This document shows, piece by piece, positions 1-64,000 of a stretch of 64,000 nucleotides of DNA (the first letter of the stretch is position 1; each line of letters begins with the position of its first letter). The notes beneath the pieces are model-generated. The model saw only the letters and a list, made by a program, of their open reading frames with translations, made no database searches and was not told the origin of the DNA. The DNA is taken from NCBI GenBank assembly GCA_015146655.1, contig VKHL01000111.1, positions 33,491 through 97,490 of the forward strand, read 5' to 3'. Made by a program: the position numbers and the translations under genes. This DNA is from Ochromonas danica. Lineage: Eukaryota; Sar; Chrysophyceae; Chromulinales; Chromulinaceae.

Positions 1-9
1 AGGATTGAG

Positions 10-944
10 ATGAAGCCTTGGATCAACACTCTCTTCTTGCTCTCTTTTCTTGTTTCGACTGCACTCAATATGACCGCCATAATCGCACAGAGCTCTCATC
101 ATTCTTCGGGTAGTGCAATGGTCCTCCATGCACTTCTGGACTATCTTCAACTTCCGCGAGAAATTGCTCTTCCAACTATGCCAACTTATTTACGATCCAA
201 TCAAGTCGGTGATGATGAATCTCGTGCTCCTGGATGGGCCTATGGTCTGGCATACAGCAGTAGCGGATGCAGTGGGTCTCCGTCCTTGGCAGCAGGAGTT
301 GTTGCTAACACGTGCATCGCACCCAGAAATCCTAATGCCTCCTCTCCCATATCTTACCGAATCTCTTGCACTGGAGGTGAGAGCGCTTAGCTAACATGCC
401 TTTTTCTGCTATACTAAGTAATGCATGCTATGCTATTGTATTGGCTAGCGGCATTCGTTCAACTGTCTTACAGAAGCAGAAGCTGCAGTCCCTTTACACT
501 GAGAAGCCAGAGAGTTATTCCTTTCTCATGTCTTTCTGTTGCCAATGGCTACACCATTGAGCCCACCTGCACTTCTAATTCCACGGTTGACTTGGCGTCA
601 TTGTATATCATTTATGAGTAAGCAACCTCTGCTTTGAGTATGTCTGACCCTTAATGATGACGTTTTAAAATAGATACTCCAATAAGCCGACTTGTCCCTC
701 AGTATTGGAATTTCAAGCTATTCGTAATGATGTCTGCATCACTCCAGATGGGACAAATTCCATTTACTATAGCTATCCAAATGCCACTCTCTATTCAGGT
801 GTTACGAATTGTTCGGGAACCCCAACTATTACTTCTCTTCCACCTTTAGCGTCATGTTCAGTGGCCCCCAAAGGAGAAGATCTTCTCGGTCTGGGCTTCC
901 CTTACTCTTCCCTGGCATTGAATTCGTCTGTTTCCTCACAATGA
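10..944 (+). CDS. Secreted Cys-rich protein, paralog A (unknown family)
   Basis: I do not recognise the family. Proposed exons are 10-376, 449-617 and 674-944, giving about 268 residues. The first intron is phase 1 and the second phase 2, with donors GTGAG and GTAAG. The N terminus (MKPWINTLFLLSFLVSTAL) looks like a signal peptide. The mature part has regularly spaced Cys and many Asn-x-Ser/Thr sites, as in a glycosylated exported protein. Motifs shared with the neighbour at 1139 include GWxYG, NxCxxP, IDLAxxYI-like and DSxxYSYPxAxxYS. I placed the first acceptor at 448 rather than the nearer AG at 473 because only 448 keeps the frame and matches the paralog. With no homolog known to me, function is open: surface or wall protein is an inference. 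Confidence 0.6.
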
Positions 945-1138
945 ACTTTCACTAAGACTGACTGCCTTCATTAAGATCTACTACATGTATATGTAATACC
1001 TCTGACTGTTTACCTAAAATTGATAAAATCTGGTTCATGTTGTTTTTTGGCTTTGTTTCCACTTACTCAGAGTAGGTTTGAAAGGCGCATCATCGAATTG
1101 CTCTTCTTTGAGAAAAGAATTGATTACTTTGAAGAGAA

Positions 1139-2046
1139 ATGGCTGGAGAGAAGTTCTTGTTCACGGCAACCATCATTTGTGCGTTGCTTCAAACAAACTT
1201 GCTTTGCCAATCAATTGGTGCAGCTAGTGTGTTGAAGGATGATGAGCTTGATCTCTTTTCATTTTTATTCGAGCCCAAGCCTATGTTGTTGTTTCGACGA
1301 CCAGCAGCTGCCCTCCTTCCTGTTGGATGGATCTATGGCTTCATTTTCAATGATGACCAGTGCTCTGCATTACAAGTTCAAAGTGCGGGTATCCAGACAA
1401 ACGCCTGTCTGACTCCAGCAGCAGACAATGACATCTCATCTTTATCCTACCTCTATACTTGTAATCAAGGTCCAATTTCTCTTTCTCTGATTTACTTTGT
1501 ATCAAATGTTACAGTAATCCCAACCTATGTTATAGATTCTTTCACCAGGATTTCCTATTCAAGTCCAGATTGTACGCCATCGTCTGAGATCACTCGCAGA
1601 ACTGTGGAATATTCTTGTGACTACAGGAACTTCTTCTTACAATGCACTGGGAAGAGCTCTATTGACCTGGCAGCAGAGTACATTCTAACAAAGTGAGTTA
1701 GTCTGTTTCATCCTTCTGCAAATTGATCTGCTCATCATCATCATTGGTTTCAACAAGATACTATGATGAAGCAACATGCGCTCACACCGTGCAATTCACA
1801 GGACTACGAAACAATGCTTGTATTCCCACCAGAGGTGCGGATTCCTTGTTTTATTCCTATCCGAAAGCCTATTTCTATTCCAGTGTCAAAGAGTGCTCTG
1901 GGAACTTCTCTGTTGTTTTGGACTTACGCCCCTTGACTGGACAATGCGAGTCAGCTCGTGTTCAAGATGACGATTACTCCTTCCTTCCTTTCCAATTCAT
2001 CAAGCAGGAGATCAATAGCACCGTTACTGCTCAGTCTTTAGTGTGA
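1139..2046 (+). CDS. Secreted Cys-rich protein, paralog B (unknown family)
   Basis: Tandem paralog of the gene just upstream, same strand, about 195 bp downstream of its stop. Proposed exons are 1139-1469, 1536-1692 and 1757-2046. Both introns have the same phase (1, then 2) and the same relative position as in paralog A, so the duplication predates divergence of the exons. The first intron is 66 bp, divisible by three and stop-free, so retaining it would add 22 residues without breaking the frame. The N terminus (MAGEKFLFTATIICALLQT) looks like a signal peptide. Paired Cys and several N-glycosylation sequons follow. No domain is recognised; an extracellular structural or recognition role is only inferred. 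Confidence 0.6.
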
Positions 2047-2107
2047 ATTCTCATTGTTTCCATCGCTATCGTGAAGTGAAATTCCATGTGATTAATGTTA
2101 CAGTCTT

Positions 2108-2875
2108 CTAGCTCACAGACTTCTCTTGGTCAATCAGATTAACAAAAGTCAACAGCATCCCCAATGAGACACATGTCAATATCATACGAGCCATACTAGT
2201 TTCACTAATGTCCACCATGTTGATAGCGATGAGCATGCTGTAGACTGCCGAACTCACAGCCATGGACCATTTAAAGCTTCGTATAGTTTCATCTTTGCGA
2301 TCCACTGCTAAAGCAGATGAAAACGCATTTGATGAAGATGAGCAGTATTCTTCTTGTTGCATGGTGATATAGGATGTCAGGGCAGTGAGTTGTCTTCGTA
2401 ACCTCGTCGCGGCCACTTTTTCGTTTTTTTCCACTTCAGCAGAATTGGTGTGAACAGAATGAGACGACTTTGTCTCAGAGACCCTGCTTGATTGACCTTC
2501 ACCACCACTACCATTTACTCCAGAGGATGAATTTCTATCTGATGATGGAAGTTGGGGAGTGGCTCGAATAAATTCTTTCACTTTCTCATTGGTTGGGTGA
2601 TACTTTAGCAGAAGATATAGCAACTCTTGAAACCCACGTAATCGCCTTTCCTTCGTAAATTGAGAATTGTTATGGAAGAGAGATTTATTGGGAAACTTAA
2701 AATCGGGTGGTAAAGCATCTTTGAAAGTGGCATAGATTTGAGCGAAGTCTGAGTACCGTTTAGCAATGGTATAGGCTATGGCATCAGACGGCTCAACTTT
2801 GATGATGTAAACAGTGATTGTCTCTCCACTTACAGTATCTTTTCCATCACGGAAATGCTCAACATTCGCTTTCAT
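2108..2875 (-). CDS. PX-domain protein with C-terminal membrane segments
   Basis: Encodes about 255 residues. Residues about 4-112 form a PX (phox homology) domain, a phosphoinositide-binding fold of endosomal proteins: I see the RYSDFAQIYATF core with the basic/aromatic RY pair, a Pro-rich loop (ALPPDFKFPNKSLF), and the closing GFQELLYLLLKYHP helix. A Ser-rich linker follows, then a short helix and two hydrophobic segments at the C terminus that look like a membrane hairpin. The first in-frame ATG is at 2875; a possible acceptor (TATACAG) lies directly before it, so an upstream coding exon cannot be excluded. The likely role is membrane binding at endosomes; a PX domain plus a C-terminal anchor differs from classic sorting nexins, which use a BAR domain. 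Confidence 0.75.
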   Translation of the reverse strand: MKANVEHFRDGKDTVSGETITVYIIKVEPSDAIAYTIAKRYSDFAQIYATFKDALPPDFKFPNKSLFHNNSQFTKERRLRGFQELLYLLLKYHPTNEKVKEFIRATPQLPSSDRNSSSGVNGSGGEGQSSRVSETKSSHSVHTNSAEVEKNEKVAATRLRRQLTALTSYITMQQEEYCSSSSNAFSSALAVDRKDETIRSFKWSMAVSSAVYSMLIAINMVDISETSMARMILTCVSLGMLLTFVNLIDQEKSVS

Positions 2876-3235
2876 CCTGTATATGAGTGAAAACAATTCC
2901 TGGTGTTAATTGTTTTGGATTTCTTTGTGTTGCAATGAGGACCAGACTAGTACTACTCCCCGCGCAATCCAACGCAAAGGAGTCATTTTGTCCCCACGCT
3001 TCGCAATAATATCATTATAACACGCAAAGTAATAATATTACCCCGAAGTGTTGTCACTGTCACACACACAGCGCTGAGTGCGCACCTTGGCTCAACCTTT
3101 TTCTCCAGCAGGGGCTTGGGCTTGTGAGATTCAATCAAACTTCGGGACTTGGTACTCACAGGCGTCTACACTCTCAGTGGAGAAGACTATTACGCTTTGT
3201 CTTTTTCATCTTTATCGACATCATGTCAATCAAAG
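2876..3235. promoter_or_regulatory. Divergent intergenic region between PX gene and FHIP1
   Basis: About 360 bp between two divergently transcribed genes, so it should hold both promoters. It contains a CCCGCGCAA element (about 2959-2967) and a second GC-rich/CGCAA cluster around 3000-3030. The same CCCGCGC heptamer lies upstream of FHIP3, AP-4 sigma and the epimerase gene. A short upstream ATG at 3223 overlaps the proposed FHIP1 start in another frame. No other element is recognised. Confidence 0.35.
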
Positions 3236-6200
3236 ATGTCCTTTTGGAATGATATCCTCGAGAACAAGGTGATCGATCAGCTCTACGAACAAGCGCATTC
3301 AATTCAAGGAACGGAGACCAGTAATGTACCATTATTACTCTTCACCGCCTCCAATGTTGTTCGCGCTGCAGCCATCACTGTTTCTAGTCGAGCACCAGGT
3401 TGGTTTAATTGTGCATCTAGTTTAACATATAAATATTAGTTTTTCAAGTTGTTGTTGTTGTCGTTGTTGTCGTTGTCGCTGTGCGGATGCCGTGTGCTGT
3501 TTGTCTCTGACTAACCCGTGTGTTGCTTGTTCTTCCCACAGGAGGAGGATTAGCTGGGGCACTGACTTCTGTTTGGAACAAAGTGACTGGTGCCACACCT
3601 GTTCTTCCCCCCACAGCCACTGCCGACACAACAGGTCAAGGTGATGATGATTATGGTGTAACAAATGGTGTGGCTGCTGATGACGTCATGGAAGAGAAAG
3701 AAGACCCCGGAGATAATAATTCATCGGAGATCATTCATAGTGCTAATGAATACTATGAGGTGGTGGAGATTGAAGAAGATGACATTTCTTTGTCATCCAA
3801 ACCTGAAATCGAAAAACAAACAACACGAATAATAGAAGAAAGGGAAGCAGTGCCATCAAGAGAAGCGGAGGAGGATCCTTCTGTCGCTTCTCATCATGTC
3901 ACTGTTAACACCCTCGACCCTGCCATTGTGTCTGTGGCTTCTGCATGTGATGCTTCGACTGTGAGGGAAGCAGCGGAGTCTTCTTTAGCAGCAGTCAATA
4001 ACAAATATGCTCTTATCCCATTTACTTCTCACTCTGAGACTCATTCTGAGTCACCTACTATCGCTCGTTTGCCTTCCTTGAATACTGACCTAGATGACGA
4101 ATTAGCCGTTGATCTGATGGATGTCGATCTCTTGGAGAATTTCATCAAGAGTTACTCTCCTGCATGCTCCAGAGAACGACCACATGATGTGGTCCAAGAA
4201 CGACGCATGCTCCATGATTTAATACAAGCAATCACACGCTATTATCGATTAGCCCTGGAGGAACTGGATATAGGCGGTGATCATTGGGATATCAATCATG
4301 TCACTTTACCCGACCATCACGATATTATTGGTTTAAGTAAATCCCTTCGTAATGCTCCCTTCGCTTCACCAGTGCGAGAGCGCAAGACTGAAGAACCCTC
4401 CGGCAGACACACTTTTCAGAAGTTTGCTGAAGGAAGTGTTGGCACTCCACCGCCTTCCCTCTTTGGTTCAATATTTTCCTCCAACCCTCCACCCCAGCAG
4501 TCTTCAAATCCGCAGTCTACCCAGCAGCCACCAACTGCTGTGAGAAATCTGGTGCGCTGCTTGGCAGTGCTGAGAGCCATTGCGAGCACGTTGCTGGGTG
4601 TTGTACGAAGGGCGGAGCTGCAGTCACCCTCCTCCTCCACGTCCTCATCCCGTGTGGCAACAGATTCGAAGTCAGGGTCGGCACGTGCTGCATTGCCTTC
4701 TTCTGCTGTGTCAAGTCTTCGCTGCTGGTGCTGGTTGAGTCATGAGTTTATTCGCACCTTCTTGTTGGGAGCGGTGCGTGAGTCATTGGAGAGCAGTCAG
4801 GAAGGACAGAATGTGGCGGTGTACACAGTGTTGCGAGTGGTGTTGCAGACACTATCGTGGTCAGGGAAGGATGGTGTGCGAGATAGCACAGCGAGCATTC
4901 TAGGGAGCTACGACGGGAGTGAGACCATTCGAGACAGCTCGAATGTCAGCGATGGCAACAATGTTGATGGGAATGGTATTGTCAATGGTGGTGAGGGAAG
5001 CCTGGGATGGAATGGGCCATTGACAAAGATGTCGTTGCTATCCTGGATGTTACGGTTCATGTTGCTAGGTCCATCGTCAATGGAGTTAGTGCAGCGATGT
5101 CTGTTGGCTGAGGTGGAAGGCGGAGAGGTAAGAGGAGGGAGTGTGGAGGCGGAGGATCGAATAGGGGCCTTGGCTGTTGAGAGTGGGTCAGGATATGTAG
5201 GTAGTCCTGAGAGCACTGAGCGGAAGAGAGTGGCGATGGGCGGAGAAAGGGAAGAAAAGGTTAAGCATAAGGAGGAAGCAGTTGCGGTGGGTACTTCGTC
5301 AATAGCTGGTTCATCTTCGTTGTGGTCGGGTGGATGGGGAGAAGGAGAGTTAGTGTGGCTGCTGTGGGATCGCATGGGAAGTCAGTCTCGTCCACTGTCC
5401 TTATCAGCCTCATTGCTGTTGAGTTGTTTGCTGCAACATTCTCCTCCGTTGTTGAGTCTCTCGCATGTTTACTCGTTACCGTATGGGTTAGCCAAGACAC
5501 CAGTATCTGATGAGGTGGATGAGGAGGGTCGAGGGCGACTGGGAGGAAGAATGTTGATGGGGTCAGCCAGAGGAACGGAGAGATCTGCCGGATTCGAGGA
5601 GTTGTTGTCAGGTATGGTGTCATCGTTCGAGAAGAAGGAGAGTGTCTCTGTGGATGAGGTGGGTATTCCAGGCATGAGTGAAGGTGACTGTGCGATGCGT
5701 CGTGCTTATGCGAAGACAGCGTGTGACTTGTTGTCTCGCGTGTTGTTCCACGGAGGAGATGAGTTGCTGTCATTACCATCAGCCTATTTCGATCGTTACT
5801 TGTTTGGTGTGGTGGGTGATGGGAGCAGAGGAGTGTCATCACGGGGCCTGACCATGTCCTCCGGTGTAGGTGATGTGAGTGAGGGAGTCGAAGATGTGAA
5901 GGAGAAGAGCTTCTTGGGTCGTCTGCGTCGTCGATTGCACTTGTTCGCTCATTTGCGCATCTATGAGCAGATCGTGTTGTCTGACTTGGTGCAACAGTGC
6001 ATGTGTGAGTTGAGTGTGGTGATGGTGTTGGGCAGTGAGAAGGCAGCGAGGCGCAGTTTGGAGTTATCTGTGGAGTTGTTGGATGAGGTGAAGGGGTTAT
6101 TGGGCGAGGTTCGTTTGGCAGCGACGAAGCAGGTGGCAGACTTGTCGGGGAAGTGGAGCATGATCGAAGAGCATCTTCGCAATGAAGCTGCTGGTTATCT

Positions 6201-6984
6201 GATTGAGAGAAGACAAGGGTTTGGTGGAAGTCATTTAGTTGGACAATCTAATCCCTCTCCTTGTGCTTTCTTCAATCCTGTCACTACTTTCCTTGCAGGT
6301 GATAGTTTACCTTTCAGCCCTCAGAATAGTTATATTAGTCGTATTTGCCATGGTCAAGCCTCAGCCTTGAGAAAGCATTTGAAACACGAGTCCATGGTTC
6401 AAAAGCAAGTGTTAGCGAACAGTCTAGTCCTCCAAGAGATGATCTGGGAGATGGAAGCTTTCTTATCCGCTGTTCTTGATCTCAGGAACTTCATGAGTTC
6501 GTTATCAAGTCCTTCTATGGATTGTGAACTTCGTGGGAAAGTGTGGGAAGTGGTGGAAGAGGAAGAAGAGCAAGCCAGTGAGCTGGCAGACCTCGCCGCT
6601 CTTCGCAGATGTCTTCACACTCCAACGGCTCCTTGTGGTAGTGATAGTAGTAGCAGTAGCCATAATGGAGATGGACGAGAGTGGCTCATTGCTGATTTGG
6701 ATGGACAAATGGTGGAGTTCTTGAAGGAGTACACGAGCTTGACCATTCGATTGGATCAGATCGTCTTGGATAGTCAAGAGCTTTGTGATAGAGCCATTGA
6801 AGGGTTGGATACTTTGGTGGTCACTGTTGATAATACCGAAGAACTCTTTCTGGAGGAAGCAGCGAAGTTAGAAGCTTTGCTCAATTTGCTCTTCCATTCT
6901 CCTCATCCTGCTGCTCATCCCCCCAACGAACCTTCTGTCAATGAGTCTGAGACAACAGAGGCAACTCATTCAAACCTATTATAA
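3236..6984 (+). CDS. FHIP-family (FAM160/RAI16-like) protein 1
   Basis: Exons 3236-3398 and 3542-6984 give about 1,201 residues. FHIP proteins belong to the FTS-Hook-FHIP complex that links early endosomes to dynein. Family hallmarks: a C-terminal helix LVLQEMIWEMEAFLSAV resembling the animal 'KELAA' helix, the helical stretch around RIYEQIVLSDLVQQ, and overall architecture shared with FHIP3 at 12183-16197. The N-terminal FHIP block, clear in FHIP3, is much reduced here, and an acidic low-complexity stretch follows. Residues encoded by 4501-6162 match FHIP3 exactly while both flanks are strongly diverged. This tract looks more G-rich on the coding strand than its flanks. The ATG at 3236 is the first in frame, but an extra upstream exon is possible. 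Confident on family by motif; exact function is inferred. Confidence 0.7.
4501..6162 (+). repeat. Arm 1 of a 1,662-bp perfect inverted repeat (FHIP1 tract)
   Basis: This stretch of FHIP1 equals, in reverse complement, 13152-14813 in FHIP3. Both arms are exactly 1,662 bp. All shared translated segments, on the sense and antisense frames, are identical, so third codon positions agree too. Identity stops abruptly at both ends inside recognisable but diverged homologous sequence (GSIFSxNP upstream; WSMxExxLR downstream). Positions 5553-6179 are also shared with FHIP2. Confidence 0.9.
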
Positions 6985-7258
6985 GATATTGTATTTACTG
7001 TAGATAGACTATTAGATGGTATTATTTTCGATTTGAACTGGATGTGTGCATTGCATTGTCTTAGTTCTGCCTATTTTAATCATTTAGTGGCTATTGCCAT
7101 GATTGTGAATACAATGGTGATGATGCTTGCTTTGACTTTGCTTTGTATTCACTATCAATTGATTCCGCTAATTCGTCTGTTAATCACTTTGTCACTACTG
7201 CTGCTGCTACTATCTTTGTCATCGTCACTACTTCTAATAAATGTTGTTCATGCATTCC

Positions 7259-10200
7259 TCACCTCGAGGAGGCATGCTCGGCTACAACTTTCTCACTCAA
7301 GGCATTGCTTGCTGGAAGGCGATGCTGGCTTCCTCCGTGGATATAGGAAGCAATACGAGCTGTCGGGCCTTGGCCTTGTGAAGGAATGCCCAGATGGTCT
7401 TTACTGCGATTTTGAAGACTTCGCAGTAAGGCTGTCAACTGGTCGATGCTGGTCACCAATTCTTCATTACGACGAGACAGATTGTCTCTCTAATACAAGC
7501 AGATCAACAACATCACAGTAAGAAGACCAATCAGTTCATGTCAAGGAAGGAGTTAAGCAATGATTGACCTCAACAATAAGCTGCGAGTTTTGTCTAGCCA
7601 GTGATCGCATAACTGACTCTTTTGTTTCCAAGACTATCGCATGTGCTTCTCGGTTTGTGTCTAATTCAGATTGTAGTTGACCAACACGTGATTGTGCCAA
7701 CTCTAAAGAACGAAGAATACTCTGTTCACGATCAGACAAACGAAAACTATTTCGTGATTTAGCAGAGAAAGAAGCACGACTTGATTCATGTCCTCTGCCA
7801 AACCATCCCGCGAAATATCCTCCAGTGGATTGTCGATGTGATTCTTTATCTCCACCAAACCCACTGCTGTTACCACCACTTCCACTGCCAAGCGTAAAGC
7901 TACTGCTTGCAGCCGCTCCATTCGCCAATCGTGCCTAACAGAACCATACCATACCATGACAAAGCTCAGCTATCATCATCATCAAGTTTGCATAACAAGA
8001 TAATAATACTTACATAAACATCTTCCAGCTTCTCTTCTAGCATAGCTCGGGTTTGTTGTTCGTGTGTTAGCTTGACCATTAGACGTTGTACATAAGTTTC
8101 ATACTCCTCGCGAAGCTTAACATACTTCTCCGCATAATTCTGAGCTTCAGCTTGAGCAGATCGAGTCGCAACCTCATGCATAGAGACCGCGCGAGAGAGT
8201 CCTCGGATATCCTGCTCCAGCCTTAGAGTCAGAGTGTGACTTTGTTCTTCCACCACTTGGAGGTCGACATCAAGCAGACTTGCATTATCATCATCATTAC
8301 CATTGTCTTCTCCGCCATTCTCATAGGCAATGGGTCTCTTCTCTGAGTCTTGACTATTCGTCTTCTCCCGACCAAGCAGTCTCTTTATGCTGCTAGTAGT
8401 GCTAGTGGCCTTGGGAGATGCATGTGGAGGAGAAGGAGGGAGAGGTCTGTTGGCATTCGCTCCAGAGGCAGACGGTCGCCTGGGAGGTTTATCAGGAGGA
8501 GGAGGAATAGTTAGTCCTTCCATCCCTTCCACATAAGTAGACGATCTGGACTTGGCCGTCATTGTGTTCTAAACAACATACCACCATTAGCCTAACCATC
8601 ACAAACAAGGAAGCAAGATCAAGATCGCTTACCTTCAAGAGTCGTGCTTCAAGGTCTTGAATGGTCACTCGCAATGCCTCAGCCTCAGAGACCTTTTGCA
8701 GTGCTTGGACATGTTCCTCCGCAGAACGCATTCGTTCCGTCTCAACTTCTTCTTCTAATGCACGAACTCGTGCACGAAGAGCTTCTGTTTCTTCTAGTGC
8801 AGCTTCGTATTGTTGTCTCAACTTGTCCATCTCACGTGAAGCATCAAATGCACTGGATGATGTCATAGAATTCTCTGCATTGGACATGATTGTTGCATTA
8901 GGAAGTGGAGAAGATGATCTACTAATAAATGGCGATAGACTTCTTAAACGTTCAACATCTCCATAATCATCCAGGTCATCCGAACTCATGCCTTGTTTTA
9001 TTTTCTTCTTTAAGATATGAATCTCCTTCTTAGCTGCTTCCAACAGATTCTTGAGCTCTTCAATTGAAAGCTCTTCATTCACTTTAGCATGTGTTTTAAT
9101 CTTCTTTGCTCGTTCACCAAAGCGTAATGTGGATAAAGTCTCTGGTGCATGTGTAATCTCTGGATTACAACAAATGATTAAAGTAGTTTTCGAATTACCA
9201 CCAAGTGCTTCACTGAGTAACATCGTCAGCTTTGAATCACGATAAGGAATATGTTTTGCTCCATCAGCTAAGGCATTAATGACCATTCCTAAGGTAGTTA
9301 ATGAAGAGTTAATATTCTTAGCTTCTTCTAAACGCATACCAGAAGCACCTGTTTTAGACACTTTCTCTGATCCTGCTAAATCAACAAGAAAGAGTTTTCC
9401 ACGTTTACATCGACCAGTCTCACCATGTTTTTGTTCAATACGAATAGAGAAGATAGAATGTGATCTGGAAGATTCTGCATTCATTAATGTTGGTGAAGTA
9501 GCACGATTTGTTTTACCAATTTCAATAATACGGAAACAATCTTCTCTATTCATTACAGAGATTTCTGTTAGATCAGGTAGTAAAAACCCTGCTCCTTTAT
9601 TTTCGCGTATTTTCAAATTCGTTTGTTGTGGATTTAATAAATCACGTATCTTCTCACAATAGATCTCATAATAAGAAAGTACAATTTGAAATTGAATACT
9701 AACATCTGCTTCATGAATAGCATCAAATAATCGATGAATACAACGTGGTAAGATACCTTGTACATCTTGATCATGTAGAGAACTTCCTTCCATTGTATGA
9801 CTTTTCCCTGCTGATGTTTGTCCATAGGCCATGATCGTTCCATTAAATCCAGACAATGTCCCACCAATGACATCTTCTACTTCTTGAAAGATTTGTCGTT
9901 GATTTGTATCATAACCAAACACTTTGTCAAAGGTGAAAGCACGTGTTTCATAAAGGTCAGAGATACATTTCACTACACCAACATGTTCATCAAGTAGGTA
10001 ATTGCCTTGATCATTACTAACGTTATTGTTTCGACCTGGTCGAAAACGACAAATTACACGAATTGTATCACTTGATGGCGGCAGCTGACTTCCTCCTCCT
10101 CCATTACCACTACCAGCACTACTGTTTAACCCTTCTAATAGTTGCGGGGCAGAAGGAAAAGAGTTTAATGATCCGCGACGTTTACTACTACTATTCGTTG

Positions 10201-10408
10201 AATTATTATCATTAAACGAAGTATTAAATACTTGCGGTCCTTCTCCTGGCATGAGACTAGCCCGTCTACGTGTATTAGCAAGCATGACAGGTCCAGCACT
10301 TTCATCTCGTGTTGAGACTAAATCAGAAGAGGAAGAAGTTGCAGTAGTGGGTGTTAAGGAACCTCTTCTTAATCGAATGGAATTCCGATCCTTATTCAAG
10401 GAAGCCAT
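7259..10408 (-). CDS. Kinesin-1-like motor protein
   Basis: Exons (transcription order) 10408-8633, 8568-8014, 7934-7569 and 7489-7259, all joined in phase 0, give about 975 residues. After a Ser/Asn-rich N-terminal extension of about 110 residues comes the kinesin motor: IRVICRFRP start, P-loop GQTSAGKSHT, switch I NAESSRSHSIF, switch II LVDLAGSE, and YRDSKLTMLL. The P-loop Ser-Thr pair and the HIPYRDSKLT region resemble the kinesin-1 (conventional) group, a plus-end-directed transporter. A neck and several coiled-coil blocks follow, interrupted by a Pro/Ser-rich disordered segment. The last exon adds RNEELVTSIDQL-type coiled coil and a short tail. It lies between the two arms of the FHIP inverted repeat, so recombination between them would invert this gene. 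Confidence 0.85.
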
Positions 10409-10731
10409 TTTCGATGATATCAACAAGCCAAGAGCTCTAAGACAGATGATGACAAGGAGAGAGAGAGGACAGGGACAGGGCTAGGAGAGGATAGTCCAGA
10501 TACTATAACAATATGATAGCAATGGGTTGGTATTGTTTCGACGCGATCCTTGCAATTAACCGTGACTTTCCGCCAGATCTCCAGAACGCCAGATCTTCAA
10601 ATATCTAAATATCCAGAATTTGGAATTGGCTCCTTCATCTTGTCTTACATTTGGCTGGTGTGGTACTATAGTTAGACTAGACTATGACATGGTGTTAAAG
10701 CATGTAAAGTCAAGTCAGTTGAGTAAACGCA
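10409..10731. other. Intergenic: kinesin 5' flank and FHIP2 3' flank
   Basis: About 320 bp. It includes GA-rich sequence near 10455-10480, directly upstream of the kinesin start, and a doubled CCAGATCT-like motif at about 10573-10596. I see no gene here. Confidence 0.3.
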
Positions 10732-12018
10732 TTAAGTGATTACTAAGGAATCTAATAGAGATTCAACTTGAGCATATTCAATCAAAAACAATTGACTTTG
10801 CTCATCACAATCCAATCCACCGCCACGAAGTGAATCGAAACTATCTTCTTCCAGATCATTTTCATCTACATCATTGAAACTTCTACCTAGTAGAATACCA
10901 CCTATCTGGAACCAGCTTTGATGAAGTGTGTTTGCAGCAATCAGAAATCCTTGTATTTCCCAACATATCTCATGTAAGACTAACTCAGCGTCAAGAAGCG
11001 AACACAAACTGCTATTGCGTACCTTTCCACTCCAACAAGAGGATATAACAGAAGCCCTCTGAGTACATCTATAACCCCAACCTAGACCCTTCCAATGAAA
11101 GCTCCGCAGTAGACAAGAAGCATGCTTTGCACGAAGATGCTCTTCGATCATGCTCCACTTCCCCGACAAGTCTGCCACCTGCTTCGTCGCTGCCAAACGA
11201 ACCTCGCCCAATAACCCCTTCACCTCATCCAACAACTCCACAGATAACTCCAAACTGCGCCTCGCTGCCTTCTCACTGCCCAACACCATCACCACACTCA
11301 ACTCACACATGCACTGTTGCACCAAGTCAGACAACACGATCTGCTCATAGATGCGCAAATGAGCGAACAAGTGCAATCGACGACGCAGACGACCCAAGAA
11401 GCTCTTCTCCTTCACATCTTCGACTCCCTCACTCACATCACCTACACCGGAGGACATGGTCAGGCCCCGTGATGACACTCCTCTGCTCCCATCACCCACC
11501 ACACCAAACAAGTAACGATCGAAATAGGCTGATGGTAATGACAGCAACTCATCTCCTCCGTGGAACAACACGCGAGACAACAAGTCACACGCTGTCTTCG
11601 CATAAGCACGACGCATCGCACAGTCACCTTCACTCATGCCTGGAATACCCACCTCATCCACAGAGACACTCTCCTTCTTCTCGAACGATGACACCATACC
11701 TGACAACAACTCCTCGAATCCGGCAGATCTCTCCGTTCCTCTGGCTGAACCCATCAACGGATTGCTTGTTGGTGAGTTTTCGGTATTAGCTGGTGAGTAT
11801 AGAAGGCTCTTGGTAATATTGGTAAAGTTCTGGTAAAGTTTCAAGTCCTTTATTTGAACGTGATGAGGTGTGATGAAAAGTGTCTTAAAGTCGCGTAGGA
11901 AAGACAAGTGTGGCAAGACTGCAATTGCTTGATTCCAACACCAATGGAAGAGTCGCATAATGCCATGACGAGCACATGACACATTTAGGAACAGCAGCTG
12001 GATAATGGAATTCTCCAT
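10732..12018 (-). pseudogene. Truncated FHIP-family copy (FHIP2), probable pseudogene or short paralog
   Basis: A single reading frame of 428 residues. The first 85 or so residues have no clear FHIP match; the next 209 residues (11132-11758) match the C-terminal part of the FHIP1/FHIP3 tract, and the end again shows family signatures: LVLHEICWEIQGFL and a final LIEYAQVESLLDSL helix like those ending FHIP1 and FHIP3. The N-terminal FHIP block and about 340 residues of the middle region are missing. Just upstream, in another frame (about 12094-12020), a peptide QEIFAVIKDYWEFYI resembles the LIRAIGDYYTQSIIEL segment of FHIP3, consistent with a decayed or spliced 5' end. Either a pseudogene refreshed by conversion or a short expressed paralog; transcript data would decide. 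Confidence 0.55.
11132..11758 (-). repeat. 627-bp partial copy of the FHIP conversion tract in FHIP2
   Basis: Reverse complement of 5553-6179 in FHIP1 with a single difference that I can see (the base corresponding to 5562). It shares with FHIP1 the final 17 bp (6163-6179) that FHIP3 lacks, so its 3' end came from, or gave rise to, the FHIP1 version. Confidence 0.85.
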
Positions 12019-12182
12019 ATTGAATATAGAATTCCCAATAGTCTTTTATCACCGCAAAGATTTCTTGGACTTGTATTTGTGTTTTGCGATTCACCATAAA
12101 GTGTATGCGAAATGATCAATTCAAGTGCGTTATTAGTTAACGCCAATCTTCACACTATCACTACAGCCATAAAGCAATCATT

Positions 12183-15100
12183 TCAGCACGCAGCAACAAT
12201 AGCATCGAGTGCTGCTTCCAATTCTTTATATTCAAGCAAGAACTGAGCTTCACGACCATCTATGTCAGCGAGCATTAAAGGTTTCCTGTCCATCACAGAG
12301 CTGTGGTTCACAGAATCTTGAAAAGAAAGAGAGCTAAACATGGTGCCTTTCGTGTTGAGAGCTGTTAGCATTCCTTCTATTAGAGCTTGATCAGATCGGT
12401 AATCACTCTCCTCGAATGTATCAGAAGTGATTCCAGTTTTACCATTTGATTGAGACAAAACAACTATTTCGGAGGACCCTTCGCCGTATTCCTGCTCAAG
12501 GTTATTACTATCATTGTAGGTTGAAACAAAACAACGCAGCTTCTGCACTGCAGAGATATAGCCTTGAATCTCAAGCGCAATCTCTTTCAAAACAAGTGCA
12601 GTCGTCAAAATAGCTTTACAGTGACTGGGTTCACTCTCTAGACGTCGGCGTAAAATTTGATAAGACGAACCATTTTTGGTTGGCTGGGTAGCTGAAGGCC
12701 TCAACTGGCCAGAAGAGGTTGACAGATTGTTCCGTCTTTGATCTTTGGAGTCAACCTTAACCACATTAGTGCTCACAGCCGTTGATTTTAACGAAGAACC
12801 GGATAATGTTGCAGGATCAGGCAAATTATCAAACAGATTTCCGGTCAATAATTTTGAAACTGGACTGAATGTCATGGAAGCCAAGAAGCTCGTTTGCTTC
12901 TTGACAGATGCAGGATTTGTATTTTGATTCCCCTTAACGCTACCAGAACTTAAAACTGGAGCGCTTGAATGATTAGACGAATATGGCTCACAAACATCCC
13001 CTGCTGACTGCACATGGGAAGCAACGACAGAAGGAGTCTTCGTACTGCCACTTTCAGAAGAAGGGTCAGATATAATCTCACCATTTTCATGAACAGAATC
13101 AATCTCAGAACACAAAAACTTCCTTGTTTCTAAACGCAAATACTTCTCAACCATGCTCCACTTCCCCGACAAGTCTGCCACCTGCTTCGTCGCTGCCAAA
13201 CGAACCTCGCCCAATAACCCCTTCACCTCATCCAACAACTCCACAGATAACTCCAAACTGCGCCTCGCTGCCTTCTCACTGCCCAACACCATCACCACAC
13301 TCAACTCACACATGCACTGTTGCACCAAGTCAGACAACACGATCTGCTCATAGATGCGCAAATGAGCGAACAAGTGCAATCGACGACGCAGACGACCCAA
13401 GAAGCTCTTCTCCTTCACATCTTCGACTCCCTCACTCACATCACCTACACCGGAGGACATGGTCAGGCCCCGTGATGACACTCCTCTGCTCCCATCACCC
13501 ACCACACCAAACAAGTAACGATCGAAATAGGCTGATGGTAATGACAGCAACTCATCTCCTCCGTGGAACAACACGCGAGACAACAAGTCACACGCTGTCT
13601 TCGCATAAGCACGACGCATCGCACAGTCACCTTCACTCATGCCTGGAATACCCACCTCATCCACAGAGACACTCTCCTTCTTCTCGAACGATGACACCAT
13701 ACCTGACAACAACTCCTCGAATCCGGCAGATCTCTCCGTTCCTCTGGCTGACCCCATCAACATTCTTCCTCCCAGTCGCCCTCGACCCTCCTCATCCACC
13801 TCATCAGATACTGGTGTCTTGGCTAACCCATACGGTAACGAGTAAACATGCGAGAGACTCAACAACGGAGGAGAATGTTGCAGCAAACAACTCAACAGCA
13901 ATGAGGCTGATAAGGACAGTGGACGAGACTGACTTCCCATGCGATCCCACAGCAGCCACACTAACTCTCCTTCTCCCCATCCACCCGACCACAACGAAGA
14001 TGAACCAGCTATTGACGAAGTACCCACCGCAACTGCTTCCTCCTTATGCTTAACCTTTTCTTCCCTTTCTCCGCCCATCGCCACTCTCTTCCGCTCAGTG
14101 CTCTCAGGACTACCTACATATCCTGACCCACTCTCAACAGCCAAGGCCCCTATTCGATCCTCCGCCTCCACACTCCCTCCTCTTACCTCTCCGCCTTCCA
14201 CCTCAGCCAACAGACATCGCTGCACTAACTCCATTGACGATGGACCTAGCAACATGAACCGTAACATCCAGGATAGCAACGACATCTTTGTCAATGGCCC
14301 ATTCCATCCCAGGCTTCCCTCACCACCATTGACAATACCATTCCCATCAACATTGTTGCCATCGCTGACATTCGAGCTGTCTCGAATGGTCTCACTCCCG
14401 TCGTAGCTCCCTAGAATGCTCGCTGTGCTATCTCGCACACCATCCTTCCCTGACCACGATAGTGTCTGCAACACCACTCGCAACACTGTGTACACCGCCA
14501 CATTCTGTCCTTCCTGACTGCTCTCCAATGACTCACGCACCGCTCCCAACAAGAAGGTGCGAATAAACTCATGACTCAACCAGCACCAGCAGCGAAGACT
14601 TGACACAGCAGAAGAAGGCAATGCAGCACGTGCCGACCCTGACTTCGAATCTGTTGCCACACGGGATGAGGACGTGGAGGAGGAGGGTGACTGCAGCTCC
14701 GCCCTTCGTACAACACCCAGCAACGTGCTCGCAATGGCTCTCAGCACTGCCAAGCAGCGCACCAGATTTCTCACAGCAGTTGGTGGCTGCTGGGTAGACT
14801 GCGGATTTGAAGAAAGAGGGTTAGGGGAGAATATTGAACCAGATACTCCATTTATTGGTTGTGCTCTGCTTGGTCCATGAGAGGATAACTGTGGGGTAGT
14901 AGACCAAGCTGATTGTGCGGTGGGTTTGGACAAAGGAGAACCTAAACCTGCAGGTAGTCCACCCGCACCAACTTGAACAGGAAGAAGAATAGAGAAATAG
15001 TCAGGATATTCATAATTATTGGAGCTTTTCTGATTATCTCCATTATTGTAAGGAAAAGAAAAACCAGCCGAGGAGGAAAAATAAGCCTGAAGCTCAATGA

Positions 15101-16197
15101 TTGATTGCGTGTAATAATCACCAATTGCTCGAATCAGATGATGTGCGAAAAGAGTTTCTTCCACGAGATATTCAGTTACGCGCGAGTCATTTAAACTGAG
15201 AGCAATTAAAAGCGACTCTAAGGCATAATGAGAGACTTTAGGCTCTTCTAATAGGGGAATTAAGCCACTCAATAAGTCAAAATAGACACGCTTGGGAGCC
15301 AAAGGGGTTAGAGACCATGACGGCCTCCTGGACGTAGACACGCCACTTTAATCAGGAAAAAAGGATTAAAACCCTTCAGAACAACAAAACGGGATGATCA
15401 ATAGAGAGAAGCTCACCGAGTGCGTTGAGAAACAATGAACAAATCCAACACTGGAGGATTCTCAGTGACTTTTCTCCACAGAGTTCGCAAGAGAGAGCAT
15501 AGTCCAATTTCTAAAGTTTTCACAGATTAAGATTAGCTCGCTTTAAGTAAGGGATGGATTCAAGCTTACTAATGCGTCGCTTGTAGGAGGCTACGCGTTC
15601 TTGATCACTACCCGCTGACGAAGTAAAGACTGCATCGTATCTGGTAGCAACGGATATAAGATTGCTGATCGGCTTGTATACAGATTGATGGGGTAACAAA
15701 GGATACTTAATCACACGAAGAAGGCTTGACAGCGTACTGAGCATGAGTGGCATTGTGCCTCTGGGGAGGTCATTCATTCCTCTCTGACAAAGTTGTTGAA
15801 TCACATGCTTTTGCAACAGGTAATCCAGTATAGGAGTCTTCACTTCCTCATCACTATAGTCTATATTTTCATATCCTAGCTTTCTCTGTGCTTCTAACCA
15901 CATCTTATCATCATTTTCTAGCATTGCTATCATCTTCTTAAGACTTCCTCGAACACCCGCTTTCTGAAGCCGATTATCAGCTTCTGTAGTATCAGCATCA
16001 TACAGATTCGCTTCTTGGTCTAAGTACTTACAAATGAGAAGAAACAAATTTTCGAACTCTTGCTCTGGTCTAACATGAGAGGAGTGTTCCGACGAAAAGG
16101 AGACTGTAGTGGATTGGACTACGTTAGAAATCAGTGTGGCACTTTTCTTTGCGAAATTAATTGCCGATCCCTTGACTTTAGTAAAATAGTTTTTCAT
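12183..16197 (-). CDS. FHIP-family (FAM160/RAI16-like) protein 3, full length
   Basis: Exons 16197-15570, 15510-15417 and 15345-12183 (introns of 59 and 71 bp, phases 1 and 2) give about 1,294 residues. The N terminus carries the classic RAI16/FHIP block: ILDYLLQKHVIQQL, then DLPRGTMPLML, then YPLLPHQSVYKPISNLI, matching the 'LLHHKILETL...PPGMKQQVL...QPLLPHINVHRPVQKLI' pattern of animal FHIP2. The small second exon encodes GLCSLLRTLWRKVTENP...LDLF, the next family helix. The C terminus has LVLKEIALEIQGYISAV, equivalent to the KELAA helix. The middle (13152-14813) is the tract shared with FHIP1. Expected role: adaptor between endosomes and dynein via FTS-Hook. This copy is the best reference for the cluster. 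Confidence 0.8.
13152..14813 (-). repeat. Arm 2 of the 1,662-bp perfect inverted repeat (FHIP3 tract)
   Basis: Reverse complement of 4501-6162. The two arms are separated by 6,989 bp containing the end of FHIP1, the kinesin gene, FHIP2 and the end of FHIP3. Length is identical with no indels seen. The antisense strand is open for more than 300 codons across it, a by-product of composition. Confidence 0.9.
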
Positions 16198-16757
16198 CGT
16201 GAAGATCTAATCGCGATGAAAGGAGAAATCGAAATGGTTTGACAATTTATTTCCTCTTTGTTCTTCCCACCAGAACCTCTTTTGCCCATCACATCTGCCA
16301 GTATCCCGCGCAAAACAACAACATTGCAACTCCACTTTGATCAATGATGATGATGTCTACTGGATATCTAAGGATCTTAGTGGTGGTGGATGATGTAACA
16401 AATATAATACCATATTCAAAAAAAGAATGTCTAGTTTATTAACAACGATCTCTAAACACAACTCATCCAACATATTGGATGAAACAAGGTCATCTATCGA
16501 GTCTTGTTGAAGCAACGATATATATATACAAAACACGTAAGCAATAGTTTCTATTCAACAACAGATCGCACAATCCTAAACCAAGCACATTACAAAAAGT
16601 AAGTTCAGTTAATGCTAACTCATGATAGGCTCTTAGCCACCAGCATATACCGAATCATCTTTCATTTACGAAGATGGCCACAGAAACAACACAACAATAG
16701 CCAACAACCTAAACGACAAGTTACAGCGAAAAATAACGGAGGGCTCAGAGAATATGA
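16198..16757. other. Intergenic: FHIP3 promoter and FHIP4 3' flank
   Basis: About 560 bp. A CCCGCGCAA element lies at 16305-16313, about 108 bp upstream of the FHIP3 start. A short (AT)n run sits near 16518-16527. No coding signal on either strand that continues a neighbouring gene. Confidence 0.3.
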
Positions 16758-19699
16758 TCAATCCAAATTCTCTCGATGGCCCAACTCTGTATATGTATGG
16801 AAGTTCATTAATTCCCTCACGAACTCCTCCTCAAAAACTTCTTCAGCATTATCCCACGAAAATGGTTGCGAGTGTGTGAAGGAATTACGTTTTTCATCAT
16901 TTCTCATTCGCACAAGTTCGCATAATGGAATCAAATCCTTAACTACAGCGGCTGGCTCTTCCAATGAATCTACACAATCATAGGACTCCGAGCTTAATTG
17001 AGGCTTCAAAGTGGGTAGCATGGCACAGCGCAAGATAGAATGGGAGTGGAATATGGTTCGAAGCTTTTGGACCGCCACCAAACAAGACAGAGCTTCTAGA
17101 TATACCTCATCCAAAATTACTAAACTACGAATGATGTCTTTCTCGTCACCACAAGCTTCATAAGCCTGCAAAGATTCAGTCCTCGTCCTTGTTGGCGTCT
17201 TTCGATCAACTCTGGTGTGGCCATCGACAGAAACAATAGAACTATCTCTTTCGAGATTGCTATCTATAGAAGGAGACGAAGACGAAAATAGACCAAAGAA
17301 CTTGCTCAATGAAGATCGACGCTGGGCAGGAGGCGAAGTATTACATGGTTTAGCATTCTCTTTAGTCTCTTCACAAAGTGATGATGCATCGTCTTTCCCC
17401 ACGAACAACATCCCTTCTTTCTGCATGTAAGAATGGACTGCTTCCACTGCAGCCTTATGCTTCTTTTCATCGATGACCGGAATCTTTGATAATATGACGC
17501 TGCGCACTTTCTGCAGTTCCTTAAGAACTTCCTCCAAAACTGCGAGATGCTGTTTGGCAACCACCTCAGATCCCAGGATCATAAGAACAGCCACCAGGAC
17601 TAAGGATTCTTGGAATAAAGCTGATAAAGCTATCTGCTCTTGTACAAGGAGGTTATCGAATGTCAAGAACTTTCGAAACAGTCGATCAAAAAACGAGCAG
17701 TCACCGGAGGTCGATAACAGTCGATGATGACTGACATCCATATGATGTGAACGAAATCGAATATGACGGTATCTATCAAAAAAGCCAACTGTCATATTTA
17801 GCAAGCCGTCACAATCGGATAACAAAAGCACAACCACTTCGTGACTCATTGCTGCTGCGTATTCTTTGATCGTCAACGGAACAGGTTGATGTTCAACAAA
17901 TAGAGATTGGCGTCTCAAGTTGCGAATGGAAGCATCATAAAGAATATTTACGTTTGCTGTAAAGCTTCCTTGAAAAACGGAGAGTAATGGCTTGCTTTGT
18001 GTCAGAGCACGAAATAACACGTTTCTACCTGCTGCCTGCTGTCCCTCCTTTAACGGTCCGTACAGCAAATGCAGACCAGCCAGGGGCGGGGTTGCTTTCA
18101 AAAGGGTAGACAAGAAAGCGATCGCAGCCATAGCAGTAGGTTTACAAAGGGAACCCACTCGACCCCAAGCTAGATCCACTAGTATGCTCTTTAGTATATG
18201 TTTCACAGTCAAACTCAACAAAGACTGCTCTGATTCGCTCCATGATACATCATCATTCTCTTCTTCTACCAGTACATGTTTCGATGAAGCACTATTACCA
18301 GAGCAATATAACGTGTTGAGAGAGAGACTAAGCATTATGTAACCAGCTACCAAGTCTTGTTCTTCTGCCACGTCTAACATCTTGTTCAAAACTGGGTGAA
18401 GAAACTCCCAAAAGAAATCATGGGAAATATGTGATAGGGCAATCCATTTCGCTCGCGCTTTTGAGCCTTTACCAGTGCGCATAGGGAGAATAGGCTGCTT
18501 GGCGGATCTTAAGAGCGTGCCGTGAACACTTGCAATAAGTGTGAGAATGCGCAGATAACGATGAACTTTCTCGATCACGATCTGCTTAAAGAACGCTTGC
18601 TCTTCTTTGTTAACCTTCTCTTTGTCAAAGCTAACTTTTCTCAACGGTATTGCTGAAGTTGAAGAGGAGAGGAAGACTTGCAAATAGTCTGGTACCTCAC
18701 TTAGTATATCTGCATGCTCCTTCATAACTTCAAAGGCTTCAAAGAAGCTACTTTGTAAATTGAGAATCCAATGCCTAACATAATCATGTCTCGAAGAAAA
18801 ATAGCCAAGCATGTTTGGATCTTGAGTGTTGCATGCAACTAACAATGCCTGATGAGCAAAATGGAACGTTGACTGCTTCTGAACTAACATAAACAGAGCT
18901 GCAAGAACATCAATATTGCAATCATTGGCCAGCCTATGTTTATAAACTGTGTTTAGGGAAGGAAACAGCAAATACGTTTTAATGAGAATGAAGGAAAAGA
19001 CTGACATTGGGTTCGTCGATACGAAAGCATGGAGACATTTCGTTTCCAGAGCGATCTTTTTCCATAGCGATAGTAAGAACTCTGACAAGTTTATCTCTGA
19101 GCACACATAAGTAATTAGCCAAAAAGGAGTTATTTTGTGAAAGAATGCCTGCAGTACCTACCTATGCGTCTCAAGTAGTTGGAATAGACCACAGCATCCT
19201 CTTCAAAGCAATTATCAAAGATTTCTTCATATCTCATAGCAACATTGATGAGTTGTTTAATAGGATTAACAATGGTTGCCGTGAGGAGAAGCGGATAACT
19301 TGAACAATCCAGAATCGCAGTCAGCGTGTTCATCAATATAGGCATACTACCACGAGGTATGTCTTGGACAGCACGATTACACAAAGTATACATCATAATG
19401 GAGTCAACAATACACGGCTTGGCCACCGAGTCAAAATGAGCATCTGCCACAATTCTCTCTTTCTTCCACTTACTGTCATCGTTAGCAATCATATCAACCA
19501 ATAATCTCAACTTGGGTTCCAAGGAGGAACACATGTTCAATGTTTCCTCACATAGACGATCTGCTATAGGAAGAATAGCTAGATTCTCAAAAGCTCGATC
19601 AATATCAGCAAAGAGGTAATCTATATCCTCATTATGACCCAATGACCGTTCTGGATTGTTCTTGCTGTTTGTTCGTTGTGAGAAGAGTCCACGCAACAT
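16758..19699 (-). CDS. FHIP-family (FAM160/RAI16-like) protein 4, diverged
   Basis: Exons 19699-19162 and 19096-16758 (65-bp intron, phase 1, at the same place as the first intron of FHIP3) give about 958 residues. The N terminus has the family block: SIMMYTLCNRAVQDIPRGS, then LTAILDCSSYPLLL and NPIKQLINVAMRYEEIF, aligning with FHIP3. Exon 2 opens with SEFLLSLWKKIALETK, equivalent to FHIP3 exon 2. Downstream are FFDRLFRKFLTFDNLLVQEQIALSAL-type helices, and a C-terminal LDEVYLEALSCLVAVQKLR helix like the KELAA segment. Unlike FHIP1-3 it has none of the homogenised tract: the corresponding region is diverged and shows the base composition of ordinary genes here. It serves as an outgroup for dating the conversion. 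Confidence 0.75.
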
Positions 19700-20130
19700 G
19701 AGCTGCTCACTCACGGTGGAACAAATATGAGAAAGCCTTTATTCTTTATTGAAGAGCCTATATAAAATCTCCACCTGTGGGACAGTTTTTTCTTTCCAGT
19801 AAATCAATCTGCAATTGATGATCGCAGAACAACGCCTTCCACTGTATACCCCACGCAAATTGTACTAGTCAAAACTGCAGTGAATTTGCATGCAATCATA
19901 TTAGACATCACCCGGGGAAAGCTATGACATACTGCTGTAGCTACTGTATGTAGATCAGTCTTGTAGTTTTAACTGAGAGCTTCCAGCAAAAGTGAATTGA
20001 CATTGCTATTCTGTGAATATTAGGAAGATTGATGTTCAAACCATTTAACATTACATTTCAACATTACAGAAAGATATGTGGTTTGTTTTTGCGACGAAAG
20101 CTGCTTGATATATATATATATACTGGAGTA
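19700..20130. other. Intergenic: FHIP4 5' flank and MINDY 3' flank
   Basis: About 430 bp without a convincing gene. It holds an (AT)n run near 20109-20122 close to the end of the MINDY gene. No further signal recognised. Confidence 0.3.
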
Positions 20131-21771
20131 TCAACAAAGAGAACAAGATTGGGAAGGTTGAGCTTTTTGAGCATCCTGGCCGCTCGTCCTTCGAGATCTT
20201 TCAGTGCCTTGATTGGCGCTACTTTGTGCCTGAGGTTGCGATTGTGGTTGTCGCGACTGTGACTGTTGCTTAGACCTTTGGCTGGATGTTTGGGTAGCAT
20301 TTTGCCCCCGTTGACTTGTTGTAGATCCTGCTTCCCTAGACGATGCTTGCTCCTGCTGCTTTTCTTCGTAATAATACATCAATGCCACCTGCCTATCAAT
20401 TTGTTCTTGAGTCATCCCCTCTCCCGGTAGCATCATCGGTTGCTCAGCGACTACACCTGCTGTTGGCACTGGAGCGCCAGAAGCGTGCGAAGAGGACAAT
20501 GTTTGTGCCGATAAGGTGTCCTCCTTTTCTTGTAGCTGGAGAGCCAAGAGATAGTCTGAGTCGAAGGTCGCTCCTTTGCTTTCAGCCAGCTCACGACTAG
20601 GCGAGTTGGACACGACGATCTGTTGCGGCGATAGTAAGTCGTCCAATGATAGTGATGCTGCATTCTCTTGATTGACTGCTGAGGAAGAGTGAGTATCCAC
20701 TTTGCGTTCAGCCGCTGAACCAGATACAGCAGTTTTACTGCCACCAACATTCACTTCCGAATTCTGCGTTTGAGAATGAGACGACGCAGGCACAGGCATA
20801 AGCGGCACTCCAGGAGGAAGCGCTATCGTGCCCTCACCACCACCATTTGCCGAGGAAGAGATCGGGGTGGAAGGATCAGGAATACGGGGAGAAGGTACAG
20901 GACTATCTTGCAGCGCGTACGGCAATTGGGATATCGGAATGAACTCTTCATTATAAAATTCCGAAGCACCATGAAGGTTCTCAATATCCAACAGTTCCCA
21001 GATTATGGCCGGCTGATGCAAATAACCCAAATCTGTGACCAACTGGAACAGTTGACCATGATAAGCGAAAAGCGTGGAGAAGTGGTTATTTCGGAAGAAA
21101 ACAGCAAGTTGGCGATCATTCATATACTCATATAACCGGAAAATCCCTCGAGTTGTGAGCTGAGAAGCACTTTCTTCCATGAATTGTGTGATGATTGCAC
21201 CCTCTTGAAGAAGCTGCTCTCGCTTCTGTTTTGCTTCTTCCTCCTCTGATTCAGTTTCCTTGCTAACAGCCAATTGATCCATCATAGAGCGATAGTCCAC
21301 CATCTTATAGATGAGGTGGTTATAGGAGAGGTCACCTATGACAGATGCTACGGCAGAATCTTGCGGATCATAGAGCCATCCATGCAGAAGTGAAATAGAC
21401 AAGGAGTCAAAGATAGAGATCTCTTCTGTATACTCATGTTTGTTTACATCCTTGAATCCTATATTAACATCAAGTCCTTGGGCAAGGCGGGGCAGGACAT
21501 TCAATACATCCTGGAAGCGCTGCTGTTGATGAGCCAAGGCTTCTTCAGTGGTTTCATTCGTCGAGGTCACTTGACTCTCAAAAATTTCATTTGTCACTAA
21601 TTGAATAACTTCCTCTAGACTAATGAAGCTCCTATCTGGAGAAATTTCAATCTTTCCTCTCAAAGTAAGAATATTCGCAATGGCGATAAGAGGACATGGA
21701 CCATTCTCATTCTGACAAATGATTGCCACAGGACGAGTGAAGAAAGTTGTTGCTTTGAGGCGGAAATCCAT
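20131..21771 (-). CDS. MINDY-1/2-family deubiquitinase
   Basis: Intronless, 546 residues. MINDY-1/2 (FAM63) enzymes are cysteine deubiquitinases that prefer long K48 chains. The N terminus has QNENGPCPLIAIANIL: Q20 matches the oxyanion Gln and C26 the catalytic Cys. Downstream FRNNHFSTLFAYHGQLFQLVTD supplies the catalytic His, and VTDLGYLHQPAIIWE is the conserved end of the catalytic core. The second half is Ser/Gln-rich and disordered, with DSDYLLALQLQEKED, which has the look of a ubiquitin-interacting (MIU/UIM-type) helix as in MINDY-1. The protein ends CSLC, a possible CaaX-type lipidation site, which would place it on membranes. Start ATG is well placed directly before the catalytic domain. 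Confidence 0.88.
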   Translation of the reverse strand: MDFRLKATTFFTRPVAIICQNENGPCPLIAIANILTLRGKIEISPDRSFISLEEVIQLVTNEIFESQVTSTNETTEEALAHQQQRFQDVLNVLPRLAQGLDVNIGFKDVNKHEYTEEISIFDSLSISLLHGWLYDPQDSAVASVIGDLSYNHLIYKMVDYRSMMDQLAVSKETESEEEEAKQKREQLLQEGAIITQFMEESASQLTTRGIFRLYEYMNDRQLAVFFRNNHFSTLFAYHGQLFQLVTDLGYLHQPAIIWELLDIENLHGASEFYNEEFIPISQLPYALQDSPVPSPRIPDPSTPISSSANGGGEGTIALPPGVPLMPVPASSHSQTQNSEVNVGGSKTAVSGSAAERKVDTHSSSAVNQENAASLSLDDLLSPQQIVVSNSPSRELAESKGATFDSDYLLALQLQEKEDTLSAQTLSSSHASGAPVPTAGVVAEQPMMLPGEGMTQEQIDRQVALMYYYEEKQQEQASSREAGSTTSQRGQNATQTSSQRSKQQSQSRQPQSQPQAQSSANQGTERSRRTSGQDAQKAQPSQSCSLC

Positions 21772-21910
21772 GAGAGGTCAACAGAAAAGGAATCTCTTCA
21801 AAGAGCGTTGAGACAAGTGCACTAAGAGACCGCCGCCAGACAGCCAAATTTAGACATCTAGAGGTGGGGTTGATGGTGTTGTGACTTGTGCTGTACTTGT
21901 CTTGCTGTTA

Positions 21911-22792
21911 TTATCCTATTACTGATGGTGTATTTGAATCTCTTCTATTATCTTCAGTATCTCGATCTATACTCTTCTTTTTGTACAAATAGACTTTAGT
22001 GCTTGACTTGTATATTGATACCTGTTATAGCACACGACAGACAAACAATGTTAGAAAATGCGATGAAGAGAGGGACAAACAAACAGAGAGCGAGAGAGAG
22101 AGAGAGAGACACACACACACACACACACACACACTAATTTCATAAAACTAATTATGAAACTAATTTCACTCACTAACCTGGAATGGCTCGACTTCTGGAA
22201 TACTAAACACTATCACATGATATGCATGGAAAACCAACAAGTCAAATACGAACAAGAATAGCATTGTTTGCTTTACGAAGAAGCAGCACCATAAGTTATC
22301 TGACTTACCATAGGATACAATCCGCACACCTCTTTCGAGAGCCTGTACCAACCGTTCCTTTAACGCTTTCATACCTGCTGGGAGGAGGTAGAGGAAGATG
22401 GCTGTGGCAGTAGAGAAGTCGATGTCAAGGGCATTGCCATGAATAATGGAGATGCGATCTGTCAGCTCTTGGTCTTCAGTGAGCTTCTGAGCTCTCTGAG
22501 CTACAGCGAGATCATACTCCACCCCGACACCTCGTACCTCTGGAAACCTGCGGCAAGCCTTTTCTCCCGACAACTGCATCAGTCAAAGAGAGCAATGCCC
22601 AAGAGAGAAACATTACGAGAAGAATAAACATACCTGCACCAGCACCCGCCCATCACCGCAGCCCAGATCGTAGACCAGGTCATCGCTTCTCACAGCCATC
22701 ATGTCCAGAGCTAAGTTGACCACGTCTTCATGACTTGGATTGAAAGGGGCTAACTTGGGACCTATTGTTGTGGACAAAACTTCCTCTTCCAT
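21911..22792 (-). CDS. SAM-dependent methyltransferase (FAM173-like)
   Basis: Four exons: 22792-22634, 22573-22309, 22194-22178 and 22021-21911, about 183 residues. Exon 1 ends with class I methyltransferase motif I, VYDLGCGDGRVLVQ; exon 2 has the acidic motif II GVGVEYD, then HGNALDIDF, IFLYLLPAGM and RIVSYG. The third exon is only 17 nt (encoding EVEPFQ with the borrowed base), and the last supplies a VSIYKSSTKVYLY strand typical of the fold's end. The order and the short length resemble the FAM173/ATPSc-KMT lysine methyltransferase group, but I cannot assign a substrate. The intron before the last exon (156 bp) contains (CA)n and (GA)n runs around 22085-22135. The frame closes perfectly across all junctions, which supports the tiny exon. 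Confidence 0.75.
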
Positions 22793-22901
22793 AAGGATAT
22801 ATGATTCTTTGAACTGACTTCAGTCAGTTTCTGTCGATCCCAAATTGTCTTCCGTTTTTGAAACAACTCTTGTCATTCTCGTTTTAAGTTAACAATCCAA
22901 A

Positions 22902-23174
22902 TTAGATACAAGTATCACGTTCGAAGTTAACAACAACACTTTGTACAGTACACATATTTTGACCATTAATAGCCAACCTGGTTCCACGATTAGAATGTAG
23001 TGATCCAGGATGATGGCTAGAGCCATGAAATGGTAGTTTAGTATCTTCAGCGCGGGCAAAAACATAATAAGGCTTGGAATCTAATTTTGATCGAAATTTC
23101 GAAGATAGAGTTTTGAAGACTTTCGTGTGTGACAAGCGCAAATAATAAAACAAACTCCCGCGTTTGCGATCCAT
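22902..23174 (-). CDS. Small hypothetical protein, 90 aa
   Basis: A single open frame with an ATG at 23174. The product is basic, without Cys clusters or a membrane segment, and I recognise no family. It lies between the methyltransferase and AP-4 sigma genes on the same strand. It could equally be part of an untranslated leader or chance coding in a gap, so treat as tentative. Confidence 0.25.
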   Translation of the reverse strand: MDRKRGSLFYYLRLSHTKVFKTLSSKFRSKLDSKPYYVFARAEDTKLPFHGSSHHPGSLHSNRGTRLAINGQNMCTVQSVVVNFERDTCI

Positions 23175-23439
23175 CAACTATGCTTGATGGTGTAAGAGTG
23201 GCAGTGACTGGTCGTTCTTATGAGACGGGAGAAAAGTGTGACGTGCGAAGAACACAGTTCGCCTCTGCAGAAAGATGTAAATGAAAGAATTTCCGACGTT
23301 GTTGAGCAATGACATGAACACAGAGCGTCCATGAATCAGTTGTCTTTCATTTAAAAGAAAAGAACCAACAATAGACAGTGCTTAGACAACGAACTAATTC
23401 TTTGAAAGCGTTTTGCACCTTCTAATCATACGTGAGAGA

Positions 23440-24130
23440 CTATCTTCCAAATATGCTGCCTTCAGATGCAGCAGACTTGTCCAATAAAGTCAAAACCTTC
23501 AAGACGTTCGCCTTATTATTCTCTACGATAGCACCATTGGCAACCATCTCGTCCACAATGTAATGGGCCTTCTCAATGTGAAACATGATCTGACAGACCA
23601 AAATCAACATTCAAAATAAGCATAGTCCATAAAAATAAACTAGGGAAGTTAGTGAAGGCTTACATCCAGTTCGCAGACACTCTCGAAGTATTTGTCGAGG
23701 GTCTCGACCAAGGAGTGGATGAACTCGAGGATAGAGAGCTCGTTCTCCTCTTCTCCATCAACTCCCACTACGAAGAATAACGAAGCATACCTGTCACATG
23801 GAGAGGGAACAAGACCAATACGGGTGAGGAGGGTGTGGTGAGATGATACTGGCGAGGGTTGGTTACCTTCGATAAATCACTTTATATCCACGATATTCGA
23901 TGAAGGAACACTGGAACTCCGTCCTCGACAAACACCTCCGAATAATCTATGGGAAAGAGTAAAAATCATATTGTGAAGTTATTTCAAGATCATCCCAGTT
24001 GTTGGGGGTGGACGTGGTGCTAACAAACCTCAGCCTCAAGCGCCACTCTCTCCTGAGTGGGCATCCAGTCATAATAAGAGGCCAAGCGTGTTTGACCTTG
24101 CTTGTTGACCATAAGAACAAACTTGATCAT
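23440..24130 (-). CDS. AP4S1: AP-4 adaptor complex sigma subunit
   Basis: Four exons: 24130-24029, 23946-23867, 23790-23664 and 23589-23440, about 152 residues, the usual size of a sigma subunit. Start [20 protein letters not shown] is diagnostic of AP-4 sigma. It continues [20 protein letters not shown], then [55 protein letters not shown], all in family order. AP-4 forms a non-clathrin coat at the trans-Golgi network that sorts selected cargo. Intron phases are 0, 2 and 0, and each junction restores a conserved residue. The GCGCGGG element at 24201-24207 sits about 70 bp upstream of the start. Confidence 0.92.
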
Positions 24131-24485
24131 TTTATCGTTTAGCGTGGGTATAGTGGGTTTTGTGATTTCCCGGTGAGGAAGAATCCGCTATTGTTGCGAT
24201 GCGCGGGGGACCACCAAACCACACTCTGGGGCTATTCGAATTAGTGAATTGTTTTATCACCAATTTAAGGAATTGTTTAAAGTTCATGGAAAGTGCAAGG
24301 AAATAAATATAGTCTTTTGTCTTTCTCGAGTTTTATCCCGCCACTCGACAACAACAGCTTGTGATGACCGCAAAACAAAAGATCCAAAGTTGATTTGAAC
24401 TTTGATCTATCACCACTGCCACTGGCACTAATTATACACTTCTTCACACCTTTATTCCAAGACACGATAGTTGGTGTTTAAAAGA
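24131..24485. promoter_or_regulatory. Divergent promoter region between AP-4 sigma and the SLC35-like transporter
   Basis: About 355 bp between divergent genes. Contains the GCGCGGG element (24201-24207). No gene is supported here; the minus-strand open frame 24277-24465 has no recognisable features. Confidence 0.35.
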
Positions 24486-25958
24486 ATGAGCACTAAGAGT
24501 AAGAATAAAAGTTGTGGCTTTGGCGAGATCTTCGTCTTTGTTTTTGCATTGATTGGCGGTACGGCCTGCTCGTTAACCTCCAAGGTGTTATTAACCATGA
24601 AAGGTACTGGTATGACTGGCGAAGTTGAAGATTTTTCTTTTCCTGTCTTTCAAACATTCGGCATGTTCTTGGGTATGCTTGCCGCACTCTCTTTGCACTT
24701 CCTCGTGCTGCGATTCCGCATCCCCTTCCCTGGTTATGAGCATGCGCTGTATGATGATGATCTTGCTCCAAAAATTCCATGGTGGATGTATTTCATGTTG
24801 GTGATTCCATCTATTTTTGATCTTATTGCCACTTGTCTCTGCATGTTTGGACTGAAGCATGTCAGTGTCTCCAGCTATCAGATGCTCAGAGGTCAGTCCT
24901 GTTGAACTTCTTCTGTATTGTTTTATTCTTATTCTATATCGCACCTGCTCTTGTCTTTAGGCTCTGCGATTATTTTTGTGGCGATTATGAAGCATTTCTT
25001 TCTTCAAACTCCTCTCGAGAAGTTCAAGTGGGTGGGAGTCTTTTGGAATGTTGTCTCTGTGGTAGTTGTGGGTTGGGCTGCTATGCTCGTTGATACACCT
25101 GCTAGTCCTGAAGGAGCAGCAACTGTGGCTGATCCTGGCCACTTCGTTCCCAATCCTCTTCTAGGCATTATGTTAATTCTTTGTGGTGCTTTTGTACAAA
25201 GTTTGCAGTATTGCTTTGAAGAAAAAGTTATGACTATTGGCGCAGACGACATGCCTCCTATCCCACCTCTGCTCTTAATTGGTATGGAGGGATTTTGGGG
25301 CACAGTGATTTGTGTCACCATCATTTATCCCTTGGCTTATGTCCTTCCAGGTGCAGATCATGGCAGCTTTGAGAATCCCTTGAACACGTGGACAATGTTT
25401 ATCAACAGTCCATCCATTCAGAATGTCTTCATTGTATATTTCTTTTCCATTCTCATGTACAATATGCTCGCTGTGTTGGTGACATTTATGCTTGACTCTG
25501 TTTGGCATGCTATTCTGGACAACTTCCGACCAATTACCGTGTGGGGCGCCGATTTGTTTATTTTCTACTTTATCACTGTCACGTTGGGTGAACAGTGGAC
25601 CAGTTGGAGCTTTTTGCAGTTCTTTGGTATGATTGTCCTTCTCTATGGAACAGCGATTTACAATGCACCCAATCCAGGCTCTATTCTCCTCAATGGAGGC
25701 TGGTCTAGTTTCTTCATCGATTGCACGGATGAATACAAGCGCATTGAACTGGAAGAACAAGAAGAAAATCAAGGCTTGATTGCATCCACTCCCAAGACTC
25801 CTCGACAGATGCCTTACTATGATGGGTTTAAGCCTTTGATGAGTCCTGTCGCTGCTGACAGAGAGAAAGAGCGTCGCATACAAAATCGCTTAGAAATGGG
25901 TGAAGTTTCTAGAGATCCAAAATATGGAAGTATTCTGAATAGGCATGCTGAGCAGTAG
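24486..25958 (+). CDS. SLC35F6-like nucleotide-sugar/drug-metabolite transporter
   Basis: Exons 24486-24891 and 24961-25958 (69-bp intron, phase 1) give 467 residues. It has about ten hydrophobic segments, the layout of the drug/metabolite transporter superfamily. SLC35F6 (C2orf18) features: an early GTACSLTSKVLLTM segment, FPVFQTFGMFLGM, and LIATCLCMFGLKHVSVSSYQMLRG, followed by AIIFVAIMKHFFL, and the paired FNxEEKVM-like QYCFEEKVM motif. The C terminus is a long cytosolic tail with charged and Pro residues. The relatives act in endolysosomal or Golgi membranes; the substrate is not established. The first ATG after the upstream stop is used. Confidence 0.8.
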
Positions 25959-26280
25959 TTAACAGATAGAAAACAGATTGAAGCTCAGAGTTTAGGGTCT
26001 ACGGACGAGTTTAGGTTTTCTCTGCTGTTCTTGTGTGTATCATTGTGGTTTTCCATTCCTCTCCTCTTTTTGATCCCATCGCCTATACTTTTCCATCATG
26101 GGTAGATCCGGCATTCATAATTGTTGTGGATCTTATAGCGGTGTGTCATAATGTAGCTAGGTTATGTTTATAGCAATGAGTAACTCTTGACCACTCTCCT
26201 TGTACAACGGTGAGTGTGTGGTAAATTAACGAGGATATATTGCTGTACCCTCATTTACAGAAATCCATTGTTATCATTAC
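25959..26280. other. Intergenic between convergent transporter and epimerase-CutA genes
   Basis: About 320 bp holding both 3' flanks. T-rich and without a gene. Confidence 0.3.
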
Positions 26281-27698
26281 TTATAACTTAGAATTGGTAG
26301 TGAAATCTTGGTCTATAGTGTTATTTCGAACCCAGGAAAGATAGTCCCCATTGCTTCCTTCCTCGTCAACATGTACCACTATACTCTCGGGTACCTCATA
26401 ACTGTGCAGCTCCTTCACTCTTCTTGTGACTCGCTGAGTCATCACCTTCCTCGTCTATTCAGAAATCAAGCAGTGAGATGGACTAATAGAACAACGCAAA
26501 ATACAGTCTCCTCACTTTGATCATCATGAGTATTTCTTGAGATTGCTCCACTTTTCCTTGCCATTCGTAGACTGACTGTACCCCTGGAATAAGATTCACG
26601 CATGCTACTAACTTCTCACTCACCAGCGTCGAGGCAATAGTTTGAGCTTCTTCAGGAGATGACGCAGTGACAAACATAGCGACAATTTTGTCCTGCGAGA
26701 AGGTGAAGCTGTAAACGTTATCAACCCAACACAATCAGCAATCCAACTCTACCTCTGACTCAGTACATGTCTTACTATCCTCAGATGGTACAATAAGACC
26801 AATCTGTGACGGACCAAACCCATAATCTGGCATGAGTAAATTCCAATGATCTGCAAAGGCTGGTGGCATAAATCTAACACAACAACAGCGGATTAGCTAC
26901 TGGCCTGCTACAGATATCAATCATTGATACTAACCTGCCTCCTATATAGTGCTTTTGATCATATTGAAGCATGCACATTTTAGGTAAGGTCAAGGAAATT
27001 ACGGCCTTGGGTGTAAAGAAAGTTTCATATATATCTCCATCATTGACGTCCCACCCAGAGGGAATGTCCACCGACAGAACAGGGGCTCTGGTGGTGGTGA
27101 AGAGTTCGATTATGCTCTTGAACGGCTCTCGAGGAGGCCCTTTGAAGGAAAAGCCAAAGATTGCATCAATTATTCCATCGACCTCATTCATAGCCGAAAG
27201 AGCAGGTGCTTCGCTCGTCACGGTAATATTAAGATCTCTGCACTGCTGGACAAGATTGACAAACAGCTGACCTTTGCTGGGCTTAGGATAGATAACGGTT
27301 GGTCTATATCCAAAGTGAAAGAGGTGTCGGGCCGCAACAAGACCATCACCACCGTTATTTCCAGGCCCACAATAAATCAACAATTTGCGGGTAGAATTGA
27401 CAGCCTGGCTAGTGAGATAATAGTCATGCATCGCGCAGGCAACACTATATCCAGCGAGTTCCATGAGTTGGTCAATACTGAACCCAGGTTGAGACATTAA
27501 CTTCTCATCAATGGCTTTGGCAACATCAGCATCAACGAAGGAGATGGAGTTTGCAGATATTGTCTTAATAGGAAACAACACAGAAGAAGATGACGCCAAG
27601 GCCATTTTTGAATGAGACGTCACAGGGTTAGATCCAAAAGACTTTATTTGATAAGCTTGTAGGTTTAACAAAGAGAACAACAAAGGTCTGATTCTCAT
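26281..27698 (-). CDS. Probable NAD(P)H-hydrate epimerase (YjeF_N) - CutA fusion protein
   Basis: Exons 27698-26935, 26873-26753, 26692-26516 and 26454-26281 give 411 residues. Exons 1-2 are a YjeF_N/NAXE domain, which epimerises damaged NAD(P)HX: CGPGNNGGDGLVAARHL (substrate loop), DAIFGFSFKG, SVDIPSGWDV with the catalytic Asp, and FFTPKAVISLTLPK. A leading hydrophobic/basic stretch may target an organelle. Exons 3-4 are CutA1: VTASSPEEAQTIAS, CVNLIPGVQSVYEWQGK, then RVKELHSYEVPE. If the epimerase exon is read on, it stops at 26735. But the CutA part has no upstream in-frame ATG before a stop, while a GTAGAG donor at 26752 and an AG at 26693 join both in frame. Two separate genes remain possible if CutA starts at the internal Met of AMFVTA. 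Confidence 0.7.
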
Positions 27699-27997
27699 CC
27701 TCTTTTTATGTTGACCTTCTTCACCAATATTTTACCACATTTACCCACATTTACCTATTTTGCCGAGTGTTCCGCTCCAACGCAACTCCTCTGCTCACAG
27801 CTGCTGGCCAATCGCACCGCTGCCGGCAACTACTGCGCGGGTCGTTTTGCAGCGGGTGGGTTAAATACATCCACCCAAGGAAATTCAAGGCTTTGTAAGT
27901 GCATTGTCATTCCGAATTCTTTTTCAATCAACCAAAGATCGCCATTGGACTGTCCAAGTTATTTTCTTTTTACTATCGATTTGATCTATTCCTCGTG

Positions 27998-29176
27998 ATG
28001 TCGTGCACTACTGAACAATTTCTTCCTAGAGAAATTCTGCCAGGTAAAAAACCCTTCTTTTTTGTCCGTTAGATAATTTCATCAAAGCGTAGGATGACGA
28101 CTATTCTTTTTCATGATAGATTATCAGCTTTATTATAAAGCAAAGCATCTCATTTTGCAGTCTACCAACAATCCTAACCCTCCTGCGACTTCCAGCGTTG
28201 TCAGCGATAGGTGAGCGATGTTTTCACTCCACATGACGACTCTTCTTCACCCATACTTCGTATTTCCACTATAGTGATTCGCAAGGAAATCCTTCTTCGA
28301 AGAAACGAAAGCACTCTAGAGCTGAGAAACGCCCCAATCCCTTTGGTATCTCGGGAGGTGTCTACTTCGATGAACGAGATGGCAAATTTGTGCCTCATGT
28401 CATCATGCCAAGAATTTTGAAAACTGACGTCCGAAGAACTTATGCGCAAATGTTCGCAAATGTTTATAATTCCTGTGATAAAGAAATGATTGACAAGTAT
28501 TTGAAGACATTCTATCGCGAGGATTTGCTTTATCGACAGAGATTCGCAGGTTAGTGCGTTTTTGTTGTTATACACTTCCCCTATTCATCCTCATCCTCTT
28601 TGCTGCTTAGAGCCGTTAATTAATGTAAACAAGACCAATTGTGAGCTGCAAGATCTTCGCACTATATGCGAGTTTTGGTACTCCAAAACTATGCCATGTC
28701 CTGATGTACACTTTGAGCTTCGTCAAACGCAAGTGAAAGCTCGTTCAGATGGCACCGGCAGTGTTATTTTCAACTTCCGTTTATCAGGCATCTTTATCAT
28801 GCCAAACAACCGGGCTATGTACTCTGCTTACACAAACATCGATCACAGTGTGTTCCAAGATGCCTTGCATAGCAATGATGACAATGAAAAGAGACTGCTT
28901 CAGGGCATCATGGAAGATGGCGATCACAGTGGTCTATTTAACATAACTCACAATGGTTGGTTTCACAGGGATGAAGAGGTCAAATGGAGGCAGGATGTAG
29001 TTAATTCGGCCAACCTTCTCATGGAAATCGACCCGCGTTTCCAATTCAGATGGCTGGAGCAATATAAGCCCAATGATGCTGTCATTTCAATTCCTTATGA
29101 TTTCCTTGGAACTATTACGCAGCATCTCGACGCAAACAATGCTATCTATCATCTCACGTTCGAAGGCTATCAGTAA
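27998..29176 (+). CDS. Unknown-family protein A with PRILK-D-RR motif
   Basis: Four exons: 27998-28043, 28120-28210, 28275-28549 and 28611-29176, about 325 residues, phases 1, 2, 1. I do not know the family. After a short helical N terminus comes a basic, NLS-like KKRKHSRAEKRPNPF (about residues 54-68), then PRILKTDVRRTYAQMFANV and an alternating helix/strand region that could adopt an NTF2-like fold (inference). The motif P-R-I-L-K-x-D-[VI]-R-R-x4-M-[FY]-x-N-V-x-N-S recurs in the gene at 34781-35923, so the two are paralogs. It shares a roughly 300-bp divergent promoter with the epimerase gene, with a GCGCGGG element at 27835-27841. A nuclear role is suggested only by the basic cluster. Confidence 0.65.
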
Positions 29177-29873
29177 GGATGTGCCTCTTGATGATAATAC
29201 TTGCGAATAATCGTGCGTTTCGATACTGTTGAGATATATTATTGGTCTTTGTTGCTTTTGATTCGTCGTTGGCAGCGAAAGGTCCGAGTCCTTCCTCAAA
29301 CCTTCATATTATTGCATGTTGTACACTTATAGAAATCATTCACAAAAAATGGTGGGGCTTCTTGTTTCTTTTCATTCCTAAATTTCAGTAGCTTTGATTT
29401 GAATATATATGATCTCAAAATTGAGCCTCTGTGTGCTGCTTCTACCTGTTGTGCACCGATGCTTAATTTCTTTTCGTGATGTCAAGTTGTTGAGGTCGAC
29501 TCTTGTCATCATTGAAACTGCTTTGGAAGTGTTGGATCTCTGTAATTAGTAATGTTTTACCTAACGAAACTCGCCTTTTTCAAGAAAATTCAAAGAAGTC
29601 TCTCTCCCTTGCATTTTCGCCCAGCAGCACACCCCACAACTTCCCCGCCCCACTGAACCAGACCAGAAGCCAACCAGCCAGCACTGCAGAGCGACGATTT
29701 CCATGCGACTCCACATTTGCGAATCATATTTTGATAACAACAAGTTCCATCAGACTTCGACCTGACCTCTGGCAATCCCATTCCAACCCTCTCTTCCATA
29801 GCTTTGTGGTCAGCTTTTCCACTTTCTATCCTTGTCATTCTTTCATATCCTATCCATTGCCAAACTTATTAGC
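29177..29873. other. Intergenic upstream of the DUF1275 gene
   Basis: About 700 bp. A C/A-rich stretch at 29615-29690 and T-rich stretches occur; neither strand has a frame with recognisable protein features. It probably holds the 3' flank of the gene at 27998 and the promoter of the DUF1275 gene. Confidence 0.3.
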
Positions 29874-30950
29874 ATGACGGAAAAGAAGTTGTTCCATTTC
29901 CTCTCTGATGAAATGGCAGTTCTCTTGCTCTCTTTCGTGGGTGGTTATGTTGATGCGCTAGGATATATCAAATTAGACGGTCTCTTTACTTCCTCGATTA
30001 CTGGAAACTTGGTGGCTGCGTGCACTGCCATTGATCACAATCAAGGTGTGCTTGCCAGAGCATTCGTCAGCATTGCATTTGCCTTGGCAGCTGCTTTGTC
30101 TGTGGTAGCTATTTTGCGATTGAAAATAGTGCGCGAATGGAAAAAGAGATCGATTGGCATTTTGTTGTTTTCGCTGGAGATTGTGTTTTTCATTATTGTT
30201 ATCCCCCTCGGCCTCCACTACAACGATGAGATCAGCTCGGACGGAGCTATATTCCGCTGGCCTCTTATACTCGTAGGCTCTCTTTTAGGTGCATCCATGG
30301 GTGTTCATAATGCTGCTGCTAAAGAATACATCCCTAACTGCCCTGCAACTACTGTCATGACAATGACTTTAGTTTCAGTTTCTATTAGCTGGGCTCAGAT
30401 GGTCACCTATTCCGCTGCTCATTACTTAGGCCTCACTTTGCTGCCTAAGGGAAAGCCTATACCCCAAGATTATGAAAATCAGATGATGACGAAAGCGGAG
30501 GCAAGCATTGCAAGTTTTTCAAAAGTGATTAAACCATTGATTTTCTTTCTCATTGGGGCCTTTATTGGCGCTGTGATTACTAAGTATGGATCGTTTTGGG
30601 CTTTGTTTGTTCCCATCGGCTTGATCGTTTGGTTGGTTGCGGATATTATTTTATCTCGAGTCTTTCGACCTAGAACACCACTTCTCAATAATGCGCAATC
30701 GCATGTGGAAATGGTCCCACCATCTTCCACAACAAAAGTGGAGATTAAAGAGGATTTTACACAAACTGCACCCACTCCAGAACTGGAGAATACTCTGTAT
30801 GAAAATGTGGAGCTTGATGTTGACGAAGGAGAACATGCTATCGACATTGTGGATAAAGATCAAGAGATACCAGATGATGATGATGATGATGATGAAGAAG
30901 AGGCTAAGGCTAAGTCTCCCACGGTTGTTAACCAATATACTTTGGTTTAG
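29874..30950 (+). CDS. DUF1275/YoaK-family membrane protein
   Basis: Intronless, 358 residues. Family signature near the N terminus: GGYVDALGYIKLDGLFTSSITGNLV, matching the 'AGxxDAxGxLxLGGLFxSxMTGN' pattern of YoaK proteins (DUF1275). About six to seven membrane segments follow, with LGASMGVHNAAAK and PATTVMTMTLVSVS as the second conserved region. The C-terminal tail of about 90 residues is acidic, including a run of seven Asp, and is not part of the usual bacterial protein. The family is common in bacteria and fungi; its biochemical role is unknown. The absence of introns fits transfer from bacteria, but other genes here also lack introns, so this is weak. Confidence 0.8.
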   Translation: MTEKKLFHFLSDEMAVLLLSFVGGYVDALGYIKLDGLFTSSITGNLVAACTAIDHNQGVLARAFVSIAFALAAALSVVAILRLKIVREWKKRSIGILLFSLEIVFFIIVIPLGLHYNDEISSDGAIFRWPLILVGSLLGASMGVHNAAAKEYIPNCPATTVMTMTLVSVSISWAQMVTYSAAHYLGLTLLPKGKPIPQDYENQMMTKAEASIASFSKVIKPLIFFLIGAFIGAVITKYGSFWALFVPIGLIVWLVADIILSRVFRPRTPLLNNAQSHVEMVPPSSTTKVEIKEDFTQTAPTPELENTLYENVELDVDEGEHAIDIVDKDQEIPDDDDDDDEEEAKAKSPTVVNQYTLV

Positions 30951-31200
30951 AGTTACGGTGTTTATTTGTATGCGTGCTCTGGTCTTGACACTTTTTATGT
31001 CTCTGTGAAGTTCACATGTGGATGTCGTGGAAGTTGTGATATATTGTTTTATTTATTGTGGCAGGATGTCTGTTGTTGCCCAGGACTAATGTAGTTTGAT
31101 AAGAAACCTAACCAAATTAACCTTGTTGTCCAAACTCCAAATCTCTAGAATCTGGCTTTCTGACTCCCTTCTTGCAATTTCGATCTGGTCGAGAAAGAGA

Positions 31201-32007
31201 ATGGTGAAGACCTTTCTCCTTCTGGCTGTGCTTTTCTCTGTCCATCTAAGAGTTGTACTGACTCTTCACTTCTCTGTTGGAAGGATTAGACCCACCATGT
31301 CAGTCAGTTCATCGACATCAAAGAGCATTGGTATCCTGTGGGATGTGGATGGAACAATAGCAGATTCTTATTTGCTAGGTTTCACAAGTACGAATGAAGT
31401 CTTAAAGAGACATGGCAAAAATGCGATCACAGAAGAATCTTATCATGAAGGCACAAAGTTCACAACTCCTCGTAGACTTGCTTGGCATGTCACTGGCAAT
31501 CCAGACGATCCCATCGGCCAAACACTTGGAGAAGAGTTTGATGATCTATATGTCAAGCTAGTCTCAACAGAGACAGCTGCACTTTATGATGGCATGAAGG
31601 ATTTATTGATTGCAGTCAGAGCATTGAAACCATCGATTCGTTTTGGTGCTTTGTCAAATGCTTGTGGTGCTTATGTGAGAGCTGTGCTGGAAGTGAATGA
31701 GATTGATGCACTCTTTGGATTAGGACTTGGAGCTGATGAAGTGGATCAGGCTAAACCAGATCCAGATGGTTTATGGAAGCTTTGCAATGAGCTGAACCTG
31801 CAGCCTGGTCGTTGTGTTTATGTTGGAGACTCTCCAACAGACGGACAAGCTGCTAAAGCAGCTGGTATGACAAGTATTGGTGTCACATGGGGAAGTCATA
31901 GCAAAGATAAGGTATCTGCTAACTTTGTCAAGACAATCGATAGCGTTGCGGAATTGCAAGAGGCGCTGACAGAGTTTGTGCAGCAATTTCTTGTGACCCC
32001 TCGATAG
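31201..32007 (+). CDS. HAD-superfamily phosphatase, phosphoglycolate-phosphatase-like
   Basis: Intronless, 268 residues from the ATG at 31201. All four HAD motifs are present: WDVDGTIADS (nucleophile Asp and acid/base Asp), LSNA (Ser/Thr motif II), KPDPDGLW (Lys motif III), and VGDSPTDGQAAKAAG (acidic motif IV). The cap between motif I and II is the small helical C1 type of phosphoglycolate phosphatase/pyrophosphatase PpaX relatives. The N terminus (VKTFLLLAVLFSVHLRVVL) looks like a signal peptide, so the enzyme may be exported or sent to a secondary plastid, where 2-phosphoglycolate is made. Substrate cannot be read from sequence. Confidence 0.8.
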   Translation: MVKTFLLLAVLFSVHLRVVLTLHFSVGRIRPTMSVSSSTSKSIGILWDVDGTIADSYLLGFTSTNEVLKRHGKNAITEESYHEGTKFTTPRRLAWHVTGNPDDPIGQTLGEEFDDLYVKLVSTETAALYDGMKDLLIAVRALKPSIRFGALSNACGAYVRAVLEVNEIDALFGLGLGADEVDQAKPDPDGLWKLCNELNLQPGRCVYVGDSPTDGQAAKAAGMTSIGVTWGSHSKDKVSANFVKTIDSVAELQEALTEFVQQFLVTPR

Positions 32008-32130
32008 AACCACAACACAAACTAGTGAGTGACAAACTATTTTCTACAACACAACTTATTCCCTTATTAGAAAGGAAGTGGTAGAAAAAAGCAAGTTATA
32101 ATAGATAAATGAGAGGCTATTATATCTAGA

Positions 32131-33381
32131 CTACAATGTAATATCCTTGTTCATGTTTTCTATCCGCTTCGCTTGAGATACATTGCGCTTCGTAGAAGAT
32201 GTAGCAAGCATACCACAGGCAGCAGACTCAGCATCTCCACGAGTGACACGCACACTGCAGAAATAGCCTCGACTCCTCAGAACTTGTTGGAACGCGTTCA
32301 CTCTCTCTGTGCTGGGCTTACGAAAGCTTCGAATATTTACATCATTATAAGGAATCAGATCGATAGCAATCTTAGGTGCGATCTTGAGAATAGGAGCAAT
32401 GAAGTCAGCCACCAGAGAAGCATCTCGATCACTGTCATTTACACCTTCAATTAACGTGAGGGCGATCATTATGGTTCGTGCTCTAATCGTTGGACGATTC
32501 AGGAGGGCTTTTATTAATCCATCTCGAAGCTCTTCTGGAGTATGTTTAGAAGAGGTAACAAGCTGCTTGCGAATGATTGGATCAGCTGAATGCAATGACC
32601 AGGCGATAGAGCAAGGCATCGCGCTAATTGCCATGAACGTCTCTGGAGAAGGACCAACTGTACTAACAGTTACTTTAGCTTGAGCAAAGGATAACCGTAG
32701 ACTATCTGTTAGACAGCGTACAGCTTTGTCCACTTCTATAACATTTCGTCCTGCATCGCCCATACCCATGAAGACAATATTAGTCAATGCTGGCATATTA
32801 TGATATTTGGCCAACTGAATGCCTCGGATAGCTTGACTGAGAATCTCTGCCGAGGTCAGGTTTCTGACTATTCCCATGGTAGCAGTGAGACAGAAAGCAC
32901 AACCTCGATCACAACCAACTTGTGTAGACACACACAGAGTAGTGCGATCAAACTTGACTGAAGGGATGAGCACGGATTCTATTTCTAGTCCATCTCCTAG
33001 TCTTTGAAGGAATTTCCTTGTACCACAGTCAGAATAGGATTGAGTGACGATGTCAGTGGGCAGCAAGGCATCACCTTGTAAGTGAGACAACAACATTTGC
33101 TTGGCTCGACTAGAGAGACGCTCTTCCTTGTCCTTCTCTTCATCCTCGTTATCAGCGAGAGGATCTATACCTTGACGAAGGAGATTCCAGATGATCTTTG
33201 CTTTGCCTGACCCTTGCATGACTTCTGCCAGAGCCTCCATTGGCAAGGAGAGAATCTCTGCATGAAGAAGACTGGAAGAAGACTTTCCAAAAGATGGTCT
33301 CTGGGTGACATGGAAGCACACTGAGAAATGAATTAATGCAAAAATAACTGCTAGAATTATAGTGGGCACTGATCTATTCAT
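32131..33381 (-). CDS. RlmN/Cfr-family radical-SAM rRNA/tRNA methyltransferase
   Basis: Intronless, 416 residues. These enzymes methylate C2 of an adenosine in 23S rRNA and tRNA with a [4Fe-4S] cluster. Cluster-binding CxxxCxxC is seen as CDRGCAFC in STQVGCDRGCAFCLTATMG; TVSTVGPSP, SLHSADPIIR and IPYNDVN follow in family order; AESAACGML carries the second catalytic Cys. The usual SAM-binding GMGEP motif is GMGDAGRN here, a noticeable change. The N terminus (NRSVPTIILAVIFALIHFSV) looks like a signal peptide followed by CFHV, with Phe near the predicted cleavage point, a pattern of heterokont plastid targeting. A perfect 12-bp palindrome lies at 33429-33440, about 50 bp upstream. Confidence 0.85.
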   Translation of the reverse strand: MNRSVPTIILAVIFALIHFSVCFHVTQRPSFGKSSSSLLHAEILSLPMEALAEVMQGSGKAKIIWNLLRQGIDPLADNEDEEKDKEERLSSRAKQMLLSHLQGDALLPTDIVTQSYSDCGTRKFLQRLGDGLEIESVLIPSVKFDRTTLCVSTQVGCDRGCAFCLTATMGIVRNLTSAEILSQAIRGIQLAKYHNMPALTNIVFMGMGDAGRNVIEVDKAVRCLTDSLRLSFAQAKVTVSTVGPSPETFMAISAMPCSIAWSLHSADPIIRKQLVTSSKHTPEELRDGLIKALLNRPTIRARTIMIALTLIEGVNDSDRDASLVADFIAPILKIAPKIAIDLIPYNDVNIRSFRKPSTERVNAFQQVLRSRGYFCSVRVTRGDAESAACGMLATSSTKRNVSQAKRIENMNKDITL

Positions 33382-33428
33382 AGCTAATTCTCAATGCAAT
33401 TCAATGACGACTGGGTGGGGATGGAAAT

Positions 33429-33440
33429 ATTCCATGGAAT
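33429..33440. promoter_or_regulatory. Palindrome ATTCCATGGAAT, copy 1
   Basis: Perfect 12-bp inverted repeat about 50 bp upstream of the RlmN-like start, followed within 10 bp by a related TCCATGGAAT (about 33449-33458). The identical 12-mer occurs upstream of the S4-domain gene at 34617-34628. A shared transcription-factor site is inferred. Confidence 0.4.
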
Positions 33441-33458
33441 TAAACACTCCATGGAATG

Positions 33459-33789
33459 TTCGCAGACAGTTCTGCGCGCAATGCGGTTTTGTATTCATTA
33501 ATGCCGGAATGGTAAGGTGGACAATGTAAGCAGCGGCGAAGAACATCGAGTAATTGAAAACAGGAAAATGGTTAATTAAACTTTTTTTCGATATACTCTA
33601 TATACAAGCATGCATAGTGATATACTGTTCGCCACTATCTTTTACTGTGGTGGCTGTGTTTCATCATGCCTGAGACTGCTCAGCACGATTTGCTAATTTA
33701 CAAGGAGAATATGCCATATAAAGATCTGGCATTATGAACACTGTTTTCGAGGGAAAGAAACCCTTGCCTCTCTGGGAGACTGCATGGTT
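33459..33789. other. Intergenic: S4 gene 3' flank and RlmN upstream region
   Basis: About 330 bp; GCGCGC at 33474-33479 and an AT-rich stretch around 33585-33610. No gene is seen. Confidence 0.3.
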
Positions 33790-34538
33790 TTAGACTTGAT
33801 AGCGAGTCTTGATTCGCTTGCAGGTCACTTGGTACTTGCCAGAATGAGTCATTTTGATGGAAACGACTTTGACTTGGCCTTGGCCACTCACTCGAACCAC
33901 CTGTCCAGCCTGGACAAGGACATGCGCATCGTCAAAGAGTTTCTGAGAGGGAGAAGAGAGAAACTGTTGCTCTTACCTTGACAGTAACAGCTGCATTCTT
34001 GGCAGCAGTGTCTCCGATGAAGACGCAGCGACTATTGAGAAGTTTCGTGAACTGTGAGCGACTGATGCCCAGCCCCGCTGAAGCCACCGCATCGAGACGC
34101 AGCGAAGACTCCACTGTAGTGACCTGAACATCCCACAGTACAATCAGTCAGCATGAGAGCAGCTAGGACAGAAGAGCAGAAGGGTCGCACCTCTTTGCCT
34201 TGGTTGACATCGTCACTGCTCGAGGCAGTAGAAGGACCATTGTGCGCGAGGTCTTCTTCCTCAGCACTTGTCATGGCAGCATTGAATATGTTGGTAGAGA
34301 CCAATTTCTGAGAGAGTCCATGTGACTGGAAGTGGAATTGTCTGGCACGATAAGCCAGAGGGAGGGCGGAGCGCGAGGCAGGCAGAGACAGACAGCTTCT
34401 CGTAACGAACAAAGCGAGCACGGACTTCATCATCAATAGTATGGTAATGCTTAAAATTGTGAAAGTCACCATGTCGAAGAGGTCGGGACAGCCAGCGTGG
34501 CCCCAGGAAGTTGAAGGGCGACAAAACCTTGAAGTCAT
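33790..34538 (-). CDS. S4-domain RNA-binding protein, YlmH/plastid S4 type
   Basis: Three exons: 34538-34191, 34123-33977 and 33942-33790, all phase 0, about 215 residues. An S4 RNA-binding domain fills the C-terminal half: RLDAVASAGLGISRSQFTKLL, NSRCVFIGD, AGQVVRVSGQGQVKVVSI, KMTHSGKYQV. The order and the closing 'VSGxGxxKV...KxGKYxV' resemble YlmH and the plant plastid S4 protein. These bind structured RNA, and YlmH acts in ribosome quality control. A second ATG at 34472 opens VTFTILSITILLMMKSVLALF, which looks like a signal peptide; either start is possible. Organelle targeting is inferred. The upstream palindrome at 34617-34628 is shared with the RlmN-like gene. Confidence 0.75.
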
Positions 34539-34616
34539 TCCTCACACTCCACCCCCCCTTCAAGCCAATTTCTAGACATCTGGATATTTGAATCTGGGAT
34601 GAGAGGAGATTGGACA

Positions 34617-34628
34617 ATTCCATGGAAT
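34617..34628. promoter_or_regulatory. Palindrome ATTCCATGGAAT, copy 2
   Basis: Identical to the 12-mer at 33429-33440. Lies about 80 bp upstream of the S4-domain gene start at 34538 and is oriented the same way by symmetry. Confidence 0.4.
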
Positions 34629-34780
34629 CCACTACCCCCACTCCCCTTGACGCGGTGTGTTGCTTGATGAAGGGAGTCGCTCCCAGAGATTGAACAAGTG
34701 ATCACAGAGAATGACTTTCAGTCTTCATCGCCATTATCATCCTTTAACCACTTGCACTCTCTAGAGAAAATCGTTTATAG

Positions 34781-35923
34781 ATGGATTCCATAGCAAGAAA
34801 TGATGGAGCCTCGGTCAGCAAGACCTTTCTCCCAGCAGGCCCACTGCCAGGGACTGCTCCTCTCCCCTCTTCAGGTCTGTTGCAACTGTCACTACTGAGA
34901 CTGCAGAGTCTAGCTAACTTCTTGTTTGCCTTCTTGTTAAGATGACTTGTTTGTCTTGGATGAGATCCTGCGAGGTGAGGGACAGTGCGGGGTGGACTGG
35001 ACGGGTCTGTCTGCTCTGGACTATTCCTCCATCTGGACCACCAGCCAAGCTGACCTCAACTCTTCTCTCGTTAGCAGGTAGTTTGATCAGTCCTATTCTT
35101 CCTTGCTTCAGGCTCTGACCACTGTCATGACTGTCTGTGCAGTAATTGGACTCCCAACACTTGTTCGGCCTGTGGCTTTGAAGAGATGAGAGCGGAGGGA
35201 CTAGCTGTGACCTCGATAGATGAGGAGGATGACATTGGCGATGATGTCAATCTCAACCCTCCTCCTAGACGAAGACGACTTCGTCGCCGCTGTGCCAATC
35301 CTTTCCCTCGAATTCTCAAAAGAGATATCAGACGTCTGTTTCCAAGCATGTATATCAATGTGATAAATTCCAGAGAGTGTGAGACAATTAATGACTTCTT
35401 GTCGACCTTCTGTGTCAAGAGCTGCAAGATCATCGATGGATGCAACTATGCCTACTTCTGTGACAGCTTGGCCAACCTTTTCGGCCCTATTACTATTCAC
35501 GGACTGGCGAGTTTCATGAGTTTAATGGGCTTAAAGATGTCTTCTTTGCCTGATGGAGTAGTCAAACTGGAGGACTCCTACATCCAGCATCAACTCCACA
35601 CTCCAGGCAGTAAGGTGTTGATGAAGGTGCGCGTTCAAGGCACTTTGATCAGACAAGCCTTGCTGAACCTGAGGGATGAAAACAACAACATGCTAGTCGT
35701 TCCTCGGCTCATCTATCAGATCCTCGAAGTGGCGGGACGTCTTCCTTCTTGCTTTGCTGAAAGTGCTCAAGTCTCGGGAGAAGTTCTGTCCAATATCTCC
35801 TTGGATATCCATGTGACAGTTGTCTTCTTCTTTGATAATGACCATCGTATCTATCGCATTGAAAAGACGGCCTTCTACCACTCCAACCCTCCCCTCTTTG
35901 TTCAACACAGTAGCAGTTGCTGA
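34781..35923 (+). CDS. Unknown-family protein B with PRILK-D-RR motif
   Basis: Exons 34781-34874, 34942-35077 and 35143-35923, about 336 residues, phases 1 and 2. A small CxxC pair (NTCSACGFEE) and an acidic patch precede an Arg-rich stretch (PPPRRRRLRRR), then NPFPRILKRDIRRLFPSM and INVINSRECETINDFLSTF. The same NPF, PRILK-x-D-x-R-R, N-V-x-N-S and L-x-T-F signature is found in the gene at 27998-29176, so they are paralogs despite different ends. The region after the motif alternates helices and strands and could be NTF2-like, but this is an inference. No enzyme motif is seen. The basic cluster suggests a nuclear location. Confidence 0.65.
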
Positions 35924-36030
35924 ACAGAGGAAGTGTCCATTACCGCTTTTCTTTTTTATTATAGGGCCGTTGCCCAGTTATTAATTAATATTAGTTATGT
36001 ACAGTTTAACAGTGTGTAGAGTTGGCCAAG

Positions 36031-37049
36031 CTAGTCTTCGTCTTCTTCGCTTCCTTCTTCGTCTTCTTCTTCGCTGCCCTCTTCTTCTTCCTCCTCGTCT
36101 TCATCTTCATCTTCTTCTGGAGTGAAGAACTTATCCAATCCATGTAAATTCATCATCTTTCTTCTAAGTCCCATCTTAGAGGCAGGGACACCAACACAGT
36201 CCAAGTCAGGCTCGGACAGTCCATGTTTGGCGATGAAGGCCAAGTCGTAACCAGCGTCGAGAAACTTCCGAACAAATTCTCCTCCCCCGATGTAAGTCAA
36301 CCACTCCTTGAACTTCGGCACATTAGGATCTATAGAGGTACAAATAAGCCATGAGATTTGAAAAGCATAATCGTCATCATTGTCATCTCGCAGATTGAGA
36401 CTTGCCTTTTTCGATGTTAATCTTGGATGTCAAAGCATCGACAATGTCATCATAGCGAAGCTCAGTGGCAAGATCTTTGGCAGTGCTTCCACTTCGAGCT
36501 TGGATAGTGGCTGAAGCACCATGAGAGAGAAGTAGTTGGACAGCATCTTTCTTTCTGCCCACAGTCGCATAATGCAAAGCAGTGAATCCGAACTAACCCC
36601 CCAACAGTCAGAAAGGCGATGTCAAGGGAAGGGAAGTCATGGGGAGAAACGAACCTGATCCTGCTTATCTACATCACAATGTGACAATAGCAGTTTGATG
36701 ACGTCAACATTGCCAGTACAGGCTGCAATGTGCAATGCTGTGAGATTCGGAATGGCGCGATTCTGACAACAAGCAGACAGAGACAGACAGAGACAGCAGA
36801 CAGGCAGGGTAAGGGAGGATGGGAATGCCTATTAGAATGAGAAGTGGTTACATTAGGAACGACGTTAGCGTCTTCTCCGTCATTGAGAATCTGCCGCATA
36901 ACCTCCAAATTCCCTGTGCTGGCATAGAAATGTAATGGTTTCCAGTACTCCTAAATAAATACAGAGACTGTCACTTCAAGCTATGGGGAAATCTACTATT
37001 ATATTATTACCAGATCAAAGGCTTCTTTATGACTTATTTGGACATTCAT
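36031..37049 (-). CDS. Ankyrin-repeat protein with acidic C-terminal tail
   Basis: Five exons: 37049-37011, 36950-36852, 36762-36655, 36592-36406 and 36329-36031, about 243 residues. Ankyrin repeats: YWKPLHFYASTGNLEVMRQIL, LTALHIAACTGNVDVIKLLL, FTALHYATVGRKKDAVQLLL and a last one with STAKDLATELRYDDIV. A C-terminal helical part (KFKEWLTYIGGGEFVRKFLD, then DLAFIAKHGLSEPDLDCVG) resembles a small SAM-like fold, then an Asp/Glu tail of about 30 residues. The fourth intron uses a GC donor (GCAAGT at 36405) instead of GT. Each of the first three introns falls at a repeat border in phase 0, typical of repeat duplication. Role: protein-protein interaction; partner unknown. Confidence 0.75.
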
Positions 37050-37265
37050 CACGAGTATATGTATATTATTATTATTTTCTTTATTTTGATTTCATTTGGA
37101 ATAGTCTGTTTCAATATTATTATTATTATATTGCCTTGGAGTCTTTATTGTTGTTTTGCGTGCTCATATTGGGTTTAACATCCCAATTATCTGTCAAATC
37201 AGTGAGTGTTCATTTTCTCTCATTACTGTATTTCTCATTCAGTTGATTGAAGAGAGGCCAAGGAC

Positions 37266-39605
37266 ATGTCAATAGTATGGGCAAAGTTAATACGAGTAGG
37301 AGGGTCAGAAGACAATCTCGCCATTCCTTCTTTCATTCCTCTCATTGAGAAAGAAAACTTTGTGGGAAGATTTAGTCAACCAGCCGCCACTGCCGCAACC
37401 AAATCCAATGCCAATACTAATGCTAATGTCAATATCAATGCAGCAGAACATAACAGCTTCCACCACAAAGATCAGTTTGTCATTCCTTGTCTCTTTGTCT
37501 CTTCCACTCATTTCAGCATCTCTCTTGAAGAGAGAGAAGGTCAAGGTGATGGTCATGGTGATGCTCGTGGTGATAGTAATCCATACAGCAGGAAGTTTGT
37601 CTTGAGAGACTTCTCAAGAAATGGCACTTTCCTCCGCGGACAGTTAGTAGGCACACAAAGCAAAGAGATCGTCGATGGCGATGAAATTGCCTTGAGATAC
37701 AAAGATCAAGATCGTATTGTCTATCGCTTTCAAGTCTTGTTAGATGATCTACAGCCTTTGAAACCATTAGCAGCAGACAAGAACAGCATCAACAACAATA
37801 AGTCTGTAGTGGATAGTTCGATTGAACTCTTCACAGCACAGATCACTGCCTTACAAGAAGAAGCAGAGCAATTGGAGAAGAAAGTCAACAGTCAGAGTGA
37901 TTTGATTGATTCACTCACTGAAGAATTAGAGAAAACTGCTAAACAACATCGTCTAGATGAAAAGAATATTGCTAATTTACAAAGTGACTTGGACAATTGG
38001 AAAGAGCGTGTCTCTGTTACTGAAGCTAATGCCACGGCTATTAGTGCGCGGAATGTCATCTTAGAGGAGCAGTTGCGAGAGGAACAAGAAGGGTTTCGAG
38101 CTCTACGAAGCAAATTCAATCAAATCTCGGAAGAGCTCAAAGACAAAACGACACAACTTGATTCCAAGCGGAAGGTTATTGACGAAAGCAATAAAGTTCT
38201 TTCCCATGAGAAGACAATGCGAATGAAAGCTGAAGGCACTGTGCAGGATTTAGAGAAGCTGGTTGATCATCTAAATGATAAGAATGAGAAAGTCACCTTG
38301 GCTAATCAAGCCTTACAAGATATGTTGAATGAGATGGAGCAGCAGTTAGTTATTGCTAAGGTGAGTTAGACTGCTGATTCAATCATTTTCAGATGTGATG
38401 AGTGATGATCATTGTTATTGTTTGTCTGTCTGAGGTAGACAAGACTGCGAGGTTATGAGAATCTTCGAGGTCGAGTGCTAAAGAAAGTTCAAGACCAGAG
38501 TGACTTAATGCGTAGTCATTATTCTGCATTGGATACTTTGGCACAAGCCTTGCAGATTGTGATGAGTGGGAAACAAGACATGATGAGTAATGTGACTGCA
38601 GTTGCCACCATGCTGGACAGTCACCAAGGTGGAAGCATTGCAACGAATAATACGGAGGGTGCTTACAGTTCCTCTGTTCCTGCTCTGCCGGTTGGAACGA
38701 ACATACGCTCTCCTGAGAGTAGCCATACACGTTCTTCTTCCATTAGTTCTGGCCAAACGCCTACTATGGCGAGAGCTTTAGCTCCCAATTCTTCACAAAT
38801 GCCAACAACCACTCCTGCACGAGTCCAGCACCATGAGTACGGTATGGATGGTGATGATGATGAATACACGGCTGGTCAAACCTTGGATAATGATTACTAT
38901 CAATGCACTCAAGTACCAATATATGATCTCGATGAATCGCTGTCAAACGAAGATCTTAAGCCAGTGGGTAGCAATGAAAGAGAAGCTGTCAGTCAAAACG
39001 CTTCTAATTATAGTCAACCTCACACACCTTTTCTTGCAATCGAGAGAGATGGGCTTTTCATATCTCAAGACTCTCGCATTCGTAAGGATGACAGTACATT
39101 AAGTGCAGCGAAGGATCTATCTCAAGATCATCGAACAAGCGATAGGAGTGAGAATGCAACACCCGATCAATCCTTGTTGATGAAATCTCCTCACTCAACG
39201 TCATTGAAGCGCTCTTATCCCAGTGAGAGCGGAGATCTTGACGAAGATAATGATGGAAGGAAACGAGTGGATGGTTTTAGTGAAGCAAAGAAACCTCGAC
39301 TTGACCTGTTGGAGGAAACTGCTGTTCCTGAGGATGATGTGCCACGGCCAGCAACTCCTTTGTCTCAAGAGGAGGCTGTTGGAGAATACTGGCCTCAAGC
39401 AGAAAGACAGGTGGTGACTGATCCTGTGCCACCTCCGAGTAATGACAGCGTCGATGAGCGTCCTTTACTTTCCGTCTTTTACCAATCAACCAGTCAGAAG
39501 GCGATTTCGCTCAGTCCCGTCCCGTCGAGTAGTTTAGTTGAGGCAGAGGAAGAAGAGCGACAACGAAGCTTTAATGCGGACCTCTCTATGGATCTGGATA
39601 ACTAA
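37266..39605 (+). CDS. FHA-domain coiled-coil protein (nibrin-like organisation uncertain)
   Basis: Exons 37266-38360 and 38439-39605 (phase 0), about 753 residues. The N-terminal 165 residues form an FHA phosphothreonine-binding domain: the strand order with FVGRFSQP, SSTHFSISLEE, LRDFSRNGTFLRGQLV and DGDEIAL matches the family 'GR...S..H..I...D.SxNGTxxNg...L..Gd.I' pattern, although a long insertion rich in Asn/Ala splits it. A coiled coil of about 200 residues follows, then a Ser/Thr-rich disordered tail with two basic clusters (KRSYP and DGRKRVDG...KKPRLD) that could be nuclear localisation signals. FHA proteins read phosphorylated partners in DNA damage or cell-cycle signalling; the exact counterpart is not clear. 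Confidence 0.75.
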
Positions 39606-39810
39606 TGACAGCGAGGTCTAGCATGCGGGTTGAGGTCTAATTTTAATCGAAGTGAGTTGAGTTTGTTGAAAGGTTCGCATACACATACAGTTTTCTTAAT
39701 GCTACTGTTTGCAGAGCACTTCACTATATGCTTCAGATACTTCCGTCAACAAAGAATAAGCTATTTCAAAATCCCATCCCACGAAAAGCGGCCAGCCAAC
39801 CTCCTATGAT

Positions 39811-41290
39811 CTATCGCTGCTGAGGCCAACCATTATACTGAGGAGCCATTTGCTGCTGTCCAGGGAAAGGGTTGGAAGGAGGGAATCCTGGTCTTCCCAT
39901 CTGTTGAGGCATCATGCCGCCTGCAAACGGGTTGACAGGTGGAGCTCCACCCACATTCATGTAAGGGTTTTGCATCTGTACCATTGATGGAGGCTGTGGA
40001 GGAACATTGTACCCATTATTGAGCATATTATTGCCATAATGCGGCACTTGGAGATGAGGTGAAGGCATACCATTGTAACCAGACATTGGGGCTGGCGGTA
40101 CATGGCCATGCATCATCTGAGGCTGACCATGCATGGGCGGACCATGATTCACCATTTGACCAGGCCCTCGATTCATACCAGCACTATAAAGCGAGAGGAT
40201 AGCATCTGCAGAAGCCTGTTGCTTAGGCTGCTGTCCTGTGGGGGGTAAACCATTGAATCCAGCATTTGATGGTGCGAAACCATTTGTCTGGGGCTGAGCT
40301 TGTGGGGCAACAGCAACAGGTGCGGAAGAAGATAGAAGGTCCAACAGACTTCCACCAGAAGATGCAACTGGAGCGGCAGGAGCAGAAACAGGTGCGGCGA
40401 AGGCATCAAAGCCATATCCGCCAGCAGCAGCTGGGGTAGCTGCAAAGGCAGCAGCAGAATGGGAAGGTGCGGACGCAAAATCTCCGAAGCCATCATTGTG
40501 CTGGGAGAAGGCATCAACAGGAGCTGGTGCAGAAGGGGCGACTGGCGTGGGGGCCGTGGGTTCACTCATGAAATCAATGAGAGTGGATTCAACAGGCTTA
40601 GGAGCAGGAGCTGCTACAACCGGTTTAGCTACAGGCTTGACCGGCTCTGCAGGAGCAGCTGAAGCTCGACGAGCAGTGTTGGAGACCGTTTCCTTGTTGG
40701 GCTCGGCATTATGATGACCATGATGATTTGGTGGAGGCAACTGGTCAGCAATAAACTTCTTATGCTCATATTTATCGCGAATAAATCGCTCAACAATACG
40801 CACTGGATCACCTTCCTTAGGGCGGATAACACTAGCAGGTACCTTGGCCTCATAGAAAGCGTTTGCTCGACCATTTCCCCATTCCTCCATGAACTACAGA
40901 CGAATCACATATCACAGATAAAATCCATGTTGGACATTTTCTAAGACAAAACCAAGCATCTTCCTTACCTCAACCTGCTTCTGCGTCCAACTGTCCAGAT
41001 TGACGGAACGCACAAAACTAATGTGAACACCTAAATTTCTATGAATACCGGAGCATTCAATACAGATGAAAATACCAAGATTGGCAGATGCCCAACGAGG
41101 TCCTAGAAGAGAAAAATAACAAAGAAAGTACAAGGAGATGGAAGAGTTTAATATTTCCACCGAGGAAGTGAAGATCTTTAGCAGGCAGATTGATACCTCG
41201 CTTTCGACAATCCGCACATTGTTGATTATCAGGAAGCTTTAATAAGTGTTCCAATCGTTTCCGAAGCTTTACTTGGTCAACTGCAGCCAT
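39811..41290 (-). CDS. ArfGAP, SMAP/AGD type
   Basis: Exons 41290-41197, 41102-40969 and 40893-39811 give 436 residues. The N-terminal ArfGAP domain has its zinc finger C25-x2-C28-x16-C45-x2-C48 and the catalytic Arg finger R53 in CSGIHRNLG, followed by [13 protein letters not shown] and [12 protein letters not shown]. The rest is Pro/Ala/Gln/Met-rich, with repeated NPF ([15 protein letters not shown]), motifs that bind EH domains of endocytic proteins. The layout (GAP first, disordered NPF tail) is like SMAP/Stromalin-type or plant AGD proteins acting in clathrin-linked vesicle formation. Residues across the two introns (phases 1 and 0) restore the domain. Confidence 0.9.
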
Positions 41291-41425
41291 AACTCAATGG
41301 AGCAGAAGCGATGACTAGACTTGTGGAGCACAACACAGTCGGATCTCTTCCGACACGATGAGATGAGATCACGACGGATGCTGGGATGCCAGGGATGGGA
41401 TCGATCTTTCCAGTGCGAGCGGCTT

Positions 41426-41456
<31 letters not shown>

Positions 41457-41770
41457 CACAGTGAGAGACACACAAACACAAACAGGCAGGCAGAAACACG
41501 CAAACAGACAGGCAGAAACGCATTCGTTTGTTCGACAGTACACAATTACGTAAACGGTTTAAGGAATTACGTAATTGGAGAATGCATAATGTAGAGATTT
41601 GAAACTCGTACTTTTGGACTTTACGGTGAGTGTTATTTTCCATTCTTTTGGGAATTTCGAAAATTCGACTTTTCGTGAGTACTCACCAAAGGGACTCATG
41701 TGAGCTTTCCTTTCAAACAACTCTGAACTCAACTCCCAGACAGCTTAGAACCAAATCTATATTTCTTCAG
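41291..41770. promoter_or_regulatory. Divergent promoter region with (CA)n microsatellite
   Basis: About 480 bp between divergent ArfGAP and the gene at 41771. A (CA)n run of about 26 bp lies at 41431-41456, and a related CA/CAGA-rich region follows to about 41520. No gene is supported. Confidence 0.4.
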
Positions 41771-42367
41771 ATGGATCAGGACCTAATTGAAGATTTTGCA
41801 TTGTTTCAGGCGCAAGATGATGATTGGGTATCATTGTATGCAAAGATTCTGAATGAACGAGAGCAAAATGATCTCTCTATTAGTGATTTCCTTATTTCTT
41901 GTGGTCTAGATCCCAATAGACCACATTTTAAACACCTCTGCTGTAAGACTACTAGACGACTACATCCTTCCAAGAGAATAGGCTCAACTGGTCGAGAATT
42001 CAGAGACGCTGTTACTAAATATTTTGCTGAACGATTAACTCCAATACACAGCAATCAGTCTTTGGAAACGACCATTTTCGAATGGTGTCTAGATAACCGT
42101 GCCAAACTTCGAGACAGCTGGATTTCAGATATTCGTCTGATGGATCCAAACTCAACAGACCTTGTTGTCTATGCATACAAAGAATGTGCTCTTTGTAACG
42201 ATGATATTCTAAACATGCTGACGACAGATGGAATTATCTTACGCGGCTTGGCCGGTTCTGAATTACGAATTACCTCTCGTTACGAGTCACAGCTTCTGGC
42301 GGTATTGACATCTCCTGTGTATGTCAAGGCAGGTGGGACTGCAACCCTCGCGAATGTGAAAGGATGA
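41771..42367 (+). CDS. Hypothetical protein, 198 aa
   Basis: Single-exon frame from the ATG at 41771. I recognise no family. The product has an acidic N terminus (DQDLIEDFALFQAQDDDWV), a mid part with HLCCKTTRRLHPSKR and a KECALCNDDIL segment with a CxxC pair, but too few Cys for a classic zinc finger. Predicted mostly helical and soluble. It might have a downstream exon, since its end runs straight towards the repeat at 42497. Confidence 0.4.
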   Translation: MDQDLIEDFALFQAQDDDWVSLYAKILNEREQNDLSISDFLISCGLDPNRPHFKHLCCKTTRRLHPSKRIGSTGREFRDAVTKYFAERLTPIHSNQSLETTIFEWCLDNRAKLRDSWISDIRLMDPNSTDLVVYAYKECALCNDDILNMLTTDGIILRGLAGSELRITSRYESQLLAVLTSPVYVKAGGTATLANVKG

Positions 42368-42444
42368 GTTCTTGCTTTGACATGCGCCAATGTCTTGGGG
42401 TAGATGTTAGAGAAGAAAGTATGCTTTTGCGACTTAACCAACAA

Positions 42445-42921
42445 TTACAAGCTACAGGCAACTGGACCTTTCTTGGTTACAGATTCAACAACGTCATGCT
42501 GACCGGATGGAACACTGGAAGGCTGACCAGATGGTTGACCAGAAGGCTGAGTGCTAGGCTGCCCAGAAGGTGCACCAGAGGGCTGGCCGGAAGGCTGACC
42601 CGAAGGCTGCACACTCGGCTGACTCGAAGGCTGGCCAGAAGGCTGACCGGATGGAACACTGGAAGGCTGACCAGATGGTTGACCAGAAGGCTGAGTGCTA
42701 GGCTGCCCAGAAGGTGCACCAGAGGGCTGGCCGGAAGGCTGACCCGAGGGCTGCACACTCGGCTGACTCGAAGGCTGGCCAGAAGGTTGACCGGATGGAA
42801 CACTGGAAGGCTGACCAGATGGTTGGCCAGAAGGCTGAGTGCTAGGCTGCCCAGATGAAAAGGGAAAAGAGCGTACAGTACACCCCCTGGAAGATGACGA
42901 AGGAAGAAGATGTTGGAGCAA
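42445..42921 (-). CDS. PSGQPS-repeat protein fragment (surface-protein type)
   Basis: A minus-strand frame of 158 residues, about two thirds of it a Pro-Ser-Gly-Gln tandem array of four-residue units (PSGQ, PSTQ, PSSV, PSVQ, PSGA). Such repeats are known to me as linkers in large secreted or adhesive proteins of stramenopiles; this is from memory of the pattern, not a search. Here there is no signal peptide, no neighbouring domain and short unrelated ends, so the frame is probably a remnant or an exon of a gene whose other parts I cannot find. The opposite strand is open too but gives an Arg/Leu/Thr-rich product without features. Confidence 0.35.
   Translation of the reverse strand: MLQHLLPSSSSRGCTVRSFPFSSGQPSTQPSGQPSGQPSSVPSGQPSGQPSSQPSVQPSGQPSGQPSGAPSGQPSTQPSGQPSGQPSSVPSGQPSGQPSSQPSVQPSGQPSGQPSGAPSGQPSTQPSGQPSGQPSSVPSGQHDVVESVTKKGPVACSL
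42497..42857. repeat. Tandem array: 144-bp higher-order unit of 12-bp repeats
   Basis: About 360 bp made of 12-bp units, grouped into a 144-bp (48-residue) higher-order unit present about 2.4 times. In the minus-strand translation the unit runs from GQPSTQPSGQPSGQPSSVPS to PSGQPSGQPSGAPS and then restarts with the same order. Copies differ at only a few bases, so expansion is recent or maintained. Confidence 0.85.
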
Positions 42922-43283
42922 TAGGTGGAGTCATGCAGTTCAAAACAAGATCTTCTTCAAATCATTTTGATCAACCACAGTGTTGGATTCTCTGAAGAAC
43001 GACATGGTCTAGACCATCTCCTTCTTCTTCTCCTTCCACGTCATCTTGAGAAGCATAGTCAGGAATACAGTCTATACAGTCCCTAGCTATCCTCTAGACT
43101 CTCATTGTTCTGTTTTGCTTTGCTTTCATAGAGTCTGAGCTCATAATTATTGGATTTTAAGTAATACACTGAGCAGTTAAGTCCCGAACGTAAAAGTCTT
43201 ATTTATCTAGTTTCAACTCACTTCCTACCATGCAAGAATGCAATTGTTGATTGATTCACTCACTTCTGAGTAAACAAACAACA
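42922..43283. other. Intergenic upstream of dihydroorotase
   Basis: About 360 bp with no recognised gene; an in-frame TTG leads into the dihydroorotase but the first ATG is at 43284. Confidence 0.3.
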
Positions 43284-44324
43284 ATGACTTCTTCCCTTGA
43301 GATCATCCAACCTGATGACTTCCATCATCATCTTCGAGATGGTGAGGTGTTACCACATGTGTTACAACATGCAGAACGTCAATTCAAGCGAATTATTGCT
43401 ATGCCAAATCTCAAACCTCCTGTTCGCACCTTAGCAGACGCACTGGCCTATCGCGAGAGGATTCTCTCTAATTGTCAGGGGGCCTTCGAGCCTCTCATGA
43501 CACTTTATCTCACTGACAACACCTCCCCCGAGGAGGTGGTCGCTGCCCATGGCAGTGGTGTGGTCTATGCGGTCAAGTACTACCCGGCAGGTGCCACCAC
43601 CAACAGTGACCTGGGTGTGAGTCATATTGACAAAGTCCATGCTGTTCTTCTCACTATGGAGGATATTGGCTTGCCATTGTTAATCCATGGTGAAGTGACG
43701 GAGAAAGAAGTGGACATCTTCGATCGCGAGGAGGTTTTCATTCGAACCATCTTACAGCCACTCATTATGACACGTTATCCTCGATTAAAAGTCGTCATGG
43801 AACATATCACCACGAAGCAAGCGGTAGAGTTTATTCGTGATGCACCTGCTAATATTGTGGCGACCATTACAGCGCATCACTTACTGTACAATCGTAACGA
43901 TATTTTCAGAGGTGGTGTGTGTCCACACATGTACTGTCTACCCATTCTAAAGAGAGAAGAGCATCGCCAAGCACTCCTTACTGCTGCAACTAGTGGTAGT
44001 CCTAAGTTTTTCTTGGGTACGGATAGTGCTCCTCATAGTGTAGAGAATAAAGAATCAGCCTGTGGATGTGCAGGAATCTTCACAGCCCACGCTGCTATCG
44101 AACTCTATGCTGAGGCGTTTGAATCAGTGGATGCTTTGGATAAGCTTGAAGGATTTGCGAGTATCTATGGCCAGCAGTTCTATGGATTGCCATTAAATCA
44201 GAAGAAAGTGCGACTAGTGAAGGAGAGTTGGAATGTGCCCGAAACACTTCCTTTTGGCTCATCCACATTAAAACCTTTGCGTGCTGGACAAGCAGTTACG
44301 TGGAAGATAGAGAGTCTCTGTTAA
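43284..44324 (+). CDS. pyrC: Dihydroorotase (PyrC type)
   Basis: Intronless, 346 residues, the size of stand-alone bacterial/plant PyrC. It closes carbamoyl-aspartate to dihydroorotate in pyrimidine synthesis. Metal ligands are in place: H14 and H16 in PDDFHHHLRDG, the carbamylated Lys in YAVKYYPAGATTNSD, HGE, EHITTK, and the Asp in GTDSAPHS. Substrate-binding NLKPP (MPNLKPPVRT) is also present. This class is the monofunctional type found in bacteria, plants and several protists, rather than the CAD fusion of animals. The ATG at 43284 is the first in frame and is followed directly by the catalytic fold. Confidence 0.93.
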   Translation: MTSSLEIIQPDDFHHHLRDGEVLPHVLQHAERQFKRIIAMPNLKPPVRTLADALAYRERILSNCQGAFEPLMTLYLTDNTSPEEVVAAHGSGVVYAVKYYPAGATTNSDLGVSHIDKVHAVLLTMEDIGLPLLIHGEVTEKEVDIFDREEVFIRTILQPLIMTRYPRLKVVMEHITTKQAVEFIRDAPANIVATITAHHLLYNRNDIFRGGVCPHMYCLPILKREEHRQALLTAATSGSPKFFLGTDSAPHSVENKESACGCAGIFTAHAAIELYAEAFESVDALDKLEGFASIYGQQFYGLPLNQKKVRLVKESWNVPETLPFGSSTLKPLRAGQAVTWKIESLC

Positions 44325-44538
44325 GGACCAGATAGTTCAGACCAATCACTACTGCATTCTTACTGTGTCGTCAGCAGGTAAATTATAGCAGTGTTGTAAC
44401 GGTCGGAGGTCATTGTGACTTTAAAACCTTATTTTGCGATGTTTGTGGCTGAATAGTTGGGGTTTGTCTTCCTTGTGGTTAACAGTTTTTCCTTGTTTTT
44501 CGTTCTCTTGCAAAGCAAAGCAAAGAGGATCTGCTCAC

Positions 44539-45486
44539 ATGGCTGAAGCCCAACCCACTGACAACCCACCTTTAGAAGAGGTCCACGCATCTGATCAAAA
44601 AGCATCAGCTGTAGAGCAAAAGGCTGATGACGATCATTCCTCTTCAGATGACGACGCTGACCCTCCCACTGCCATTCTCCCCGCCAAACAAGCCACCGAA
44701 AACACTGGCTTCTCCTTTTATAACTTTGGTTATCATCTCATCCCTTTCCATGACATTCTTGACTCTTTCTTTACGTTAAGGAAGACTTATCTTCAGCATA
44801 AACAGAAAGGAAAGACTAGTGGCAGCAGTAGTGCTAGTGCTGGTGGTGGTGCTGGCACTGGGGCTGTGGGTAGTGGTGGTAGTGTTAGTGGTGGTAGTCG
44901 TACTGCAGGGATTGGCGGGGATGAAGATCCACATCCTGTACTTCTTGCTGATCGTAAATCTCCCAGTAAAGATAGAACATTTGATATTAAAGACTATCAA
45001 CGCAAGCAAGAGGAAGAAAGATTGAAAGCATCAAGTCATAAAATCAGTCGATTTCGTCCTGTAGAGCCGAAATGGGATGGAACTTTGGTTCCTGACCAAG
45101 AACTACTCAATACACTCTATCGCACACCTCAAGCAGATACGAGTGGAAGAGTCATCTTTAGTGTCGTACGAGAAGAAGCGAAAAACGTCACGCCATGGAA
45201 ACTTCCTGAGCGTGGAGGTCGAGATTTCCCCGTACCAACATTAGATCAATGTAATCCACGCTTACAATTGCAAATCCTAGCTCATATGAATGAGACGATT
45301 TTGAAAGTGGAAAAGGAATTTGAAAAGTCTCCTGTTATCACAGAACATGATATGGTAGTGAAAGCTCGTATGGGAGCAGATCTTGACAATCTTCGACGAC
45401 AACGAGATAAACTTGCTCGATATGTCAAGAAAGATAAAAAGAAGAAAGGGTTCAAACCTCATGCTGACAGTCTCTTTGATTTCTAA
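44539..45486 (+). CDS. Hypothetical protein with Gly/Ser linker, 315 aa
   Basis: Single exon. I do not recognise the family. The N-terminal 55 residues are acidic and disordered; then FSFYNFGYHLIPFHDIL and LRKTYLQHKQKGK, a Gly/Ser/Ala-rich linker (about residues 95-130), and a conserved-looking C-terminal part: RFRPVEPKWDGTLVPDQELL, PWKLPERGGRDFPVPTL and a long helix ending in KKDKKKKGFKPHADSLFDF. The final basic run could be a nuclear or nucleolar signal. It is convergent with CDC5. No membrane segment, enzyme motif or repeat is visible beyond the linker. Confidence 0.5.
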   Translation: MAEAQPTDNPPLEEVHASDQKASAVEQKADDDHSSSDDDADPPTAILPAKQATENTGFSFYNFGYHLIPFHDILDSFFTLRKTYLQHKQKGKTSGSSSASAGGGAGTGAVGSGGSVSGGSRTAGIGGDEDPHPVLLADRKSPSKDRTFDIKDYQRKQEEERLKASSHKISRFRPVEPKWDGTLVPDQELLNTLYRTPQADTSGRVIFSVVREEAKNVTPWKLPERGGRDFPVPTLDQCNPRLQLQILAHMNETILKVEKEFEKSPVITEHDMVVKARMGADLDNLRRQRDKLARYVKKDKKKKGFKPHADSLFDF

Positions 45487-45607
45487 TCACAGAGTATATG
45501 TGTATGAAACACTGGTGGATGGAGATTTTGCATGCAAATTATCATAACATACAGTATGACTAACCCACACATTTCATTTCTTCCCATCGTGGATCAGCAG
45601 TGCCCAA

Positions 45608-47998
45608 CTAAACAACTATCCCACAATCTCGAGCATATTCTATCAACTTGGCAAGATGCTCTTGGCTTAAGGATTCTGCTTCTTGGGCTGCTTTGGCTTC
45701 TTCTTTAAGTTGTTGTAGACGGTATTCTGCTGCACGTGCTTCTTGATCTCTCACGGACTCGAGACCTTCCAGTTCTATGCAAGCTTTGTTATATTGGATC
45801 AAGATCTCTTCCAGTGCCACTCTGTACTCGCTTTCCTTTCTATCATAGCCTTGCGTTAAGACTTTGTATTTATTTTCTAATTTCTCCAAACGCTTCTGTT
45901 CCTTGTCAAAATAAGATTGAGCAGCTTTAAACTCAGCTTTCAGAGCAGACAATGTCTCAGCCTTGTTAGACGGAGCTTTCCAAACCCCTTCACCAGGGTT
46001 CTTTCCAGTGGCTACATACAATAATCCTTCACGAGCAACAGTTAATTCCTCCACTGTCTTATCCAAGAGTTGGTCCAAGTCAGATATTTCAGTCGCTAAC
46101 TCAGCTGCAATCAATGACTGTGCTCTCTCTAGCTCCTGCAAATCCAATGCCTCCAAGTGCACGGCTTGAGCAGCAGCTAAAGTAGCAGGCTTCACATTTT
46201 CCATCGGGTAAACTTTGATTTCATGGAGAACCAAGCGGACCATTTCCTCGTTGATCATTGCTGAGGCTTGTACAAGTTCTCGAGCATACTTGGATGGATC
46301 TAAAGAAGGTTTAGCAAGCAGTGGATTCACCATAACAGGTCGAGGCAATTCTCTTTTCAACACAGAGCTTCGTCGGGCCATATGTAATTCGTGCGCAACT
46401 TGTTCTGCACGGCGTTTACGAGCTTCGATGTCCGCGGCATCTTCAATTCTACCTTCCACACCATCCTCTGTTTCCTCCTCTACAACGTTTGGAATCGCCA
46501 CTTCATAGGTATACTCTGGCTCTGGTAAAGACAGAAGCTTAGAGCGTAGCTGATCTTTAAGAGCCAGATCCATTCGTCCACCCTTGGAAATACTGCTTTT
46601 GCTGCCCAAGGTGGAAAAGCTGTCATCGTGGTTATGAGCATTTAAGCCAAACTGATCTCGGTAACTCATGACAGATCCAGCAACAGACACACCAGAAGGT
46701 GTGTTCAACACTGAACTGTTGCCATTCCTCATGGGTGTTTGCTGAGCAAGAAGAGCATTGGGAGTCATTGCCACATGACGACGAGGGGTAGCACCAGCAA
46801 AACCTGTTCCTTCGTATAATTCTGGCAACTCTTGAGTTGTTAGAGGAGTCATCTCTCGCAATACACGAAGATTCTTAGCCTCTTGTAAGATAACATCTTC
46901 TTGTTGAGGGGTACGCAAAGGCGTAGCGGAAGGTTGTAAAACTTGCGAATAATCGCCAATCAACGCTTGCGTGGCAGAGAACCGAGCAGGAAGACCTTCA
47001 GGAGCTCCCATACTAGATGCTGTTGCTTTACTGAGTTTGACTATGTCCTCTAAATCACTCTCAGTGACCTGTGGGCTGGGCAGGTTAAGAGGAAGTCTCT
47101 TGCGAAGAGAGGCGGGATCATTCTCGGCAGAAACTTTCAATACTGCCAGAGGAGCATTTTCCTCAAACATCTTCTTCAAGCGATTATTATCACGCTTTCT
47201 AGCACGTTCTTCCTCTTCTTGAGCATGTCGGCCTTCCAATTTGCTCAACTCCAGACCATAGGCCTTGGGATCCAATGTTCTCTTTTTAGCCTCTTGATCT
47301 TCCTCACCCACATCATAAAACCCAGCTGGAACAACCTTCTGGAAAGGAATTTCACGTGCATAATCAATAAACTTCCTTTTGCGACTTCCCCCGGGATTCA
47401 ATTTGCTTTCGATTCCTGCCGCTTTCAACTCACGACGCTTTTGCAAAGTAGCCAATCGTCTGGATTCCTCCATCATGCGCTCTCGCATCTTTCGCTTTGC
47501 TTTCTTACCTTTAGTATTAGCAAGACGTGCTCTTGCTTCAGCTAACATCTCTAACTCGTCTTCATCCATGTCGATGGGGTCAGGACGTGCTGGTTTGGTT
47601 TCTGGCGCAGGATCAATCTCTCCTGGACGCAAACGACGCGGATCATCTTCATTCATCTCCTCACCACCTTCTTCTTGTGCTGCTTGATCAAGTAGTCGTT
47701 CATAATGCTCCATACATTGTCCTGCTGTTCTGCCTACAATGGGTGCGATAGTTCGCCATTGATTGGGCATGAGCTTGGCTAGATGGAGAAGCTTTTCTTC
47801 CTCGTCTCGCGTCCATTCTGTCTTCTTAATGGAAGGGTCTAACCATTCATACCAACGTGCTTTACATTGTTTTGGTGATTTTCGACTTAACAAACTGGCC
47901 ACACGAGACCATTGGTTTTTGCCATATTTCATTACAGCAGCTTTCAGAATTTCATCTTCTGTATTCTTCCACACACCACCTTTGATTAAAATTCTCAT
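45608..47998 (-). CDS. CDC5: CDC5/Cef1 spliceosomal Myb protein
   Basis: Intronless, 796 residues, usual for the family. Two Myb repeats at the N terminus: GGVWKNTEDEILKAAVMKYG...NQWSRVASLL and KTEWTRDEEEKLLHLAKLMPNQWRTIAP, with the RKSPKQCKARWYEWLDPSIK link that identifies CDC5. It is a core subunit of the Prp19/NineTeen complex that activates the spliceosome. The highly conserved block ELKAAGI, RKRKFIDYAREIPF and PAGFYD follows; the C-terminal half is acidic and helical with coiled coil (about residues 640-790) for Prp19-complex contacts. It is divergent with the PH-domain gene, separated by about 300 bp. Confidence 0.95.
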   Translation of the reverse strand: MRILIKGGVWKNTEDEILKAAVMKYGKNQWSRVASLLSRKSPKQCKARWYEWLDPSIKKTEWTRDEEEKLLHLAKLMPNQWRTIAPIVGRTAGQCMEHYERLLDQAAQEEGGEEMNEDDPRRLRPGEIDPAPETKPARPDPIDMDEDELEMLAEARARLANTKGKKAKRKMRERMMEESRRLATLQKRRELKAAGIESKLNPGGSRKRKFIDYAREIPFQKVVPAGFYDVGEEDQEAKKRTLDPKAYGLELSKLEGRHAQEEEERARKRDNNRLKKMFEENAPLAVLKVSAENDPASLRKRLPLNLPSPQVTESDLEDIVKLSKATASSMGAPEGLPARFSATQALIGDYSQVLQPSATPLRTPQQEDVILQEAKNLRVLREMTPLTTQELPELYEGTGFAGATPRRHVAMTPNALLAQQTPMRNGNSSVLNTPSGVSVAGSVMSYRDQFGLNAHNHDDSFSTLGSKSSISKGGRMDLALKDQLRSKLLSLPEPEYTYEVAIPNVVEEETEDGVEGRIEDAADIEARKRRAEQVAHELHMARRSSVLKRELPRPVMVNPLLAKPSLDPSKYARELVQASAMINEEMVRLVLHEIKVYPMENVKPATLAAAQAVHLEALDLQELERAQSLIAAELATEISDLDQLLDKTVEELTVAREGLLYVATGKNPGEGVWKAPSNKAETLSALKAEFKAAQSYFDKEQKRLEKLENKYKVLTQGYDRKESEYRVALEEILIQYNKACIELEGLESVRDQEARAAEYRLQQLKEEAKAAQEAESLSQEHLAKLIEYARDCGIVV

Positions 47999-48295
47999 CT
48001 TATTCCAGTTTTTTTAAAAATTAACTATAAAATGATTATCAGATAGTATAGCAACCTTCTACCCACAATTCGATTTGCTTTCCTTTTGTTCATGCCCATG
48101 TCATGTCACACTATTACTATTATTGCGATGCGTGGAATATTGTGCTTTTGCGTGATTACCAGACCAAGTGCCAGATTTCCAAATTCTGGATGATTGGGTG
48201 ACCAACCGTTGCTGGGCCGAGATAAAAGAAATTAACAGTGAAGCTATTGAAGATCCCCCACACTCTCTCTATCATCAGGATATAAGTAAGCTGTT

Positions 48296-51200
48296 ATGTT
48301 GGATGGAAATCGTTTTCCACCCCCAGAAGAGATGACTGTTCTCTTGACAGAAACTCTCTCAGTGCGATCTGTGGTAAAAGGTCTCATGGGGCAGAAGGCG
48401 GAAGTCAAGCCACGCTATTGTGAGCTCGTGGAATACAAGCAACACTATGCTATCTTGATCTATAAGATAAAGAAAGACAATAGCCACTCTCCGTACTTAC
48501 GAGTCGATCTGTCTTCTCCTCAATCCATGCTATTGTTCGAAGAAAACGGATTGTTCCATTTGCAGCCCACTGAAAGCTCTGATATCCTCTTTAGCTTTAC
48601 TAGTAAATATGAACGTGAGATATGGGTGAAGTCAATTCGCTCTGTCTTTATCCAAGATGACCTCACCTCATCTCAGAACAACAACAGCAACAACAATGAC
48701 AACAACAATCTGCGGACACAGGCAGCAGACCCTTTGCCACCGCCAGCCAACAACACCAACAATTACAATAATAACAATAATAGGTCAGCAACTTCCAGCT
48801 TTACTCCTGTGCCACCAACACCTCCGGTCTCTTCGTCTCTAGCTCAGACTCCAGCTGCTGACAACTTTTCACGAAATCCATCTCATCAGCAGCAGCACAG
48901 CTCGTCGCTGTCCACTTCCCGCAGTCGTGGCGGAGCATTGAGCAGAAATCTTACTTTAAATGAATTCGCCATTGGAGATCGAGAACCAACTCTACGAAGA
49001 AGGAACAAAGAAACAACACATACCAGTATCTTGTCTTCCGAGAGTGACGCTGCAATCCCTCAGACGACTTTGTCATCACTAAATGATCATCAACCGTCAA
49101 GCAAGTTGATGAGATCTGATGACAATGGAAGCGATTTTAAGACTTCTTTGCACCTCTCAGACCTTTCAGCTATTGATGGCTACAATTTCAACAGTGAACG
49201 ATTTCATTCTCCCGTGGACAGCAGACGCGCGATGAATGCTGAAGGAAAGGCCAAAAAGGAGGCATCATCCAGTCCAAGGAAAGGAGGAGAAGACTCTAGT
49301 GGCACTGTAGCAGTCTTACATCAGGAGATCCAAGCATTGGCTATGATGAATGATCAGTTAAACAATGCTCTGGAGGAATCTGAAAAACTGCGACACGAGG
49401 AAGCGAAAGCTGCCGTGGAACAGATTGCCAAGTTGAAATCCATGTTATTAGTCTTAGATAACGAGAAAGATGAATTCATCCGAAGCAATCAATCTGCTTT
49501 CGAAGAGCTAGGTCATCTACGCCAAGTCACAAGAGAGAAAGACTCTCTGGCCAAGACGGTGAAGGAGATGAAAGAGAAATATGATGAAATGGAAGAAGAG
49601 TTAGCAGTGCTGCGAGATATCAAAGACAAGACCAGGGACAAGGAGAGAGCTCTTCAATTTGATCTATCCCAAAAGGAAGAGCAAATTGAGGAATTAAAAG
49701 CACAACTAGCCAACACGTCAGTCTCTTTGATTCGGAAAATTGAGGAATCGAATGAAAGAGACCTCTTGGCCATATCAGCGACAAGTGCAAAAGCTGAAGC
49801 AGAGAGCATGTTGACCAATTTACGTGACCAAGTTCATATGCTAGAAGGCAAACTAAGAGAAATGGATGTTTTGAAGGGAGACATCGTGACCAAAGATAAT
49901 CGAATCGCCTCGTTAATAACTGAACTGGAATCTGCGCGATCGGAGATTGTCTCTGGCCAGCGAGGAGAAGAATCTAACAAGTCGACTATCACTAGACTGG
50001 AGAGTTTAGTACGAGAACAACAACTCTTTATCCAGGAACTCTCTCAACAAGTGGAACAAGAACGACTTCGAAAACAGCAATTAGCAGATTCCAATATGCA
50101 GCATTTAGGAGCTTTGGATGAGTTAGCAAAGATGAAAATAGAGAAAGGAGATCTAGAAAGAGAGAAGATGCGATTGAAAGATATGATGCTATCCCTTGAG
50201 AAAGAGAAAGAAGCACAAGAAGAAAAGCATTCTGATCTCATTTTACAACATAAACAAGAAATAGAGAATAGACAACAAGAAATCAGCAAAATATTGGATG
50301 ATAAAGAACGATTGGTAAGCCAATTAATGGTTTTTGTTGTGATGAGATAAGCTCACCTCTGATTGCATATTTTGATTTTGTGTTTGTCATTGTGTGGATG
50401 ACTTCTATTACTACTGTAGGTGTCTGAGAATCAAGTACTACAAAGAAGAATTGAGTTGATGAAAGATCAGCATTCCAAGATCATGTCTGATGAAGAAATG
50501 GTACAAAAGAGAGTGTCTTTGGAGGCGGAGAGCTTTACAAGTCAGATAGTCGCATTAAAGAATAGCTTAGCATCCTCTCAACAAGCCTATGCGGAATGCC
50601 AATTGAAGAGTCAGAAGATCGAAGGAGAACTTCGCAAAGAACACCGTGAGATGACAAACAAAGTGAATGAGTTGGAAGGATTGGTAAGCAATCTCAAGGC
50701 ATTGGCATTAGAGAAGACCAATCGAGTCGCTGTCTTAGAGCAGGAAGTCGATGACTTGCATTTGTCAATCACTTCTGAACGAAGTCGTGCACAGACACAA
50801 AGAGAAGAATTTGCTCTTTATCAAGCACAATGGAATACAGAAAAGCGGTTAATTCAACATGAGTTGCAAGAAATTCAAAGTAGATATGAAGAAACAATGA
50901 CCTTGTTGAAAAGAAAGGAAGATCATTCCAAAGAAGTGGAAGGGAAACTAATTGAAAGTGATCGAGTGAATTCTCTTGCCATCAAAGAATGGGAAAATCG
51001 ATGCAAGGCATTAGATCAACTAAATAGTAATCTTCGTGTAGATTTGGAAGAGATTAAAGAAGAGGTGAGGGATAGATACGTTACTTATTGATATTTTGAT
51101 TCTCATTTCTGATTATTGGTCTTCTCTTGCTTGATTGTTGTCTACTGTATTATAGTATGCCAAGGAACGGTTTGCCATGGAGGAACGCATTTCTGGCTTA

Positions 51201-54200
51201 CAATCATCTTATCAATCCTTACAGTTGAAATGTGCTGAATTGGAGAAGTTCTACCTCACAGTGCAAACGGAGAAACAACGAGGAGAACATCAATCTGCCA
51301 TGAAGATCCTGGACTTGGAACATACTCTACAGGAGCTACAAGGAAGATTGGAAGACACCAAATTACAATTAACCAGCAGAATCTCTTCATTACAAGAAAA
51401 CGAAGAAATTCGAATGAAACTTACATCAGATTTGAATACCACGAGAGAGAATAAAGAAAGTCTGGAAGAAACTTGTTCAACTCTCAAAGAAGAAGTTCAA
51501 AAACTTTTGCAAACAATTTCCAACAGAGAGATGGAAGTAAAAGAACGAGATGAACTCATTCTTTCATTAAAACAAGATCGAGAAACATCTGAACTATTAC
51601 AAGGAGATCAACATTCTTTACTGAAGAAGAGAATTCATAGTTTAGAAGAGACACTTCTTCAAACAGGTGAATCATGGAAGAAGACACAAGCTGATCTACA
51701 AGCTGCTAATAGTCAATTTGCTGCAAAGGAGAAAGAACTTCATGAAAGAAATCTCTTGCTTCAGAAAGCACAAGTGAATATCGAAGATTTGAATAGACAA
51801 ATTAGAGCATTGACTACAGGACAAGAACAGTTGGAATCTGAGAAGGTTGTTCTCTTGGAGAACTTGGCCAAGCGAGAACAACATCAACTTTCAATAGACG
51901 AGGAACTTGCTCATGTTAAAGCAAGTAAAGAAGAGCTTCTAAGAAATGTTGAGCAACTCACTGATCAACTCAATCAAGTGAATCATGACTATCGACAAGC
52001 ACAACGAACTATTGAAAATATGCAAAGTCGGATAAGTGAAATGGAAAATAATGCCATCGCCAACAATTCAAAACAAATTGCATTGCATTCTGAGCTGGAA
52101 ACCACAAAACAAACAGTGGTAGACCTCACAGCTGAAATATGTCGATTGAAGGATCAATTACAGGCTACAGAAGATCGAATGGAACAAGAAAGCACATCTT
52201 TCCTACAGAAGCTGCAAGCAGTACACAATCAGCTCACTAACCAACAGGTAAGGATTCTCCCATGAATGCTAGTACTTTCTAGTCTGTTAGTAATAATGGA
52301 ATTGACTTGTCATCCTTTAGGATCAAAATCGTTTGAAAGTGAATATGTTGAACGAGACAATTAGTGAAAAAGATGTGTTGAATAGTGCTCTAGAACGAGA
52401 GATTTCCTTCCTGTCCAATAAAATAGAGAATTTAGAATTATCCTTACGACGAGCACAAGAGCAGGTGTGTTAGACCTATCCTGTCTCTTACGATGTTTAG
52501 CATGATCTGACATGAGCATGAATGATGATGGACAGGCTGAGAAAATGGTGGACGCGGATCAAGTTGGTCAAGAGATTCTTTCCTATCAAAGCGAACTGGA
52601 TCGTCATCGTTCACAACAAGAAATGCTTTACAATAAGATGCTTGAGCTTGGTAAGAAATTGACATTATCTGAAGAAGAAAAATCGTCATGTTTGCAAGCA
52701 CTCGATCGAATGGTTTTTTCTTTACAAGACAATACGCAACTTGTAGATGTTGTCAATATCCACGGTGGAGGTAAGTGCGGGAACTATCAACAGCAATGCC
52801 AGTGTTATATCATAGTATACATATTGCGCTGTATAATAGATGTCAAAGAATACGCAAGTACTGTGGAGACTGTGGTTTCTACAGTGAGCAGTAAATTGAA
52901 GCAAATGGAAGATTACCTGCAAGCTCTACTAGAGACATTCTCAGTCTCATTGGAGACTGTTAGTGATGAAAGCAAGACTGCTCGTGAGACAGAGGACAAT
53001 GGACTATTACCATCCCCTTCAATACTGCGAGAACAAGTGCAAAGACTTGATCGATTACAAGCGTATTCCACCACCAATCTCATTGACCAACGGTTATATA
53101 CCCTGCGTGATCATGTGAAAGTATTATCACAACAATTGAAGACTATGATTGAATCAAAGAATGAGTTAACTCAACGATATCAAGAAACAACAGCTAATTT
53201 AGAGCAAACATCCTCTTCCTTGTCATCAACGAAGCTGTCTTTGGAATCTTGTCGAGATGAGGTTGATCTCTATCGAGTTAAATATGAGAAACTAACAGCA
53301 GATTATCAGACATTGCAAAAGGATCATAAAGAAGAGGTTCATCATCTTCATAGCACGTTAACTAATGCAAAGATTCAAGCTGTACAAGAAGTAGAAGCAG
53401 ACTTTGTCTTGAAAAGAGAGAATCTGCGATTATCACATGAAAAGAGAGAATCTCAGCTTACACAAACCATAGAACAACTAAATGAAGCTATTGACAAAGG
53501 AAAGCAAGCAATAAGAGAACTGCAAGAAGTTAAATCAAGTCAAGAGGTCATAATAACAAATCAATCAAATGAGATCTCGACCTTATCTTCTCAGATTGTA
53601 ACATGGCAAGAACAATATCAACAAGAAGAAAGTCTTCTTCAAGATGCTCAGTTGCAAATAACAACCATGAAGGAAGAGCTTCTTCTACTTCAAAGGCAAT
53701 TGGATAGTAAAGATCGTAGTCTGGAGTTACTACTCGAGCAAAAGCATTCCCTGGAGAAATCATTGTATCGCACAGAAAGTGATTTGAATGAAACACAGGA
53801 GAAGTTACAAGAAACAACGACAAGACTACAAGCTAATCTGAAGGACTTGCAACAACAACATGATAATCTCAGTATGCATTTGAGACTGAAAGGAGAAGAA
53901 TTAGCACAAGCGAATAGTGAAAAGGTGAGAGACAACATTAAGAATCAGCACCATCATCTCATCTCTGTTGTTGCTTTATTGATGCGATTCTAGGCTTCGT
54001 TACGTCAACAATTAGAAGAGACCTTGAAGAAAGGGAGAGAAAGTGAAGTAGCCGCAGAGTCCAAGGCCAATGACCAACAGATGGAGATCCGTGATCTTCG
54101 ACAACGCTATGAGAAGAGTCAACAGCTGGTCTCTATGAAAGAACAAGAAGTCTTACGACTAACAGATGAAAAGGTTGATCACTTTATTCTCTCTGTCTAT

Positions 54201-54947
54201 GGAATAGATAATGATAATGATAATGATAATGTCTGCTGATATGATGTGATTGCATGATGTTGTTGATTTTAGAATGAATTGTCAGAACAATATGAAACAA
54301 TCATGAATAACTGGCAAGAAGATCAAGAAGAACATGAGAAACAATTGAAAGTTCTACAAGAAGAAGTGAAAGATCTTGCTCATAATAATACGAAACTATC
54401 CTCTAAGCTATCAGATCGTGAGAAAACACTCGAAGACTTACTGATGGAAAAGAAGACATTAACACGTCAATTAGAAGACAGTAGTGAACAGTTTGGCAAA
54501 GATGAAGCTGAATGGACGAAGCAATTACAGACATTACAAATACAACAACGAGATCTACAACATGCTTATGAAAAACAGAGTATTCTCATGGCTAGTAAAG
54601 ATCGCGAGATTAATCGATTCAAGGAAGAAAAGGTAAACAAACGAATTGTTGTTTCAATTCAAATGGTAATTAGACTTCCTAATTGAATGTTTGTGTGTAT
54701 GTGTGTGCTTGTGTGGAAGATTTTCATTCTTCAACAATTGGAGGAATTGACTTCCAAGCAGGCTGAGTCAGAACGAAATCATAGTTTAACGAGTAATGCT
54801 CTTCAAGTGGAACTCCGAGAATTAAAGATCAAATATGAGAAGACAGTAGCGCACTTGTCCATTCGTGAAGAAGAATTAGCTGTCACACAGACTGCTAAGG
54901 TATGCTAGGTTTTCCTTTTTCTTGATTATTGATCACCAAAGGGTAAT

Positions 54948-55024
<77 letters not shown>

Positions 55025-56501
55025 AGTCTGAGGTAGATAATACTCTGGAGCGTATGATTCGTGAGAGCAATCAGCGAGAAGCATCACTTTCCCAAGAAAT
55101 ACAGAAACTGCAAATGGAGAACCGGCAATTGAATCATCGCTTGGATAAGGCATTAGCACAACAACAAATTCAAAAAGAAGAGATAGAACGTTATCAAACA
55201 GAGAAGAACTCTCTGGAGCAACAATTAGAAGAGACCTTGAAGAAAGGCAGAGAAAGTGAAGTAGCCGCAGAGTCCAAGGCCAATGACCAACAGATGGAGA
55301 TCCGTGATCTTCGACAACGCTATGAGAAGAGTCAACAGGTAGTCTCTATGAAAGAACAAGAAGTCTTACGGCTAAGAGATGAGAATAGTATTCTATCAGA
55401 ACGTAATCAAAACTCTCTTTCTCGTTTACAAGAAGAAGAATCCAATCGTTTAAAGGAAGTGAATGAACTACAACGAGAAGTTAGTCAATTAAAGACTACC
55501 TATGAAGAAGTTGTGATTCAGTGTAATAAAGCAGAGAAAGAGTTATTGAAGATGTCTAAGGATAAGGTGAGAACATTACATCACATTACATTGCATTGCA
55601 TTATATTGTATTGCATTACATTGCCAACTGTCGCGTGCACACATGCTCACATGCTTTCCATCTCTCTCTGTCGGTCTCTCTGTCTGTGTCTGTGTCTTGT
55701 CTCTTTTGTTTGATGTGATATTAGATGTCTGTGGATCATCAACTGGAAGATATATTAGTCCAATACACAGAGATGGAAAGTAGTCTAAGCAAGGAATTAC
55801 ATATTTTACAATCGTCTCATAGAGACTTACAACATCTTCATGATAAACATAGTATTCTCTTGTCAAGTAAAGAACGAGAGAATCATCGATTGAAAGAAGA
55901 AAAGGTAACAACACACTATCCTATCCTCTATGTCCATTCGTTGGTTAGTCTACTAACCTTTTCCTCTCATTCATTGGTGTACTTGTCAACCAATGTTAGG
56001 CATCTATAGAGAAGCAGTTAGAAGGTGTTTTGTCACGATCACGTGAAGAAGAAGATGAACATGCTCGTCATCTAGCAGGCATGCAAAGTGAGAATCGAGA
56101 CCTTAAGTATAAAGTTGACAAATATAGCAATCTATTTAATACAAAAGAACAGGAACTTGGCAAGCTTCTCATAGAAAAGGTAAAACAAATTACTTTTTTG
56201 TCATTGATATAAGAAACAGGGAATTGATTGAATATCAAATAACGTGTGTTATTGCTTCATTGATGTGATTAGAACTCTCTGGAGCAACAATTAGAAGAGA
56301 CCTTGAAGAAAGGCAGAGAAAGTGAAGTAGCCGCAGAGTCCAAGGCCAATGACCAACAGATGGAGATCCGTGATCTTCGACAACGCTATGAGAAGAGTCA
56401 ACAGGTAGTCTCTATGAAAGAACAAGAAGTCTTACGACTAACAGATGAAAAGGTACAGTAGACTATGTGCTATTTCTTTGTTAACAATTGACATTTTGAC
56501 A

Positions 56502-56548
<47 letters not shown>

Positions 56549-57867
56549 GTGCGTGTGGTAATAGAATCAAGCCAGAGCAGATCTAGATAAAGCATTGAAT
56601 AAGATCATTCAACAAGAAAAGACCTTTTCTCTCGAACTTTCTTCATTGAAAGCAGATTGTAAATCATTCTATGAAGAAGTCGATCAACTCAAAAGTCAAT
56701 TAGATCGTAAAACAAGAGAATTAACACGAATAGTAGAGGATAAAGAAGCTATGGAACAAGAAATGGAATCTTCTAATGCCTCCTTATTACAAAAGGAAAG
56801 AAAACTTCAACAAGAAACAAGAGAATTACGAGATGGATTATGGAAACTACAACAACAAGTTGATCTCTTACAATTAGAAAATCAAAAACTAGAACAAGAA
56901 GTAACAAGTTGTCAACAACAGAAAGTGCATTTAGAGGAAAGTTGTCATCAATTAAGAGTTGCATTAGAAGATAAACAAAAGGTGTTCGTAGGAGAGAGTC
57001 GGAAGACACAAGATGATCTATTACATTTACAACAAGTTGTAGAAAGACAGCATACTGCCTTGGAAAAGAAAGATCAAGAATTAGTGACAATGAGAAAAGA
57101 ATTAGCTACTCTCAAGGTAAGGACTTGTTTCGTATGATAGTAGTACTTGTAGCATTTTAATAACATCATGCGGGGTATGGTATGATTACTAGGAGGACAT
57201 TCTGGCGAAGACCAACGCTCTGTCAGAGATTTCATCTGAGGCACAAATGAATGAATTGGCTTTAGCAAAAGAACAAAGAGAGAAGTTGGAATTGGAAAAG
57301 CTATTGCGTAAGAGTATTCATCGTTTAAAGCAACAAGAACAAGAGCGAGTCTCACCAGCGAGTGATGCAGTCAAACCTGCGACTCAACCTTTGAGTCGAT
57401 CAGCATCTCAACCAAGAGCACGACCATCTTCTTCTCCTTCTTCTACTGCATCGATAATAATGCCAGTGTCCTTGGAGCAACCAAAGATGGGAACAGTTCG
57501 AGAAGAAGGGAAGATGAAATCCAAGTTATCATCAGAACGAGAGGATGCCTTGGCACAACGTGTTCAACGTAGTTTATCTTCTTTCTCAGAGCGTAAGCGT
57601 GTAGAAGATCACCACGGGAGAGATGATGAAGTATCTAGTCATTTGCTTAGTAGAAGCACGAATAGTCGCTATGTCCATGTTCCTCGCAGACCTAATGAAT
57701 CTCACGGCCCTTTGGGTGAAGAATGGAATAACCATGGCAATAGTTTGAGTGCTAGCATTGGTGGGTTGAATCAAAGTTCAAGTGGTGCAACAAATAGCAA
57801 TCATGTTAGAAGATATCCCTCTCCTTTAACGAAAGGGAAGACGTTGGGTTTGAAAGATTTGATGTAA
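48296..57867 (+). CDS. Giant PH-domain coiled-coil protein with 60-residue exon modules
   Basis: Proposed 15 exons: 48296-50314, 50420-51064, 51156-52247, 52321-52464, 52536-52770, 52840-53924, 53994-54173, 54273-54632, 54720-54899, 55027-55566, 55725-55904, 56000-56179, 56273-56452, 56565-57116, 57193-57867; about 2,748 residues. Residues about 20-125 form a PH-like domain (VVKGLMGQKAEVKPRYCELV, EREIWVKSIRSVF). An Asn/Ser/Pro-rich linker follows, then about 2,200 residues of nearly continuous coiled coil, then a Ser/Pro-rich basic tail. Exons 7-13 are multiples of 180 bp in phase 0. Likely a membrane-tethering, golgin-like or cytoskeletal scaffold; not identified. The 5' end is uncertain: a frame at about 48171-48285 followed by GTAAGC could be an earlier exon, replacing the first ten residues. 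Confidence 0.75.
53994..56452 (+). repeat. Array of ten 60-residue coiled-coil modules in 180-bp-multiple exons
   Basis: Exons of exactly 180, 360, 180, 540, 180, 180 and 180 bp encode one, two, one, three, one, one and one modules. Consensus: L-x2-QLEE-x8-E near the start, RDL-x2-x-YEK in the middle, K-E-Q-E near residue 50 and EK/DK at residue 59-60. 60 equals seven heptads plus one hendecad. The pattern continues in weaker form into the preceding exon (last two 60-residue blocks before 53924) and the first two blocks of the exon at 56565. Confidence 0.9.
54951..55022. repeat. (TG)n microsatellite at an intron 3' end
   Basis: Pure TG run of about 70 bp ending four bases before the acceptor AG at 55026 of the coiled-coil gene. 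It replaces the usual polypyrimidine tract. Confidence 0.9.
56502..56556. repeat. (TG)n microsatellite in a second intron of the same gene
   Basis: About 50 bp of TG with two TGCG interruptions, again just upstream of the acceptor (AG at 56563-56564). Confidence 0.85.
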
Positions 57868-58614
57868 TTAGTATGGTCTACAGTCTTGCACTCGACAGGA
57901 ATCAATTGTGTTGGCAATGCTTTGTGTGGTTTTTCTTGTTGGATGGTAGTAGTGTTGATGTATATAGTAACAGTAACGTTACTAGATTACCTTTAAGTCA
58001 ATGATTGATTGTGTCTATGTCTGCTGAGGTGGTAGATAATAAGAATAGTGACATTGTATTAACAAGATCTGAGGCTACATTAGACAATGGGATTTCGCCG
58101 CTAAACAGACTACAAGGTTAGTCAACGAAGTTAGCCGGCCAAACCCTAACCTTAGACAATTGAACGTGCTAGTCGTTGTTGGTAATGAAATGTTGAGCGA
58201 AAAAGACAAGGCGATGCTAGAAGAGAAGAACAGTTTTTGATTTGATTTACACCATCGACAAACAAAATGTGTTCAACTAACGAGAAAACTTGCTCGTGCA
58301 TCAAATAGAAATCGAAGAAGCAGTAACTCTCTCGTGTTCAACACAAAACAATATCATCAACCTCATCAACATCATCATTGTTAATAACAACAAGCCAAAT
58401 ACAGCTTTGAACAGAACAGAACGGGACAGAAAGTGTCAACACAAACAATGTTTTGGAAAATACCAGTACACGTTATTCACATTTGAGAACAGACTAGACC
58501 TGCGTTCATCGACAGTGTTCTCAGAAGAAGAGCAACAGTTAGAACAGAGAAAAGAGTCTACCAGTACACAATGTGTGGTATGAGAAAGAAAAAACAATCT
58601 CAACTAATCTACGC
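57868..58614. other. Convergent intergenic region
   Basis: About 750 bp between the convergent coiled-coil and cyclase genes. A plus-strand open frame (58290-58583) has no recognisable features, is Asn/Ile-rich and I regard it as chance. No RNA gene is seen. Confidence 0.3.
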
Positions 58615-61600
58615 TTAGGACTGCATTTTAAAACGATTGAACAAATCAAAATAGACAGAGTTGTGAGTAATGCTACTATCTAATGAATCATAGTTACCTT
58701 TCGCTTCGTCGTAGGAAAGCAAGTAACTTTCTTTAATACTATCATGCAAGGGTAATCTTTTCACCACAGCTGAAGTAACTAAAGCCAGGCAAACAACATC
58801 TCTTTGCATGAGTTGGTTAAGCAGAGTGAGTAAAGGTTGTTCCGCTCTCTCTGTGACGGCCACATAGATTGCTCCAGCGCTAAGACCATTTTCAGACTCG
58901 CTAGTCTGTAAAATAGGACTGAGACTGTGAAGCATATTATAGCCCTTTGCGAGGACTGACGTGGTGTCGTAGATTGGGCTTTGCAGCAAGATATGTAAGC
59001 TGCTTTGAATGCGCTCTTCCAAGGCATAGAGTTGGCTCTTGTTAGCCTTTGGCCAGAGGCTGCAAGCAATCTCAATGTAGAGACGTTCTAATGCACAGCC
59101 GTGGAACTCAAGGAAATCAACTTTGCTCATGCATATATCTACTCGGTGACCTGCTAGAGGTTCTTCAGCCACTGCAAGTGACAAAGGAGACGATAATGCT
59201 CTTAATAAAGGAGAAGGAGGAGAACATTTCTCACGAGCAGATGCATCATGTTCCCCCCTGCCATTGACAGTCCCTGCTAATTGGTCATCAATATTGCGAC
59301 ATAATTGAAGGAAGCGCTCTACAACACCATCGAAGGAGCACACAGAAGAACCTTCCTTTTCATGGACCTTCAAACGCAACCACAGTTTGGACAATTGCAT
59401 TATCTTTGAATCTGTAGAAGGAGTCGTGGTTGTATCAAAACTACTTCTACTGAGATGACGATCACCAGCAGTTGTAGCAGAACACGTGCTGGCAGAGGCC
59501 ACTGCTACAGCAGCAGCAACGGTAGCAGCTAAGGTTGATGTCTTCGTTGCGGATGCGGGGGCAGCAGAGGGCAAAACCGAAGCGAAGCTTGTGCTATTTG
59601 ATGAAGCTACTGGTGTCTCCAATAATGTCAACAAGCCGCGATAATCCCCAACAAAGTGTACTGTGCTCATTAGCACGGTGATTGTAATAATGCGCGAATA
59701 ATAATGAGACACAGATTGCAAACATGTCAACGCTCTCTGCCAGTAATTCAACCCTGCTGAGAGATCACATCCACTCATCAATGCTTGACTGAGCAATGCC
59801 ACTGCATACGGGACAAAGTCTGCGCTATAGCGACTGATCAAAGCCTGTGAATGCTCTGCTGGACGATATTCTTGTAAGGCTTGGTCAAGCAAAGAAGCTG
59901 CCCGACTGTACTTACCAGCTTGCAAATAACGAAAGGAGATTGCTGCTTTGACATGAATGGAGTCAATCTCCATACCTTCATGTTTATCCGATGATTTTAG
60001 AAATGCTTGCGCATTCTCAAAGGAAACAGTAACTACACTTTCGTGACTGATAAAGCGAGAGACATAAGCCATCAAGGAAAAGAGATGAATATAATCCTCT
60101 TGTCGGAGAAATTTCTTGGGGGCGGTATAAGTAGTACATATTGTGTTTGTTGACTTGGTTGACTTCCTACTATTGGTTTTGGAAGACAGAACAAGGCTAG
60201 GATTGTTAGAACCTATGGCGAAAGATGGTCTCCAAATGGAGGCGACGGCAAGCAAGACTGCCACAGAAAGGAGGCGCATAACCTCACCGAAATCTTCCCA
60301 TCTGTAGAGATAGACCTCGGCGAGCAAGATATGTAGCTCGATGGCATCAACAATCGAAGGCGGGTCTGGTTCGAAAACCTCTTGAGCAGTTTTCAGGGCA
60401 ATGATGAGATCTGCATTGGTCTCCAAAACTTTCAGATTATCTTCCGTGGGTTGGAATAGACAGCGAGCCATTCGATCAGCGAAGCTATAGCATTGCTCTG
60501 GGAAAGTGACAATGGCCACTTCTTGCTCGATGTTCTGATAGATCTGATAGGCCATGAAAGTACTCTCAGCACAGCGAAGACTCTGTCCTTCTTGTTTACA
60601 TTTCTTGGCTGCCATCAAATAAGCTCGTAAAGCACGACTCCAGTAACCAGCACGATCCCAATGAAAGCCTTCTTCCCAAAGTCGTATGGATAGACTTGGT
60701 TCCTGTGCACTGCAGTCAGTTTGATGAGCATGTAAATATGAAGCCATCTTTTCATGAAATAATTGCTTTTGCTCATCAACAATTAGTCCATAAATTGTTG
60801 TTTGTTCTAGAGGAACCCAGAACTCAATCTCCATTGACTTTACATCTGTTGGACATGTCGCAGCATTGACACAGCATAAGAAGCCTTCCTTCTCTAATAA
60901 TTCTCTTATTACATTCTCTACTATTAACATTTTATCAACTGTACTAACAGAGTTATCATCACTGGCATGAGATTGTTGTATTAAGACATCATTATCTTTG
61001 AACATGTATACCAACGTAGAAAAGGAACATCTTCTACCATAAGACACAGCCACTGCTACAGCTTTTAATACTGTTTGTGCTGATAATGAAAGCTTATCTA
61101 ACCTATAATAAATCAATTCTTCAATAAGATAACTATGAGCTTCTTTCTCACCATCATGTAATACAGTATCTAATGTTTTATTATCTGAACGTGCTTTGCT
61201 AAGAGATTTGATTAACTCTGTAATATAGAGAGGATTACCAGCACTTAATGAATAGACACGCTCACAATCTTCAACAGAAAGTTCATTAATAATCTCTTTC
61301 ACCATAGCCATAGTTGAGGTTTTACTAAGTGGTTTCAAAGGAATAATTCTTGTTATAGACTGTGAGAAGAAGTCAAAACACCCTTCTTTCGCATTGCTCG
61401 GTAGATTGACTGTAGCTTCTAGTTCATTGATAGTCAATCCATCGAAAATAGCAGTCATACGACTTGTATTATAAGTTGCTAAAATAGCTAATCCTTGGCC
61501 ATGGAGACATAATTGATTCAATGCCTTGAGAGACCATAAGTCCAAGCATTGCACATCCATCCTAACATCCATTAGCCAATAGATTAGATAGATTAGATAA

Positions 61601-64000
61601 GGGTACAATAAGAGACTAAAGAAGAGTGACTTACAAGATGACCACAATAAGCTTTTCAAGAATCTTTGCTGATACGGAAAAGATCGCTGTGATTAGTTTA
61701 GCACATGCTTCTAGGTTCACTTCACGTTGAATCTCTGGATCACTTCCATCAGGAACATTATCAAAGCCTTGTAAATCCAGAAACTTTAATAGATCTTTTC
61801 TATTTTGCCATTCATCAGGGAGCATAGGCCAAATATAATTAATCACAGCACGAAAGTCAGCAAATTTGGATAAACTAATAGCACCAGGTTGATCACCCAT
61901 TTGTGTCAATCGTATCATCTCTGCCATCTTCTTCTCTACAGCTAGTAAAACTTTTTGGAAAAGTGAATGCCAAGAACGAAATGGCATATCATTGTTGACA
62001 ACACTGCTTTGACGACTATGTAAGAGAAGGAAGTTATAGCATTCATCACTACGAATGACTTGTTGCCATTTACGATCTACACCATCAACTAAAGCAGCTT
62101 TACCAACTCCACTAGGACCAGAGATTAATAAGATTTTTGTATTTTCTTTATAAGAAATAAGATCAACATTTTCTGTATCATTTTGAAAAATATGAGAGAA
62201 GATGATACGAATCTCTTCTTCTCTTCCAAATAGCTTTTGAGATATAGTCCTTTCTTGTGCAGCGGAATCAAGTTTGGCAATGGTTTCTTTGATATAGAAG
62301 TCTGATTTGGTCACTGACATAAGTCTGTCAAATGCAGTTGACTTCATGGAAGAAGACAAATTGGATTGTTTAACCATTCCTGCAGCTTCTTTCCACGTAT
62401 TTCTCAAAGAAGATCGACCAAATGCACGTTCTTTCACTCTGAAACTAGAAATAGAAGCATGAACAATCTTTCGATCAGATTCATTTGCTTTTTCAATCGC
62501 AACTGGGCAATACGTGAGAACAGCTTTGGTATAACCTTTAGCTTGAATCTCAGAGAGAAAGACAAATTTGTGTGTGCGATCACGAGAAACAGTGTCTGCA
62601 TCACAAATGATGCCATGGGCAGGGGCCTTGCACATCAATCTCGCACTCAAGTTAGTGGATGGTCCCATCACAGCATATTCATGTCTCAAGAATGATCCAA
62701 CCAAACCACAATAGGCTTTGCCTGAAGTGATACCAATAGAAGCCTTGAGATCAAGGCTCTTCAGTCCCTCCACAATCAACTTGGCGGATTCTAAGGCAGC
62801 CGCTGCATTGTCAACAGCAGCCGATCCTCTCAAGCCAAAAGTGCCAATACATACTGTACCTTTGTCATCCACTATGAACTGGCGCAATTGGCCACCTTGA
62901 TCTGACAAAGACTTGCACAACACTTCAAAGCAAGCCTGAAAGCGATTCAATAACATGGCATCGGTTTCTTGCTCACTCTCAGTACGATCAAGGAATGAAA
63001 AGCGATTGTAAGAGAAGCTACTCGCTTCTCCAGCCGTATCGACTTCCAGCTTCAAGTCAAATTTCTCTATTTTAACGAACATGACGATGACATTACGGAC
63101 TTCTCCTAAATGTACCTGAGCTTTAAATGAAGATGCACTGGCACTTCCTTTCATCTTTTTAGCCGCATGAATGTTGCTATCTAACTCATCATCTAAATTC
63201 TGTTTTATTCCCGAATTTGCTCTTCCAAACATCTTTGCACCTGTAGAGTCATCCACGGAATCACTATTACTTGCATCACAAGTGACATCATGGGTCGTTG
63301 GAGACGCAATAATCGAATTTCGTAATATATGATGGAAAGAAGACATTCTTCGCCTGTTGCGATTGGCGAAAATCAATCTTGCCACCTCATGGACATGGAA
63401 GGTGACATTGGTTAGAAGCGAATGAGTCATCCAATCCATAAAATGAGTTTTCAAGTGTTCTCGAATAAATGTTGCATACTTCTTCTCCATTGCTTTACGA
63501 TCACCAAGATCACTGCTGGCTGTTCGAAGAGGAGATTGAGCCTCTTCAAGTGTTGACAAATACTCGAAGAATTCTCTCCTAATAGAGGATTGAGCTGAAA
63601 GAAGCAAATTTTCCATTTCACTTTGTATAGTTTCGTAGATTTTCATCTTACGTTCACTATCTTCACCATTCGGATTATGTGAAGCAAATTTAGAACTTCG
63701 AGATTTTCTCAATTTCCCTTCAGAGCGGGCAACTTTTGTCAATAATTTTGATATCTGAAACATACCATTAGATGTTCGTGAACATCCACAAAACAGAGTG
63801 TTATCATGATCAACATGTGAATGCTGGTTTGCCTGGATCAGAACTGCTTCAGTTTGATCTTCCTTGCCTGACTTCAGGTGACCTTTGATCGCTAAAGAAA
63901 CATTATCTCCATGCAATAACTCATGTGCAGCAGGGCAAAGAACTACATCTCCTTTGGATGCTGAACTCTCAGCCATAGCAACCCCAATCAAAGGGTTACC
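58615..64000 (-). CDS. Soluble-adenylyl-cyclase-like protein, 5' end outside window
   Basis: Two exons in the window: 64000-61635 and 61561-58615 (73-bp intron, phase 2); partial at its N terminus. The first residues, SASKGDVVLCPAAHELL, look like the end of a first cyclase domain. A class III cyclase domain follows: GGQLRQFIVDDKGTVCIGTFGLRG, SIGITSGKAYCGLVGS and YAVMGPSTNLSARLM, the last with the Asn and Arg that contact the transition state. Next comes an AAA/NB-ARC-like ATPase with P-loop ISGPSGVGKAALVD, then a long helical, TPR-like C-terminal region with VYSLSAGNPLYITELI. This is the order of mammalian ADCY10, which makes cAMP in response to bicarbonate. The opposite-end domain cannot be judged from here. 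Confidence 0.85.

Follow-up and report, generated by a model that had tools for sequence, protein, structure and literature searches.

A probable gene-conversion island, rich in coding-strand G, in a cluster of FHIP-like genes of Ochromonas danica

Two neighbouring genes of Ochromonas danica, lying in opposite orientations and putatively both FHIP-like, share a long coding tract without a single difference, and a third gene between them carries a nested part of the same sequence. We propose that this tract is probably a long-lived gene-conversion island in a cluster formed by four neighbouring FHIP-like genes. The copies are perfectly identical, their edges are nested, their flanks have diverged, and in each of the three genes the silent composition changes at the tract edges or close to them. 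The island is enriched in G, though not detectably in C, on the coding strand, a pattern that departs from the usual symmetric bias of conversion. The window, that is, the whole stretch of DNA analysed, comprises 64,000 nucleotides of contig VKHL01000111.1; its relevant features are collected in Table 1.

Table 1. Genes of the cluster and copies of the shared tract (positions in the window).
Feature	Coordinates	Strand	Remarks
Gene A, putatively FHIP-like	3128..6984	+	Short 5' exon within 3128-3439; long frame 3511-6984, 1157 codons; homology to C and D
Homogenised tract, copy in gene A	4501..6162	+	Identical to the C copy at all 1662 bases
Segment of A exactly common with B	5563..6179	+	617 bp; 17 bp beyond the A-C edge
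Kinesin gene between A and B	7536..10480	-	Motor domain in the 8492-10480 frame
Gene B, short putative FHIP-like paralog with diverged ends	10732..12045	-	Open frame of 437 codons; assigned by similarity
Homogenised tract, nested copy in gene B	11132..11748	-	617 exact bases against A; to 11758 with one mismatch
Gene C, FHIP-like	12183..16206	-	5' exon in 15520-16206; long frame 12183-15347
Homogenised tract, copy in gene C	13152..14813	-	Identity to the A copy
Gene D, putative fourth paralog, without the identical tract	16758..19738	-	Assigned by homology; ordinary composition

FHIP or RAI16-like proteins (PF10257) provide the dynein cargo-adaptor subunit of FTS-Hook-FHIP (PMC8730729). The first exon of gene C passed the cut-off of this family (33.8 bits against 24.9) and was its sole match genome-wide at E 0.001. 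On their own, A, B and D gave no PF10257 match above the cut-off in Pfam, and A and B matched no Pfam family at all; their mutual similarity and their likeness to C tie the three genes, putatively, to the FHIP-like family. When the main frame of D was compared with the genome at E 0.01, it matched A (30% identity), C (30%) and B (38%), with matches in the tract region, and nothing besides. As read by eye, gene A has a likely GT-AG intron, and C and D apparently have an intron position in common, after the residues RRI. A comparison with solved structures returned two chance-level matches alone (E 0.31 and 0.82), and the structure model made for the FHIP-like assignment was too poor for use (mean pLDDT 33). 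In the kinesin gene, the 8492-10480 frame matched the Pfam family Kinesin with an E-value of 6.8e-105; the frames within 7536-8568 presumably belong to the same gene, to which they were assigned by adjacency only. The window contained nothing above the gathering scores of Rfam, and a scan of viral contigs for a relative produced 83 pattern-matching stretches, 0 of which were confirmed. The wider assembly contained 47 light-harvesting matches (matches, not genes) and, at one locus, a partial match to a silicon transporter.

The original prediction had described an exact inverted repeat of equal arms in A and C, and this description was borne out: the reverse complement of 13152-14813 and the sequence 4501-6162 agreed at 1662 of 1662 bases, with 0 mismatches. 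The upper 95% bound on their difference is 0.0018 per site, and the lack of any difference indicates that the last homogenisation was recent. The prediction's inventory was incomplete, the nested copy in B and the paralog D having been overlooked. Used as a query against the whole 31.2 Mb assembly, the tract matched three places, all on the same contig; in B, 610 bp of the query were matched, with one mismatch inside. The tract is read in the same frame in A, B and C. A sample of 237 kb, taken as three pieces, revealed no further perfect repeat of about 1662 bp.

The ends of the copies differ in an informative manner. B and C are exactly alike over 600 bases of the B copy (11132-11748, minus strand). 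To the left of the exact match between A and B there is a single mismatch (5562), followed by 9 identical bases. On the right, the identity of A with C and of B with C ends at 6162, whereas A and B remain identical for 17 more bases, to 6179, C differing at 7 of these 17 positions. Because the identity between A and B runs beyond the point where C parts from both, A would be the shared partner, or hub, of the exchange. The exchange is thus three-way, within a cluster of four genes; in the region of D equivalent to the tract, the identical sequence is absent and the composition is ordinary. In the calculations of composition, NNR and NNY codons, all-position G and codon usage, the B tract was set at 11142-11758; the changepoint edges and the count in the 3' flank of B were calculated with the exact copy, 11132-11748.

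We considered the possibility that the identity is an artefact of assembly or polishing, one copy having been written over the others. Perfect identity is what such an event would leave. Yet a collapse predicts one shared edge, whereas B and C have different ends with respect to A, and all three genes preserve their frame. Moreover, reads from truly diverged paralogs could hardly be merged, and the cluster lies well inside a contig of 97,490 bp. An artefact appears distinctly improbable, and the differing nested ends of the three copies argue for the conversion island.

Outside the tract the genes have diverged strongly, as had been claimed for A and C. Amino-acid identity in the detected matches is 27-30%: 30% between A and C over 153 columns of the 3' flank, 29% between B and C over 72 columns, and, between C and D, 29% over 184 columns of the 5' exons and 27% over 92 columns. 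Similarity falls at the tract edges, with short homologous words persisting, such as GGTTCAATATT just to the left in both A and C. When the 300 bp flanking the tract on the left were aligned between A and C as DNA, 172 of 256 columns agreed (0.672), a score equalled by 40 of 200 shuffles, i.e., at shuffle level. The 300 bp to the right retain a faint remnant of homology (183 of 241 columns, 0.759; 1 of 200 shuffles equals the score), and the score of the DNA to the right of the A-B tract is matched by 45 of 200 shuffles. Flanking DNA of this divergence provides scant substrate for homologous recombination. The flanking sequences of A and C are collinear and in register at both edges; in B this applies downstream of the right edge. 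A near-identical tract thus lies between diverged, homologous, in-register flanks at both edges in the A-C pair and on the right side only in B, whose left flank is not clearly homologous to either A or C.

These findings agree with the earlier proposal that ectopic gene conversion between paralogs, with a recent homogenisation, is the best explanation of the repeat. A, on the plus strand, and B and C, on the minus strand, would derive from an old duplication. Homologous repair, in its simplest form synthesis-dependent copying between A and the inverted C or B, would repeatedly overwrite the middle of the domain, with A as the hub. The middle would consequently evolve as one shared sequence and the flanks would drift freely, until their divergence blocked homologous pairing across them and produced sharp, fixed edges. 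The repetition of conversion since the duplication, the direction of copying and the repair pathway are those that we infer from the present state of the copies. Continuous homogenisation is favoured over a late onset, since a middle as diverged as the flanks would have made a first conversion hard to start. The simplest history suggested by the sequences is that the middle never diverged and has been recopied again and again since the duplication.

Three genes each hold both the island and diverged flanks in one frame, and so provide internal controls for judging the composition of the converted part. The tract had been predicted to be GC-richer than its flanks and G-skewed, and both features were confirmed: its GC content, 0.535, exceeds that of the flanks of A (0.465 and 0.454) and of C (0.431 and 0.422), and its sense GC skew is +0.35. 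Among 282 half-overlapping windows of 1662 bp, covering 237 kb, each of the five with the highest absolute skew overlaps at least one tract copy (A, B or C); with the copy-overlapping windows counted in, the 99th percentile is 0.218. The keto skew of the tract is 0.24, compared with a sampled 99th percentile of 0.158. At fourfold sites, G reaches 35% in the tract, as opposed to 10-15% in the four flanks of A and C (and 5 of 50 sites in the 3' flank of B). G is also higher at codon positions 1 and 2 of the tract.

We also fitted two changepoints to third-position G in each gene, the position of the tract not being supplied. In A the resulting island spanned codons 328-887, where the tract occupies 330-884; in C it spanned 181-748, compared with 178-732 for the tract; and in B it spanned 95-302, the exact tract covering 99-304.7 and starting at 95.7 once the ten mismatch-bearing bases are counted in. 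The changepoints fell at most 4 codons from a tract edge at five of the six edges; at the right edge of C the changepoint lay 16 codons beyond, with a support interval (735-753) that just excludes 732. The gain in log-likelihood in A was 42.8, against at most 10.6 in 100 shuffles. In a comparison of 69 sampled frames of at least 300 codons (237 kb), A (42.7), C (42.4) and B (20.4) held ranks 1 to 3 for island strength, and the next-strongest island reached 13.5. Other measures traced the edges less closely. With all-position G, the left edge lay inward of the tract edge by 50 bp in A and by 36 bp in C, and in neither gene did the support interval quite reach the tract edge; in B, enrichment in G continued well beyond the right edge. 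In a four-letter fit, the best segment of A started 223 bp inside the tract and ended 79 bp beyond it, and that of C started 262 bp inside and ended 76 bp beyond. In a mere recipient, a G island would be trivial; as it is present in every holder, the tract would be alien in its donor too. This donor is likely to be A, which is itself compositionally unlike the tract.

An alien composition might also result from a single recent replacement, in which one FHIP gene acquired a segment whose codon usage was foreign, either out of a paralog since lost or by introgression from another lineage, and this segment was then copied once to the others. The codon usage of the tract is indeed unusual, its divergence (KL) from that of the pooled genes being 0.244, against a maximum of 0.143 among 51 sampled frames and ordinary values in the flanks of A (0.038), the flanks of C (0.052) and D (0.033); the short 3' flank of B (about 136 codons) gives 0.202, a value inflated by its small size. 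The composition of the tract is, in addition, alien to all three host genes. Yet its strand-symmetric dinucleotide signature is no outlier, exceeding 90% of the 282 windows and 84% of the 51 frames, and a search of the 31.2 Mb assembly revealed no extra copy or donor. Furthermore, C kept its register, although a homologous replacement in that gene could have relied on little DNA identity at its outset. We consider a single import unlikely.

GC-biased conversion over many rounds had been put forward as the reason for the composition. The many rounds are likely; the GC bias was not borne out. Symmetric GC-biased conversion predicts a rise of both G and C at silent sites, and the two were not both raised in the tract: only coding-strand G rose detectably. 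In NNR codons (K, E, Q), G was found at 64 of 75 silent positions in the tract and at 71 of 167 in the pooled flanks of A and C (p=3e-10; odds ratio with a 95% confidence interval of 3.7-17.6). By contrast, C in NNY codons (D, N, H, C, Y, F) showed no detectable rise over these flanks (25 of 66 against 64 of 216, p=0.23; odds ratio 1.45), and at fourfold sites it amounts to 14% in the tract and 16-24% in the flanks of A and C. The silent-site counts contradict symmetric GC-biased conversion as the sole cause of the composition. That it nonetheless accounts for it is improbable, even though the GC content of the tract is raised, the 95% interval for NNY codons (0.77-2.67) allows a modest gain of C, and raised G+C is described for converted BEX/WEX/GASP regions in a passage of PMC1274310.

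For the gain of coding-strand G in the island, we tentatively, and with considerable doubt, entertain the idea that long-term conversion among these genes carries a strand-asymmetric bias, unlike GC-biased conversion, in that repair or copying within the island favours coding-strand G, and that the edges of each such island can be read from silent-site composition alone. Among the papers listed in a literature search, none appeared to report a strand-asymmetric conversion bias, which is no proof of absence in print. Homogenised copies elsewhere in the genome, which lend support to the conversion-island reading, indicate that conversion is not a general cause of a G shift here: besides tandem copies about 99.9% alike, there is an inverted light-harvesting pair identical at 1070 of 1070 bases, and this pair has G at 10% of its 68 fourfold sites, i.e., no G shift. 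Rad51 has a pairing preference for GT-rich DNA; that this preference is behind the keto-skewed tract remains an idea.

Two further candidates for the composition were rejected. The tract has no strict G-quadruplex motif, and its relaxed GG-motifs number 12, against a mean of 13.6 in 200 shuffles. Translational selection for G-ending codons is unsupported as a cause, because, at the fourfold sites of the light-harvesting stretches examined, C/T is favoured on C10 and C166 and usage is mixed on C224 (G 26%).

It could also be argued that direct selection on the DNA, e.g., through an overlapping antisense gene, keeps the tract identical. The tract does hold an antisense open stretch of 299 codons, but a stretch of this length is within chance given the codons used (P=0.09, 500 synonymous shuffles), two antisense frames had no Pfam match at E 0.1, and D does without the sequence. 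We regard this explanation as extremely improbable.

Sustained conversion confined to part of a gene is known from the mammalian BEX/WEX/GASP genes, for which partial-gene concerted evolution, chimaeric genes and an elevated G+C content of the converted region are described in the pertinent sections of PMC1274310. There as in O. danica, one portion of otherwise diverged neighbouring genes is held alike by conversion. According to the same sections, the element shared by the BEX/WEX/GASP genes lies in the 5' UTR (91% identity over 383 b in one example; PMC1274310), whereas the O. danica tract lies in coding sequence, extends over 1.66 kb, and is perfect, inverted, nested in three genes and shifted in G only. 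In Caenorhabditis, ectopic conversion takes place between adjacent paralogs in either orientation, as it would between the adjacent inverted paralogs studied here, and long tracts are opposed by 'terminator mutations' and divergent selection (PMC3966223, in the passages on conversion tracts). Surviving tracts are mostly 50-200 nt there (range 12-2958 in one study; PMC3966223), so that a length of 1662 bp, long against most of them, counts against the conversion-island reading. The same passages mention no composition island, in contrast to what is found in the tract of A, B and C (PMC3966223).

Set against these two systems, the island is longer than most, coding, perfect with respect to A in both other genes, and strand-asymmetric in its compositional shift. 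Mammalian histone and Hsp70 genes are said to undergo GC-biased conversion with a gain of G+C, for which no strand asymmetry is stated. Their composition reportedly departs from that of the genome, as does that of the island, which unlike them gains coding-strand G only.

The kinesin segment (6163-13151) could, as originally suggested, exist in two orientations, which is hypothetical but physically plausible; a crossover between the arms would additionally exchange the 3' parts of A and C. More broadly, the cluster raises the question of whether old conversion islands bear a substitution bias of their own, which is hard to see unless tract and flank are compared within one gene. If the conversion-island reading is correct, the cluster illustrates how one part of a protein may be held uniform across paralogs, the other parts diverging freely.

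Light-harvesting genes occur as repeated copies on other contigs of the assembly. On contig C166 they form a pair whose arms, separated by a spacer of 171 bp, are identical at 1070 of 1070 bases; relatives of this pair on contig C10 show 89% identity over 597 bp. On contig C224, the genes form an array whose repeat unit measures about 2,407 bp, and the copies are 99.8-99.9% identical.

Repeats were also observed within the window, namely an array of many 12-bp repeats and a 181-bp stretch present in three copies (spacings of 1213 and 1066 bp; 92-98% identity with the middle copy as reference). The coding region holding the latter, which also contains a long GT run, looks coiled-coil by eye.

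The 5' side of gene B, the short FHIP-like paralog, is very short; the gene may begin at a start of its own or have an exon further upstream, and it may be a truncated one that was the recipient of the homogenised tract. Tandem genes were also found on contig C2, where two copies share 98.2% identity over 1207 bp and a third is at about 79%. Their products look secreted, as judged by eye, and these genes are possibly another conversion family.

Locations of the repeated genes and stretches and of the 5' side of gene B (L026, L028 and L029 are contig pieces)
Feature	Location	Orientation
Arms of light-harvesting pair	538-1607 and 1779-2848 within L029 (C166:18001-21500)	inverted
Light-harvesting array	C224:8001-17500 (L028)	head-to-tail
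12-bp repeats	window 42474-42929	
181-bp copies	window 53992-56451	
Gene B, 5' side	window 11749-12045	minus
Tandem genes	about C2:24783-29463 (L026, C2:20001-30000)	tandem
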